Below are positions 1 through 52,192 of a DNA stretch of 52,192 nt, piece by piece. The position numbers and the translations under genes are program-made. Position 1 is the first letter of the stretch, and the number at the start of each line of letters is the position of its first letter. Below the pieces are notes generated by a model. That model did no database searches, was not told the origin of the DNA, and saw only the letters and a list, made by a program, of their open reading frames with translations. Source of the DNA: Candidatus Omnitrophota bacterium (lineage in GTDB: Bacteria > Omnitrophota > Gorgyraeia > JABMRN01 > RBG-13-46-9); contig JADHYM010000004.1 in the NCBI GenBank assembly GCA_016782445.1, positions 1 through 52,192 on the forward strand, read 5' to 3'.

Positions 1-137
1 TTTAGACATCTGTATTTCGGCTTCGCGCAGCATAACAACGATTTGTTCCGCTTTGAACCTTTTCCTCTTCATTTTTACCCCTTTCTGTTACCTGTATTCT
101 AGCACAACTACTGGTACAGTTTAAGGGGGTCAGGTCA
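1..137 (-). mobile_element. End of an IS3-family insertion sequence: start of OrfA transposase plus terminal inverted-repeat-like end
   Basis: Reverse complement from 72 reads MKRKRFKAEQIVVMLREAEIQMSK, a typical IS3 OrfA N-terminus. The outer end on the minus strand reads TGACCTGACCCCCTTAAACTG, resembling IS3-family termini. Truncated by the window edge. Confidence 0.75.
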
Positions 138-1157
138 CTTTCCTTGCTCCACATGTGGCCCGAAGCAAAAAAAACTTATTCGGAACTAATAAATGATTAC
201 TCGAATGCTAAAGAGCTTGTGTGGCTTTCCCGCGCGGCAGACTTGGAAGGGGCCATAAGGATAAACACTGACTTCCAGTACTTATTTGGCCCGGAGACCC
301 TGAAGCAGTATAGGATAGTCGAGGGCATGCGGGTTTGGCTCGCTCCCCAGGTACGTATGACGTTTAATGCCTTTGAGGAGATACACAGAAAAGGGCGCCG
401 GGATGGTACGCCGCCTATAAAAAAATTCATACCCGGATATAAATTTAAATGGGAGGGATTCTTAAACGGCGTCGCAACTTTCGCTGCTGACTGGCAGGTT
501 GACTATCATGACTTCGACACGACGAACGAATTAGGCTGCGAGGTGCGCATAGACAAGCCGAATTTTCGTTGCGTGACCGGTTACAAATATAACCACCTCA
601 TACGCGACCCCATAGAGGGCCTAAATAAGGAGGGCCGTCTCAACAGATTTTATGCCGCGGGCGAAAAGGTTCTGTTCGAACGCCTGATTTTTGGGGATGA
701 TCTCTGGCTCGAGTCGTATAGCGTCAGGCCCGAAGAAAACACAATAACCGGCGAGGGATACCTCGGCTATAAGATTATAAACGAGGTCTATGCCAACGTC
801 ATCGTTCTTAAAAAGCCGTACGTTACGTTTAATTCGAGGTGCCGCTACGGAAAATGGAACAAATCGTTTCCGAGGGCGAACGAGGTGCTGGACTTTGTAG
901 GCGATGAAAAAGTTTACATGTTCGGGTTTTATGGGGAGGATAAAATAGGGTCCCTTGCCAGAGTATACGGTGGTTTTACCAGAACCTATGACAGCAAAAG
1001 AAAATTTTACTCAAGCTATACAAATTTCGCCATAGACATGTGGTTTTTAAAAAACATGACGGCTACCCTTGCCTATGAATACGCCATGAATGTAGACGGC
1101 GTATACGGCGCGGGTGATGTGACGCTTTTTACGGCAAAAGTCGAGGTAACTTTCTAA
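138..1157 (+). pseudogene. C-terminal remnant of an outer-membrane beta-barrel protein (PelB-like position), 5' end removed by the IS
   Basis: Frame runs from the IS boundary; alternating aromatic/polar beta-strand pattern and C-terminal ...TLFTAKVEVTF ending in Phe; stop at 1157. Position in a pel-like cluster suggests PelB. Confidence 0.5.
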
Positions 1158-1529
1158 ATGGCTCATATCTTGATTACTGACAGCGATTCGGTGTTAATGC
1201 CTACCATGGCGAGTTACCTGGCGTGGCTCGGCCTCGGGGTTGATACTGAAGATGACTCCTCCCGGGTAATGGCCCGCCTCATGAGTAAAAAATACGACTT
1301 TCTCATTTGCAGCGAATTAGCCTACCCCCTGGATGGTTACACGCTGTGCAAAATGATCCGCGCCTCAGGGCAAAAAAACCTTAAAAATATGAATATAATG
1401 TTTGTCGCCCCGGAAGAACCGGAGATAGATAAATCTCTGTTTCTAAAAAAAGAGCGCATTTATTTCATGAACAAGTATGAAAATGCCTCGGTGTGGCACG
1501 AGAAGATAAACATGATTTTAGGAAGGTAA
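1158..1529 (+). CDS. Receiver-like domain protein (degenerate)
   Basis: HILITDSDSVLMPTMASYLAWLG...YDFLICSELAYPLDGYTLCKMIRA matches CheY-like fold spacing. Confidence 0.6.
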   Translation: MAHILITDSDSVLMPTMASYLAWLGLGVDTEDDSSRVMARLMSKKYDFLICSELAYPLDGYTLCKMIRASGQKNLKNMNIMFVAPEEPEIDKSLFLKKERIYFMNKYENASVWHEKINMILGR

Positions 1530-1542
1530 AGGAAATAGATTT

Positions 1543-2937
1543 ATGAAAAAAAATAAGTTTATTATTGAAATAGCGGTAATTTTTATTATTTATAATTGCC
1601 TGAATTTTATTTTTTTTCCGGATGACCCGGGGTTTGTCAGATTTAAATTGCATCCCTACTGGATAGCTGTCCTTTTGATCTCCGCGCGCTACGGCCTTTA
1701 TCCGGGTATAACAGTAGGTTTTGTGGCGTGTTTTCAGTTTCTCGTTTTCTCACTCGGCGGAATGCCTACGAGGGCTATCATCGAACAAATGGCTGAGAAT
1801 GGGAGCTTTGTTGTGCCGCTTGCGTTTGTTCTCGTAGGTGCCTTTCTGGGAAACATAAGGCAGAAGTATATAAATATGGACAAGGAAAAAAGTGCCGCTT
1901 TGAGTAATAAAATAGAATCCCTTGATGGCTTAAATCAGAGATATGAGGCCCTGGAGAAGGCGAAAAAGGTTCTTGAAGCCAGGATAGTGGGAGAGACAAC
2001 AACTGTAAAGACATTATACAAAGCCGCTGAAAAGCTGGATGCCATGGACGCGAAAAGCATTTATCAGGGCGGCCTGGATATACTGGCAGGGCATTTCCAG
2101 GTAAAAAAGGCCTCGGTTCATATCCGTGAAGGGGGATATTACGTGCTTAAATCTTACATGGGATGGACAGAAAAAGAAGCCGTGGAAGGAAAGGTTTCGG
2201 AGGAACAAAGTTTAATGGACCTTGTTTTTGAAAAGAACGGGGTCGTTACCGTGCAGGACATATTGAAGGAAAAAGCCTCCCATCGATATATTTCACAGTA
2301 CGGCCAGGTCCTGGCAATGTTCCCTTTAAGAGATGAAAAAAATCATCCGATAGGCGTACTGAACATAGAGGAGATGGATTTTCTCTCGTTTACAAGGCCC
2401 AATCTCGAACTGATAGAGCTTGTAGTGAACTGGGTAAGCAGGGCCCTTTGCAACAAGAAGCTTTACGATGTGGCTACTTCAGAGTCCATAAACGATAAGG
2501 AGCTTGGCGTATACAGCTTTCATTATTTCGGGTCCGTTCTGGAGAACGAATTCATAAGGGCCACCGACTACAAGCTTCCACTTGCGGTTTCCCTGGTAAA
2601 GCTTGACCGGTACGGGTTTTTCGGCGAAGAAAAGCAAAAGCTTCTGAACGAGGCGGTAATAGCCCTCTTGAGGCGCTATCTTCCCGTCACTGATATGGTT
2701 TTTAAGTATAAGTATGACGGCATGTTTGCGCTCATAAGCCCTATGAGTTCGGAAAAACTCGTCATGAAAAAAATTGCCGACGTGGAAAAGGGCATTAGCG
2801 GGATAGTCCCGGAAGCGCAAAAAGAGAGGCCTGTTGTACAGCTTTCGCTTGGATGCGCGGAAGCAGGGCCCGGCATAAAAGATGCGCCCGGACTTTTGCG
2901 CTTGGCTGCCGAAAAACTGAAAATCGATAAATCCTGA
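1543..2937 (+). CDS. pelD: PelD-like protein (N-terminal TM helices, GAF, degenerate GGDEF)
   Basis: Hydrophobic N-terminus, GAF-like middle, degenerate GGDEF-like C-terminus (KYKYDGMFALI), directly upstream of pelE/F/G-like genes. Confidence 0.7.
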   Translation: MKKNKFIIEIAVIFIIYNCLNFIFFPDDPGFVRFKLHPYWIAVLLISARYGLYPGITVGFVACFQFLVFSLGGMPTRAIIEQMAENGSFVVPLAFVLVGAFLGNIRQKYINMDKEKSAALSNKIESLDGLNQRYEALEKAKKVLEARIVGETTTVKTLYKAAEKLDAMDAKSIYQGGLDILAGHFQVKKASVHIREGGYYVLKSYMGWTEKEAVEGKVSEEQSLMDLVFEKNGVVTVQDILKEKASHRYISQYGQVLAMFPLRDEKNHPIGVLNIEEMDFLSFTRPNLELIELVVNWVSRALCNKKLYDVATSESINDKELGVYSFHYFGSVLENEFIRATDYKLPLAVSLVKLDRYGFFGEEKQKLLNEAVIALLRRYLPVTDMVFKYKYDGMFALISPMSSEKLVMKKIADVEKGISGIVPEAQKERPVVQLSLGCAEAGPGIKDAPGLLRLAAEKLKIDKS

Positions 2938-2938
2938 T

Positions 2939-3961
2939 ATGAAAACACGTTTTTTATTACTGGCGGGCCTTTTTTGCGAATGTTTAATCATTCCGGCGTG
3001 GTACGCATTTCACTCTGTCAGCGTATGCGTGCTTTTGCACTTATTTTTCGTTTGTTTATCAGGAGCGAAGCTTTATCTTTTTCTTAAGAAAAAAAAAGGT
3101 ACGGGCGAGCCGAGAGCTTTTTACCTTTACGTTTTCGCGATAGCCGTGTTCTTCCCTGCAGCCGGCTTTGCAATGGCCGCCTGCATCATAGTAGGCCTCA
3201 AAAAATTCGGAGAAACCGCGAAAAAAGAAATATACGAGGAATATGAGGAGTATATAGAAGCCGAGAAAACCTCGTACAGGGAACGGGAGAGTCTCTCTGT
3301 TATCTTGAGAAAAATCCGCGGAGAAGTAAGCTTCAAACCGTTCATAGATATTATAAAAGGCGAAAATGTTGAGGAGAAAGAAAAAGTCGTGCAAAAATTG
3401 GCCACCATGAATTCCCGAATGAGTGTCCAGCTTTTGAAAGAAGCACTTAGGGATGCTTCGGCTGAGGTTAGATTTTACGCGGCCGGGGCACTTCTGAAAA
3501 CAGAGGAAGAAATGAACTCAAGGATACATGCGTCTCTCGAGCGGCTGAAAAGAAGGGGCGGCGCCGTAGATTACTTAAGTCTCGGGGATCTGTACCGCAC
3601 ATACGCAGAAATCGGCCTTATCGAGAAAAGCCTCGGGTGGCATTATCTTGAGCTAAGCTGCCAGGCTTATCAAGAATCGCTTGATATTGATACGGACCAG
3701 CCGGCAGCCATTATTTCCTATGCAGAGAATCTGATAGCCCTGGCGAGGTATGATAAAGCGAAGTCGCTACTGGATAAAGCCGTAAGGTTATGGCCGCACG
3801 ACACGCAGATGCTTTTTTTGCGAAGCAGGGTATGTTTTCAGCTGGGACTTATCAGAGAAGTGCCCGCGTGCCTCTATGGAATTAAAAGAACCGGTCTTGA
3901 CCCGCGAAGAAGAGAGGTCTTTGATTTATGGACGGAAAGGTCGCAAGACACGAAGATATAA
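2939..3961 (+). CDS. pelE: PelE-like membrane protein with TPR-like repeats
   Basis: N-terminal TM segments, then helical repeat (YQESLDIDTDQPAAIISYAENLIALARYDKAKSLLDKAVRLWP); synteny with pelD/F/G. Confidence 0.6.
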   Translation: MKTRFLLLAGLFCECLIIPAWYAFHSVSVCVLLHLFFVCLSGAKLYLFLKKKKGTGEPRAFYLYVFAIAVFFPAAGFAMAACIIVGLKKFGETAKKEIYEEYEEYIEAEKTSYRERESLSVILRKIRGEVSFKPFIDIIKGENVEEKEKVVQKLATMNSRMSVQLLKEALRDASAEVRFYAAGALLKTEEEMNSRIHASLERLKRRGGAVDYLSLGDLYRTYAEIGLIEKSLGWHYLELSCQAYQESLDIDTDQPAAIISYAENLIALARYDKAKSLLDKAVRLWPHDTQMLFLRSRVCFQLGLIREVPACLYGIKRTGLDPRRREVFDLWTERSQDTKI

Positions 3962-5949
3962 AGGGCTTGATTGCGGAATTGTTGAGCCCCAAAGGGCTCA
4001 AGTCCGAGGAGGCCTTTGAATCACTCAGTTTTCATTTAAAAGACGAAGACATAGATTTTGTCTATTCCTCTTTTATGCGTGATAAAAAGCCGCACAATAT
4101 TTACTGGCTTGTCAGGTATCTCGCGGGGATAGAGAGGCCTTACGGGTTCGAGAAGTTATTTTTGCTCGCCGGGAATGAAAACGAGTTCATATGGAAAGAA
4201 GCCCTTGCCGGCATCGCAAGGATAGATCCGGATTCCAGGACAGAAATATTCATTAAGATGCTGGAGTTCAAAAGGGAAGAGGAGATTTGCTTTGCCATAA
4301 AAGGGCTCGGGGACCTGCGGGCGCAGAAAGCAGTTATCCCCTTGCTCGGACTGCTTAAAAAATACGACTCAAATGACAACATAAAAATAGCCATCGCGCA
4401 AGCCCTGGGAAGCATAGGCGGAAGAAGGGCTTTTGTAGCGCTCGAAGATTTGATAGAAAATTCGAAAGATACCGTTAAGGACGCTTCCCTTGCTGCGTTC
4501 AATCGGCTTACCAGGGTATTGGCCCCCGGTAACCTGAGTAAATATCTCATGTCCGAAAACAGGCAGATAAGAGAAATTGCGTACCGCTCCGCCTCAAGGA
4601 TGCCTTACAAAAGGGGAGAGCGCTACCTGGCAGATGGCTTGGCCGTTGAAAGTGAAGAATCAGTCAAGCTTAATATATTATCCTGGATCAATAGTATAGA
4701 CTCCGAGCGGCTTTTTAGAGCCGTTCTTGGCATTGCCCTTAAAAGTAAATTTCCCAGAGTGATGATGATGGCCCGTTCCGCAATAAGAAAAGCAAAATCA
4801 CCCAGGATGCTCCGCTATCTTATGCGCGAAGAGAATGCCGCAGATGGCGAGAAAAAAATCCTTCTTATGCGTTTTCTGGCAGAATACAGAGGCGCGTTAA
4901 GCACCGCGCGTATTTTCGTAAAAAATTACAGCCGTTCCGAGGACAATAAAATAAAACTTATAACCATAGAGTCTTTAGGAGAGGCCGGGGACAAGAAATA
5001 CGCGCCGTTTCTTAAGGATATAGTAAAGGCGAATACCCGGTTTTCCTACGCCGCGGCCCTGGCGCTTACCCATCTCATAGATAAGTCCGGATGGGGCATT
5101 GTGGACGAAATGCTTTCGCTCGCGGAGAGCACTTTTTCCGGAACGGTGCAGGTTTTTTTGCGTTTTGTGCTGACGTTGCCCTATGATTACTCCCTTCCGG
5201 AAACCGTTAAAGCCCGCATAGAAGCTCTTTCCCGCTCAAAATCGCATCATATAAGGTATCTGGCAGCCAGGTGCCTCCCGAGCATAAAAACCTGTGACAT
5301 TTCAGCGAAAATAGCCGAGAGGGTGCAGGACGATGGCTTTTCACGCGTAAGAGACGCTTATACGCGCAGCCTGGCTTTTTTGCTGGAGAAAAATCCGGAT
5401 GAACTATCGTGCATTCTCGATAATTGCGCATGTAATCAGAAAATCCCGTTTTTTTATTATGGGCTTTTCAGGAAAATAGTTACCTCGAAAGAGGGTTTTA
5501 TAAAAATAACAAAAGAACTCCTGCGGCTTATCAACGAACACATAGCCAAGCCGCCGCCCAAAAGCGCTTTGTACGCGATACGGCTTATGGTGCTTTTAAA
5601 GATACAGGCATTAAAGGGAAGGTCTTTTTTTCTTGAGTACCTGGCACGCGAAAAGATGAGCGAAACAGAATACTGGGTTATGATGAGGGTTATTAACGCC
5701 ACGGATATACACCAGTTCCGCGGGCTTGATATAGATTTCATGGCAACCCAGTATAAAAACGCTCCCGTTGAGGCCAAAATAGAATATCTCAATTTTTTCA
5801 AACGCATGTCCGTGAAAAGCAAACCCATAGAGCGTGTAGTTTTTGAGGGCCTGCGCACGGAAAAGAGCGAGTTTATCAGAAAAAAAATAAGCGATATAAT
5901 ATCGAACTGGATGGAAGAATCAAAGGAAAGCACGGGTAAAGGCGCATGA
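3928..5949 (+). CDS. HEAT-repeat protein
   Basis: Repeated helical units such as AIKGLGDLRAQKAVIPLLGLLKKYDSNDNIKIAIAQALGSIGGRRAFVALEDLI; overlaps neighbours at both ends. Confidence 0.75.
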   Translation: MDGKVARHEDIKGLIAELLSPKGLKSEEAFESLSFHLKDEDIDFVYSSFMRDKKPHNIYWLVRYLAGIERPYGFEKLFLLAGNENEFIWKEALAGIARIDPDSRTEIFIKMLEFKREEEICFAIKGLGDLRAQKAVIPLLGLLKKYDSNDNIKIAIAQALGSIGGRRAFVALEDLIENSKDTVKDASLAAFNRLTRVLAPGNLSKYLMSENRQIREIAYRSASRMPYKRGERYLADGLAVESEESVKLNILSWINSIDSERLFRAVLGIALKSKFPRVMMMARSAIRKAKSPRMLRYLMREENAADGEKKILLMRFLAEYRGALSTARIFVKNYSRSEDNKIKLITIESLGEAGDKKYAPFLKDIVKANTRFSYAAALALTHLIDKSGWGIVDEMLSLAESTFSGTVQVFLRFVLTLPYDYSLPETVKARIEALSRSKSHHIRYLAARCLPSIKTCDISAKIAERVQDDGFSRVRDAYTRSLAFLLEKNPDELSCILDNCACNQKIPFFYYGLFRKIVTSKEGFIKITKELLRLINEHIAKPPPKSALYAIRLMVLLKIQALKGRSFFLEYLAREKMSETEYWVMMRVINATDIHQFRGLDIDFMATQYKNAPVEAKIEYLNFFKRMSVKSKPIERVVFEGLRTEKSEFIRKKISDIISNWMEESKESTGKGA

Positions 5950-7442
5950 GCGATATTTGTCTTTTGCTGGAAGGTACCTATCCCTATGTCGCCGGCGGCG
6001 TATCGACATGGGTGCACGACCTTATAAAGGAAATGCCCGAGGTGTCTTTTTCAATACTGTATCTGGGGCCGCACCGGTACGCGGCAAAAAAAATGCATTA
6101 CAAGATGCCTGATAACGTGACTGATTTCAACGAACATTATATTTTTGATTATGAGGCCAGCCCAACTTTTAAGCTGCCGAGTTTGAAGAAGAAAAAAGCA
6201 TTCACCGCTGTTAAAGACTTTCTGATAAGCATGAAAAAAGGCGATACCACCGCGTTCAACCGCCTTGCCGACATAATGGGCATGGACGGGGGGAAAGCGC
6301 TTGGGCTTGACGACCTTGTTTATTCTTACGAGGCGTGGAAGATACTTGAAGCGATCTACGCAAGAGAAGCCAAAAACGTCTCATTCATAGATTACTTCTG
6401 GAGCTGGCGGTTTATTTACCTTCCGTTTTTTTCCCTGCTTCGCGTAAATCTGCCGGAGGCCAGGCTTTACCATGCGGTATCGACCGGATACGCAGGTGTT
6501 TTAGGGGCCCTCGCCAAGCACCGGCGCATGAGGCCTTTTATTCTTACTGAGCATGGCATATACACAAGGGAAAGAAAAATCGAGATATCGCAGGCAGACT
6601 GGATATATTCCGAAAGCGCCCGCGACCTTAAAGTAACAGAGGAAAAGGATTTTTTTAAAGAATGGTGGATCGATTTCTTTTCCTTCTTCAGCCGCCTGGC
6701 GTACGACAGGGCAGATAACATTATTACTTTGTTCGAAGGAAACCGCACGATCCAGATCGAGGAAGGTGCCCCGGAAGAAAAGACGCGGGTAATACCGAAC
6801 GGCGTTGACATCAGGGCTCTTTCGGCTCTCGGGAGGAACCGGGAGAAAAAAGACGTTTTTAGGGTGGGCTTCATGGGCCGCATAGTGCCTATTAAAGATG
6901 TGAAGACGTTTATACGGGCATGTCGCATAATATACTCGGAACTTAAAAACGTTGAATTTTACATAATGGGCCCTACCGATGAGGACAAAGAGTATTACCG
7001 CGAGTGCACGCTCTTGACCCAGATGCAGGGGCTTGAGCATGTCGTGCGGTTTACGGGTAAAGTAAACGTAAAGGACTATTATCCTAAAATCGATGTTATA
7101 GTTTTAACCAGCATAAGCGAGGGGCAGCCTCTTGTCGTTTTGGAGGCCGGTGCCTGCGGTATACCCTCCGTAGCTACAGATGTTGGTTCATGCAGGGAAC
7201 TTCTTCATGGCAGTTCTCCGGACGACAGATTGCTGGGGCCCGGCGGGATCATTACGCCTATGTATAATCCCGAGAAAACCGCTGAAGCCGTGATCCGGTT
7301 GGCGCGGGACAAAGATCTCTACAATAGGATGTCAAAGGTAGGAAAAATGCGCGTGGCCAGATATTATCAGATGGATAACGTGATAGCCGGCTACAGAGCG
7401 CTTTATGCTAGGCGTATGAGCGAGGTAAGATGGCGGGAATAG
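5946..7442 (+). CDS. pelF: PelF-like glycosyltransferase (GT4)
   Basis: DICLLLEGTYPYVAGGVSTWVHDLIKEMPEVSFSILYLG N-terminus and GT4 motifs VIPNGVD..., EGQPLVVLEAGACGIPSVATDVGSCRELL. Confidence 0.88.
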   Translation: MSDICLLLEGTYPYVAGGVSTWVHDLIKEMPEVSFSILYLGPHRYAAKKMHYKMPDNVTDFNEHYIFDYEASPTFKLPSLKKKKAFTAVKDFLISMKKGDTTAFNRLADIMGMDGGKALGLDDLVYSYEAWKILEAIYAREAKNVSFIDYFWSWRFIYLPFFSLLRVNLPEARLYHAVSTGYAGVLGALAKHRRMRPFILTEHGIYTRERKIEISQADWIYSESARDLKVTEEKDFFKEWWIDFFSFFSRLAYDRADNIITLFEGNRTIQIEEGAPEEKTRVIPNGVDIRALSALGRNREKKDVFRVGFMGRIVPIKDVKTFIRACRIIYSELKNVEFYIMGPTDEDKEYYRECTLLTQMQGLEHVVRFTGKVNVKDYYPKIDVIVLTSISEGQPLVVLEAGACGIPSVATDVGSCRELLHGSSPDDRLLGPGGIITPMYNPEKTAEAVIRLARDKDLYNRMSKVGKMRVARYYQMDNVIAGYRALYARRMSEVRWRE

Positions 7443-8821
7443 GCTTTAAAATAGGAAAGATCCTGGCTGAGGATACGTTCACGGCCTCTCTCAGGGCGCA
7501 CTTTTACTCGGTTATCATATCTTCGGGGCCGTGGCTTTTGAGCATTCTGACCATATTTTGCCTGAACTATTTCAGGCCAAAAACTATTGATATTTTCGAA
7601 GCGATGTATTTCAGGACCACTGTAATCTACATTTTTGCCTTCTCGCTTATAATAACCGGCCTTTTTTATCTTTCTTTGAGTAGATACTTAGCGGATAAGC
7701 TTTACCAGAAGGACCCCGAGGCGCTTTTGCCGGCTTTTAATTCGGCAGCCTTGCTTCTTCTGGCTATTCAGGCGGTAACAGGGTATTTCTTTTTCAGCGG
7801 TTCAATGGAAGCGCCGATCGTATTGTTGTCCGTGCTTCTATACATGGCGATGAGTCTTTTATGGCTCATAATGATCTTTCTTACGGCGCTCCGGGATTAT
7901 AAATCGATAGCCGTAGCGTATGCTGCGGGCACCGTTGTGGCGATAGCCGCTTCTTTGCTTTTCGGGAGCATCACAGGACTCATCGGGTATTTTGCAGGGT
8001 ATCTTCTGGGGCACCTGGTCATAGTCATGCTTTTATCTTTACGCATTTTCACAGAGTTCAACTCAAAAAGAATATTCGACAGGGATCTGTTTACATTCAT
8101 GCTGAGAAATAAAAAACTCGTTTTTATCGGAATTTTTTACAACACGGCTATATGGATCGATAAAATGGTATTCTGGGCTTCGGACAGGGCGATTTGCGTT
8201 ACTCCTTTTTTGCGTTCATATCCTCTCTATGACAGTGCGGTATTTTTTGCCTATATTACCATAATACCGGCTATTTCTATTTTTCTCATACACGTAGAGA
8301 CTGATTTCTACAAAGCTTACAGGAGGTTTTATACCGAGATCCTCGGCAAGGGAACGTACGGGGCAATAAAAAGCGCGCATCAAGGCATGTCAGAAAGCCT
8401 AAAAAAAAGCATTTTCCTTCTTATAACGTGCCAGGGGCTCATAACCCTTATCGCGGTTACGTTCGCGCCGGAGTTCGCAGGTGTTCTTGGATTGAAATCC
8501 ATGGCCATACCCATATTCAGGATAACCGCTATGGGGGCTTTTTTGCACAGCCTTCTTCTTGTAGCAATCATTGTGATTCTCTACTTTGATTTCCAGAACT
8601 TGGCAGTTTTGGTTACCGCGGTGTTCCTGGTTACGAACTGCCTTTTTACGCTTGCCACGGTAAACCTTAGCATTTATTTTCTGGGATACGGTTACTTTTT
8701 CTCGGCATTGTTCTCGCTCGCGATCGCGTTTTATGCGTTCAATTTTAAATTAAACAGAGTTGAATACCTCACTTTCGCTATGCAGCCTTTGGGGATACAC
8801 AGAGAGGAGGAGATAGTTTGA
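7430..8821 (+). CDS. pelG: PelG-like polytopic membrane transporter
   Basis: MAGIGFKIGKILAEDTFTASLRAHFYSVIISSGPWLLSI matches PelG N-terminus; many TM helices; follows pelF. Confidence 0.88.
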   Translation: MAGIGFKIGKILAEDTFTASLRAHFYSVIISSGPWLLSILTIFCLNYFRPKTIDIFEAMYFRTTVIYIFAFSLIITGLFYLSLSRYLADKLYQKDPEALLPAFNSAALLLLAIQAVTGYFFFSGSMEAPIVLLSVLLYMAMSLLWLIMIFLTALRDYKSIAVAYAAGTVVAIAASLLFGSITGLIGYFAGYLLGHLVIVMLLSLRIFTEFNSKRIFDRDLFTFMLRNKKLVFIGIFYNTAIWIDKMVFWASDRAICVTPFLRSYPLYDSAVFFAYITIIPAISIFLIHVETDFYKAYRRFYTEILGKGTYGAIKSAHQGMSESLKKSIFLLITCQGLITLIAVTFAPEFAGVLGLKSMAIPIFRITAMGAFLHSLLLVAIIVILYFDFQNLAVLVTAVFLVTNCLFTLATVNLSIYFLGYGYFFSALFSLAIAFYAFNFKLNRVEYLTFAMQPLGIHREEEIV

Positions 8822-10134
8822 AGAAAACGATTTGCATTGTAGGCGGTAAAAAAACATTCGAACATCTAACAAGGATTCTTCTTGCCCTGGGTCTGAAAGT
8901 AATCAACGAAAACACGGAAGGCAAAATAAAACGTCTATCAAGGCTAAAAAGCACAGGGCTTTTTATTTTGGATCTGGGTAGTTTAAAAAAAGGAAAGCTG
9001 AAATCAAAGTTGTTCCGAGTCCTCTCTGAGTCGGGTAAAAAGTTTATTGTTTTGGCTTCCGGGGCAACATTCGACGTCGTGCGGGAGGCGCGGGAAGCCG
9101 GCGCTGCCGACTGCATAATAAAACCATATAACCAGCGAGAATTTATAAGCCGCTTTAATGCCGTGTTGAACAACAAGCGCAGGATATCCTGTATAGGAGG
9201 CGGGACCGGGATTTTTCACCTGCTTTTGGGGCTAAAATCGCTGCCGGGAGTTCTACTCACATCCATTGTCAACACGACCGATGATGGCGGTTCCTCGGGC
9301 CGGCTTAAGGCATCTCTGGGCATTCTGCCTCCCGGCGATGTCAGGAGAAGCCTGGTCGCTCTTTCCAACGCGCCCGAAATGATGAATAAGGTCATGCTGT
9401 ACAGGTTTCGTAAAATAGAAGGGCTCGCCGGGCACAGCCTGGGAAATCTTTTTCTCACGGCCCTTACGGATATAAACAGGTCTTTTTCAAAAGCCGTCAA
9501 GGCCATCGGTGATATAATGAACATCCAGGGCATTGTTCAAGCGGTTGCGAAGGACCCTACGACATTGTTTGCGCTTTTTGAGGACGGTACAGTAATAAAA
9601 GGCGAAAGCATGATCGACATCGGAAAGGGCAGGAACCTAAAACTTCGCATAAAAAAAGTATGGCACGAACCCCCTATTCAATGCAGTGTCGAAGCGTTTT
9701 CTTCTATCATAAATTCGGATATAGTTATTCTCGGGCCCGGAGACCTTTTTACGAGTATCATAACCAATGTTCTCGTTAAAAATATAAATAGCGCGCTGGC
9801 CGAAACAAAAGCGAAAAAGATCTATATCTGCAACCTCATGACAAAACCGGGAGAAACCCCGGGGTACGATGCCTGCGATCATGTCAGGGAGATTGTGAAG
9901 TATACAGGAGGCGGCCGGCTGGATTACGTCATAATATCAAATACGAAGCTTTCCAAAAAAGCCATGAGGGAATATGCCGGCAAGGGCCAAATACCGGTTA
10001 AGGCCGGTGATACGGACGAGATCCGCCGCATGGCAAAAGGGCAGATTATACTGTCTGATGTCGGCGATTCAACCGACCTCGTAAGGCACAATGAGCCTAA
10101 AATAAGAAAGGCCATAAAAGCCATTCTTTCCTAA
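8818..10134 (+). CDS. Receiver-like domain fused to YvcK/CofD-like (UPF0052) domain
   Basis: N-terminal ~120 aa receiver-like (LFILDLG...ADCIIKPYNQREF), then SCIGGGTGIFHLLLGLKSLPGVLLTSIVNTTDDGGSSGRLKASLGILPPGDVRRSLVAL, diagnostic of YvcK. Confidence 0.85.
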   Translation: MKKTICIVGGKKTFEHLTRILLALGLKVINENTEGKIKRLSRLKSTGLFILDLGSLKKGKLKSKLFRVLSESGKKFIVLASGATFDVVREAREAGAADCIIKPYNQREFISRFNAVLNNKRRISCIGGGTGIFHLLLGLKSLPGVLLTSIVNTTDDGGSSGRLKASLGILPPGDVRRSLVALSNAPEMMNKVMLYRFRKIEGLAGHSLGNLFLTALTDINRSFSKAVKAIGDIMNIQGIVQAVAKDPTTLFALFEDGTVIKGESMIDIGKGRNLKLRIKKVWHEPPIQCSVEAFSSIINSDIVILGPGDLFTSIITNVLVKNINSALAETKAKKIYICNLMTKPGETPGYDACDHVREIVKYTGGGRLDYVIISNTKLSKKAMREYAGKGQIPVKAGDTDEIRRMAKGQIILSDVGDSTDLVRHNEPKIRKAIKAILS

Positions 10135-10189
10135 CCCTCTTAGTATCAAGTCGCCGGAAGAATGCTTGGTTTGCAGCCTACTTTTACCC

Positions 10190-10218
10190 TTGACATAAAA
10201 GACGCGATGTGGTAAATT
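10190..10218 (+). promoter_or_regulatory. Sigma70-type promoter upstream of rplM
   Basis: TTGACA (10190-10195), 17 bp, TAAATT (10213-10218); start codon 10232. Confidence 0.6.
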
Positions 10219-10231
10219 TACCGTCTATCTT

Positions 10232-10660
10232 ATGAAGACAACATACCCGAAAAAGGGTGAAATAATAAGGACGGTTTATCTTGCAGATGCGCGCGATAAG
10301 GTGCTTGGCAGAGCTGCCACGCGAATCGCGTCTATCCTGAAGGGAAAGCATAAGGTCGACTATTCGCCGCATCTCGATTGTGGAGACGGTGTTATTGTTC
10401 TAAATGCTGATAAGGTAAGGATTACGGGAAAAAAGCTTGAGCAAAAGGAATACAAGCGTTTTTCCGGCTATCCCGGCGGGTTGAAGCTTGAAAAGCTCGA
10501 GAGTCTCTTAAAAAGAAAGCCCACAGAGCCCTTAAGGCACGCTGTTTGGGGTATGCTTCCGAAGAATAAACTTGGGCGCCTCATGATAAAGCGCCTTAAA
10601 CTTTATACAGGGGATAAGCACCCTCATATAGCACAGAAACCGAAGCAACTAGAAGTTTAG
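10232..10660 (+). CDS. rplM: 50S ribosomal protein L13
   Basis: VLGRAATRIASILKGKHKVDYSPHLDCGDGVIVLNADKVRITGKK...AVWGMLPKNKLGR. Confidence 0.97.
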   Translation: MKTTYPKKGEIIRTVYLADARDKVLGRAATRIASILKGKHKVDYSPHLDCGDGVIVLNADKVRITGKKLEQKEYKRFSGYPGGLKLEKLESLLKRKPTEPLRHAVWGMLPKNKLGRLMIKRLKLYTGDKHPHIAQKPKQLEV

Positions 10661-10665
10661 TTACG

Positions 10666-10757
10666 AAGGGACGAAAGGACGAGGGACGATGGACGAATCG
10701 TCTTTTCGTCTGAGCGAGCGAAGTGAGCGGTCGTCCTATCGTCCATCGGAACGAGGA
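10666..10757 (+). repeat. Approximately heptameric repeat (ggacgaN) with inverted partner, between rplM and rpsI
   Basis: ggacga units spaced 7-8 bp; cgatggacga pairs with tcgtccatcg. Confidence 0.7.
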
Positions 10758-10761
10758 ATAT

Positions 10762-11166
10762 ATGACAGAACAAATAAAAACGAAATACGTGCAGGCCACG
10801 GGCCGTCGGAAAGAATCTATCGCGCGGGTATTCTTGCGCGAAGGAACGGGTAAGATCTTAGTCAATAAACGTTCCTTTGAGGAATATTTCCCGCGGGAAT
10901 CGCACCGCCTTATTATCAACCAACCGATAAAAGCGGCACAACTTGAGAACAAGTTTGATATATCTGCTAATATACGGGGCGGCGGGGTAAGCGGACAGGC
11001 AGGCGCCTTGATGCATGGTATTTCAAGAGCCATCGTAAATTTTGATTTGAATCTTCGCTCGGTCCTGAAGAAGGAAGGGTTTCTAACAAGGGACCCCAGG
11101 GCAAAGGAAAGAAAGAAATACGGCAGAAAACGCGCCAGAAAGAGGTTTCAGTACTCCAAGCGCTAA
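10762..11166 (+). CDS. rpsI: 30S ribosomal protein S9
   Basis: [35 protein letters not shown]...[28 protein letters not shown] at 10762. Confidence 0.97.
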
Positions 11167-11181
11167 TTCAAGACGCTTTAA

Positions 11182-11235
11182 CGAGTAATTGGTAATTGGT
11201 AATTTGTGAAAAAATGACAAATTACAAATTACTCG
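11182..11235 (+). repeat. Heptameric repeat (gtaattg)n in an inverted-repeat hairpin
   Basis: cgagtaattggtaattggtaatttgt-gaaaaaatg-acaaattacaaattactcg. Confidence 0.8.
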
Positions 11236-11284
11236 AACATAACCAGAAAGTCTGCTCCGTCAAGTTTTCCGACGAGAAAATATA

Positions 11285-11313
11285 TTGACAGTGTAGGCTT
11301 TTTTGTTTATACT
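11285..11313 (+). promoter_or_regulatory. Strong sigma70-type promoter upstream of the four-helix ORF and argC
   Basis: TTGACA (11285-11290), 17 bp, TATACT (11308-11313). Confidence 0.7.
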
Positions 11314-11322
11314 GGAACAGCG

Positions 11323-11357
11323 GACAGAAGACAGAGGCCAGAGGTCAGAAGGCAGAA
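11323..11357 (+). repeat. Heptameric repeat array (gacagaa)n, left flank of four-helix ORF
   Basis: gacagaa|gacagag|gccagag|gtcagaa|ggcagaa. Confidence 0.85.
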
Positions 11358-11740
11358 TGAAAACAATAGCGATTAAGAGCATAAACGATTTGAAAGTATA
11401 TAAAATAGCCTATGAACTTGCTATGGAGGTATTTGAAATAAGCAAAATGTTCCCAAAAGAAGAAACTTATTCATTAAAAGATCAAATTAGGCGTTCATCC
11501 AGATCGATTGCTATGAATATTAGAGAAGGTTATGCTAAGAGAAAGTATGAGCAAGTATTCATTCGACACCTAAACGATTCTTTAGGATCATCCGAAGAAA
11601 CAAGAGGGTGGTTGAGTTTTGCAAGAGATTGCAAATATATAAATGCAGTAGATCATAAAAGATTAGATGACAGATATGATGAGGTTAACGCCATGCTTTA
11701 TAGCTTAATGAACAGCTGGCAAAATTTTTCTAACCTATAA
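11357..11740 (+). CDS. Four-helix-bundle protein of the 23S rRNA-intervening-sequence (IVS) type
   Basis: INDLKVYKIAYELAMEVFEISKMFPKEETYSLKDQIRRSSRSIAMNIREGYAKRKYEQVFIRHLNDSLGSSEETRGWLSFA; ATG at 11357 abuts the repeats. Confidence 0.88.
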   Translation: MKTIAIKSINDLKVYKIAYELAMEVFEISKMFPKEETYSLKDQIRRSSRSIAMNIREGYAKRKYEQVFIRHLNDSLGSSEETRGWLSFARDCKYINAVDHKRLDDRYDEVNAMLYSLMNSWQNFSNL

Positions 11741-11742
11741 AA

Positions 11743-11818
<76 letters not shown>

Positions 11819-11829
11819 CGGAGTAAACG

Positions 11830-12852
11830 ATGATTAAAGTTGGAGTAATAGGCGCCACCGGTTATACGGGCGAAGAGATCGTGAAGATACTCATCCGGCA
11901 TAAGGATGTCGACCTGGCTGTGTTGCAGGCAGTGATCGAGAAAGAGGTGCCCATATCGGATATTTTACCTGAGTTAAAAGGTAAAACGAATCTCGTATGC
12001 AAAAAACCGGACCTGGAAGAAGCAAAGAAAAAAGCAGAACTTTTCTTTCTTGCTCTTCCGCACACCGTTTCAATGAAGATCGCGCCGGCGTTACTCGAAG
12101 CCGGTAAAAAGGTGATAGACCTGAGCGCGGATTATAGATTGGAAGCCGGCGAATACGAAAAGTGGTATAAAACAAAGCACATTGACACCGCCAATATCGA
12201 AAAAGCGGTATACGGCTTGCCCGAGCTTTTTAGGGAAAAAGTAAAGAAGGCTCATTTTATAGCAAACCCCGGCTGTTACCCGACGGGAGCGATGCTCGCG
12301 ATAGCACCGCTTCTTGAAAAGAATTTAATTCAAACCGATAATATAATATGCGACGCGAAGAGCGGGATTACAGGGGCAGGCCGAAAACCGGGATGGAACC
12401 TGGAAAACCCGGACATAAAAGGCAACTTTAAGGCGTATAAAGTAAACAGCCATCAGCATTCGCCGGAGATAGACAGGATACTAAGTGAGATTCACGGCAA
12501 AGGCATAAAAGTTACATTTGTTCCGCATCTTTTGCCGCTTGAGAGAGGCATACTCTCTACCGTATACATGAAAGCCAAAAGCGGCCTGGAATACGAAAAA
12601 GTCGCAGGAGTTTTCAGGGAAAAATACAAGAACTGTCCTTTTGTAAGGATAAAGCCTGAGGGAGAATTTCCGCAGCTAAAAGAAGTAGCGTGCACGAATT
12701 TCTTTGATCTTGGCCTGGCAGTGGATAAGAGTAAAAAGCTCATAATTGCGGTAAGCGCGATTGATAATTTATTAAAAGGCGCTGCGGGGCAAGCTGTACA
12801 GAACATGAATATAATGTGCGCATTCGAGGAGACTGAGGGTTTAACGAATTGA
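11830..12852 (+). CDS. argC: N-acetyl-gamma-glutamyl-phosphate reductase
   Basis: GATGYTGEEIVKIL...HFIANPGCYPTGAMLAIAPLL...NSHQHSPEI. Confidence 0.95.
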   Translation: MIKVGVIGATGYTGEEIVKILIRHKDVDLAVLQAVIEKEVPISDILPELKGKTNLVCKKPDLEEAKKKAELFFLALPHTVSMKIAPALLEAGKKVIDLSADYRLEAGEYEKWYKTKHIDTANIEKAVYGLPELFREKVKKAHFIANPGCYPTGAMLAIAPLLEKNLIQTDNIICDAKSGITGAGRKPGWNLENPDIKGNFKAYKVNSHQHSPEIDRILSEIHGKGIKVTFVPHLLPLERGILSTVYMKAKSGLEYEKVAGVFREKYKNCPFVRIKPEGEFPQLKEVACTNFFDLGLAVDKSKKLIIAVSAIDNLLKGAAGQAVQNMNIMCAFEETEGLTN

Positions 12853-12853
12853 G

Positions 12854-12894
12854 TTTCTGAACCGGGTTCAGAAGAAGTGAACCCGGTTCAGAAA
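12854..12894 (+). repeat. Perfect 17-bp inverted repeat hairpin
   Basis: tttctgaaccgggttca-gaagaag-tgaacccggttcagaaa, just after argC stop. Confidence 0.85.
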
Positions 12895-12971
12895 GATACG
12901 AATGACTTCGATGAGATAAGGTATATTTGCTTTTCTCAAAAGAGACCTGGAAGTTTATAAAAAAATACAAA

Positions 12972-13202
12972 ATGAATGATTTTAACTTAGATCATCACAG
13001 AAGAAGATGGAAATCATACGGCGAGTTTGAAAAGAGGCAAAAAAGAATATTTCTTAATAGCCTTACTGTCGCAAAAAGCTTTAGAATATTTAAAAATCTT
13101 TTCGCCTTTGCATATAGCTGCAACAAAAAGATTAAGCCCGGACCGGAAAACTTAAAAGGACTTGTTCGAATACATCAGATGTTCGGGAGGGTCCAGAAGT
13201 GA
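12972..13202 (+). CDS. Small protein partnered with nucleotidyltransferase
   Basis: MNDFNLDHHRRRWKSYGEFEKRQKRIFLNSLTVAKSFRIFKNLF...; overlaps downstream NTase start. Confidence 0.55.
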   Translation: MNDFNLDHHRRRWKSYGEFEKRQKRIFLNSLTVAKSFRIFKNLFAFAYSCNKKIKPGPENLKGLVRIHQMFGRVQK

Positions 13203-13771
13203 ATTTTACCGTTTCAAAGCTTAAGAAAATTATAAGACTGCTGTCTTCGGAAAAAATCGAATACGCAATACTGGGAGGAATAGCGGTTTTAGTATACGGC
13301 GAACCGAGATTTACCGCCGATATCGACATTAATATAATATTTGATAGAAAGCGGGTAGGCGAGCTGGTAAGAGCCGCAAAAAAGCACAATATATTCCCGG
13401 TAGCTAGGGACTCGAAAAAAATAGCCGAAAAAACCGGAGTGCTGTGCCTCAAACTTAAGGAAAAGCGCGAAAGCTTTTTTGTGGACATTATAATCGCTGA
13501 AAATATGCTTGAGTTTTCTGCGATAAAAAGAAGCCGTTTGAAAAAAATAGATTCTATCAAAGCCAGGTTTGTGAGTCCGGAGGACCTGGTGATACATAAA
13601 ATAACAGGCGCGAGAGCGCACGACTTTGATGATTTACAGAGCGTTCTTAGGCGTCAAAAAGGCAAGCTTGATTTAAGGTATATTACAAAATGGCTTAAAA
13701 AAATTGATGTTGCAAACGGAACAAGCTTAAGAAAAGAATTTAAACAACTGATAGCGGAAGCTAGAAAATGA
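13199..13771 (+). CDS. Nucleotidyltransferase-fold protein (AbiEii/DUF6036-like)
   Basis: IEYAILGGIAVLVYGEPRFTADIDINI matches a GG...(D)xD NTase motif. Confidence 0.7.
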   Translation: MNFTVSKLKKIIRLLSSEKIEYAILGGIAVLVYGEPRFTADIDINIIFDRKRVGELVRAAKKHNIFPVARDSKKIAEKTGVLCLKLKEKRESFFVDIIIAENMLEFSAIKRSRLKKIDSIKARFVSPEDLVIHKITGARAHDFDDLQSVLRRQKGKLDLRYITKWLKKIDVANGTSLRKEFKQLIAEARK

Positions 13772-14955
13772 AAAAAATATTACCAAAAGGTTTTCTGGCC
13801 AGCGGTATACACTGTGGCCTTAAGAAAAGAAAGCCGGATCTTGCGCTTTTGTATTCAAAAATGGGCTGTAAGGCAGCCGGTATTTTTACGAAAAACAAGG
13901 TAAAGGCAGCGCCTGTTCTCGTATCAAAAGCAGTGCTTAAACAGAATAAGCCTATACACGCTATTATTACGAATAGCGCAAATGCCAACTGCTGCACCGG
14001 GTGGTATGGCCCGAGGGATGCGAAGCGCATGATGCATGCCGTAGGGAAAAGCCTTAAGATTGGTTTTAATAACATCCTTGTCATGTCAACAGGCATAATA
14101 GGAAAGAGGCTCCCGATAGAAAAAATAGAAAATTCCGTGCCAAAGCTAGTAAAAACGCTGTCCGAAAAAGGGCTTTTGAGCGCTTCAAAGGCAATACTTA
14201 CGACTGGTAAAAAACCGAGGGTATATACGGAAAAAATAGTAGTAAGGGGAAAGGAAATCATAATAACCGGCTTCGCAAAGGGGGCCGGGATGATAAATCC
14301 GAATATGGCTACCATGCTCGCTTTTCTTTTAACGGACGCAAGAGTCGACAAGAGCGCCTTAAAAGGCGCGTTAAAAGAAGCCGCAGACGGCACGTTTAAT
14401 TCCATAACCGTAGACGGCGACATGAGTACTAACGATTCCGTTATTCTTCTGGCAAACGGTTCTGCCGGGAACAGGCCGATAAAGAAAGAAACCAAGGAGT
14501 ACTCGGTTTTTCTGAAAGCCCTGACTCATATATGCGAAAAACTGTCCCAGGATATCATAAAAGACGGTGAGGGTGCGACAAAATTCGTTACGGTAACGGT
14601 CAAAAGCGCAGCGACAAAGAAAGACGCCTGCAAGGTAGCGCGTTCGATTGCAAATTCGCCTCTTGTGAAGACGAGCATACATGGTGAAAACCCGAACTGG
14701 GGGAGAGTCGCCTCAAGCGTGGGCGCAAGCGGCGCCAAGAGTATTGCGCCAAACAAAATAGAGGTTTATCTCGATGAGGTGTGCGTTTTTAAAAACGGAA
14801 AATTCACGATGCCCCAAGGCTTGAAATATGCGCGGATTTACAAAAAGAAAAATGTCTCGGTAATGGTAAATCTGAACGCGGGAAAAGAAGAGGCCACGGT
14901 TTTTACGTGCGACCTTTCTAAGAAATATGTCGAAATAAACGCGAGGTATAGCTAA
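13768..14955 (+). CDS. argJ: Glutamate N-acetyltransferase/amino-acid acetyltransferase
   Basis: GFLASGIHCGLKKRKPDLALLYS...GAGMINPNMATMLAFLLTDA; ...SVHGENPNWGR-like motif (TSIHGENPNWGRVASSVGASG). Confidence 0.96.
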   Translation: MKKILPKGFLASGIHCGLKKRKPDLALLYSKMGCKAAGIFTKNKVKAAPVLVSKAVLKQNKPIHAIITNSANANCCTGWYGPRDAKRMMHAVGKSLKIGFNNILVMSTGIIGKRLPIEKIENSVPKLVKTLSEKGLLSASKAILTTGKKPRVYTEKIVVRGKEIIITGFAKGAGMINPNMATMLAFLLTDARVDKSALKGALKEAADGTFNSITVDGDMSTNDSVILLANGSAGNRPIKKETKEYSVFLKALTHICEKLSQDIIKDGEGATKFVTVTVKSAATKKDACKVARSIANSPLVKTSIHGENPNWGRVASSVGASGAKSIAPNKIEVYLDEVCVFKNGKFTMPQGLKYARIYKKKNVSVMVNLNAGKEEATVFTCDLSKKYVEINARYS

Positions 14956-14957
14956 AC

Positions 14958-15848
14958 ATGGAAGAAGCGATAAGAAAGTCACAAGTCCTCATAGAGGCGT
15001 TGCCGTACATAAAAAAGTTTTTCGGGAAAGTTTTTATCATAAAATTCGGTGGCTCCGCGCTTTCGGATGAAAAAATAAGGCATAGCGTGCTCGAGGATAT
15101 CATGTTCATGAACTACGCCGGCATGAAGCCGGTCCTTGTGCACGGCGGGGGGCCGTTCATAAACGAGAAGTTGAAAGAGGCGAAAAAGAAGCCACGGTTC
15201 GTAGACGGCCTTAGAGTAACCGATAAAAAAACGCTGGAAATAGTGGACTCGGCCCTGACAGAGCTTAACCGTACCATGGTAGAGGAAATTAAAAAAATGG
15301 GAGCCGAAGCCTTCGGCTTAAGCTGTAAGGAAAACAGATTGATCGTCGCTAAGAAAATACAAGGGACGAGCGAAGACGTAGGGTTCGTAGGCCAGGTCGA
15401 GTCGGTCGATACGACGGTTCTCACGAGGCTGATAAATACTAACATAATTCCGGTCGTGTCGCCGGTGGCGATGGGTGAAAACGGCGAACTTTATAATATA
15501 AACGCTGATGAAGCCGCCTCGCATCTTGCCATGGCCCTTAAGGCGGATAAACTTTTTGTCCTGACAAACGTGCGGGGCATAATGAAGGATAAAGACGATC
15601 TTGGCACGCTTTACGGATCTTTAAGCCTGTCCGACGTGAAGACGCTTTTAGATAAAAAAATCGTAGAATCGGGAATGATACCGAAGACAAAGGCTTGCAT
15701 GAGCGCGCTCGAGGGAAAGGTAAAGAAGGCGCACATAATAGACGGGAACCTCCCGCACGCGCTTCTTTTGGAAATATTCACGGATAAGGGTATTGGAACG
15801 GAAATTATTAAGTTGGGAAGAAGAACTAAGGCGACGGAAGGGTTATGA
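14958..15848 (+). CDS. argB: Acetylglutamate kinase
   Basis: KVFIIKFGGSALSDEKI...MKPVLVHGGGPFINEKL...NINADEAASHLAMALKADKL. Confidence 0.96.
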   Translation: MEEAIRKSQVLIEALPYIKKFFGKVFIIKFGGSALSDEKIRHSVLEDIMFMNYAGMKPVLVHGGGPFINEKLKEAKKKPRFVDGLRVTDKKTLEIVDSALTELNRTMVEEIKKMGAEAFGLSCKENRLIVAKKIQGTSEDVGFVGQVESVDTTVLTRLINTNIIPVVSPVAMGENGELYNINADEAASHLAMALKADKLFVLTNVRGIMKDKDDLGTLYGSLSLSDVKTLLDKKIVESGMIPKTKACMSALEGKVKKAHIIDGNLPHALLLEIFTDKGIGTEIIKLGRRTKATEGL

Positions 15849-15870
15849 TAGTCATAAGGGGTAAGGTAAG

Positions 15871-17049
15871 ATGAAATCAAAGGACGTAACAAAGCTTTAC
15901 GATAAGTATGTAATGAAAACCTATACGAGAGTTCCTCTCGTATTTGAGAAAGCCAGGGGCGCCGATGTTACTGATATCGACGGCAAGAAGTACCTTGATT
16001 TTTTTCCGGGCTGGGCGGTAAGCGGGATAGGGCATTGCCACCCCGGGGTGCAAAAAGCCGTATCGAGACAGGTTAAAAAACTTATACACGTATCGAATAA
16101 TTATTATAGTGCGCTTCAGGGGATGCTCGCTAAGAAAATAATTTCGCACTCCTTTCCGGGAAAGGTGTTTTTTGCCAATTCAGGAGCCGAGGCGAATGAG
16201 GCCGCAGTGAAGCTGGCGCGGTTGTATGGGCATGAAAAGGGAAAATATGAGATCATTACGATGAAGAAGTCCTTTCACGGAAGGACGCTCGCTATGATAA
16301 CGGCTACGGGCCAGGATAAGGTAAAAAAAGGGTTTAGCCCGCTTCCCGCGGGATTTAAGCACGTTCCCTTTAACGATTACAAGGCGCTTGCAAAAGCCGT
16401 AAACGCGAAAACCGCCGGTATAATGCTCGAGCTTATCCAGTGCGAAGGCGGTATCAATATAGCCTCGAAGGAATATATAAGGAAGGTAAGGAGGCTGTGC
16501 GATAAAAAAGGCATAGTCTTTATAATAGATGAAGTGCAGACAGGCATGGGCCGGACAGGAAAAATGTTTTGCTACCAGAATTATGCAGTAAAGCCGGACG
16601 TCATAACGCTTGCGAAGGCGATCGGCGGCGGACTTCCCATAGGCGTCATGGTAGCGAGGGGAAAATTCAGAGATGTCCTGAAGCCCGGTACGCACGCCTC
16701 GACTTTCGGAGGAGGGCCGCTTGTAGCGGGAGCCGCGCTTTCGGTTTTTGAAGCTATAGAGCACGATAGGCTCCTTAAGAACGCCGAAAGAAAAGGAAAA
16801 TATCTTGTGGCTAAACTTCTTGGGCTCAAAAGAAAATACCCCTCGATAAAAGAGGTGAGGGCCGTTGCGCTTACGATAGGGGTGGAGCTTTCGATAAAGG
16901 GCGATGATATATATAAAAAGTGCCTCGAGAAGAGGCTTCTTATAAATTGTACTCAAGGGAATGTTTTGAGGATAATGCCGCCGATTACCGTAACTAGAAA
17001 TGAGATAGATAGGGCTATAAAAATACTTGATGAGGTTTTACATGGCTAA
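15871..17049 (+). CDS. argD: Acetylornithine aminotransferase
   Basis: FFANSGAEANEAAVKLARLYGHEKGKYEIITMKKSFHGRTLA...IIDEVQTGMGRTGKMF. Confidence 0.95.
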   Translation: MKSKDVTKLYDKYVMKTYTRVPLVFEKARGADVTDIDGKKYLDFFPGWAVSGIGHCHPGVQKAVSRQVKKLIHVSNNYYSALQGMLAKKIISHSFPGKVFFANSGAEANEAAVKLARLYGHEKGKYEIITMKKSFHGRTLAMITATGQDKVKKGFSPLPAGFKHVPFNDYKALAKAVNAKTAGIMLELIQCEGGINIASKEYIRKVRRLCDKKGIVFIIDEVQTGMGRTGKMFCYQNYAVKPDVITLAKAIGGGLPIGVMVARGKFRDVLKPGTHASTFGGGPLVAGAALSVFEAIEHDRLLKNAERKGKYLVAKLLGLKRKYPSIKEVRAVALTIGVELSIKGDDIYKKCLEKRLLINCTQGNVLRIMPPITVTRNEIDRAIKILDEVLHG

Positions 17050-17956
17050 AAGAGACCTGATTTCTATAACGGATTTCAAGAAACAGGAAATCCTTGGCCT
17101 TTTTAAGGAGGCTAAAAAGTTTAAAAAGAACCCATTTTGCAGGAAGAACGCGCTTTCTTCAAAATCAATAGCGCTTGTTTTTCAGAAACCGTCTAACAGG
17201 ACCAGGGTTTCTTTCGAGGTAGGGATGGTGGACCTGGGCGGGCACGCGGTATATCTGGGGCCCGACGAGCTTAAATTAGGCGTGAGGGAAAGCGTCAAGG
17301 ACATTGCCAAGGTTCTCTCCAGGTATCTTGACGGTATAGTAGCGAGAACGTTCAAGCATGAGGACGTGGTTGCCCTCGCAAAATTCTCCACGGTACCCGT
17401 AATAAACGGCTTAAGTGAGCTCTTGCATCCGTGCCAGGCGCTCGGGGATCTTTTTACGATAGACAATTATTTTGGAAATAAAAAAATAAAGATAGCCTTT
17501 ATCGGAGACGGAAATAACGTGCTTCATTCTTTACTTCTCGGATGCGGCATGCTCGGGAGGGATATATACGCGGCGACGCCCGCGGGCTGTGGTCCGAAGA
17601 AGGAGATCCTTAAAGCCGCCGGAAAGTTAGCGGCAAGAAGTAAATCTACGATCGAGATCACGCATGACGCTTGTGAATGCGTTAGCAATGCGGACGTTAT
17701 TTACACCGACGTATGGGTGAGTATGGGGCATGAGGCGGAAAGGGAAAAGAGAATAAAGCTTTTTAAACCGTTCCAGGTGAATAAAAAACTGGTTTCGCTG
17801 GCCAAGAAAAGCGCTTTGATAATGCACTGTCTTCCCGCTCACAGGGGAGAAGAGATAACCGACGAGGTCATAGATAGTAAGAACTCTGTCGTATACGAGC
17901 AGGCCGAAAACAGGATGCACGTGCAGAAGGCAGTACTCTTGAAATTGATAAAATAG
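17042..17956 (+). CDS. argF: Ornithine carbamoyltransferase
   Basis: FQKPSNRTRVSFEVGMVDLGGHAVYLGPDELKLG...HPCQALGDLFTI...MHCLPAHRGEEITDEV. Confidence 0.95.
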   Translation: MAKRDLISITDFKKQEILGLFKEAKKFKKNPFCRKNALSSKSIALVFQKPSNRTRVSFEVGMVDLGGHAVYLGPDELKLGVRESVKDIAKVLSRYLDGIVARTFKHEDVVALAKFSTVPVINGLSELLHPCQALGDLFTIDNYFGNKKIKIAFIGDGNNVLHSLLLGCGMLGRDIYAATPAGCGPKKEILKAAGKLAARSKSTIEITHDACECVSNADVIYTDVWVSMGHEAEREKRIKLFKPFQVNKKLVSLAKKSALIMHCLPAHRGEEITDEVIDSKNSVVYEQAENRMHVQKAVLLKLIK

Positions 17957-17964
17957 GTGAGGAA

Positions 17965-19140
17965 ATGAAAAAAATTATATTAGCGTACTCCGGCGGGTTG
18001 GACACATCGGTTGCCGTCAGGTGGCTTAAGGAAAAGGGTTTTAACGTTATTTGTTACATGGCGGACGTGGGCCAGGGGCAGAATTTTTCTATTGCCATAA
18101 AAAGGGCCAAAAAGACAGGCGCCTCCAAGGTAATAGTAGGCGATCTTAAAAAGGAATTCGTAAATGACTTTGTCTGGCCGAGTCTAAAGGCAAACGCTGT
18201 CTACGAGTCCAAATACTTTCTGGCGACAGCGCTTTCGAGGCCTGTTATCGCGAAGGCACTTGTAAATGCGGCACACGCTGAAAAGGCGGACTTTGTGGCG
18301 CACGGGTGCACGGGCAAAGGAAACGACCAGGTAAGGTTCGAGGTTTCGATAGCTGCGCTTGACCCTAAAATAAAGGTTATAGCCCCTGTAAGGGAATGGG
18401 ATCTTCCGACAAGGGAATCAGAGATAAGGTATGCTAAAGTGCATAATATAGCTATAGATGTTACAAAAAAGAAGCCCTACAGCATCGATAGAAACGTATG
18501 GGGGGTAAGCATAGAAAGCGGAAAGTTGGAAGACCCGTGGTTTGAACCGACTGAAGACGCTTATCAAATTACTCTTCCGGTCGAAAAGTCTCCCGCGAAG
18601 GGGGCATATCTTGAAATTTACTTTAAACACGGCATTCCGAAAAAGATTAACGGGAAGGCGTACGATGGGTTTAAACTCATCGAAAAGCTGAACTCGATCG
18701 GCGGAAAGCATTCTATAGGAAGGTCGGATCTTATAGAGGACAGGCTGGTAGGGATTAAGTCCAGAGAGATCTACGAGGCGCCGGCTGCTTTTATACTTTT
18801 CGAGGCGCATAAAGCGCTTGAGGGTTTGACGCTCGACAGGGAAATGCTTTATTTTAAGGAACTTGTGTCGCTAAAATACGCAAGGCTTATATATGACGGG
18901 CTCTGGTTTACGCCGCTTAAACAGGCGATCGACAGGTTTGTAGATTATACGCAAAGAAACGTTCAAGGGACGGTTAAAATAAAGCTCCTAAAGGGGAATG
19001 CTTTTGTTGTGGGCAGAAAGTCGCCGTGTTCAGCGTATAAGAAGGAGCTTGCCACCTACTCAAAAGGCGACAAGTTCGACCAGTCTCTTGCGAAGGGATT
19101 TATCGAATTATTCGGGCTACCGTACAGGAAGAAGCTATAA
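17965..19140 (+). CDS. argG: Argininosuccinate synthase
   Basis: ILAYSGGLDTSVAVRWLKEKGFNVICYMADVGQG...HGCTGKGNDQVRFEV. Confidence 0.97.
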   Translation: MKKIILAYSGGLDTSVAVRWLKEKGFNVICYMADVGQGQNFSIAIKRAKKTGASKVIVGDLKKEFVNDFVWPSLKANAVYESKYFLATALSRPVIAKALVNAAHAEKADFVAHGCTGKGNDQVRFEVSIAALDPKIKVIAPVREWDLPTRESEIRYAKVHNIAIDVTKKKPYSIDRNVWGVSIESGKLEDPWFEPTEDAYQITLPVEKSPAKGAYLEIYFKHGIPKKINGKAYDGFKLIEKLNSIGGKHSIGRSDLIEDRLVGIKSREIYEAPAAFILFEAHKALEGLTLDREMLYFKELVSLKYARLIYDGLWFTPLKQAIDRFVDYTQRNVQGTVKIKLLKGNAFVVGRKSPCSAYKKELATYSKGDKFDQSLAKGFIELFGLPYRKKL

Positions 19141-19156
19141 GCTGTAAGCTATAAGC
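19134..19156 (+). repeat. Heptameric repeat (taagctN)n, left flank of argH
   Basis: gctataagctgtaagctataagc; overlaps argG stop codon. Confidence 0.85.
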
Positions 19157-19166
19157 GGAGGGAACA

Positions 19167-20567
19167 ATGGCAAAGAAACTTTGGGGTGGAAGATTTAGTA
19201 AAAAAACCGACCCGATGGTTGAAGAATTTACAAAATCTATAGACCATGACTATAAATTAGCGGAATATGATGTTATGGGATCAAAAATACATGTTAGAGT
19301 TCTAAGAAAAAGCGGACTTCTTACAAGTCAAGAAGAAACCAAACTCATGGTAGCTCTGAATAAAATATCTGGCCAAATAGAAAACGGGAAATTTAATCCA
19401 GATAAGAAATGTGAAGATATTCATACTAATATTCAAAATTTACTAGAAAAAAATAAAATAATAGGTGATTTAGTGCTTAAGTTGCATGCGGCAAGATCGA
19501 GAAACGATCAGGTGCTTTTTTCGCTAAAGCTATTTTGTAAAACGGAACTATTAGAACTAAATATCTTATGTGTAGAATTACAGAAATCATTACTAGGAGT
19601 AGTTAGGAAAAATATAGGTTTAATAATACCTGGCTATACCCACTTACAGCACGCACAGCTTGTATTATTATCCGATTATTTGCAATCGTATGTTGAGATG
19701 TTGGAGAGAGACGATTTTAGGTTGAGCTCGATAAGAAACAATATAAAGCTATCTCTAGGTGCAGGGGCCCTAGCGGGTACCCCAATTGAACCAAAAAAAT
19801 ATAAAGATGCTATAAAAGAATTTCTTCTTGAAGAAAAAGAGTTAGCAAAAGTGCTTAATATAGAAGAAAGCCTTACGACACCAAAATCAATTGAAACTGT
19901 AAGCGATAGAGATTTTGTTATCGAAATCCTATCTGCATTATCAATTTTAGGTATGCATCTTTCTAGGTTGGCGGAAGATTTAATAGTATGGTCAACAAAA
20001 GAGTTTGGTTTTGTAGAGCTAGACGATGCGTTTGCTACGGGTAGCTCTTTAATGCCGCAAAAGAAGAACCCAGATGTACTTGAGCTGATAAGAGGTTATA
20101 CGGGTACACTATATGGCAATTTGGTAAGTGTATTGACAGTAATGAAGGGGTTGCCCCTTACATATAATAGAGATATGCAACTTGATAAACCGCCTCTTTT
20201 TAGTTCATTTGAGATTATAGAAAAAGAACTAAAGGTATTACCTAAGCTTATCGAAACGCTTAAGTGGAATAAGGCAAATATTAAAAAAGTTATAGACGAA
20301 GACGAAACCTTATATGCTACAGATCTCGTTTATTACCTTATTGGTAAAAATATCCCGTTTAAAAACGCTCATGATATTATAGGAAAATTAGTTAAATTTT
20401 CGCTTAATACAGGGAGAAAAATAAAGGATATGAAAGATCAGGAGCTTAAGCAATTTTCAAACAAGCTAAAACACGATGAAATATATAAGCTTATTGATCC
20501 GGAAGTATCAGTATTGTCTAGAGTTTCAGTCAATAGAACAAAAATAAAAGAAAAGGAGAAAGCTTAG
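19167..20567 (+). CDS. argH: Argininosuccinate lyase
   Basis: LWGGRFSKKTDPMVEEFTKSIDHD...LHAARSRNDQVLFSLKLF...GSSLMPQKKNPDVLELIRG; visibly more AT-rich than neighbours. Confidence 0.97.
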   Translation: MAKKLWGGRFSKKTDPMVEEFTKSIDHDYKLAEYDVMGSKIHVRVLRKSGLLTSQEETKLMVALNKISGQIENGKFNPDKKCEDIHTNIQNLLEKNKIIGDLVLKLHAARSRNDQVLFSLKLFCKTELLELNILCVELQKSLLGVVRKNIGLIIPGYTHLQHAQLVLLSDYLQSYVEMLERDDFRLSSIRNNIKLSLGAGALAGTPIEPKKYKDAIKEFLLEEKELAKVLNIEESLTTPKSIETVSDRDFVIEILSALSILGMHLSRLAEDLIVWSTKEFGFVELDDAFATGSSLMPQKKNPDVLELIRGYTGTLYGNLVSVLTVMKGLPLTYNRDMQLDKPPLFSSFEIIEKELKVLPKLIETLKWNKANIKKVIDEDETLYATDLVYYLIGKNIPFKNAHDIIGKLVKFSLNTGRKIKDMKDQELKQFSNKLKHDEIYKLIDPEVSVLSRVSVNRTKIKEKEKA

Positions 20568-20599
20568 AGCTTATAGCTTAAAGCTTACAGCTTATAGCT
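20560..20599 (-). repeat. Heptameric repeat, right flank of argH, inverted relative to left flank
   Basis: aaagcttagagcttatagcttaaagcttacagcttatagctgg; reverse complement contains gctataagctgtaagctttaagc (22/23 identity to left flank). Confidence 0.85.
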
Positions 20600-20606
20600 G
20601 GAGAAT

Positions 20607-21848
20607 ATGCATCGCTTTAAATACAAACATAACGCGCTTTTTTGCGAAGACGTAAGCGTCGCCGAGATAGCCGAACATGTCGGCACGCCGCTTTATATCT
20701 ACTCAAAAAATACGCTCATTGACCACTATCGAAAGATCGAGAACGCGCTTCGCGAGATAGCGCCGCTTATCTGCTTTTCGGTAAAGAGCAATTCAAACCT
20801 CTCGGTTTTAAGGGCCCTTGTCGCCGCTGGTGCCGGGCTCGACATTGTGTCCGGCGGAGAGCTCTATCGGGCGAAGTGTGCCAAGGCGAGCCCGAGAAAG
20901 ATCGTATATGCGGGTGTCGGCAAGAAGAAGGACGAGATCCTCGAGGCGATACGCTATGGCATACTTTTTTTCAACATTGAGTCGCAGGAAGAGCTCGAGC
21001 TTATAAACAGGTGTGCCGGAACGCTCAGGAAGAAGGTAAACGTAGCCGTCCGGATCAATCCGGACGTAGGGGCCTCTACGCACAGCTATATCACTACGGG
21101 AAAGTCGCATACGAAGTTTGGCGTAGATTTTGACACGGCGAAAAAGATTTTTCGTTTGTCCTGGAAATACAGGAACACACGGATGAACGGCGTGCACGTT
21201 CATGTCGGCTCGCAGATATTGAATTCCCGGCCCTTTGAGAAGGCGGTCAGGAAGGTCCTCGTCTTTTTAAAAGAGAACGAGATATTTATAGAATACCTCA
21301 ACATAGGAGGTGGGCTCGGAATAGTCTATTCTTTTGAAAAGCCCCAGACGGCCGCTTCTTTTGCGATGAGGGTCCTACCGCTTATTAAGAAAACGGGCTT
21401 AAAGCTTATAGTAGAGCCCGGCAGGTTCATATCCGGAAACTCCGGCATTATGGTTACAAAAGTCCTTTACAGGAAAAAGACCGCGGGCAAAAATTTCGCG
21501 ATTGTTGACTCAGGCATGAATGACCTGATAAGGCCGAGCCTTTACGAGGCTCACCATACGATCGTTCCGGTCAGGAAAAGCAAAAAAAGCGCTAAAATAA
21601 AGTATGACATAGTAGGACCTATTTGCGAGACAGGGGACTTTCTCGCAAAGGGGCGGAGTCTGCCGAGTCTCCGGCAGGGAGAGCTTTTAGCTATCATGGG
21701 AGCGGGCGCGTACGGCTACACCATGTCCTCAAACTATAACTCACGCTGTCGCGCAGCCGAGGTAATGGTTGACGGCGCGAAATTCTTCGTTGTAAAGATG
21801 CGTGAAACTTACAAGAATCTTGTGAGAGGGGAAACAGGTAGAAACTGA
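20607..21848 (+). CDS. lysA: Diaminopimelate decarboxylase
   Basis: TPLYIYSKNTLIDHYRKI...ICFSVKSNSNLSVLRALVAAGAGLDIVSGGELYRA...GPICETGDFLAKGR. Confidence 0.96.
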   Translation: MHRFKYKHNALFCEDVSVAEIAEHVGTPLYIYSKNTLIDHYRKIENALREIAPLICFSVKSNSNLSVLRALVAAGAGLDIVSGGELYRAKCAKASPRKIVYAGVGKKKDEILEAIRYGILFFNIESQEELELINRCAGTLRKKVNVAVRINPDVGASTHSYITTGKSHTKFGVDFDTAKKIFRLSWKYRNTRMNGVHVHVGSQILNSRPFEKAVRKVLVFLKENEIFIEYLNIGGGLGIVYSFEKPQTAASFAMRVLPLIKKTGLKLIVEPGRFISGNSGIMVTKVLYRKKTAGKNFAIVDSGMNDLIRPSLYEAHHTIVPVRKSKKSAKIKYDIVGPICETGDFLAKGRSLPSLRQGELLAIMGAGAYGYTMSSNYNSRCRAAEVMVDGAKFFVVKMRETYKNLVRGETGRN

Positions 21849-22666
21849 TGCAGGTTGAGTTTACCAAAGCTGTTGCCAGCGGCAATGACTTCGTGATTCT
21901 CAATAATTTTGGCAACAAATACCGGGATCTTAAGACGAGGTTTGCGGATTTTGCCCGTTTCGTTTGCCACAGGAGATTTTCAATAGGCGCTGACGGACTT
22001 CTCGTTCTGGAAGCGTCTAAAAAAGCTGATTTCAAAATGAGAATTTTTAATCCGGACGGCCGAGAGGTTTCCATGTGCGGCAACGGTATACGCGTTTCGG
22101 CGGTGTGCGCATATGAAAACAATCTGGCGGGTGAAAAAATGAAGATCGAAACTCTTGCCGGCGCGCTGGCCGCAGAAATAAACGGGCAGAGCGTAAAGGT
22201 TAAAATGACCGAGCCGAAGAATGTTAAAATAGATCAGAATATAGGCGTTGAGTCATCTATCGTAAACATGCACAGCGTGGACACGGGCGTTCCGCACGCG
22301 ATCCATTTTGTGGATAACATAGAAGATTACCCGGTAAAGAAAATAGGCGAACTCGTAAGGCGTCACAAAGTTTTTGAGCCCGAGGGAACAAATGCCGATT
22401 TCGTAAAGATTATAGATCCTTCTACCATAGAGGTACGGACCTACGAGCGGGGAGTTGAGGACGAGACCCTGGCCTGTGGCACCGGCATTGTGGCGTCGGC
22501 TGTTATCGCGAACATTGTTCATGACGTGAGCCAGCCGGTGAGCGTGCTTACAAAAAGCAAAGAGACGCTAAAAGTTTATTTTAGGAAGGAACGGGACGTT
22601 TTTAAAGATGTCTATTTTGAAGGAAAAGCATTTATCGTATTTAAGGGGGTGCTCGATTATGTTTAA
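21848..22666 (+). CDS. dapF: Diaminopimelate epimerase
   Basis: SGNDFVILNNF...IFNPDGREVSMCGNGIRVSA...YERGVEDETLACGTGIVASA. Confidence 0.96.
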   Translation: MQVEFTKAVASGNDFVILNNFGNKYRDLKTRFADFARFVCHRRFSIGADGLLVLEASKKADFKMRIFNPDGREVSMCGNGIRVSAVCAYENNLAGEKMKIETLAGALAAEINGQSVKVKMTEPKNVKIDQNIGVESSIVNMHSVDTGVPHAIHFVDNIEDYPVKKIGELVRRHKVFEPEGTNADFVKIIDPSTIEVRTYERGVEDETLACGTGIVASAVIANIVHDVSQPVSVLTKSKETLKVYFRKERDVFKDVYFEGKAFIVFKGVLDYV

Positions 22667-23525
22667 AGGTTCTTTTGTAGCTATAGTTACGCCTTTTAAG
22701 AATGGAAAAGTAGATAAAACGAAGTTCAGGGAGCTTATCGAGTTTCAGATCGAGAATGGAACCGATGGCATAGTCCCGGCAGGATGCACAGGCGAGGCTG
22801 CGACGCTTACGCACCAGGAGCAAACGGCGCTCGTTAAGCTTACATGCGAGATAGTGAATGACCGCGTGCCGGTCATAGCCGGCGCCGGATCTAATTCTAC
22901 GGCCGAGGCTGTCTCACTGACGAAATGCGCGAAACGAGCGGGTGCCGACGGAATCCTTTCGATAACGCCGTATTACAACAAGCCTACGCCCGAGGGACAA
23001 TACAGACATTATGAGGCGGTCGCTAAGGCCGTTGATATACCGATCATGATTTACAACGTGCCTTCACGAACGGGAATATCCATAAAGCCGGAGACGGTCG
23101 CGAGGCTCTCAAAAATTGATAATATCGCGGCGATAAAAGAAGCCTCCGGAAGCCTGGACCAGGTAAGCCAGATCATCTCACTCTGCGACATAACGGTTTT
23201 AAGCGGAGACGATTCGCTTACGCTTCCGATGATGGCTGTGGGTGCCCGGGGAGTTGTGAGTGTGGTCGCGAATGTTGTGCCGGGTGAGGTTCATGAAATG
23301 ACAAAGGCGTACCTGGACGGAAATATTGAAGAGGCCAGAAAAATGCACTATAAAATACTTCCTCTATGCAAGGCCATGTTCATAGAGACAAACCCGTTGC
23401 CGGTAAAGACATCGCTTAAGATGCTCGGCATGCTGAATGGCGAGATGCGCCTTCCTCTCTGCGAAATGGAAGCTAAAAACCGCGCAACGCTAAAGAAAGC
23501 GCTTAAGGAGTACGGGCTTTTATGA
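22659..23525 (+). CDS. dapA: 4-hydroxy-tetrahydrodipicolinate synthase
   Basis: GSFVAIVTPFKNGKVD...DGIVPAGCTGEAATLTHQEQ...MIYNVPSRTGISI; ATG at 22659. Confidence 0.96.
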   Translation: MFKGSFVAIVTPFKNGKVDKTKFRELIEFQIENGTDGIVPAGCTGEAATLTHQEQTALVKLTCEIVNDRVPVIAGAGSNSTAEAVSLTKCAKRAGADGILSITPYYNKPTPEGQYRHYEAVAKAVDIPIMIYNVPSRTGISIKPETVARLSKIDNIAAIKEASGSLDQVSQIISLCDITVLSGDDSLTLPMMAVGARGVVSVVANVVPGEVHEMTKAYLDGNIEEARKMHYKILPLCKAMFIETNPLPVKTSLKMLGMLNGEMRLPLCEMEAKNRATLKKALKEYGLL

Positions 23526-24232
23526 CGAAAATTGTTATTAGCGGTGCGCTCGGCAGAATGGGTAAGCGTATAAGAGAGCTGGCCGAAAAGGACCGAGAGC
23601 TGGAAATTACAGGCCTTCTTGAAAAAGTTCCCCGTGCAGATCTTGGAATATTCTCTTCTTTAAATGATTTAAAGAAAGGGTTTGACTGTGTGATTGAATT
23701 TACCACTCCCGAGGCTACGCTTTTGCGGGTAAAGGAAGCGAAGAAGCTTGAAAAAGCAATCGTGATAGGCACGACCGGACTTTCTAAAGAGCAGCAACAT
23801 GTTATTTACGAGGCGTCTTTACGTATACCAATAGTATTCGCGCCGAACATGTCTTGCGGGGTTAATCTTTTTTTAAGCCTCATAGGAAAATCAGCCGGTG
23901 TTTTGGGAAAGGATTACAGGGTGAGCGTGAAAGAAGCGCACCACGTACACAAGCAGGATAAACCGAGCGGCACGGCGAAGCTCATGCGAGAGATCGTCAA
24001 AAAAAGCCTTGAGAGAGACGAGGAGATTTCTATAGAATCTGTCCGTCGAGGCGAGATCGTAGGAGACCACGAAATTGTGTTTGAAAGTGAAGTAGATACG
24101 ATAAAGATATCGCATAGCGCAAAGACGAGGGACATCTTCGCCCTGGGCGCTTTAAAGGCCGCGAAGTTTGTCGTAAAAAAGAAAAAAGGCATGTTCGACA
24201 TGCTCGAAGTGCTGGGGCTTAAGCCTGCCTGA
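23522..24232 (+). CDS. dapB: 4-hydroxy-tetrahydrodipicolinate reductase
   Basis: VISGALGRMGKRIRELA...VIGTTGLSKEQ...EAHHVHKQDKPSGTAKLM. Confidence 0.95.
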   Translation: MTKIVISGALGRMGKRIRELAEKDRELEITGLLEKVPRADLGIFSSLNDLKKGFDCVIEFTTPEATLLRVKEAKKLEKAIVIGTTGLSKEQQHVIYEASLRIPIVFAPNMSCGVNLFLSLIGKSAGVLGKDYRVSVKEAHHVHKQDKPSGTAKLMREIVKKSLERDEEISIESVRRGEIVGDHEIVFESEVDTIKISHSAKTRDIFALGALKAAKFVVKKKKGMFDMLEVLGLKPA

Positions 24233-24240
24233 CGGCAGGC
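24223..24240 (+). repeat. GC-rich hairpin overlapping the dapB stop
   Basis: gcctgcc-tgac-ggcaggc. Confidence 0.7.
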
Positions 24241-24252
24241 AGGGAGTAAAAA

Positions 24253-25425
24253 ATGGGACCGAGGTTCGACATATCAAGGAGACTAAAAGAATTACCTCCA
24301 TATCTATTCGTGGAAATGGATAGGGCGAAAAAGGAGGCTGTGGAGAAGGGCCGTGACGTCATAGATTTAGGCGTAGGCGACCCGGACCAGCCAACCCCGC
24401 GTTTTATCATAGATGCGTTTCACAGGGCAACCCTTGATGCGAAGACGCATGCGTACCCGAGCAACAAGGGGCTTCCTGAATTGCGGATAGCGATTGCACA
24501 GTGGTATAAGTCGCGCTTTGGCGTCGAGCTTAATCCCGACGATGAAATACTGCCGCTTATAGGCTCGAAAGAGGGCATAGCTCACATGCCACTTGCTTTT
24601 ATAAACCCGCACGACGCGGTGTTAGTTCCGGAGCCGTGCTACCCGCCGTACAAGTCCGGTGTGATATTCGCGGGTGGAGAAGTGTCCATAATGCCGCTTC
24701 TCGGGAGAAATAATTTCCTTCCGGACCTGGGAGCCGTTAAAAGCAGCCTTCTTTCGCGGACGAAACTCATGTTCCTGAATTACCCGAATAACCCGACAGC
24801 CGCAACCGCGGAACCTAAGTTTTTCAGTGAAGTCGTGCGGTTCGCCGAAAAAAATAACATCATAGTATGCCACGACGCGGCGTATAGCGAGATTAGCTTT
24901 GACGGTTACAAGCCTACGAGCTTTCTTGCCGTAGACCGCGCGCGTGAAGTGGGGATAGAATTTCATTCCCTCTCTAAGACGTTCAATATGACAGGGTGGC
25001 GCATCGGATTTGCCTGTGGCAATGCGCATCTCATAGAGGGCCTGGCCAAAATAAAATCCAATATTGATTCAGGCATTTTTAACGCTGTCCAGATGGCCGG
25101 CGTAGAGGCGCTAAAGAAAGCCCGCGTTATCTCCGCGAAAAACTCACGCTTTTACCAGAAACGAAGAGATGTCCTTGTTAACGGCCTCCGAAAACTCGGC
25201 TGGAACGTGCCGAAGCCGAAGGCTTCTTTTTACGTCTGGGCGCCTGTCCTTAAGAGATATACTTCGGTTACTATGGCCCGGGAATTACTGGAGAGGGCGG
25301 ACCTTGTGGTCACGCCGGGCAATGGCTTCGGCCAGAGCGGCGAGGGCTATGTGCGCATGTCGCTTACCGTCGATGAATCGCGTCTTGCAGAGGCAGTCAA
25401 GAGAATCGGTAAAGTAATAAGTTAA
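24253..25425 (+). CDS. dapL: LL-diaminopimelate aminotransferase-type class I aminotransferase
   Basis: RLKELPPYLFVEMDRAKKEAVEKGRDVIDLGVGDPDQPTP...FHSLSKTFNMTGWRIGFACG; in dap cluster. Confidence 0.88.
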   Translation: MGPRFDISRRLKELPPYLFVEMDRAKKEAVEKGRDVIDLGVGDPDQPTPRFIIDAFHRATLDAKTHAYPSNKGLPELRIAIAQWYKSRFGVELNPDDEILPLIGSKEGIAHMPLAFINPHDAVLVPEPCYPPYKSGVIFAGGEVSIMPLLGRNNFLPDLGAVKSSLLSRTKLMFLNYPNNPTAATAEPKFFSEVVRFAEKNNIIVCHDAAYSEISFDGYKPTSFLAVDRAREVGIEFHSLSKTFNMTGWRIGFACGNAHLIEGLAKIKSNIDSGIFNAVQMAGVEALKKARVISAKNSRFYQKRRDVLVNGLRKLGWNVPKPKASFYVWAPVLKRYTSVTMARELLERADLVVTPGNGFGQSGEGYVRMSLTVDESRLAEAVKRIGKVIS

Positions 25426-25431
25426 ATTTAG

Positions 25432-25477
25432 CCACCCACTTTAGTGGGTGGTTTCGGCAGCCTATTTGCTGCCGAAA
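25432..25477 (+). repeat. Twin intergenic hairpins (dapL-folK)
   Basis: ccacccact-tt-agtgggtgg followed by tttcggcagc-ctattt-gctgccgaaa. Confidence 0.8.
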
Positions 25478-25495
25478 AGCAACAAAAGACGAATG

Positions 25496-25924
25496 ATGAG
25501 AAATAAAACAACTGTTGCGTATATAGGCGTAGGGTCGAATCTCGGTGACAGAAAAGGCAACATAGAAAAGGCGAGAAAGCTCGTAAATCTCATAAAAGAT
25601 ACATCCGTCAAAAAAAACTCCTCGATTCACGAGACAGAGCCCGTGGGCGGGCCTATGCAGGGTGCATTTTTAAACGGTGTCATGGAAATTGAGACAAGAC
25701 TCGATCCTCTAAGGCTTCTCGAGGAGCTCAAGCACATTGAGGCGTTTCTGGGAAGGAAAAGGGCGTTAAGGAACGGGCCGAGAACGATAGACCTGGACAT
25801 ACTTCTTTATGGCGACAAAAGGATAAAAAAAAGAAATCTTGTGATACCCCACCCCAGGATGCACAAGCGGGAATTTGTTTTGCGGGGATTAAGGGAGATT
25901 AAGCGGGGACAGGTCTCTTCCTGA
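25496..25924 (+). CDS. folK: 2-amino-4-hydroxy-6-hydroxymethyldihydropteridine diphosphokinase
   Basis: AYIGVGSNLGDRKGNIEKA...NGPRTIDLDILLYGDKRI. Confidence 0.94.
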   Translation: MRNKTTVAYIGVGSNLGDRKGNIEKARKLVNLIKDTSVKKNSSIHETEPVGGPMQGAFLNGVMEIETRLDPLRLLEELKHIEAFLGRKRALRNGPRTIDLDILLYGDKRIKKRNLVIPHPRMHKREFVLRGLREIKRGQVSS

Positions 25925-25954
25925 GACTATGCCTGATATAGAGACCTGTCCCCG
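25904..25954 (+). repeat. Perfect 15-bp inverted repeat (cggggacaggtctct) spanning folK 3' end
   Basis: Arms 25904-25918 and 25940-25954. Confidence 0.85.
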
Positions 25955-25957
25955 TCG

Positions 25958-26830
25958 GTGAAAAAAATGCTTAAGGTAATAACTGAAATAGACAAAATGA
26001 AAACTTACGCGAAGATAATGCGTAAGGACAGTAAGGTCATCGGTTTTGTCCCCACCATGGGATACTTCCACGAAGGACACTTGTCCCTTATGCGCGCTGC
26101 CAGAAAGCAGTGCGATACCGTGATCGTGAGCGTTTATGTAAACCCCGCGCAGTTCGCACCGTATGAAGATTTTACAAAGTATCCCCGCCAGATAAAAAGA
26201 GACGAAGAACTGGCAAGAACCGAAGGTGCGGACGTAATCTTCGTTCCCCGTGATGAAGACATGTATCCGGAGGGTTATTCTACTTACGTGAACGTAGAGG
26301 GTTTAACGGAAAAACTTTGCGGTAAGGCCCGTCCCGGGCATTTTAGGGGAGTGACAACCGTAGTGATGAAACTCTTCGAGATAGTAAAGCCGGAGATTGC
26401 CTATTTTGGGCAGAAAGACGCCCAGCAGGCTTTCGTGATACAGAAAATGATAAAAGATCTGAACCTCGATATAACAATGAAAATATTGGCTACTGTGCGG
26501 GAAAAAGACGGGCTCGCCATGAGCTCAAGAAACTCGTATCTGAAAAAAACCGAGAGAAAAGAAGCACCCATTGTATATCAGGCACTTTTAGGGGCCGAGC
26601 GTATGGTGCAGGCCGGCGAGAATAGCGCTAAAGTGATGACGAAAGCTATGCGCGAAACAATAAAAAAAGCCTCGTCCGCAAAAATAGATTATATATCCGT
26701 AGTGGATACGGAAAGCCTCGAGGATGTCGCGACCATAAAAAACGAAGCGCTTGTCACGGCTGCAGTTTTAATAGGAAAAACACGTTTAATCGACAATATA
26801 ATAGTGAATACGAACCCCGGTATAAGATGA
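25958..26830 (+). CDS. panC: Pantothenate synthetase
   Basis: VIGFVPTMGYFHEGHLSLMRAARKQCDTVIVSVYVNPAQFAPYEDF...YFGQKDAQQAFVI. Confidence 0.95.
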   Translation: MKKMLKVITEIDKMKTYAKIMRKDSKVIGFVPTMGYFHEGHLSLMRAARKQCDTVIVSVYVNPAQFAPYEDFTKYPRQIKRDEELARTEGADVIFVPRDEDMYPEGYSTYVNVEGLTEKLCGKARPGHFRGVTTVVMKLFEIVKPEIAYFGQKDAQQAFVIQKMIKDLNLDITMKILATVREKDGLAMSSRNSYLKKTERKEAPIVYQALLGAERMVQAGENSAKVMTKAMRETIKKASSAKIDYISVVDTESLEDVATIKNEALVTAAVLIGKTRLIDNIIVNTNPGIR

Positions 26831-27639
26831 AGCGGCTTAAAATAGGCATTATAGGATGTGGGTTTATGGGAACGGAGATGGCAAAGTTCTCAAAAAAAGA
26901 ACTTTCGCACATTACGCGCCTTGTGGCCCTTTACGATATACGCCGCGAAAAAGCCGAGACGCTCGCTTCTTTTTTAAAAAGTGAGGGCGCCATAACAAAA
27001 TCGGATAACGAGGTCTTTAAGAAAAGCGACCTCATAATAGAGTGCGCCTCCCCCGTGACCGCTAAACCATTTCTTGAGAAGGCTATAAAAATGTCAAAAA
27101 GCATTCTCATAATGAGCGTGGGAGGGCTTATAAAAAGCAGTAATCTACTGAATAAGGCCAGGGAAAAGGGCATAAAAGTGTACCTGCCGAGCGGCGCCAT
27201 ACTTGGCATAGACGGGTTAAAAGCTGCCAAGCTTTCTGTAATAAGAAAGGTTACGCTGACAACCCGCAAGCCGCCGCGTGGCCTAGTGGGAGCCCCGTAT
27301 CTTAAGGAAAAAGGCATAGATGTAAGCGCGATAAAAAGCGAAACAATAATTTTTGAAGGAAACGCGGCCGAAGCCGTAAAAGCATTTCCCAAAAACGTTA
27401 ACGTGGCATCGCTTTTAAGCATAGCGGGGCTCGGCTCAAAAAAAACAAAAGTCAGGATCATGACTTCGCCCAAGTACAAAAAGAATACTCATGAGATAGA
27501 GATAGAAGGCGAGTTTGGCAGGATAAACATAGTAACTGAAAACGTGCCTTCTGAAAATCCTAAAACAAGCAAGTTAGCGGCGCTTTCTGCAATGGCCACG
27601 CTTTGGGGCATAGCAGACAGCGTGAAAATCGGAACGTGA
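26827..27639 (+). CDS. L-aspartate dehydrogenase-like protein (DUF108)
   Basis: KIGIIGCGFMGTEMAKF...IIECASPVTAKPFLEKAIKMSKSILIMSVGGL...VYLPSGAILGIDGLKAA. Confidence 0.82.
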   Translation: MKRLKIGIIGCGFMGTEMAKFSKKELSHITRLVALYDIRREKAETLASFLKSEGAITKSDNEVFKKSDLIIECASPVTAKPFLEKAIKMSKSILIMSVGGLIKSSNLLNKAREKGIKVYLPSGAILGIDGLKAAKLSVIRKVTLTTRKPPRGLVGAPYLKEKGIDVSAIKSETIIFEGNAAEAVKAFPKNVNVASLLSIAGLGSKKTKVRIMTSPKYKKNTHEIEIEGEFGRINIVTENVPSENPKTSKLAALSAMATLWGIADSVKIGT

Positions 27640-27660
27640 ATCGAAGGGAGGTGAAACAGA

Positions 27661-27900
27661 ATGGGTAAAATGGTATGCAAATGCGGTATAAAGCGAAAGA
27701 AGGGGTACCTCTATTTCGTCGGCAAGAACGGCTGCGCGTATGAGACAAAGATGGCACGCGGCGCGAAGAAAGGCGGCGGAAGAAAGATAGTGCACAAATG
27801 CAACATAAAGAGGAAAAAAGGACACCTCTATTATATCGATAAGAAAGGAAACGTCAGCGAGGCCAAGATGCAGCGTGGCGGTAAAAAGAAGAGAAGATAA
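27661..27900 (+). CDS. Small basic internally duplicated protein with Cys motif
   Basis: Two ~38-aa copies: VCKCGIKRKKGYLYFVGKNGCAYETKMARG and VHKCNIKRKKGHLYYIDKKGNVSEAKMQRG; RBS ggaggtg upstream. Confidence 0.7.
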   Translation: MGKMVCKCGIKRKKGYLYFVGKNGCAYETKMARGAKKGGGRKIVHKCNIKRKKGHLYYIDKKGNVSEAKMQRGGKKKRR

Positions 27901-27914
27901 TAATACAATAATTG

Positions 27915-28038
27915 TCTGTCGGTTGCGTTGATTGGTTGCGTCGCGCGAAACGTCGGTCGGTTGTGGTTGCGTGTTTTATTCACGCAACCGATCAACCCCA
28001 CTGATTCTCGCGACACAACCGCAACCGCAACCGATTGA
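27915..28038 (+). repeat. Degenerate ggttgcg-type repeats in a ~120-bp inverted repeat
   Basis: Inner stem ggttgcgtg-ttttatt-cacgcaacc; outer arms gtcggttgcg.../...cgcaaccgattgac. Confidence 0.75.
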
Positions 28039-28047
28039 CGATACTGC

Positions 28048-28767
28048 ATGTATTTAACCAAACAGAACTTCCTAATACAGGCGAAGTATGCTGGTTTTTG
28101 CGAAAACGAGGCGGGCTTAGAGGAATCTCTTCTGGGCTTTGGTGCGGAGCTATACATGCGCTCCTCGGCAATCGAGCAATACGATGCGGGTATTATTAAG
28201 CGCATACGGCTCTTTATCGAGAAAAACCGCCTTCCCTTGCAGCTCCACGCCCCGATCGTACCGCTCGATTACTCCCTATACGAAAAAGTAGTGCGTTTGT
28301 GCAAAGAACTTAATATTAATACAATCGTTTCTCACAGAGAGGCAAGCGATGACGTTTTTTTATGGAAGGAAATATCTTTGCTTCTTGCGCGGAGCGGATT
28401 GCGTGTGAATCTTGAGAACCACTGCGAGGGATATCCGGATTCTATAGTTGAACTTTATAAAAGAATAAATTTAGAAAATGTCGGACTATGCATTGATCCC
28501 GGCCACGTAAATGTTTTTGGTAAGATCGGGATACTTGAATGGCTTGAAAAGTACCCACAAGGCGCACTTCGTGAAGTGCATCTTGCGGATAACGAAGGAG
28601 ACCGTGATACACACCTTCCTCTCGGAAGAGGGAACATTGACATAAAAGCGGTTTTCAAAGCCCTCGAGAAAAGAAACGAAAAAATAGTATTTGTTCTCGA
28701 ACCGAAAAAAAAGATAGAGGCAAAAGAAAGCCTTATTTTTTTGAGGAAAAACGGCTTTTTGGGATAA
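28048..28767 (+). CDS. Sugar phosphate isomerase/epimerase-like TIM-barrel protein (AP endonuclease 2 family)
   Basis: LPLQLHAPIVPLDYS...NLENHCEGYPDSIVELYKRI...GLCIDPGHVNVFG...REVHLADNEGDRDTHLPLGRGNIDI. Confidence 0.8.
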   Translation: MYLTKQNFLIQAKYAGFCENEAGLEESLLGFGAELYMRSSAIEQYDAGIIKRIRLFIEKNRLPLQLHAPIVPLDYSLYEKVVRLCKELNINTIVSHREASDDVFLWKEISLLLARSGLRVNLENHCEGYPDSIVELYKRINLENVGLCIDPGHVNVFGKIGILEWLEKYPQGALREVHLADNEGDRDTHLPLGRGNIDIKAVFKALEKRNEKIVFVLEPKKKIEAKESLIFLRKNGFLG

Positions 28768-28771
28768 TGCG

Positions 28772-29416
28772 ATGAAGAACAAGCAAAAACTTCTCGCTAT
28801 ATACTCGAAGCTTTATGCGCGTTTCGGGCCGAGAAAGTGGTGGCCCGCTGAGACGGATTTTGAGGTCATGGTAGGCGCGATACTTACGCAGAACACTGCC
28901 TGGGCAAATGTCGAGAAAGCCATACTGAATATTAAAAAGGAAAAAGCGCTTTCTCCCAAAAGCTTTCGTGATATTTCTCTTGGCCGGCTCAAGCGTCTTA
29001 TACGGCCCTCGGGTTTCTACAACGAGAAGGCGAAAAAACTTAAAAGTTTTACGAATTTTCTTTTTAGCTCCTGCAAGGGGAGGATGGACAGGCTAAAGCT
29101 TAAAAACACCCGTTTCTTGCGCAAGAGGCTTCTTGAAATAAACGGGATTGGCCCTGAAACGGCCGATAGCATGCTTCTCTACGCTTTGGGCAAGCCTGTT
29201 TTTGTCGTCGATGCATACACGAAAAGGATTTTTTCAAGGCACGGAATGATAAAAAAATACGCCTCATACGGCGAGGTGCAGGATTTTTTCATGAATAATC
29301 TCCCGACTAAAAGAGCCCTCTACAACGAGTATCACGCGCTCATCGTGGAGCTTGGCAAGCGTTACTGCAAGAAAACAAAACCTCTTTGTAACAGTTGCCC
29401 TTTAAAAGATTTGTGA
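28772..29416 (+). CDS. Endonuclease III-like HhH-GPD DNA glycosylase with Fe-S motif
   Basis: FEVMVGAILTQNTAWANVEKAI...LLEINGIGPETADSMLLYALGKPVFVVDAYTKRIFSRHG; C-terminal YCKKTKPLCNSCPL. Confidence 0.85.
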   Translation: MKNKQKLLAIYSKLYARFGPRKWWPAETDFEVMVGAILTQNTAWANVEKAILNIKKEKALSPKSFRDISLGRLKRLIRPSGFYNEKAKKLKSFTNFLFSSCKGRMDRLKLKNTRFLRKRLLEINGIGPETADSMLLYALGKPVFVVDAYTKRIFSRHGMIKKYASYGEVQDFFMNNLPTKRALYNEYHALIVELGKRYCKKTKPLCNSCPLKDL

Positions 29417-29425
29417 TATAATATT

Positions 29426-29458
29426 GTAAGCTGTAGGCTTTAAGCTATAAGCTGTAAG
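29426..29458 (+). repeat. Heptameric repeat (taagctN)n, same family as argH flanks
   Basis: taagctg|taggctt|taagcta|taagctg|taag. Confidence 0.8.
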
Positions 29459-29481
29459 AATCGAAAAATTGGAGGTGTGAA

Positions 29482-29772
29482 ATGATATTTGGATTATTCA
29501 GAAAGAGAAGAACCACAGAAGAGCTCGGAGAATCTATCGGAGAGATAACGCATTTTTTTCCACACGTAAAGGCCGCGGTCATAAAGATTAAAAAAGGCGA
29601 CGTTGCCGTAGGGGACACGCTCTACATTAAAGGGCATACTACGGATTTTGAGCAGAAGGTAAAGAGCATGCAGGCAAACCACGCACCTATCGAAAAGGCA
29701 TCCAAGGGCCAGGAGATAGGGATGAAGGTTAAATCAAAAGTAAGGCACGGGGATAAGGTATATAAGATATAG
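29482..29772 (+). CDS. Translation elongation factor-like (EF-Tu domain 2-like) protein
   Basis: IGEITHFFPHVKAAVIKIKKGDVAVGDTLYIKGHTTDFEQKVKSMQANHAPIEKASKGQEIGMKV. Confidence 0.75.
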   Translation: MIFGLFRKRRTTEELGESIGEITHFFPHVKAAVIKIKKGDVAVGDTLYIKGHTTDFEQKVKSMQANHAPIEKASKGQEIGMKVKSKVRHGDKVYKI

Positions 29773-29777
29773 AATTC

Positions 29778-29811
29778 AGAAGACAGACGACAGAAGAGAT
29801 AAGAGAGACGA
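29778..29811 (+). repeat. Heptameric repeat (agaagac)n family
   Basis: agaagac|agacgac|agaagag|ataagag|agacgag. Confidence 0.75.
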
Positions 29812-29814
29812 GAG

Positions 29815-30090
29815 ATGAATAATAGAATATACAGGAAGATGCTTTTAGGACTCGGATTCGACTGCAAGGACGGGCACGTGCGTATGACGAAGGGGAAGAA
29901 CTTTTGCCTTTACGGGGGTTCTAATGAAACTCACGAGCTTATGCAGGAAAAGGCGGTAAAGTTCAACGAGCACCTCACTAAAAAGCATAAGACGCTCGAC
30001 AGCATAACGAAAAAGGAATTTGCGGATATATCGCGAAAGATCGGCCTCAAGATCCAGGACGACCCCAAGGCCGCAAAAGACGAACTCTAA
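29815..30090 (+). CDS. Hypothetical small protein
   Basis: 91-aa ORF, operonic, ATG immediately after heptameric repeat. Confidence 0.55.
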   Translation: MNNRIYRKMLLGLGFDCKDGHVRMTKGKNFCLYGGSNETHELMQEKAVKFNEHLTKKHKTLDSITKKEFADISRKIGLKIQDDPKAAKDEL

Positions 30091-30129
30091 CCGTTCGATA
30101 CTTACACAAACTAACAAAAGGAGGAGAAA

Positions 30130-30312
30130 ATGGCGAAAATAACAGTTGACGCAAGTTTATGTACGGGTTGTGGGTTATGCGTATCGCTCTGTCCCGGCGC
30201 GTTCGAGGTTGGCGACGATAATATTGCGAAGGTAATCGGCGCGGACTGCGGTGATCAGAATGTGAACGACATAGCGAGCCAGTGCCCGGTCGAGGCGATC
30301 AAAGTTGGCTGA
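30130..30312 (+). CDS. Ferredoxin ([4Fe-4S])
   Basis: CTGCGLCVSLCPGAFEV...IASQCPVEAIKVG; RBS aggaggag. Confidence 0.9.
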   Translation: MAKITVDASLCTGCGLCVSLCPGAFEVGDDNIAKVIGADCGDQNVNDIASQCPVEAIKVG

Positions 30313-31087
30313 TTTTCAAAAAGCGCATAAGCAAGTAGCGATCGAAGCAGCGTTAAAAGCGGGAGCTTATATAAAACGGAATGTAGGAAAACATTTAAGC
30401 GTTCGCTACAAGGGAGAGATAAACGTTGTCACGCATGTCGATAAGAACGCCGAGCGCATCATTGTCGAGAGAATAAAAAAATCTTTTCCTTGCCACGCCA
30501 TTCTGGCGGAGGAAAAAAATTACGCCAAGGTCCAGTCAGACTTCAAATGGATCATTGACCCCCTTGACGGCACGACCAATTTTCTCCATGGCTTTCCTTT
30601 TTTCTGCGTGTCAGTCGCGCTCTTTCATAAGGAAAAGCCTTTGTTCGGGGTTGTCTATGATCCCGAAAAAAACGAGCTTTTTACGGGAGAATGCGGCAAG
30701 GGCGCTTATTTAAACCGCAAGAGGATCGGTGTTTCAAAGATACGAGAACTAAAAAAATCAATGCTCGTGACAGGCTTTGCCTACAACGTAAAAAGCGCGA
30801 GAAACAACAATATCGAAAACTTTACGAGATTTCTAAAAGCCTCCCAGGCTGTAAGGCGGGCGGGATCAGCAGCGCTGGATCTCTGCTATGTGGCCTGCGG
30901 GAGATTTGATGGCTTTTGGGAACTCTATCTGAATCCATGGGACATGGCGGCCGGCGCACTCATTCTCGAAGAGGCCGGCGGCAAAATTACACAATTCGAC
31001 GGCTCGCCATTCACGGTTTACGATAAAGAACTCCTCGCCTCCAACTCCAAACTCCACTCCCAAATGATTAGGGTCCTCCAACGTTAA
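30305..31087 (+). CDS. Inositol monophosphatase family protein
   Basis: AILAEEKNYAK...WIIDPLDGTTNFLHGFPFFCVSVAL...NPWDMAAGALILEEAGGKIT. Confidence 0.92.
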   Translation: MADFQKAHKQVAIEAALKAGAYIKRNVGKHLSVRYKGEINVVTHVDKNAERIIVERIKKSFPCHAILAEEKNYAKVQSDFKWIIDPLDGTTNFLHGFPFFCVSVALFHKEKPLFGVVYDPEKNELFTGECGKGAYLNRKRIGVSKIRELKKSMLVTGFAYNVKSARNNNIENFTRFLKASQAVRRAGSAALDLCYVACGRFDGFWELYLNPWDMAAGALILEEAGGKITQFDGSPFTVYDKELLASNSKLHSQMIRVLQR

Positions 31088-31094
31088 TACGCGT

Positions 31095-31174
31095 ATCGAA
31101 ACGCTTTCGATCCAAAATGGAAAGTGTACCCTTTATGGGTACACTTTCCCGTTTGGAACCGAAAGCGTTTCGAT
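31095..31174 (+). repeat. 80-nt long hairpin (15-bp outer and 11-bp inner perfect stems)
   Basis: atcgaaacgctttcg ... aaagtgtaccc-tttat-gggtacacttt ... cgaaagcgtttcgat. Confidence 0.85.
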
Positions 31175-31316
31175 GCACTGTTCGAGTATCAAGTCGCCAG
31201 AAGGATGTCCGCTTTCAGTTCGCGCTAGTTTATCACCTGAATCAAGCAATATCAGTGTACAGCGTAGGTGAACAACTTATTTAAGTTAGTAATCAAAAAA
31301 GTAAGATACATTGTTG

Positions 31317-31345
31317 TTGACTTCCTGTTACATTTCTGTTACAAT
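31317..31345 (+). promoter_or_regulatory. Sigma70-type promoter upstream of a 47-codon ORF
   Basis: TTGACT (31317-31322), 17 bp, TACAAT (31340-31345). Confidence 0.6.
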
Positions 31346-31404
31346 TAAAACAATAAAAAGTTAAAGGTTCCTTGTTAGCTTATTAAAAAGAGAGGAGATC
31401 CCGG

Positions 31405-31548
31405 ATGCAGTATAAGACAGTGATCGAAATCGTCTGCGAAGCGAATAACGATCACGAGGCGCTTGATATAGCCGGCGAATTTCTAAAAGGAGATCTCGAA
31501 GCAGGCATCCAAATGCAATGCTTCGCGAAACCACTCGAGCAGCAGTGA
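31405..31548 (+). CDS. 47-aa small protein not in the ORF track
   Basis: ATG with RBS gaggag; MQYKTVIEIVCEANNDHEALDIAGEFLKGDLEAGIQMQCFAKPLEQQ; own promoter and downstream hairpin. Confidence 0.6.
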   Translation: MQYKTVIEIVCEANNDHEALDIAGEFLKGDLEAGIQMQCFAKPLEQQ

Positions 31549-31607
31549 ATTAACAGCGCGTGAATAACAAAGAAGGGGTAGTGTAACAAACTACCTTCCT
31601 TAGCCCT

Positions 31608-31673
31608 AACCCCGCCCTTTTGGGGAACGGATAAAAACAAAGTTTTTATTACGTTTGTCAAAAGGGCGGGGTT
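31608..31673 (+). terminator. Terminator-like nested hairpin
   Basis: aaccccgccctttt ... aaaagggcggggtt, with inner ataaaaac/gtttttat. Confidence 0.6.
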
Positions 31674-31800
31674 ATTTCCAGCCAGAGATAATGATCCTTC
31701 AGCTTTGCTCAGGCTTATTTCCGCTAGTTCAGCTATCGGAAATAATTTGCATTATGGCTTTCTCGTGATATACTAGTATAAAATAAATGGAGGTGGGTTT

Positions 31801-32175
31801 ATGGGATTTATATGCAGGATGTTTTTATATGTATTGAGTATATTATGGATCGTGGCGGGCACGCTTATGATATTCGCGCCCGAGGTGATAAGGAAAAAAG
31901 TTATTCCAAAAATAAAGGATTTACCCCTTAAGAAAATCGGTATTATTCCGATAGCAATCGGCGTATTTATTATTCTCTCGGCCCAGTTTAACAGGCACAC
32001 GCTGTTCGTGGTTATCCTGGGAATTCTTGCTATAGCCAAAGGCGTTTTTGCGATAGCGGCAACCGAAAAATTCGCAAAATGGCAGAATAAATTACTGCAG
32101 GCAAAAATGAACACCTATCGCATTATGGGGGGTGTCATAATTATACTCGGCTCGATCGTATTAATGGGCGTCTAA
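31801..32175 (+). CDS. Small integral membrane protein
   Basis: Several TM helices (IGIIPIAIGVFIILSAQF, LFVVILGILAIAKGVFAIAA). Confidence 0.6.
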   Translation: MGFICRMFLYVLSILWIVAGTLMIFAPEVIRKKVIPKIKDLPLKKIGIIPIAIGVFIILSAQFNRHTLFVVILGILAIAKGVFAIAATEKFAKWQNKLLQAKMNTYRIMGGVIIILGSIVLMGV

Positions 32176-32199
32176 AGACGCGAATTATCGCGAATATTA

Positions 32200-33639
32200 G
32201 TGCTGGTAAAAGAAGATCCTTCGACTATTCAATCCTACCTTGAGGATTCCTCCAACACGCCCGGTGGGCATGCGGATAAAATCATAATTCCGGAAAACAT
32301 AGATGAGGCATCTGCCGCGTTTAAAAAAGCCTACGCCGATAAAACGCCGGTTACTGTTTCGGGCGCCGGCACCGGCCAGGCCGGGGGCAGGATTCCGTTT
32401 GGCGGAATAGTCATTTCAACCGAAAAACTCACCAAAATAAAAAAAATTGAGAAAATAGGAGAAAAAGGTTACGCCATCGTAGAAGCGGGCGTTCTCATAA
32501 AGGATCTCAAAGCCTCGTGCGAGCGTAAGAGGCTTTTTTATACCTATGACCCTACCGAGCAAACCGCTTTTGCCGGGGGCACAATCGCCACGAACGCTTC
32601 CGGCGCGCGATCATTTCGCTATGGCTCGACCAGGAAGTATGTTCTCGAGCTCACGCTCATCTTAGCTGATGGGGAAGTGTTTCATCTTAAAAGGGGAGAT
32701 GTAAAGGCAAAGGCCGGGACGATAAAATTCAAAACAGGTAAAAAAGATTACGAAATCCGGTTACCGACATATAAAATGCCGCCCACTAAAAATTCCGCCG
32801 GCTATTATGCAAAAGACGACATGGACCTCATAGACCTTTTTATAGGCCAGGAAGGGACGCTCGGGACTATTGCGGAGGCAAAACTCGGGCTCATAAAAAT
32901 GCCCAAAGAATTTTTAACCATGTTTGTATTTTTTAAAAATGAGGAAAAAGCCCTGAAATTTACGCGGGATGCCCGGAAAGCGCGGCCGGCCGCTATAGAG
33001 TATTTCGACAAAAACACGCTCGCTCTTTTGAGCGAAAAATACCCGAATGTGCCGAAAGACCGAGAAGCCGCGATATTTTTTGAGGATGAAATAAGCACTA
33101 CAGAAGACAAGGCAGTCGAGAAATGGGAAAAGATATTTTCGCGAGGCGGCATTTCCCTGGATGATACTCAGGTGGCGATGAGTGAAAAAACGCGCCGGGA
33201 GTTCATGGAAAAAAGGCAGTTTATTCCGGAAAGAATGAGCGAAATGGCGAAACATTCGGGCTTTCCCAAGGTTTCAACGGACCTGGCCGTGCCGGAAAAC
33301 AAAAACGAGGAAATGCTGCGGCATTATCGCGAAACGCTTAAGCTCGCGCCTTTTTTGTATTTTATATTCGGGCACATCGGGGATTCGCATATGCACGTGA
33401 ACATGCTGCCCGGAAGTAAAAAAGAATACGACGTTGCCCGGAGGATGCAGCTCGATTTCGTTAAAAAATCTGTTTCTTTGGGCGGTACGGTATCGGCTGA
33501 GCATGGAATCGGAAAGGCGAAAAAAGATTTTCTTAAGCTTCTCTATGGGGAAAAAGGCATTAGAGAAATGATAAGAGTGAAATGCGCGCTCGATGCGAAA
33601 CTAATCCTGGGCAGGGGTAATATATTCGATTTTTTCTAA
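32200..33639 (+). CDS. FAD-binding oxidase/dehydrogenase (GlcD/LctD-like)
   Basis: KTPVTVSGAGTGQAGGRIPFGGIVISTEKL...FAGGTIATNASGARSFRYGSTRKYVLELTLILADGE...GGTVSAEHGIGKAKK. Confidence 0.88.
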   Translation: MLVKEDPSTIQSYLEDSSNTPGGHADKIIIPENIDEASAAFKKAYADKTPVTVSGAGTGQAGGRIPFGGIVISTEKLTKIKKIEKIGEKGYAIVEAGVLIKDLKASCERKRLFYTYDPTEQTAFAGGTIATNASGARSFRYGSTRKYVLELTLILADGEVFHLKRGDVKAKAGTIKFKTGKKDYEIRLPTYKMPPTKNSAGYYAKDDMDLIDLFIGQEGTLGTIAEAKLGLIKMPKEFLTMFVFFKNEEKALKFTRDARKARPAAIEYFDKNTLALLSEKYPNVPKDREAAIFFEDEISTTEDKAVEKWEKIFSRGGISLDDTQVAMSEKTRREFMEKRQFIPERMSEMAKHSGFPKVSTDLAVPENKNEEMLRHYRETLKLAPFLYFIFGHIGDSHMHVNMLPGSKKEYDVARRMQLDFVKKSVSLGGTVSAEHGIGKAKKDFLKLLYGEKGIREMIRVKCALDAKLILGRGNIFDFF

Positions 33640-34476
33640 CTTCGCGGTAACCTCGCCGAGCCACGGAATAAGCTCAAGTACCTGCATTTTTATCAGAAGT
33701 AAGATCCGGTTAGGCTCCTGGCTAACGTAACCCTTTACGCTAACGCGGTTTTCGTACTCGCCTTTTTGTTTTACGTACGGCTCCACCAAAAAAGCGTCAA
33801 ACTTTCCCATTTGAGGCACTGTTATTTTCGCTTCCTTGATAACAGTGCCGCCTATCTCATAATTCTTTTCGCTTGCGTTTATACCAAGGACAATATGCTC
33901 GTCTGGGTTAAGCGGAAGCGTCCTGAAATAATATGATGCGCACACAGGGTCGCGGGCGCCGGGACGAAGCGCTGACTTTTTTATGCTGCCGTCTGTCAGA
34001 TTCTGGTAAGTAGCTATTCTATTATCCCAGTCATAGTCTACAACGAGGTCCTTCTTATATCCCCCCTCGCGCAGCGATACCTCGAAGCACCTGCTCTCGA
34101 GGGTTTCAGTATCCATATAACTTATAAAAGAGTCTCTAATTTTAAATATCGCCGAAAGAAAATCATTCGTTCCGGCCCTTACCACGATTTTGTACACCTC
34201 GTAGCCTTTATACGTAGTTATCGCCTCCACTGTCGAGGTTGCCTCGCCTATGGGGATTCCCTGCCACGCTATAACGTAAGTAAAACGTTCACCGACCTTA
34301 AATGCGTAATCTTTCGGGGCCTTAGGTGCTTTCTCTAATGGGGGTGTTTGCGCGGGAATGGGCGTTTGTAGCGCCGGCCGAGCGATCGATGTCTCGGGTG
34401 CGGGCCTTACAAGACGCAAATATACTACGCTACCGGTGAGTATAAGCGCTATAATTATGATATATGCTCGTTTCAT
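33601..34476 (-). CDS. DUF3108-like protein with N-terminal membrane anchor
   Basis: TM N-terminus; FKVGERFTYVIAWQGIPIGEATSTVEAITTYKGYEVYKIVVRAGTNDFLSAIFKIRDSFISYMDTETL. Confidence 0.75.
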   Translation of the reverse strand: MKRAYIIIIALILTGSVVYLRLVRPAPETSIARPALQTPIPAQTPPLEKAPKAPKDYAFKVGERFTYVIAWQGIPIGEATSTVEAITTYKGYEVYKIVVRAGTNDFLSAIFKIRDSFISYMDTETLESRCFEVSLREGGYKKDLVVDYDWDNRIATYQNLTDGSIKKSALRPGARDPVCASYYFRTLPLNPDEHIVLGINASEKNYEIGGTVIKEAKITVPQMGKFDAFLVEPYVKQKGEYENRVSVKGYVSQEPNRILLLIKMQVLELIPWLGEVTAKLEKIEYITPAQD

Positions 34477-34543
34477 AACCTACATATGATAACTTAGAAA
34501 CGCGAAAATGTAAAACAAAAATCGCGAGAGGTTTTGCTTGAGA

Positions 34544-34572
34544 AGTAGTTTGTTTAGGTGTAGAATATTGAG
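34544..34572 (+). promoter_or_regulatory. Sigma70-type promoter upstream of histidine kinase
   Basis: TTGAGA, 17 bp, TAGAAT just upstream of 34590 start (coordinates approximate within a few bp). Confidence 0.5.
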
Positions 34573-34589
34573 CAAATTAAGGAGATATA

Positions 34590-36563
34590 ATGAATATAAG
34601 ATCCAAAATTACAGGGATATTAGTAGTATCCTCGCTTATCCTGATAGCAATAGGCGTGGGCGTAGGGTACTTTTGGGGCTTTGATTTATTGCGTAATACA
34701 ATAGGTGAGAATCAGACAAAAATTGCGAAACTGACAACCGGTGCTATTGAAAGAATTATAAATGAAGAGATAGCGGATATAGAGCTATACATATCTCATT
34801 CGTTGAGAATAGAAGAGGTTGAAAAGGCTAACGCTACATACGAGAAAAGAGACAGAGATTCCATCAATCAATATTTTACCCAAATAGATAAAGAATGGGC
34901 CCTTGCCACAGAAAATAATCCTCTGATAAAAGAATATTTAGATACCTTGGCCAGCAAGAGGTTGAGAGCGATCGTGGGAATGGATACGGGCATAAGCGAA
35001 ATATTTCTAACTGACAAGTTTGGCGGACTGGTAGCCTCATCGGGTAAAACGAGCGATTTTTATCAGGCAGACGAAAAATGGTGGCAAGAGGCTTTTGCCG
35101 GCGGGCAAGGCAAAGTTTCAATTCAGGATATTGAATTTGATGAATCGAGTAAGGTCCTAAGTCTTCCTATAGCGTCCCCTATAAGAAATCACCTGGGAAA
35201 AGTAATAGGTGTTTGCAAGGCCGTATTGGATGTCAACAGGTTATTCGAACCCTTAGAAGCTGTTAGGATAGGAAAAACAGGGCACTCTTCTTTGCTGGAC
35301 GGAAAAGGCTATGTTTTATTCCATGAGGGGATTAAGCCGTTAAGAGAGAAGCTTTTCGGCGAGAAGGACTTTAAAAAACTCAAAGATACAAAAAAAGATG
35401 GGTGGATTGTCACGCAGAGCTTTTTAGAACCAGGAGTGCAGCAGCTTATTTCCTATGCTTTGGTTGAGTACCCAATGCTTTTACAAAAAGGTATGTACTG
35501 GAGAGTTTGTATAGCGCAGGAAGCAAAGGAAGTATTTCTTCCTTTGAAGCGTTTGATGGGACAGCTTTTGGCGCTTATTCTTGTTTTGTTAGCTGTGCTG
35601 TTAGTCCTGGCATACATTTTTAGCGGAATATTCGTAAAGCCGATAAAGAGACTTCAGGAGGGTGTGGAACGCATTGGCGACGGAGACCTGGATTATCAGG
35701 TAAAAATAAAAACAGGCGATGAGATCGAAGAGTTCGCAGATTCCTTTAATAATATGGTGGGCAATCTTAAAAAAACCACAACCTCTATAAATTCGCTTAA
35801 TAAAGAAATAGAGAACCGCGAAAAAGTAGAGATGGCGCTGGTAGTGGCGAAAAGAGAGATTGCGGAAGCCGCGGAAATAAAGACGAAGTTTGCGTCGATA
35901 GCGTCGCATGAGGTAAGGGGAGCGCTTGCTAATGTCTACGAAAGCCTCAAATTGGTTCTGGACGGGCTGACAGGGAAGTTGAATGACAAGCAAAGACATT
36001 TTCTCAATATGGCGAAGGAGGAGCTGAGCCGCATAAACCGGCTTACCAGCGATATATTGGATTTCCAAAAATTCGTATCCGGTAAAATGAAATTCAATTT
36101 TCAGAAAAATAATATAAACACAGCAGTAAAAGAAATTCACAAAACCATACACTCTTTAGCAGAGCAAAAGGGGTTGTATTTTAAGTTAAACCTCAAGAAA
36201 GATATGCCGGACAGCGAGTTTGATAAGGATAAAATAATACAGGTGCTGGTTAATCTGATCAATAACGCTGTCAAGTTTACCAAAAAAGGAGGCATTACTC
36301 TTAGCACTGCGAGTGAAGGAAATTTTATACAGGTAACAGTTCAAGATACCGGTTATGGCATAAAGAAAGAAGACCTTCCTGAATTATTCAAAACCTTTAT
36401 GCAACTTAAAACCACAAAGGAAAAAGGAACGGGCCTCGGGCTTTCCATTTGCAAGGAAATCACAGACGGGCACAAGGGCAAGATCTGGGCAGAATCAGAT
36501 TTTGGTAAAGGATCTGCCTTTCATTTTATCCTGCCTGTAAAAGAAAGAAGATCGGCGGCGTAG
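34590..36563 (+). CDS. Sensor histidine kinase (dCache-like, HAMP, HisKA, HATPase)
   Basis: Two TM segments; VKPIKRLQEGVERIGDGDLDYQVKIKTGDEIEEFADSFNNMV HAMP; ASHEVRGAL H-box; VLVNLINNAVKFTKKGG N-box; GTGLGLSICKEI. Confidence 0.92.
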   Translation: MNIRSKITGILVVSSLILIAIGVGVGYFWGFDLLRNTIGENQTKIAKLTTGAIERIINEEIADIELYISHSLRIEEVEKANATYEKRDRDSINQYFTQIDKEWALATENNPLIKEYLDTLASKRLRAIVGMDTGISEIFLTDKFGGLVASSGKTSDFYQADEKWWQEAFAGGQGKVSIQDIEFDESSKVLSLPIASPIRNHLGKVIGVCKAVLDVNRLFEPLEAVRIGKTGHSSLLDGKGYVLFHEGIKPLREKLFGEKDFKKLKDTKKDGWIVTQSFLEPGVQQLISYALVEYPMLLQKGMYWRVCIAQEAKEVFLPLKRLMGQLLALILVLLAVLLVLAYIFSGIFVKPIKRLQEGVERIGDGDLDYQVKIKTGDEIEEFADSFNNMVGNLKKTTTSINSLNKEIENREKVEMALVVAKREIAEAAEIKTKFASIASHEVRGALANVYESLKLVLDGLTGKLNDKQRHFLNMAKEELSRINRLTSDILDFQKFVSGKMKFNFQKNNINTAVKEIHKTIHSLAEQKGLYFKLNLKKDMPDSEFDKDKIIQVLVNLINNAVKFTKKGGITLSTASEGNFIQVTVQDTGYGIKKEDLPELFKTFMQLKTTKEKGTGLGLSICKEITDGHKGKIWAESDFGKGSAFHFILPVKERRSAA

Positions 36564-36926
36564 ATGCAAAGAATAATTCTAATTGCAGAAGATAGCCCGG
36601 TTACTTCTTCAGTGCTCAAAGTAAAGCTTGAAAACGAGGGGTTTTCCGTGGATGCGGTAAGCTCGGGATACGCACTTTTAGGGTATTTGAAGGACAAAGA
36701 AGAGCCGGCTGTTATTGTCCTGGACCTCGTACTTCCCGGAAAAACAGGGATTGAACTTCTTTCCACCGTGAAAAATAAATGGCCCGGAACGAAAATATTC
36801 ATTTTTTCCGCCCATCCTGAATACGAAACGAAACTTTATGTTTTTGAAGATTATATATGCGGGTTTTTTGCGAAAACAAAAGGCGTTGATCGTCTTATAA
36901 AGGCGATAAAAAAGGAATTTAAATGA
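36564..36926 (+). CDS. Response regulator (receiver only)
   Basis: ILIAEDSPVTSSVLKVKLENEGF...VIVLDLVLPGKTGIELL. Confidence 0.9.
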   Translation: MQRIILIAEDSPVTSSVLKVKLENEGFSVDAVSSGYALLGYLKDKEEPAVIVLDLVLPGKTGIELLSTVKNKWPGTKIFIFSAHPEYETKLYVFEDYICGFFAKTKGVDRLIKAIKKEFK

Positions 36927-37636
36927 ATATTTTTCTGGCAGAACTTGTCGGAACTATGGTGCTTGTGCTTCTGGGGGACGGCGCGTGCGCGAACGTTTTG
37001 CTTAATAAGAGCAAGGGCAAGGATTCAGGGTGGATAGTTATTGCTACGGGCTGGGGCTTTGCAGTAGCAATTGCCGTATACGTAGCGGGCTGGGTAAGCG
37101 GCGGACATATTAATCCGGCAGTAACCATAGGATTTATGGCAATAGGAAAACTTACCCTTAAAGAGTCGATCCCTTATTTTACGGGACAATTCGTAGGTGC
37201 CTTTTTAGGGGGCGTGATGGTATGGCTTGCTTATTTTCCGCACTGGAAAGCGACAGATGACCCTGACAGAAAACTTGCGGTTTTTTGTACTGCTCCCGCT
37301 ATAAGGCGCTACAAATGGAATCTTCTGGCTGAAATTATCGGAACGGCGATACTACTCATGGGAGTGCTCGGTATTTATAACGTGCACAACAGCATCGGGC
37401 AAGGCGCAGGGCCGTATCTTGTTGGGATTCTTGTTTTCGGCATAGGCCTTTCGCTTGGCGGTCCCACAGGTTATGCGATTAATCCTGCCCGGGATTTAGG
37501 CCCGAGAATAGCGCACGCGGTCCTTCCGATTCCGGGAAAACGCGATTCTGACTGGGCGTATGCATGGGTTCCGGTTCTGGGTCCTTTGATAGGGTGTGTT
37601 TTAGGGGCAGTGTTATATCAGGTAGTGTTTGGATAA
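36923..37636 (+). CDS. MIP family channel, glycerol facilitator-like
   Basis: Two NPA motifs (SGGHINPAVTIG, YAINPARDLGPR); NPARD as in GlpF. Confidence 0.93.
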   Translation: MNIFLAELVGTMVLVLLGDGACANVLLNKSKGKDSGWIVIATGWGFAVAIAVYVAGWVSGGHINPAVTIGFMAIGKLTLKESIPYFTGQFVGAFLGGVMVWLAYFPHWKATDDPDRKLAVFCTAPAIRRYKWNLLAEIIGTAILLMGVLGIYNVHNSIGQGAGPYLVGILVFGIGLSLGGPTGYAINPARDLGPRIAHAVLPIPGKRDSDWAYAWVPVLGPLIGCVLGAVLYQVVFG

Positions 37637-37650
37637 GAAAGGAGAAATCA

Positions 37651-37878
37651 GTGACAAACGGCGAAACGAAAAACGAGAAATTCAAGAGGCTAGCATCAAA
37701 GCGTGTTACAAATGCTATTAAGAAGATAGAACTTATAGGGCATCTCTCAGCCTCGAGCTACGAGTGCACGCAAGAAGAGGTGGACAAGATAGTCGTCGCG
37801 CTTCAGGACGCTCTCGAGGGCATAAAAGCCAAGTTCTCCAAAACCAAAAAAGCCGACGCGTCGAAATTTCAGCTTTAA
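37651..37878 (+). CDS. Small hypothetical protein
   Basis: GTG at 37651 with RBS aaaggag; MTNGETKNEKFKRLASKRVTNAIKKIELIGHLSASSYECTQEEVDKIVVALQDALEGIKAKF. Confidence 0.55.
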   Translation: MTNGETKNEKFKRLASKRVTNAIKKIELIGHLSASSYECTQEEVDKIVVALQDALEGIKAKFSKTKKADASKFQL

Positions 37879-38135
37879 ATTAAAAAGGTGAATGGGCATG
37901 CTTTCGGGGCCACCTCGGCGACCTGAATAACAAGAAGGTTCCGGGTAGTGTTTCCGCTTGACGTTTCCGCCAGAGGCGGATCAGCCTCTGGCTGAAGCCA
38001 CAAAATCGTCTGAAACCGACTCTACTTCGAATTTCTACTACAGTCGGTTCCCCGAGCCGAAGGCGAAGGGAAAGGTCGCGCTGCGCCCTTCTGCTCCGTT
38101 GAAGTTGCACAAATATTATATGCAAGTTTCTTGCC

Positions 38136-38164
38136 TTGACAAAATTATACTCATATCTTATAAT
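38136..38164 (+). promoter_or_regulatory. Consensus sigma70 promoter upstream of acyl-CoA dehydrogenase
   Basis: TTGACA (38136-38141), 17 bp, TATAAT (38159-38164). Confidence 0.75.
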
Positions 38165-38195
38165 TACACCCTAAATATAAATATGGAGGGATGAA

Positions 38196-39350
38196 ATGAG
38201 CAATATACTGTTTACTGAAGAACAAAAGATGGTGCAGGAGCTAACGCGAAAGATCGCGCGGGAAAAAATAGCGCCTGTTGCAGCCGAATATGACGAGAAA
38301 GAGGAATTTCCCTGGCCGATAGTTAAGATCCTTGCGGAATCCGATATATTCGGTGTGTACATAGCCGAGAAATACGGCGGAATGGGCGGAGGCGTTTTTG
38401 AGATGGCGATTGCCACTGAAGAGCTTTCCTGGGGATGCGGCGGCATATCACTGGCTTTCGCTGCGACAGGCCTGGGGACGTTTCCTATAATACTTTTTGG
38501 AAATGATGAGCAGAAGAAGAAGTATCTTACGAGAATAGCAAAGGGTACGGTCGCTGCGTTTTGTATTACGGAAGCCGAAGCCGGTTCTGACGCCGGCTCC
38601 ATAAAAACAACCGCGGTAAAAGACGGGGACCACTATATTCTTAATGGCACGAAGCAGTGGATCACAAACGGCGGCGAGGCCGATATTTATACTGTAATTG
38701 CAATGACGGATAAAAAGAAAGGCGCCCGCGGCGCGACCGCATTCATCGTGGAAAAAGGCACCAAGGGGCTTGATTTCGGAAAGAAAGAAAAAAAACTCGG
38801 CATACGCGGCTCAGCCACGAGAGAAGTTATCTTTACAGACTGCCGCGTGCCCAAGGAGAACGTTATCTCGAAAGAGGGTATGGGATTTATCGTCGCGATG
38901 AAGACATTTGATTACTCGCGCCCCGGCGTTGCTGCGCAGGCACTCGGCATAGCGCAAAGGGCGCTTGACGAATCTGTCAAGTACGCCCATGAACGCAAGC
39001 AATTCGGTAAATCGATATCGAGCTTCCAGGGAATACAGTTCATGCTGGCTGACATGGCGATACAGGTCGAGGCAGCACGCGCTATTGTTTACAGGTCCGC
39101 TCAGATAGTAGACGCCGGCGAGAAAAATATAGCAAAACTTTCCGCAACGGCAAAAACATTTGCTTCAGACGTGGCGATGAAGGTTACAATAGATGCAGTG
39201 CAGATCTTCGGCGGTTACGGCTATATGAGGGAATATCCCGTGGAAAAGCTTATGCGGGATGCCAAGATTACGCAGATCTATGAAGGCACGAACCAGATCC
39301 AGCGCGGCGTCATAGCCGCGAGCCTCATCAAGGAACTGAAGCAAAAGTAA
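38196..39350 (+). CDS. Acyl-CoA dehydrogenase
   Basis: FCITEAEAGSDAGSIKTTAVKDGDHYILNGTKQWITNGGEAD...QIFGGYGYMREYPVEKLMRDAKITQIYEGTNQIQR. Confidence 0.95.
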   Translation: MSNILFTEEQKMVQELTRKIAREKIAPVAAEYDEKEEFPWPIVKILAESDIFGVYIAEKYGGMGGGVFEMAIATEELSWGCGGISLAFAATGLGTFPIILFGNDEQKKKYLTRIAKGTVAAFCITEAEAGSDAGSIKTTAVKDGDHYILNGTKQWITNGGEADIYTVIAMTDKKKGARGATAFIVEKGTKGLDFGKKEKKLGIRGSATREVIFTDCRVPKENVISKEGMGFIVAMKTFDYSRPGVAAQALGIAQRALDESVKYAHERKQFGKSISSFQGIQFMLADMAIQVEAARAIVYRSAQIVDAGEKNIAKLSATAKTFASDVAMKVTIDAVQIFGGYGYMREYPVEKLMRDAKITQIYEGTNQIQRGVIAASLIKELKQK

Positions 39351-40129
39351 TGAACGTAATCGTCTGCATAAAGCAGGTTCCGAACACCACCCAGGTTCGC
39401 ATAAATCCTGAAACAAACACCCTGATACGCGAGGGCGTGGAATCCGTTATAAACCCCTTTGACATGTATGCCATAGAAGAGGGGATACGCCTGAAGGAAA
39501 AACTGGGAGGAAAAGTCACTGTTCTCACGATGGGCCCGCCGCAGGCCGAAGAGGCTTTAAAAGAGGCGATTTCCCTCGGATGCGACGAGGCTGTTCTTCT
39601 CACCGACCGTAACTTTGCGGGCAGTGATACCTGGGCCACGAGCTACGTTCTGTCGCAGGCCGTGAAAAAGATAGGCGATTACCATATTATACTGTGCGGC
39701 AAGCAGGCCTCTGACGGGGATACAGCGCAGGTCGGGCCGGGCATATCGACTCACCTTAATATACCTCAGGTTACGTACGTAAAGAAAATCGAAGAAATAA
39801 ATGATAAAAAAGCGCGCGTCGAACGCATGACAGAGGAAGGCTTTGAGATAATAGAGACGCCGGTGCCGTGCCTTTTTACCGTGGTCAAGGAAATAAACGA
39901 GCCGAGGCTACCGTCTCTTAAGGGCAAGATGAGGGCCAAAAAAGCGGAAATTAGAAAAATGACAGCAGAGGATTTAAATTGCGATTTTGACAAGATAGGC
40001 CTTGATGGTTCGCCGACGCGGGTCGTTAAAATCTTTACGCCGCCGGCGAGAAAAGGCGGAGAAATTTTAAAGGGCGACATTCAGGAGATCGTGGAAAGAT
40101 TGGCTAAAGAGCTCAAGGGCGAGATATGA
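39350..40129 (+). CDS. etfB: Electron transfer flavoprotein beta subunit
   Basis: NVIVCIKQVPNTTQVRINPETNTLIREGVESVINPFDMYAIEEGIRLKEKLGGKVTVLTMGP. Confidence 0.94.
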   Translation: MNVIVCIKQVPNTTQVRINPETNTLIREGVESVINPFDMYAIEEGIRLKEKLGGKVTVLTMGPPQAEEALKEAISLGCDEAVLLTDRNFAGSDTWATSYVLSQAVKKIGDYHIILCGKQASDGDTAQVGPGISTHLNIPQVTYVKKIEEINDKKARVERMTEEGFEIIETPVPCLFTVVKEINEPRLPSLKGKMRAKKAEIRKMTAEDLNCDFDKIGLDGSPTRVVKIFTPPARKGGEILKGDIQEIVERLAKELKGEI

Positions 40130-41328
40130 GCGAAAAAAGAATAAAAATACTGAAGGATGTTTGTACCGGCTGCACGCTATGCGTCAAGGTATGCCCCTTC
40201 GGGGCCATAGCCATGAAGGATAAGAAAGCTCTTATAGACTACGATAAATGCAATCTTTGCGGCGCCTGCGTAGAGACCTGCAAATTCAACGCTATAGAAC
40301 TAAAAACTATTCAGAGAAGCTATGACCATTCATCCTACAAGGACGTGTGGGTTTTTTGCGAGCAGAAAAAAGGCGTTATCCAATCGGTAGCCTATGAGCT
40401 TTTGGGTGAGGGAAAAAAGCTTGCCTCGAAACTCGGCTGTAAAGTTTGCGGCGTTCTTTTGGGAGAAAATGTAAAGGAAAAAGTCCCAGAATTATTCGCG
40501 CGCGGCGCTGATATCGTATACCTTGTTGATTCGCCGCACCTCAAATATTACCAGAACGAGCCATACACCAAGGTTTTTATCGAACTCATAAACGAATATA
40601 AACCCGCTGTTCTTCTTTCGGGCGCCACCACCATCGGCCGAAGCCTTACTGCGCGGGTCGCAATCAACGTAAACACAGGCCTTACTGCTGACTGCACAGG
40701 GCTCGACATAGACGAAAAGGAAAAACTTCTTCTCCAGACACGTCCCGCGTTTGGCGGAAACATAATGGCTACGATCATAACCCCGAACCACAGGCCCCAG
40801 ATGTCCACGGTAAGGCATAAGGTTATGCAGGAAGCCGCGATAGACGAAAGCCTTAAAGGAAAGCTCGTAGAGAAAACCTACAAGGATAATATTCTTTCTT
40901 CCAGGACAAAGCTCATCGACATAGTCGAGGAAATAGAGGAAACCATAAACCTCGCGGAAGCCGATATTATTGTCTCGGGCGGAAGGGGCCTCGGAGGGCC
41001 GGAGAATTTTAATATCATACGTGAGCTTGCTCTAACGCTCGGAGGAGCGGTTGGAGCTTCGCGGAGTGCCGTTGATGCCGGATGGATACCCTATTCGCAT
41101 CAGGTGGGGCAGACGGGAAAAACCGTGTGCCCGAAAATATATATTGCCTGCGGTATAAGCGGGCAGATACAGCACCTTATCGGCATGCAGTCCTCAAAAA
41201 TAATCATCGCGATAAATAAAGATCCTGACGCGCCCATCTTTAAGGTTGCTACCTACGGCATCATCGGCGACCTCTTCGAATTCGTTCCCGCACTCACCAA
41301 AAAATTCAAGCAAGTACTGAGTAAATAG
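40126..41328 (+). CDS. etfA: Electron transfer flavoprotein alpha subunit with N-terminal two-cluster ferredoxin domain
   Basis: CTGCTLCVKVCPFGAIAMKDKKALIDYDKCNLCGACVETCKFNAIEL then EtfA; IVSGGRGLGGPENF...YSHQVGQTGKTVCPKIYIACGISGQIQH. Confidence 0.94.
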   Translation: MSEKRIKILKDVCTGCTLCVKVCPFGAIAMKDKKALIDYDKCNLCGACVETCKFNAIELKTIQRSYDHSSYKDVWVFCEQKKGVIQSVAYELLGEGKKLASKLGCKVCGVLLGENVKEKVPELFARGADIVYLVDSPHLKYYQNEPYTKVFIELINEYKPAVLLSGATTIGRSLTARVAINVNTGLTADCTGLDIDEKEKLLLQTRPAFGGNIMATIITPNHRPQMSTVRHKVMQEAAIDESLKGKLVEKTYKDNILSSRTKLIDIVEEIEETINLAEADIIVSGGRGLGGPENFNIIRELALTLGGAVGASRSAVDAGWIPYSHQVGQTGKTVCPKIYIACGISGQIQHLIGMQSSKIIIAINKDPDAPIFKVATYGIIGDLFEFVPALTKKFKQVLSK

Positions 41329-41375
41329 TCACACCTAACTGCTTTCAGACCCCACCTGCCACGCCGGAATATTTT

Positions 41376-41611
41376 CAAGCTGCCGTTCGGGGCATTGCTT
41401 TGTGGTCCCCACTCGGGGGTATGCTACGCGGGATCGCTCGACCGCCCCAGCGAGGCGGTCTTCGCTCTAAAAAATCCCTCGCTCTTTTCGCCTTGCTACG
41501 CCTGCGGCGTGGCGAAGCGAAAAACCATGCCCGCTCAGGATTTTTAGGTCCCGCTACGCATACCCCGTCGGGGGCCCCTTTTTATATAGCAATGCCCCCA
41601 AAGGCAGCTTG
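41376..41611. repeat. ~236-bp imperfect palindromic element
   Basis: Outer arms caagctgccgttcggggcattgct / agcaatgcccccaaaggcagcttg, with further internal complementary segments. Confidence 0.75.
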
Positions 41612-41641
41612 TAACCCATTCCGTCCCTGGGACGGGATGGA

Positions 41642-41990
41642 TGTATTCAGACCCCACCTGCCTAAGCGGCGAGTGCATTCAACCGTAATTCTCCGCCAGA
41701 GGCGGATCAGCCTATGGCTGAAGCAATTTACGAAGTTGATGTTCAAGAAAATGCGCCCGAGTCCTTACTAGCTTGGGCGCGAAAGACCTTACTATCTCAA
41801 CGAGTAAATTGCATGTCAGCCTTCGCCGAGTAGAATCTCAGGATGGTAAGCTTCGGCTGATCCGCCGAAGCTCTACGCGACAGCAATAGAGCGAAGGCGG
41901 AAATTCAAGGGCAGAATGCTCAAGGGCATTATTTTAAGATATTTATCATAAGTTTATGCCGAGCAGCGTGGCAGTTGGGGTCTGAATACA
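41642..41990. repeat. ~349-bp structured palindromic element (MITE-like or structured RNA)
   Basis: 21-bp terminal IR (20/21) tgtattcagaccccacctgcc / ggcagttggggtctgaataca; internal helices gcattc/gaatgc, tccgcc/ggcgga, gcaatttac/gtaaattgc, gcgcccgagt/gcttgggcgc. Confidence 0.75.
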
Positions 41991-42122
41991 CTATCCATAA
42001 AGCGGAAGCGAGGCGCCTATCCTCCGAGGGAGCGACGAGTGAAAGCAATGCCCGTAACCCTCTATTAATCAAGCTGCCGGAAGGATGCCCGCTTGCTGCT
42101 TGGAAAAAGATTTTTTTAGCAC

Positions 42123-42151
42123 TTGACAAGTACGACAAAAGTGTATATACT
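42123..42151 (+). promoter_or_regulatory. Consensus sigma70 promoter with embedded inverted repeat operator candidate
   Basis: TTGACA (42123-42128), 17 bp, TATACT (42146-42151); acaagta...tacttgt overlaps both hexamers. Confidence 0.7.
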
Positions 42152-42228
42152 TGTACTGACTTGGATAAAGATGCATAAACTTATACAAAGATATATTTAT
42201 GATGGTTACAGAAGATAAATACGCTAGC

Positions 42229-42414
42229 ATGGGGAAGAAGCGATACAACATACAGGAGATCGCAGATCTGCTTGGCGTATATAAAGGTACAATTAAGAAC
42301 TACGAATCAAAAGGCATCTTTCCGAAAGCACGCCGCAACCCTATTAATCATTACAGAGAATACGCCGAAGAGGACCTGGATATATTAAGAAGAATATTAC
42401 TTAAGGGAAAATAA
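42229..42414 (+). CDS. MerR-type HTH small regulator
   Basis: KKRYNIQEIADLLGVYKGTIKNYESKGIFPKARRNPINHYREYAEEDLDILRRILL; ATG at 42229 (alternative 42199). Confidence 0.75.
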   Translation: MGKKRYNIQEIADLLGVYKGTIKNYESKGIFPKARRNPINHYREYAEEDLDILRRILLKGK

Positions 42415-42426
42415 CGAGGGGGTATA

Positions 42427-45400
42427 ATGCATTTCAAGGAACTGGAGATATGCGGATTTAAATCATTTCCCACGAGGACAAAGCTGAAATTCGAGCCCGG
42501 CGTAACTGCTGTTGTCGGACCTAACGGATGCGGCAAGAGCAATATTTCGGACTCAATACGATGGGTGCTGGGCGAGCAGTCTCCCAAATCCTTAAGGGGA
42601 AGCTCAATGCAGGACGTTATATTTAACGGAACCGACCGCGTGGAGCCGATAAATATGGCCGAGGTTTCGCTTACCTTTTCAAATGAGAACAGGGCGCTCC
42701 AGATAGATTATGACGAAGTTACGATCACCAGGCGCCTCTATCGTTCGGGTGAAAGCGAATACATTCTCAATAAGATGCCCGTGCGGCTTAAGGACATATC
42801 CGACATATTAAGAGGAACCGGCATGGGAACGAGCTCTTACTCTATCATAGAGCAGGGAAAAGTAGATATGATATTGAGCTCGAAACCGGAAGACAGAAGG
42901 TATATATTTGAGGAAGCGAGCGGCATAACTAAATACAAGGCGAAGAAAAAAGAAGCCATGAGGCGCCTCGAGCAAACTGAAAACAATCTTTTGAGAATCA
43001 ACGACATAGTAACAGAGGTTAAGAGGCAGATCAATTCTATAGAGCGCCACGCTAAAAAAGCGGAAAAATACAAAGCCGATTTTGAGATAATGAAAGAGAT
43101 GGACCTGAAACTCGCGGCCAGGGATTTCGGTATACTGGCGGCCGAGGGGGGCAGCAACAAGGAGAACATGTCGTCTCTTGTCATCAGGGAAAAAGAGCTC
43201 GGGAACGAATGCCAAAAAATAAGCGCGCTTATAGATGAATACAGGTCGAAGATGGATACCGTGCTTCAGGATTTGGCCAGCGCTCAGGAGAAGATATCCG
43301 AAGCTTCCGTTTTCATCGAAAAAGGACAGCATAAAATAGAACTCGACAAAGAAAGAACCATAGAACTTGGCCAGACCAGAAAAGAGTCCGAAAAAATACT
43401 GGAAAGCCTAAAGGAAAAAATACAGGAAAGAGAAAATGAAGTAAGCGGTATAAAAAATCGCTTTGACCATATCGTAAAACTAAAAGAAGAAAAACTTGCC
43501 TTATCCGGCGAAAAAGAAAACGCTGCCGGGGAGGCAGAGCATGAAATCGCAAAACATCAGAAGGAGATAAAGAGCGCAAAACTAAAAACCGTGGACCTTC
43601 TTTCGGGGCAGACCAAAGTAAAAAATGAACTTATCAAAATTAGCGCGGACCTGCAAACAAAAAACGCCCGTCTCAAAAGGCTCCGGATAGACCTGGTAAA
43701 CGCGAACCAGGAAAAAGAAACCATCGATGCGGACCTGGGTGAGACAGAAAGCTTTCTGAATACCTCTAGAGGCGAATTTGAAGACGCCAAAAAGAACCTT
43801 TTCTCTCTCAAGGAGCTTTTTTCCTCTAAAGAAAGGGCCATGGAGGAGATAAAACAAAAAATAGCAGATTCAAAAAGCGAAATAAATGCGCTTAACTCGA
43901 AGGAAGAGCTTCTAAGGGAGATGATAGAACGCCGCGAAGGCTTTGCAAAAAGCGTAAAGACGGTTATGGAGGAAGCCCGGAGCGGAAGATTAAAGGGAAT
44001 AATAGGGCTTTTCGCCGAAATGGTATCCCATAAGGACGGGTATAACCTGGCGCTTGAGGCAGCGCTCGGAGAAAGGGCCCAGGCGATAGTTGTGACAGAT
44101 CGTGAAGCGTTATCCGGGGCGCTTGCTTACCTTAAAGATAACAATATAGGAGCGGCCTATTTTGTGGTTCACAGTGAAGTACAAAACGCATACTCAAGGC
44201 CCGCAAACGGATTTTTTGCAAAAAAACCCGTTGGAACACTCCTCACCGAATTTGTAAATATAGAAGAAAATTATAGAAGCGCAGCTGATTGCCTTTTAGA
44301 TAACGTATATGTTGCCGAGAACGCGGAAGAGGCCAGGGCAAAGCTTGAAAGCGCAAAGACGAGTGCTTCTTTTGTGACTAAAGACGGCGAATTTTTTAAG
44401 AAAGGCCTTTGCAAGGACGGCTCCACAGGCAAAGACGAAAGCGCTTCTCTTATCGGAAGAGCCGCCAGGCTTCACGAGGTAAAGAAATCTAAAGAAAGGA
44501 TTTTTGCGGATATAGAAGCCCTGAAAGAAGAAGAAAATAAGATAAGGGCAGAAATCGAATCTATCCGGCAAAATAGCGCCAAAGCCGAGAAAGAGGCACG
44601 TCAGAAAGAAATAAGACTGGCAAACATAGATTCAAAAAAACAGGGGATACTCGAGAACCTTAAAAAAGTGGAAGACGAGATAGCTGTTATAGGGCTTGAA
44701 ATAGATGAAGTAAAAGAAGCAGTAGAAGACATATCTAAAAAAGGCGAAGAACTTAACGGGGCCCTTAACGCTAAAGAAACCGAGCATAACGCGCTAATTG
44801 ACATGATCTCGTCTTTTGAAACTCATATAGAAGAAAGTACGAAGCGAAAGAATGATTTGGCTATAGAGGCCTCTGAAATACGCTCTCAGCTAACTCTTAT
44901 CGCTAATAATGAGGAAGTAGGGGAAAGAGACTTAAAGCGGGCCGAGGGCGCGCTTCTTGAGATGCGGGAAGAGATTTCGCTTAAGCAAAAAAGCATTGCC
45001 GAAGCGATAGAAAAATTAGAAACCATAGAGGCAGAGGGCCTGAAACTTTGCGTCGAAATAGAGAAAAAAGAAAAAGAGAAGGAATATTTCAAGGTTGAGC
45101 TTTCAAGGGCTTCGGCCGAAAAAAAGGACGGACAGAAAGAGTTATCCGATAACGAGAAAATGTTTAGCGAAAAGGGAAATCTTGTAAATGAGCTACGAAA
45201 TAAAATAAGGAACTTTGAAATACATGAAAAGGAATGTGAACTCAAAATAATCAACTTAAAGGACAGGATAAACCAGGCCTATAAGATCGACATCCAGAAT
45301 TTCAGCGTTGAGTTTGATGAGAATACGAACTGGGAAGAACTGCGGAACCAGGCGGAGGTGCTTAAGATAAAACTGGACAAGCTCGGCCCCGTGAACCTTG

Positions 45401-46011
45401 TGGCAATAGACGAGCTTAAAGAATTGGAGGAGAGGTCTTCATTTCTTACCGAGCAGCAACAGGACCTTTTACAGGCGAAGGATTCCCTTCATAAAGCGAT
45501 AGTAAAAATCAACAAGACGACAAAAGCGCTTTTTCTGGACGCCTTCCAGAAGATACAGATTGAATTCAGAAACTACTTCAGGATGCTTTTTAACGGCGGC
45601 CACGCAGAGCTTCTCTTGATAGATGAGGGCGATGTTCTGGAAAGCGGGATTGAGATAGTCGCCCGGCCCCCGGGGAAGAAACTCCAGAATCTTCTGCTTC
45701 TCTCGGGCGGTGAAAAGGCCCTCACCGCGATAGCGCTACTTTTTGCCATCTTTAAAGTGAAACCAAGCCCGTTCTGCATACTTGACGAAATAGACGCGCC
45801 GCTGGACGAATCAAACATCGGAAGGTTCATACGTATATTGCAGGAGTTCGTTAAGATGTCGCAGTTTATTATTATCACGCACAACAAAAAAACCATCCAC
45901 ATGGCGAACGTTCTCTACGGGATAACAATGCAGGAGAAAGGCGTCTCGAAGGTCGTATCTGTTAAATTCGGTGAGGATACGGAAGCGAAAAAAGAAGAGA
46001 TACTGGTCTAG
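42427..46011 (+). CDS. smc: Chromosome segregation protein SMC
   Basis: LEICGFKSFPTRTKLKFEPGVTAVVGPNGCGKSNISDSIRWVLGEQSPKSLRG; coiled coils and hinge; LLSGGEKALTAIALLFAIFKVKPSPFCILDEIDAPLDESN. Confidence 0.97.
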   Translation: MHFKELEICGFKSFPTRTKLKFEPGVTAVVGPNGCGKSNISDSIRWVLGEQSPKSLRGSSMQDVIFNGTDRVEPINMAEVSLTFSNENRALQIDYDEVTITRRLYRSGESEYILNKMPVRLKDISDILRGTGMGTSSYSIIEQGKVDMILSSKPEDRRYIFEEASGITKYKAKKKEAMRRLEQTENNLLRINDIVTEVKRQINSIERHAKKAEKYKADFEIMKEMDLKLAARDFGILAAEGGSNKENMSSLVIREKELGNECQKISALIDEYRSKMDTVLQDLASAQEKISEASVFIEKGQHKIELDKERTIELGQTRKESEKILESLKEKIQERENEVSGIKNRFDHIVKLKEEKLALSGEKENAAGEAEHEIAKHQKEIKSAKLKTVDLLSGQTKVKNELIKISADLQTKNARLKRLRIDLVNANQEKETIDADLGETESFLNTSRGEFEDAKKNLFSLKELFSSKERAMEEIKQKIADSKSEINALNSKEELLREMIERREGFAKSVKTVMEEARSGRLKGIIGLFAEMVSHKDGYNLALEAALGERAQAIVVTDREALSGALAYLKDNNIGAAYFVVHSEVQNAYSRPANGFFAKKPVGTLLTEFVNIEENYRSAADCLLDNVYVAENAEEARAKLESAKTSASFVTKDGEFFKKGLCKDGSTGKDESASLIGRAARLHEVKKSKERIFADIEALKEEENKIRAEIESIRQNSAKAEKEARQKEIRLANIDSKKQGILENLKKVEDEIAVIGLEIDEVKEAVEDISKKGEELNGALNAKETEHNALIDMISSFETHIEESTKRKNDLAIEASEIRSQLTLIANNEEVGERDLKRAEGALLEMREEISLKQKSIAEAIEKLETIEAEGLKLCVEIEKKEKEKEYFKVELSRASAEKKDGQKELSDNEKMFSEKGNLVNELRNKIRNFEIHEKECELKIINLKDRINQAYKIDIQNFSVEFDENTNWEELRNQAEVLKIKLDKLGPVNLVAIDELKELEERSSFLTEQQQDLLQAKDSLHKAIVKINKTTKALFLDAFQKIQIEFRNYFRMLFNGGHAELLLIDEGDVLESGIEIVARPPGKKLQNLLLLSGGEKALTAIALLFAIFKVKPSPFCILDEIDAPLDESNIGRFIRILQEFVKMSQFIIITHNKKTIHMANVLYGITMQEKGVSKVVSVKFGEDTEAKKEEILV

Positions 46012-47219
46012 CCTTTTTTTATAAACCCTAGGAACCCCTTACCAAGGTTCGCTGCGTACAGGCAAACCTTGTTCTTGCCCGTCTTTTTAGCTTCATAAAG
46101 CGCTATATCGGCTCTATTTATTAATTTATCCATGTCTGTAGCGTCATAAGGAAAAGTCGAAACGCCAATACTTATTGTAAGCGGTTTTACGCCTTTTGAC
46201 ATATCGGAACTCTCGAAAGTCTCCTCAATTTCCTTTCTGAACCTTTCCGCGATTATTCCGGCGACTTTTTTATTCGTATTAGGCATTACGACGGTAAACT
46301 CCTCGCCTCCGTAACGGGCGACAAAATCATCCCGCCGGGAACGCTTGGATAAAATAAACGCGATTTTTCGTATCACCTCGTCGCCCTTCTGGTGGCCGAA
46401 GGTGTCGTTAAACGGCTTAAAATTATCGATATCCATCATGAGCATGCTCAAGGTTCCGTCCTGGATTCGCGTCTCTTCGAGTTCCTTTATAAGGCGCTTT
46501 CTGAGTTCCCCGGCATTCCAAAGTTTTGTCAACCAGTCGGTTTTCGAAAGGTATTCTGTTTCCTCGTAAAGGCGCGAGTTTTCGATTGCGAGCCCGGCGT
46601 GGTTGGCGAACATCGTGAGTATGCGTATATCGGATTTTGTTATGGGTTTTTTCGTGAATATGTTATCAACGAGAATCGCGCCGAGGGTTTTGTCCTTTGC
46701 CTTTAAAGGCACGGTTACGAAGTATTCTGTGTTAAGGGCATTTTGAATTTCGGGAGAGACCATTTTTTTCGCTTCTTCAGTGGTCACCTCAAACGGCATT
46801 CCTTCGAGGATCGTGAGCGCGAGTATTCCCATTTCTTCCGTGAGCGGCATCTTGATGCCCTTGACAAGCGTATTAAGGCGTGATTCCGGGTCTTTTTTAA
46901 ATTTGGCGTATGAATTGATAAGGTCCTCCAGGCTAAGCTTGGCCATCTCTATGCCTTTCCATATCCTGTCGGCTTCTTCTCCGGAATGCGGGCCTATGCC
47001 CATTTTTCCCTCAAGAACGTTTTCCTTCTCGTTTACCAGAAAAAGCATGGCGCGGTTAAAGCCCAGGCCCTCGTGCGAGGTAAGGGCAGTGAGAATGATA
47101 TAGAAGATCTGATCGAGCTTAAGAGTGGTCCTCATTGCGTTCGAGACTTCGTATAGAAGCCGGAGCTCCCTTTCGATCCTCTCGTAACCGTACTGTCTCT
47201 TTGGTTGTATCGGTGTCAT
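46008..47219 (-). CDS. GAF-GGDEF diguanylate cyclase
   Basis: GAF-like N-terminus; LMMDIDNFKPFNDTFGHQKGDEVIRKIAFIL...RRDDFVARYGGEEFTVVMP (GGEEF and RxxD I-site). Confidence 0.93.
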   Translation of the reverse strand: MTPIQPKRQYGYERIERELRLLYEVSNAMRTTLKLDQIFYIILTALTSHEGLGFNRAMLFLVNEKENVLEGKMGIGPHSGEEADRIWKGIEMAKLSLEDLINSYAKFKKDPESRLNTLVKGIKMPLTEEMGILALTILEGMPFEVTTEEAKKMVSPEIQNALNTEYFVTVPLKAKDKTLGAILVDNIFTKKPITKSDIRILTMFANHAGLAIENSRLYEETEYLSKTDWLTKLWNAGELRKRLIKELEETRIQDGTLSMLMMDIDNFKPFNDTFGHQKGDEVIRKIAFILSKRSRRDDFVARYGGEEFTVVMPNTNKKVAGIIAERFRKEIEETFESSDMSKGVKPLTISIGVSTFPYDATDMDKLINRADIALYEAKKTGKNKVCLYAANLGKGFLGFIKKG

Positions 47220-47228
47220 AACGGCATT

Positions 47229-47256
47229 AGTGTAGCATATCAGTTACTTGTGTCAA
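47229..47256 (-). promoter_or_regulatory. Sigma70-type promoter of the GGDEF gene
   Basis: Minus strand TTGACA, 16 bp, TACACT. Confidence 0.55.
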
Positions 47257-47365
47257 GGGTTAAAAAATGCTGAAAAAACTATACTAAACTATTACATTAT
47301 AGTTACACTGTTATGTCAATAAAAAGCTGATTATGTGGTATATTTATCTATATATGATTTTGATA

Positions 47366-50300
47366 ATGACAAATAAGCAGCGCAAAATATTAGTCAGATT
47401 CATCACTGCGCTACTCGTATGTTTTTTTATTATGAGTGATGCGTTTGCACTTGCGCCGCAGTATGTCGCAGACACCCCCGCGTTCCGCCTAAAATACTTA
47501 AGAAATCATCTCGAGAAGTCCCTTGATACCCAATGCGCCCGGACACCGGAGAAAAAAGCCTTCATGGAAGAATGCGGCGACCCTGAAGCGCTCCTTCTTT
47601 CAACCGGTAAGCGTCTTGTAGCTGAAAGGGCTTGGAACGACGACCTGAGATTCGTGCGCGCCAATATTCACGAGGATATAGAAATCCTCATGCAAATCCT
47701 CCGCGAGAAAGACAAATATCGATATTACGGCATACGGGACCTTGTCTTAAGAAAACTCCCCATGGAAGGGCACACACTTGATACATCTGAAAGATACGTA
47801 AATCATATCATTGCTATGGTCTTTGAATGGCTGACCCTCGTTGAAGCCGAAATTATTGATGAAGCCAAAATCCCTGAGCCCTATGCCGCTCTTGTGTGTA
47901 CGCTTAAAGGGGAGATAAGGTCAAGGAAACACAGCTATTTCTTAAGCGACTTCTGGGATCTCAAAAAGAGGCAGGAAAAAATAAAAGACGCGATAAAAGA
48001 CGGAATGAGATTTTATCAAACTGCATCTGAAAAATCAGGTACTAAACAAAGCATTGCAGTTGAAGACAATGTTGATAAACTTATTAGATGGCATCGTACA
48101 GGTAAGGGGTTTGAGGTAGGAGACATGATAGAAATTCCTTACCAGATAGGAGGCAAAAAAGAGTTTAGAAGAAAACATGGATATATAAGTTTTATTTTAG
48201 ATGTTCCTGGAAAAGAGGGAGATACAAGGGAGATCGTTTTTGTAGGTGAAAATGACCCGAATCATGGATTTGTTGTGAACATATATTTAGCCGATGATTA
48301 TAAAAATAAGTCAAGCTGTGAGCCAATCGCCACGTATAAATATTACGAATATAAAGGAAGTACAGGGAAATGGGTTACACAGGCTATTTCTATACCGCTA
48401 GGCAAACTTGATGTAATAAAAGCGCTGAAGGGTGAAAGGCTTAAAGTTTTTAACAGGCCAACAAGAGTCAAGATCGATCAAAGGCCTCAAGCTTATGTCT
48501 GTCGGTTCAGATTCATGGGCGGAACGAGCATTGCTGAGGACGAACATTTGTGTTTACCGGTGGAATGCGCGAATCATTTTAGAGAGAAAGGAAAGTATGT
48601 AATAGCTCGTGTTGAATATGACGAAGAGAGGGGGCAGGGCGTAAGTTTTTACTTCGAAAAAGATTATAGACCTAACATAAAAAGTAAACGTGCAATATTA
48701 ACAGAGTATGAAAATTCATCGAAGATAGGAAGGGCTTTTGCTGCCTTTTTAGAGATAAAAAAATACCAGAAAGGCCAAGCGCCAAAAAAAGTTAAAGAAC
48801 AAGCCTTGGGAATGAACCTGTATACCAACGCAAAAGGAGAATATGAGGCCAGGGTTATGCAAGGCAGGCAAGTCATAAGATTTCTTCTTTCGAAAATTGC
48901 TGATGAATTTTTTGAGAAAGGCGATACTATAAGAAAGATTTTAAGCGCATGCTTTGCCTATCATCCTGATTACGGAAGGTATGTTGAAGTCAGAATATAC
49001 CCGAGACGAATTTTAGAGGGCGCTTTAGTGAAGCTCGAAAAATATATTGAAAAAGCGGATATCGAAACAAGAAAAAGAAGGAGTATTCAATCAAGCATCT
49101 TGGATCTTTTTAAGTTGATGCCGTGTTCGACACCAAAGGAAATAGCGCGAGGTGCGGCAGTTTTAAGCCGAAAATTAGAAAGGCATAATAATGAAGATGT
49201 AATAAAAGATACCTTGGCCAGGCTCAGGATTTTTGTTAAGGCCGCCGGTAGCGACCGTATTTCTGATAGGGAAATAACAAGAGATGGAATTCTTTTGGCA
49301 AAGCGCTATTACCGTAAAGAATGCGGCAATCTCCTGACAGAGCTTGAAACAGTAAAAATGATGGACTACATTTTGGGAGATAGAAATATATATGGCAAAA
49401 AAATAAAACCTCCAACTCGCTTTAATCTAGGGTTGGTGAATAAAGACGGAAGGGCGCATATTGTTTTCGGATCAAAACAAATTTTTATGCATGGATTTAA
49501 GGGTTTAGAAGGTAGAGAAATTATTTTAGTACGCGTTCCTGATGAAAAATTTGAATTTGTTTTTCATGCATATGATACCGAAGATTACAAAAATAACCCC
49601 GACGGAGCAGAAATTAAGCGTGTACTTATAAGAGATCTTAATTCCGGACTTCTTATACCGATCGAGCGAAAGGACGTGTATTACGCAAAAGAACTTATTG
49701 AAAAAGGTATGTATCGCAGGGCTTTGGAGGTTTTAGAGGCTATTCCGGTAAAAGGCATACCGGTATTTAAATTGAGAAGACAGGCACGCGAGGGCCTTCG
49801 TCGGAATGAAAGTGCTGCTGAAAACCCGGGTTTGCTTAATGAAGACGAAAGACTGAGAAATCATTCCTATATCCTGGCCAGGCTTATATGTTCGGGTAAA
49901 TCCAGAGAAAGCGTTGAAAGATATATGAAATTTTTTCCGCTGACTACCGGCGAATCCCCGGACAGAAGAGTGATCGCCCATCTGAGGACTTATTTTGTAG
50001 AATTCATACAGGGAATAGCGCGGGACGGCGAGACAATCCAGGTTATTACAAACTTAATGATTAACCTGGATATGGAATCCGACCTTCCGGCGCAGGCGCA
50101 TGTAAATATAGCGGTAATTGAAGCACTTGCGGAGTCATCTGATGAGTATAAGACCGAAGCCCTTGCTCTGGAATTATCACGCTTTTTGGATTACGAAGGA
50201 ATACTTAAAGACGAGACTTTAAAGGTGCTTCAAGATTTCTTTTACTCTATTCCGGATAATGATAAGGTATTTTTAACTCCTGAATCCGAAAATGGCAGAA

Positions 50301-52183
50301 GGCCAAAAGGTTCCGATTATGATGGGCTAATCGCATATATTAGAAGCATATCAAGCGTGCGAAGGCTTACGCGTCTAGGGGAGATAAAGTTCGGAGTACT
50401 TAAAGAACTTGGTGATGAAAATGCGGAGATGATGCTTTATGAATCATGCTTACGCTTGGTTGTGTATATAGTGAGAAAAGAGTATCTCGGAAAAAGCAAA
50501 TTTTCATTTATGGAGCTCATAACAATAGGAAACGGCTTAAATAAAACAAATGGAAAAAAGAGTAAAGAAGGTTTAATTAAGTCTGGTCTAGCCAGGGCTG
50601 CACATCGCCATAAGCCACAGTATGGAAGACCGTTTGCGTCTTATGCTGGGGTAGCTGTTAGAAGAGCATTAGACGGGGTAATCAATGGGAGAAAAAATGA
50701 TGTTACGCTTCCGTATAGACTGAGCAAGGAAGCAAGCATTTTTGAAAGTATGTGTCGAGAGCAAGGTCTTGATCCTGGAAATTATAAAATACATAATATT
50801 GTATTTGCGGAGGCGCTAAACTTTACCGAAGCGGAGGTTGGAGAGCTGCGTGCTGCGCTTTTTGGCCAGCATTACATGAATAAGCCAGATATGCTTGAAG
50901 ACGGCGGCGAAAGTGACAGTACGGAAAAAATAGCAAGCCGCGAGAATGAGCTATATAAGAAAGTAGTGCGTCCCGAGATGGTGGATGTGATGATAAAAAG
51001 GGCCATAGAAATAGTACAAAGTATGTTTCCACCCGGAAAAATGAGAGGGTATAAAAGGCGTATTTTAATCGAGTATGTTTCCCCGGTACTTAAAGGTAAA
51101 AGTGGCATGACTCAACATGACATGGCGCTAAGATTAGGATTTTCAAGAAGGGTAAACAAAGGAGAATCAGTTGGTAGCCATATGCGCGCAGATCGTAGGG
51201 GTAATAAAGAACGGGGGCTGTATGCTATTCTGAGAAGAGCAGCAGAAGAGCTGGATTTTAGTATAGATGATTTTTCAGGGGGACTCAGGGACAGGACTAC
51301 GGGCAGAGGGCTGAGAATTGAGCGTGGCTCACCGGGTGATGCTTTACGGGTTATCTATGATGTATTTGGATTTAAAGAATTCAAAAGAGCTGACCTGCTC
51401 CCGCTTAGAAAATATCATCCGTCCACAGTGGATGTGGAACTTAGGATGTTACGCGAACTTGGACTCCTTATTCGCGTAAAAAGAGGCACATACAGGCTCA
51501 GCGCAATCCTCCGTGGTTCAAACGACGAAGAAACCTCAAGGAATATAGCCGCTCTTTATAATATGGAATTCAAGATAGGAAGAAAAAACGTACCCTTAGC
51601 CCGATATGAAATACCTGACGGAAAGCTTGATACGGTTCGGGAGCTTATAAAAGCTGAACTAAGCCAAAGATATATTAACGATGCTATGAGCGCAAAAGAA
51701 CGCACAGAGCCTGCTACTATAAGGGTTTGGAAGGGATATGCCTCACCAAGTCAGGGGAGTATGCTAACTCGAATCGAGAATATCTCTCAAAAAGGCCCTT
51801 ACAAAATAGAGTTCTTGAGCCTCGAAGAACTTATGGAGAGCGCAAGTAAAGAAGGCAATCAGGTCACGATTATGCCTCATAAAAAAGGTATGCAAAATAA
51901 CGGAAGCATTATTTATATGAATCCGAGGAAAAGAACAATAGGTGCAGAGGATATTGTTCAGATAGGAGGTATAATAGCAACCGGTGTCGCGTACTTAAAT
52001 AACAATGATCTAGCCCTTAGAAATCTCTATAAACTTCTCACAGGCAAAGAAAAAGATATAACAGTTTCAAAACTAATGGAAGACCCGGCCGGATTTATCT
52101 TTGGATTAAAGGTAAAAAAGGTTGATATAGATGACCTCATGCGCCTTAACGAGCGGATCGAAGAGCTTCTCGAATCCGCATAA
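47366..52183 (+). CDS. Giant multidomain protein: signal-peptide-like N-terminus, repeated beta-domain, sigma-70 region-2-like segment, HTH/winged-helix-like segments
   Basis: TNKQRKILVRFITALLVCFFIMSDAFALAPQ N-terminus; sigma-like GDENAEMMLYESCLRLVVYIVRKEYLGKSKFSFMELITIGNGL...YGRPFASYAGVAVRRALDGVINGRKNDVTLPYRLSKE. Confidence 0.8.
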   Translation: MTNKQRKILVRFITALLVCFFIMSDAFALAPQYVADTPAFRLKYLRNHLEKSLDTQCARTPEKKAFMEECGDPEALLLSTGKRLVAERAWNDDLRFVRANIHEDIEILMQILREKDKYRYYGIRDLVLRKLPMEGHTLDTSERYVNHIIAMVFEWLTLVEAEIIDEAKIPEPYAALVCTLKGEIRSRKHSYFLSDFWDLKKRQEKIKDAIKDGMRFYQTASEKSGTKQSIAVEDNVDKLIRWHRTGKGFEVGDMIEIPYQIGGKKEFRRKHGYISFILDVPGKEGDTREIVFVGENDPNHGFVVNIYLADDYKNKSSCEPIATYKYYEYKGSTGKWVTQAISIPLGKLDVIKALKGERLKVFNRPTRVKIDQRPQAYVCRFRFMGGTSIAEDEHLCLPVECANHFREKGKYVIARVEYDEERGQGVSFYFEKDYRPNIKSKRAILTEYENSSKIGRAFAAFLEIKKYQKGQAPKKVKEQALGMNLYTNAKGEYEARVMQGRQVIRFLLSKIADEFFEKGDTIRKILSACFAYHPDYGRYVEVRIYPRRILEGALVKLEKYIEKADIETRKRRSIQSSILDLFKLMPCSTPKEIARGAAVLSRKLERHNNEDVIKDTLARLRIFVKAAGSDRISDREITRDGILLAKRYYRKECGNLLTELETVKMMDYILGDRNIYGKKIKPPTRFNLGLVNKDGRAHIVFGSKQIFMHGFKGLEGREIILVRVPDEKFEFVFHAYDTEDYKNNPDGAEIKRVLIRDLNSGLLIPIERKDVYYAKELIEKGMYRRALEVLEAIPVKGIPVFKLRRQAREGLRRNESAAENPGLLNEDERLRNHSYILARLICSGKSRESVERYMKFFPLTTGESPDRRVIAHLRTYFVEFIQGIARDGETIQVITNLMINLDMESDLPAQAHVNIAVIEALAESSDEYKTEALALELSRFLDYEGILKDETLKVLQDFFYSIPDNDKVFLTPESENGRRPKGSDYDGLIAYIRSISSVRRLTRLGEIKFGVLKELGDENAEMMLYESCLRLVVYIVRKEYLGKSKFSFMELITIGNGLNKTNGKKSKEGLIKSGLARAAHRHKPQYGRPFASYAGVAVRRALDGVINGRKNDVTLPYRLSKEASIFESMCREQGLDPGNYKIHNIVFAEALNFTEAEVGELRAALFGQHYMNKPDMLEDGGESDSTEKIASRENELYKKVVRPEMVDVMIKRAIEIVQSMFPPGKMRGYKRRILIEYVSPVLKGKSGMTQHDMALRLGFSRRVNKGESVGSHMRADRRGNKERGLYAILRRAAEELDFSIDDFSGGLRDRTTGRGLRIERGSPGDALRVIYDVFGFKEFKRADLLPLRKYHPSTVDVELRMLRELGLLIRVKRGTYRLSAILRGSNDEETSRNIAALYNMEFKIGRKNVPLARYEIPDGKLDTVRELIKAELSQRYINDAMSAKERTEPATIRVWKGYASPSQGSMLTRIENISQKGPYKIEFLSLEELMESASKEGNQVTIMPHKKGMQNNGSIIYMNPRKRTIGAEDIVQIGGIIATGVAYLNNNDLALRNLYKLLTGKEKDITVSKLMEDPAGFIFGLKVKKVDIDDLMRLNERIEELLESA

Positions 52184-52192
52184 TTCTTGCCC

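Follow-up and report, generated by a model that had tools for sequence, protein, structure and literature searches.

ERIC, also called IRU, is a 127-bp palindrome of enterobacteria, and other small bacterial MITEs include NEMIS (Correia), RUP and YPAL; NEMIS exists in shorter and longer forms of 107 and 155 bp that differ by an internal block (PMC2229807). Rickettsia palindromic elements (RPE), of 105–146 bp, occupy many sites, including the tmRNA and RNase P RNA genes, and often lie in-frame in protein genes (PMC2229807). REP, BIME and REPIN repeats are distinguished by GTAG or CGTC tags and by RAYT transposases (PMC3733652, PMC3116915), and in A. variabilis, T. roseum and H. neapolitanus, REP dimers are reported to sit inside longer palindromes (PMC3733652). 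Finally, mitochondrial double-hairpin elements and repetitive hairpin-forming elements of fungi and sponges are tiny, patchily distributed and potentially mobile, and are located in intergenic regions and in some RNA genes (PMC2800124).

The locus studied here, in a window of 52,192 nucleotides (the whole stretch of DNA that was analysed), lies between etfA, which ends at position 41328, and a gene for a 71-aa MerR-type regulator that is followed by smc. The SMC protein is closest in identity to those of two Omnitrophota genomes (37–40% across long partial spans), no more than a hint of affiliation. In our view the feature is likely to be a composite built of non-autonomous mobile palindromes, in which a cross-phylum double-hairpin module has entered an ERIC/MITE-like carrier; the case for DNA-level mobility of both comes from their copies and empty sites. 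Like ERIC, NEMIS, RUP and YPAL, the element is non-coding, intergenic and palindromic, has inverted repeats and occurs in long and short forms that differ by an internal block. Going by their descriptions, ERIC and the small MITEs differ from it in sequence and size; moreover, its ends are not TA, no target-site duplication was seen, and it has a branched fold with inserted modules that are free-standing in other phyla. ERIC, NEMIS, RUP, YPAL and RPE are nonetheless the nearest kinds for the carrier. The features of the locus are as follows.

41642..41990, plus strand: composite palindromic element, a ~230-bp core with two inserted modules (inverted repeats, fold and copies)
41642..41662, plus strand: left arm of the terminal inverted repeat, TGTATTCAGACCCCACCTGCC (four copies compared, with 5 compensated pairs)
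41673..41691, plus strand: left arm of the core stem, GTGCATTCAACCGTAATTC (copy alignment)
41692..41721, plus strand: module 1, a 30-bp double hairpin, TCCGCC-AGA-GGCGGA TCAGCC-TAT-GGCTGA (in the window copy only, among the near-complete copies)
41723..41812, plus strand: central stem GCAATTTAC/GTAAATTGC, which contains GTTGA/TCAAC as well as the GCGCCCGAGT/GCTTGGGCGC hairpin (fold; compensated pairs in the G007 relative)
41752–41781: the GCGCCCGAGT/GCTTGGGCGC hairpin, within the central stem
41816..41901, plus strand: module 2, an 86-bp double hairpin, TCAGCC-(33)-GGCTGA TCCGCC-(29)-GGCGGA (common to the window copy and the copy on contig C27)
41902..41919, plus strand: right arm of the core stem, AATTCAAGGGCAGAATGC (copy alignment)
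41924..41961, plus strand: core side hairpin, GGGCATTAT...TATGCC (in the right half that the truncated copy on contig C1 retains)
41970..41990, plus strand: right arm of the terminal inverted repeat, GGCAGTTGGGGTCTGAATACA (compensated pairs as for the left arm)
41340..41363, minus strand: stray copy, 24 bp long, of the right end of the element, where the minus strand reads GCGTGGCAGGTGGGGTCTGAAAGC

An earlier note had described a palindromic element with 21-bp terminal inverted repeats and nested helices, and these repeats and all of the named stems were recovered. The terminal arms are 21 nt long, 95% complementary and separated by 307 nt, and the stems GCATTC/GAATGC (41675–41680/41914–41919) and GCAATTTAC/GTAAATTGC (41723–41731/41804–41812) are present, as is the GCGCCCGAGT/GCTTGGGCGC hairpin. 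Two helices required a different anatomy. The proposed TCCGCC/GGCGGA closing stem (41692–41697/41896–41901) exists, but it joins two different inserted modules, which are oppositely oriented and hence pair with each other. Likewise, GCTTCGGC-TGATCC-GCCGAAGC (within 41849–41872) is present but straddles the point at which the two hairpins of the 86-bp module meet. In agreement with the note, no convincing ORF accounts for the element; the longest one to overlap it (41400–41771, TTG start) extends across the repeat and is probably a spurious ORF.

The 349-bp element folds as RNA at −154.6 kcal/mol, compared with −101.9 ± 5.0 for dinucleotide shuffles (z −10.6, 0/100). With DNA parameters the z score is −9.0, and RNA folding of the opposite strand gives −10.9 against dinucleotide shuffles. 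The fold is thus far beyond chance and strand-symmetric, as in a palindrome; since both strands fold alike, the fold alone points to no single transcribed strand. When the whole 870-bp intergenic region is folded, an alternative appears in which the right end of the element pairs with the stray copy (at 41344–41364).

A search of the element's own genome (1.0 Mb in 37 contigs, 86% complete) showed that the element is not unique: besides the window copy there are three near-complete copies, on contigs C27, C31 and C37, a right-half copy on C1 and the 24-bp stray end. All copies lie outside credible ORFs and each is beside different genes. The neighbours are etfA/merR, tonB-like/marR-like, PEP carboxykinase-like and, for the relative described below, groES, where names other than etfA, MerR and SMC are our reading of the translations. 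The C31 and C37 copies are ~230 bp long and fold as a single long branched hairpin, and substitutions split the near-complete copies into two pairs, window with C27 and C31 with C37. Core sequence is near-invariant across copies; the end sequence varies while complementarity is retained. With a covariance model of the 135-nt core, a search of 147 genomes of the class yielded one further relative (E 1e-14), in genome G007, which belongs to the same family but another genus; it is diverged, has the same central stem and lies upstream of groES. An exact 22-bp core pattern had no match among GTDB genomes and viral contigs, a set that possibly does not include the element's own genome. The alternative in the earlier note of a non-autonomous mobile element is thus supported by dispersed same-genome copies, with and without internal modules and intergenic beside unrelated genes, and further by the relative in another genus and the lack of a convincing ORF.

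Compared with the C31 and C37 copies, which are continuous across both module positions, the window copy contains two clean extra blocks of 30 bp (41692–41721) and 86 bp (41816–41901), and the C27 copy contains the 86-bp block only. The G007 relative is empty at both positions. The two blocks face each other on the core stem, beside a GAATTC/GAATTC segment; the filled left site is without two bases (GA) that empty copies have, and the flanks of the 30-bp and 86-bp blocks show no duplication at either. Both blocks follow one grammar, TCxGCC-loop-GGCx'GA and then TCyGCC-loop-GGCy'GA, as adjacent hairpins, with loops of 3 nt in the 30-bp block and of 33 and 29 nt in the 86-bp block; G007 has 95-bp versions of the module with loops of 35 and 36 nt. 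From the filled and empty states among copies and the emptiness of G007 at both positions, the order of events would most simply, by parsimony, be an unfilled ancestral state, insertion of the long-loop 86-bp form, which would then have been copied along with the carrier, and last the insertion of the short-loop 30-bp form. If so, one locus allows a mobile palindrome to be compared directly with its empty form and with two hairpin insertions made one after the other, so that the order of events can be read. The window also contains a second 30-bp double hairpin, at 37966–37995.

Covariation, which the earlier note had proposed to look for in homologues, was found in both parts of the structure. 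In the terminal stem, five pairs are changed on both sides among the four own-genome copies, a count that none of 500 shuffles reaches; slid versions yield at most one. The central part likewise has five compensated pairs in the G007 relative (0/500 shuffles; slid versions at most two). In the 30-bp module, the x and y letters are complementary in nearly all cases among the relatives, with C-G, A-T and T-A occurring at both positions, under a search pattern that demanded no pairing at x and y; pairing between the module's two 3-nt loops is weak. Such covariation would result from selection on a DNA or an RNA hairpin, and compensation in a palindrome can reflect correction through template switching rather than selection, so it is no demonstration of RNA function.

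The 30-bp module is not confined to this carrier. It is present in 17/59 relatives, with 0 for a reversed-pattern control, and scanning of GTDB species genomes for TCCGCCNNAGGCGGATCAGCCTNNGGCTGA gave at least 113 stretches. Among the matches listed, hosts include Patescibacteria (many lineages), Omnitrophota, Ignavibacteria and Bacteroidetes, together with Deltaproteobacteria, Stahlbacteria/WOR-3, Elusimicrobia and Dehalococcoidia; most are metagenome-assembled genomes, and organism names are uncertain accordingly. Nine module stretches (L207–L215) occur in eight IMG/VR viral contigs, a possible route between phyla. Module sites are mostly intergenic, an open stretch of >150 aa being found at 22% of them versus 81% of random sites. 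In most cases the flanks are pyrimidine (T-rich) on the left and purine (A-rich) on the right; this is the reverse of an intrinsic terminator, and a terminator role was rejected. Direct repeats of 6–7 bp flank 12/118 copies, against 0.8 expected from re-paired flanks; several of these modules sit in short tandem repeats, and the window copy is without direct repeats. At L092, L139, L152, L169, L182 and L192, the flanking direct repeats are 7–11 bp long, some of them in longer repeat runs; they may be target-site duplications or tandem repeats that were there beforehand. A preference for hairpin loops in general found no support (6 versus 2.8 expected).

With respect to known systems, the module resembles REP, BIME and REPIN in being an inverted pair of short GC-rich hairpins, and its nesting in longer palindromes has precedent there (PMC3733652), but its hairpins are 15 bp long and touching, and it has no close link to the single Y1 gene of the own genome. 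GTAG lies within 8 bp of the module in 16/148 cases and CGTC in 2/148, with ~8% expected by chance (an estimate), so there is no excess of either tag. Two copies, L010 and L011 (C28:2410–2439 and C3:84733–84762), each occupy the centre of a REP-like palindrome with a GTAG tag, whose sequence is GTAGGGCAGGCTT[module]AAGCCTGCCCTAC or a close variant of this. Rickettsia palindromic elements are similar in that they are palindromic repeats in many places, RNA genes included; unlike those often found in-frame in protein genes, the 30-bp module is mostly intergenic. The mitochondrial double-hairpin elements appear nearest in form: like them, the module is tiny, patchy, intergenic, found in some RNA genes and potentially mobile, and it has the two adjacent hairpins and variable loops by which such elements are recognised. 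However, those elements are structurally and compositionally diverse, whereas the module keeps one stem-loop grammar across bacterial phyla. Neither carrier nor module shows the full set of defining features tested for duplication-bearing MITEs or tagged REPs.

The module is also associated with tRNA genes. For 20/118 module copies, an intact tRNA gene lies no more than 100 bp away, compared with 2.0 expected. When the module is removed, the closed junction matches a tRNA gene in 17/129 cases at a score of at least 34, a threshold set after 26 gave too many control matches; controls matched in 0/258 nearby and 1/258 distant cases. These junctions are mostly within the D, anticodon and T loops. 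The idea that the module is a removable intron of an intact tRNA was rejected, as in 84 cases ARAGORN predicted no tRNA across the closed junction. Since the tRNA pieces around the module are partial copies, several of which adjoin an intact gene, interruption of a working tRNA by the module is not implied. Module-containing partial tRNA copies beside intact tRNA genes were seen in several phyla (L145, L157, L107, L106, L151, L133, L115 and L161).

Other explanations of the carrier must be weighed against this evidence. It is unlikely that it is a classical MITE, derived from a DDE insertion sequence by internal deletion and mobilised by that IS through its terminal inverted repeats. Its terminal inverted repeats, small size, lack of a convincing ORF and dispersed copies fit such an origin, but a target-site duplication, another check raised in the earlier note, was found in the flanks of none of the 230-bp element copies (window, C27, C31 and C37), and no IS with TTCAGACCCCACCTGCC-type ends was found in the own genome or the other 291 genomes of the class that were searched. 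In those 292 genomes (the own one being 86% complete), a search for an autonomous element with the same ends returned, apart from the ends of the element itself, no more than a single isolated match in another genome. Moreover, the retention of complementarity while end sequence varies is not required by a sequence-specific DDE transposase. The other proposal of the earlier note, a structured ncRNA, here considered together with a cis-regulatory RNA transcribed with etfA or the merR–smc genes, draws on the very stable fold, the compensated pairs and the near-invariant core. Against it, an Rfam scan of the whole window gave no family match above the gathering score, both strands fold equally, the copies share no neighbour gene, standing beside unrelated genes in either orientation to them, and two copies do without 116 bp of the window's structure; we regard an RNA as very improbable.

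Just as improbable, in our judgement, are passive intergenic palindromes grown through replication slippage and template switching with no transposition enzyme. Correction would explain the compensated arms, and some modules do sit in short tandem repeats of 6–7 bp, but this would not account for the near-identity of copies that stand at separate loci, for the precision of the empty and filled states or for the recurrence of one 30-bp design in many phyla. As for the module itself, strong conservation of its stems and GATC junction across phyla could indicate a functional site, structural or bound by a protein, that is immobile and has come under selection in many bacteria independently. This seems quite improbable given its patchy presence even among relatives, its occurrence in broken tRNA copies at a frequency that nearby controls do not approach, the existence of one site in both filled and empty states, and flanks that are the reverse of those of an intrinsic terminator.

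If the feature is indeed a composite of mobile palindromes, the carrier would be a snap-back repeat of ~230 bp, bounded by TTCAGA...TCTGAA and scattered among the intergenic regions of this genome; a second mobile repeat, with TCxGCC/GGCx'GA stems, would have entered the carrier stem twice, at facing positions. Movement would occur at the DNA level, through DNA that is single-stranded (as on the lagging strand) and folded, with the enzyme supplied in trans. The most plausible mover, which we put forward tentatively, may be a Y1 (IS200/RAYT-type) transposase, which would need no fixed sequence provided that the hairpins form. If etfA upstream, or the MerR-type regulator gene and smc downstream, are affected at all, this would be incidental, through a hairpin formed in the transcript. 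Y1_Tnp (PF01797) occurs in 17/17 module-bearing relatives and 32/42 others (exact one-sided p about 0.02, uncorrected for phylogeny); for so common a family, this co-occurrence is no more than suggestive. The own genome has one Y1 transposase gene, which none of the 230-bp element copies adjoins; a 30-bp module lies ~1.1 kb from it on contig C28. An IS110/IS1111-type mover was rejected, as PF02371 is absent from the own genome and most module-bearing relatives. The missing target-site duplications and autonomous partner, together with the position of the Y1 gene, count against the composite reading too. Because there are few element copies (5), recombination or duplication of a larger block could also have been the copying route.

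For the 30-bp module taken alone, a broader reading is possible, which we judge somewhat less likely than not: it may be one mobile DNA family that has spread through many bacterial phyla and ranks with the smallest free-standing mobile elements of bacteria, in which structure rather than full sequence would be recognised under the rule TC-x-GCC-NNA-GGC-x'-GATC-y-GCC-TNN-GGC-y'-GA, with long loop inserts tolerated and with insertion between pyrimidine and purine runs, often in tRNA-gene loops and in other palindromes. A limited literature search found no earlier description of such repeats in Patescibacteria or Omnitrophota. The occurrence of a double hairpin of fixed grammar across phyla, many of them uncultivated groundwater lineages such as these two groups, and its clear association with broken tRNA copies raise the testable question of how non-coding, almost sequence-free elements pass between distantly related bacteria, and whether it is Y1 transposases that move them.

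The element is also flanked by other repeats. Directly 5' of it, folding of the whole intergenic region detected another long palindrome at 41376–41611, with ends CAAGCTGCC/GGCAGCTTG, stems GGGGCATTGCT/AGCAATGCCCC and more. A repeat at 42007–42100, GAGGCGCCTATCCTCCGAGGGAGCGACGAG...AAAGCAATGCCCGTAACCC..., has roughly 20 partial copies in the genome, some of which belong to other palindromes of ~250 bp (L022 and L066).

Follow-up and report, generated by a model that had tools for sequence, protein, structure and literature searches.

The window, by which we mean the whole 52,192-nucleotide stretch of a Candidatus Omnitrophota MAG contig that was analysed, carries at its end a 4.85 kb gene on the + strand (47333-52183), and the contig ends 9 bases past it. 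The gene is one intact frame of 1616 aa with its stop codon at 52181-52183, in agreement with an earlier reading made from the letters alone (the sequence-only reading), which had described a large protein of ~1600 residues. The upstream genes include one that is SMC-like (42427-46011) and, on the opposite strand, one that is GGDEF-like (46008-47219), both named from inspecting their translations. No anti-sigma-like gene was found among the upstream neighbours examined, the downstream side being limited to the 9 bases before the contig end. The features of the gene are collected in Table 1. The N-terminal domain is shared with another large protein, of 1128 aa, which the genome encodes on contig C4.

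Table 1. Features of the sigma-bearing gene, with positions in the window.
Feature	Residues	Position	Strand	Basis or remark
Signal-peptide-like N-end (MTNKQRKILVRFITALLVCFFIMSDAFA, followed by LAPQ)	12-39	47366..47449	+	Probable start codon 12
N-terminal domain	~44-245	47462..48067	+	27% identity, E 8e-16, with the 1128-aa protein
Beta-rich repeat array	~250-800	48080..49732	+	blastp alignment with L027; repeated motifs inspected
Pre-sigma helical domain (FLDYEG..FFxSIP)	897-980	50021..50272	+	Recurs directly before sigma
Sigma-70 regions 1.2-2.4	997-1134	50321..50734	+	NCBIfam, PDB and clade HMM matches
17-residue insertion after the region 2.2 beta'-contact motif (ELITIGN followed by GLNKTNGKKSKEGLIKS)		50534..50584	+	Alignments
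Region-3-like helical stretch	1135-1260	50735..51112	+	Poorly conserved, 17% with L027
Region-4-like helix-turn-helix	~1265-1325	51125..51307	+	Transitive alignment via L027 and L028
AbiEi-like winged helix	1336-1395	51338..51517	+	Pfam AbiEi_4 E 0.0011, below cut-off
C-terminal alpha/beta module	1396-1616	51518..52180	+	Common to many Omnitrophota large proteins

The N-end of the protein combines a hydrophobic segment (residues 23-41) with a basic n-region (TNKQRK, net +3) and an AxA site (AFA followed by LAP), as expected from the signal-peptide-like N-terminus proposed earlier, and no TM-like stretch was found in the protein beyond this segment. Signal peptides were judged by a simple rule (n-region charge, h-region and AxA site), which was passed by 8 of the 11 large ("giant") proteins with a visible N-end vs 0 of 40 other genes of the window; the window protein passes it. 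Export via a Sec signal peptide is therefore probable for the window protein. As the n-region is basic, the positive-inside rule would leave the N-end inside and everything after residue 41 outside, so that the sigma module described below is predicted to lie outside the membrane. The sequence-only reading had also suggested a search for paralogs sharing the ALAPQ N-terminus. One such paralog with a signal-like frame was found in the same genome, and it and the window protein were the only AxA-LAP cases with a frame of this kind; wider use of ALAPQ as a genome-wide tag was rejected because the reversed pattern was commoner (10 matches vs 5 in the strict search). Many giants have an N-end that is signal-like in a looser sense. 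A second giant (L029:2885-7999, 1705+ aa) has an ALAPW signal-like N-end together with a catalytic domain resembling starch synthase, a kind of enzyme that one would look for in the cytosol. Cytosol-type domains in giants are odd for exported proteins, and it could be that the N-end does not export.

Sigma factors are the proteins that tell RNA polymerase where to start. By profile and alignment, residues ~997-1325 (50321-51307) of the window protein are homologous to sigma-70 regions 1.2-4; the peptide quoted in the sequence-only reading covers residues 1027-1303 (50411-51240) of this stretch. Residues 994-1134 matched sigma models exclusively, with NCBIfam rpoS_proteo (TIGR02394) at E 3.6e-7, and a phmmer search of PDB with the segment returned sigma factors only (best E 2.9e-5). 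An HMM built from three free Omnitrophota sigmas matched the segment at E 1.8e-9, and the real segment scored 37.9 bits vs at most 7.2 bits among 5000 shuffles. These results uphold the proposed sigma-70 region-2-like domain, for which a profile search without a sigma-70 match would have counted as a refutation. RpoS supplies both the best named profile and the best PDB match (7vf9/7f0r), but the segment lies far below the curated rpoS cut-off (30 vs 378.7 bits) and has lost key residues. A Pfam search gave no sigma match in the window protein, and Pfam alone would have led us to reject its sigma identity wrongly. Regions 3-4 were assigned in the window protein via relatives only: the HTH-like "MTQHDMALRLGFSR" corresponds in alignment to region 4.2 of relatives, and alignment through L027 and L028, transitive for region 4, supports the region-3-like and HTH-like stretches that had been noted after region 2. 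In an AF2 model of residues 901-1616 made with three sequences the sigma part was unfolded (pLDDT 23-44), and a fold search with this low-pLDDT model yielded nothing significant and no sigma among the 50 best matches.

Two relatives make the architecture clearer. L027 is colinear with the window protein at 28% identity over 1026 aa and L028 is 26% identical over 752 aa, and all three have the same module order, i.e. pre-sigma, regions 1.2-2.4, 3 and 4, winged helix and C-module. The winged helix is 55% identical to that of L027. The sigma part is clearer in both relatives than in the window protein, with an rpoS match at E 1.8e-45 across regions 1.2-4 in L028 and a Pfam Sigma70_r2 match at E 3.5e-5 in L027; the Pfam Sigma70_r2 cut-off is passed by relatives L028 and L071. 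A chimeric assembly was rejected because L027 is colinear over such a length. At the end of the L027 contig (4741-4935) the frame goes on in another frame, and the edge piece (GRLRLDIT..CYYTDDYFRK) resembles residues ~285-325 of the window protein; this frame change is probably a sequencing or assembly frameshift. L028 was also matched at E 2.6e-48 by NF041931 (165 bits vs an 800-bit cut-off), the model of MzaA, a 726-aa protein of the MZA anti-phage system which is likewise large and contains a sigma-70 region. This match is confined to the sigma part of L028, and a defence-system reading was rejected on that ground; a PADLOC search of the window protein gave no match.

We surveyed a sample of 386 genomes from the Omnitrophota class to which the window belongs, nearly all of which contain an ordinary sigma of ~280 aa. 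A sigma-70 module embedded in a long reading frame (708-20,944 aa) was observed in at least 14 of the 386, a count that includes two (G010 and G294) where the pre-sigma domain went undetected, and in one genome of another class. Since most MAGs are in fragments and scoring was restricted to the two best candidates of each genome, 14 is a minimum. Examples include frames in G108 (4640 aa), G212 (1446 aa), G359 (7123 aa), G294 (2350 aa), G253 (932 aa), G009 (2869 aa), G308 (16,369 aa) and G370 (3581 aa, with several sigma copies in the one protein and more on contig C32), and Pfam Sigma70_r2 E-values across the long-frame examples ranged from 7e-4 to 4e-28. The pre-sigma domain, a helical domain of ~85 aa that is undescribed so far, stands ahead of most of these modules. 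It was found at 16 places in 13 of the 386 genomes, where each frame that contains it has a length of 708-20,944 aa; a further copy, in a frame of 1961 aa, comes from G409, a genome of another class. Sigma follows the domain directly in 16 of these 17 places, the exception being G204; one place (L144) leaves its contig just inside region 1.2, and sigma was judged there by eye. On these matches the sigma-in-giant architecture is recurrent in Omnitrophota and not unique to the window protein, which has pre-sigma and C-terminal modules that belong to long frames of the phylum.

The C-terminal module (~220 aa) was present in 26 of the 386 genomes, in frames all of at least 651 aa save one broken frame. 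It ends LNxRMxELLxSA and is usually placed at the extreme C-end of large Omnitrophota proteins, where it might serve in sorting or assembly. AF2 gave a partly confident alpha/beta fold for the C-end, for which no PDB fold match was obtained at E <= 0.001, and phmmer against PDB returned nothing convincing for the C-end.

Several giants are mosaics or chains of domains. The locus L077-L079 (G308:C17:3-49109) is one uninterrupted reading frame of 16,369 codons, a mosaic of many domains with pieces or copies of serine dehydratase, Glu/Leu dehydrogenase, radical SAM, HPr and LMW phosphatase, as well as HTH_3, histidine-kinase ATPase, methyltransferase and sigma-70. Giants with several sigma-70 modules each were observed at L075:2-10744 and L125 (G370:C23 and C32). 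L032:1-8481 (G010) holds a 2827-aa open frame with six HTH_3, one HTH_8 and two weak sigma-like stretches, and by its domain matches strings together domains of DNA-binding type.

A tree of 56 modules with an RpoD outgroup placed 15 of 17 giant-borne modules in one clade (98/89), adjoining the free ~280-aa sigma, the nearest free-standing group in the tree. A single clade for all 17 was unrejected (p-AU 0.30). Two modules of G370:C23 branch nearer to the free sigmas than to the other giants. Long branches weaken the tree, and a common origin of the giant-borne sigma modules, alongside the free ~280-aa sigma, is therefore likely but short of demonstrated. This RpoS/RpoD-like free sigma (G000:C7, L094, in the genome of the window) has regions 1.2-4 in the same order as the giant-borne modules but is intact and conserved, and is without a pre-sigma domain or signal peptide. 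No close relative of it was found on viral contigs.

Residues were compared using E. coli sigma70 numbering, assigned by motif, with E407, W433, W434 and Q437 counted among the residues of core binding and promoter melting. In all 29 rows of the free-sigma table (27 distinct sequences) D403, G408, N409, F427, Y430, W433, W434 and Q437 are kept, and E407 is kept in 28 of 29, with D in one. The window module has I at E407, while the promoter-melting aromatics W433 and W434 are replaced by V and A and Q437 by R. The beta' contact motif of region 2.2 (DLIxEGN) is lost, reading ELITIGN with the insert of 17 aa behind it, as is the recognition helix motif of region 4.2 (RERVRQIE); the fold residues G408 and F427 are kept. 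Of 18 giant modules, all retain G408, whereas 5 retain E407, 7 W433 and 9 W434, and the contact residues are thus variable among giant-borne modules and near-invariant in free sigmas. In modules of G091, G308 and G370:C42, WW survives together with much of region 4, and some (G091, G370:C42) have RERIRQ as well. As some members keep the key residues, non-function may not extend to the whole family, and its less worn members may have true sigma or RNAP-binding activity. In a comparison of the genome of the window with G005, identity of the free sigma is 82%; for the giant-borne protein the values are 34% in regions 1.2-2.4, 17% in region 3, 28% in the beta array, 55% in the winged helix and 41% in the C-module. 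Set against its neighbours, the 34% of regions 1.2-2.4 indicates that the sigma part decays no faster than they do, region 3 excepted.

The explanation we favour, tentatively and with a little less than even confidence, is that the window protein is an exported giant whose sigma fold is a structural or binding domain and no longer directs transcription. The large protein encoded by the gene would belong to the giant-protein class of Omnitrophota and be either exported or displayed on the surface. In the distant past, one giant would have captured a copy of the ~280-aa sigma factor of its lineage, this copy would have been joined to the new ~85-aa helical pre-sigma domain, and the pair would have been passed on as one unit. 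In the window protein the sigma-70 fold, now putatively without use in directing transcription, would form a helical structural or binding domain between the beta-repeat array and the C-terminal module. A repurposed fold, one of two possibilities raised in the sequence-only reading, is thus the best-fitting reading of the window protein, its key residues being lost.

The sigma module may instead be a passive passenger, neutral and slowly decaying in giants that accrete cytosolic genes, and held by the need for an open frame. This is unlikely in our estimation, even though single frames that combine many household domains, the high divergence with its loss of functional residues and the several sigma copies of the G370 proteins are all in its favour. 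At least 8 families, from two classes, preserve the order of pre-sigma and sigma, region 2 of the window protein is conserved as well as its neighbours, and several members keep functional residues, each of which argues against mere carriage. We regard as improbable a cytosolic scaffold binding RNAP or DNA, in which the N-end would be non-exporting and sigma plus winged helix would act as a regulator or competitor; the cytosol-type domains in relatives and the AbiEi-like winged helix after sigma would suit it, but the contrast in signal-like N-ends between giants and ordinary genes and the lost contact residues do not.

Omnitrophota have been proposed to include predators or parasites and carry unexplained giant proteins (PMC10066038), which, with the signal-like N-ends and the WW and RERIRQ retained in some modules, might point to an exported sigma-like effector, a giant reaching another cell where its sigma would act on the RNA polymerase or DNA. 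We consider this very improbable, as core-binding and promoter residues are gone from the window module and no delivery signal or route was identified; many kinds of cytosolic enzyme occur in the same giants, so transcription is not singled out. That the less worn giant modules bind the RNA polymerase of another cell, as secreted effectors of a predator or parasite, we hold to be about as improbable.

The other possibility raised earlier, a membrane-tethered sigma released by proteolysis, has a membrane segment and sigma module in a single chain and a precedent in ECF52 (PMC5826349) to recommend it but was not borne out and is highly improbable, because the key core-binding and recognition residues are lost, the sigma part is C-terminal of an N-in segment and predicted outside, which leaves no cytoplasmic stretch to release, and the upstream genes examined include no anti-sigma-like neighbour. 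ECF52 (SCO4117 of Streptomyces) has sigma, membrane and extracellular parts with sigma cytoplasmic (PMC5826349); it differs from the window protein in being of ECF type, in having sigma before the membrane region, in its anti-sigma-like zinc finger and in its restriction to Actinobacteria.

Giant ORFs of Omnitrophota have been described as very long frames with few annotated domains and poorly understood roles (PMC10066038). Those are ORFs over 20 kb, whereas the sigma-bearing gene here is 4.85 kb, and the terms "sigma factor" and "signal peptide" are absent from the main text of that paper. In the literature searched, which has many journals and all preprints outside its scope, no exported giant with a sigma module was found to be described. 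Sigma factors are otherwise cytosolic initiation factors, and a lasting family of such sigma-70 modules in signal-bearing giants, each accompanied by a partner domain of its own, would clearly exemplify the reuse of a transcription fold for another purpose. Intact and worn members both exist, and function is therefore directly testable. The sigma modules also offer a handle on the composition of the poorly understood Omnitrophota giants (PMC10066038).
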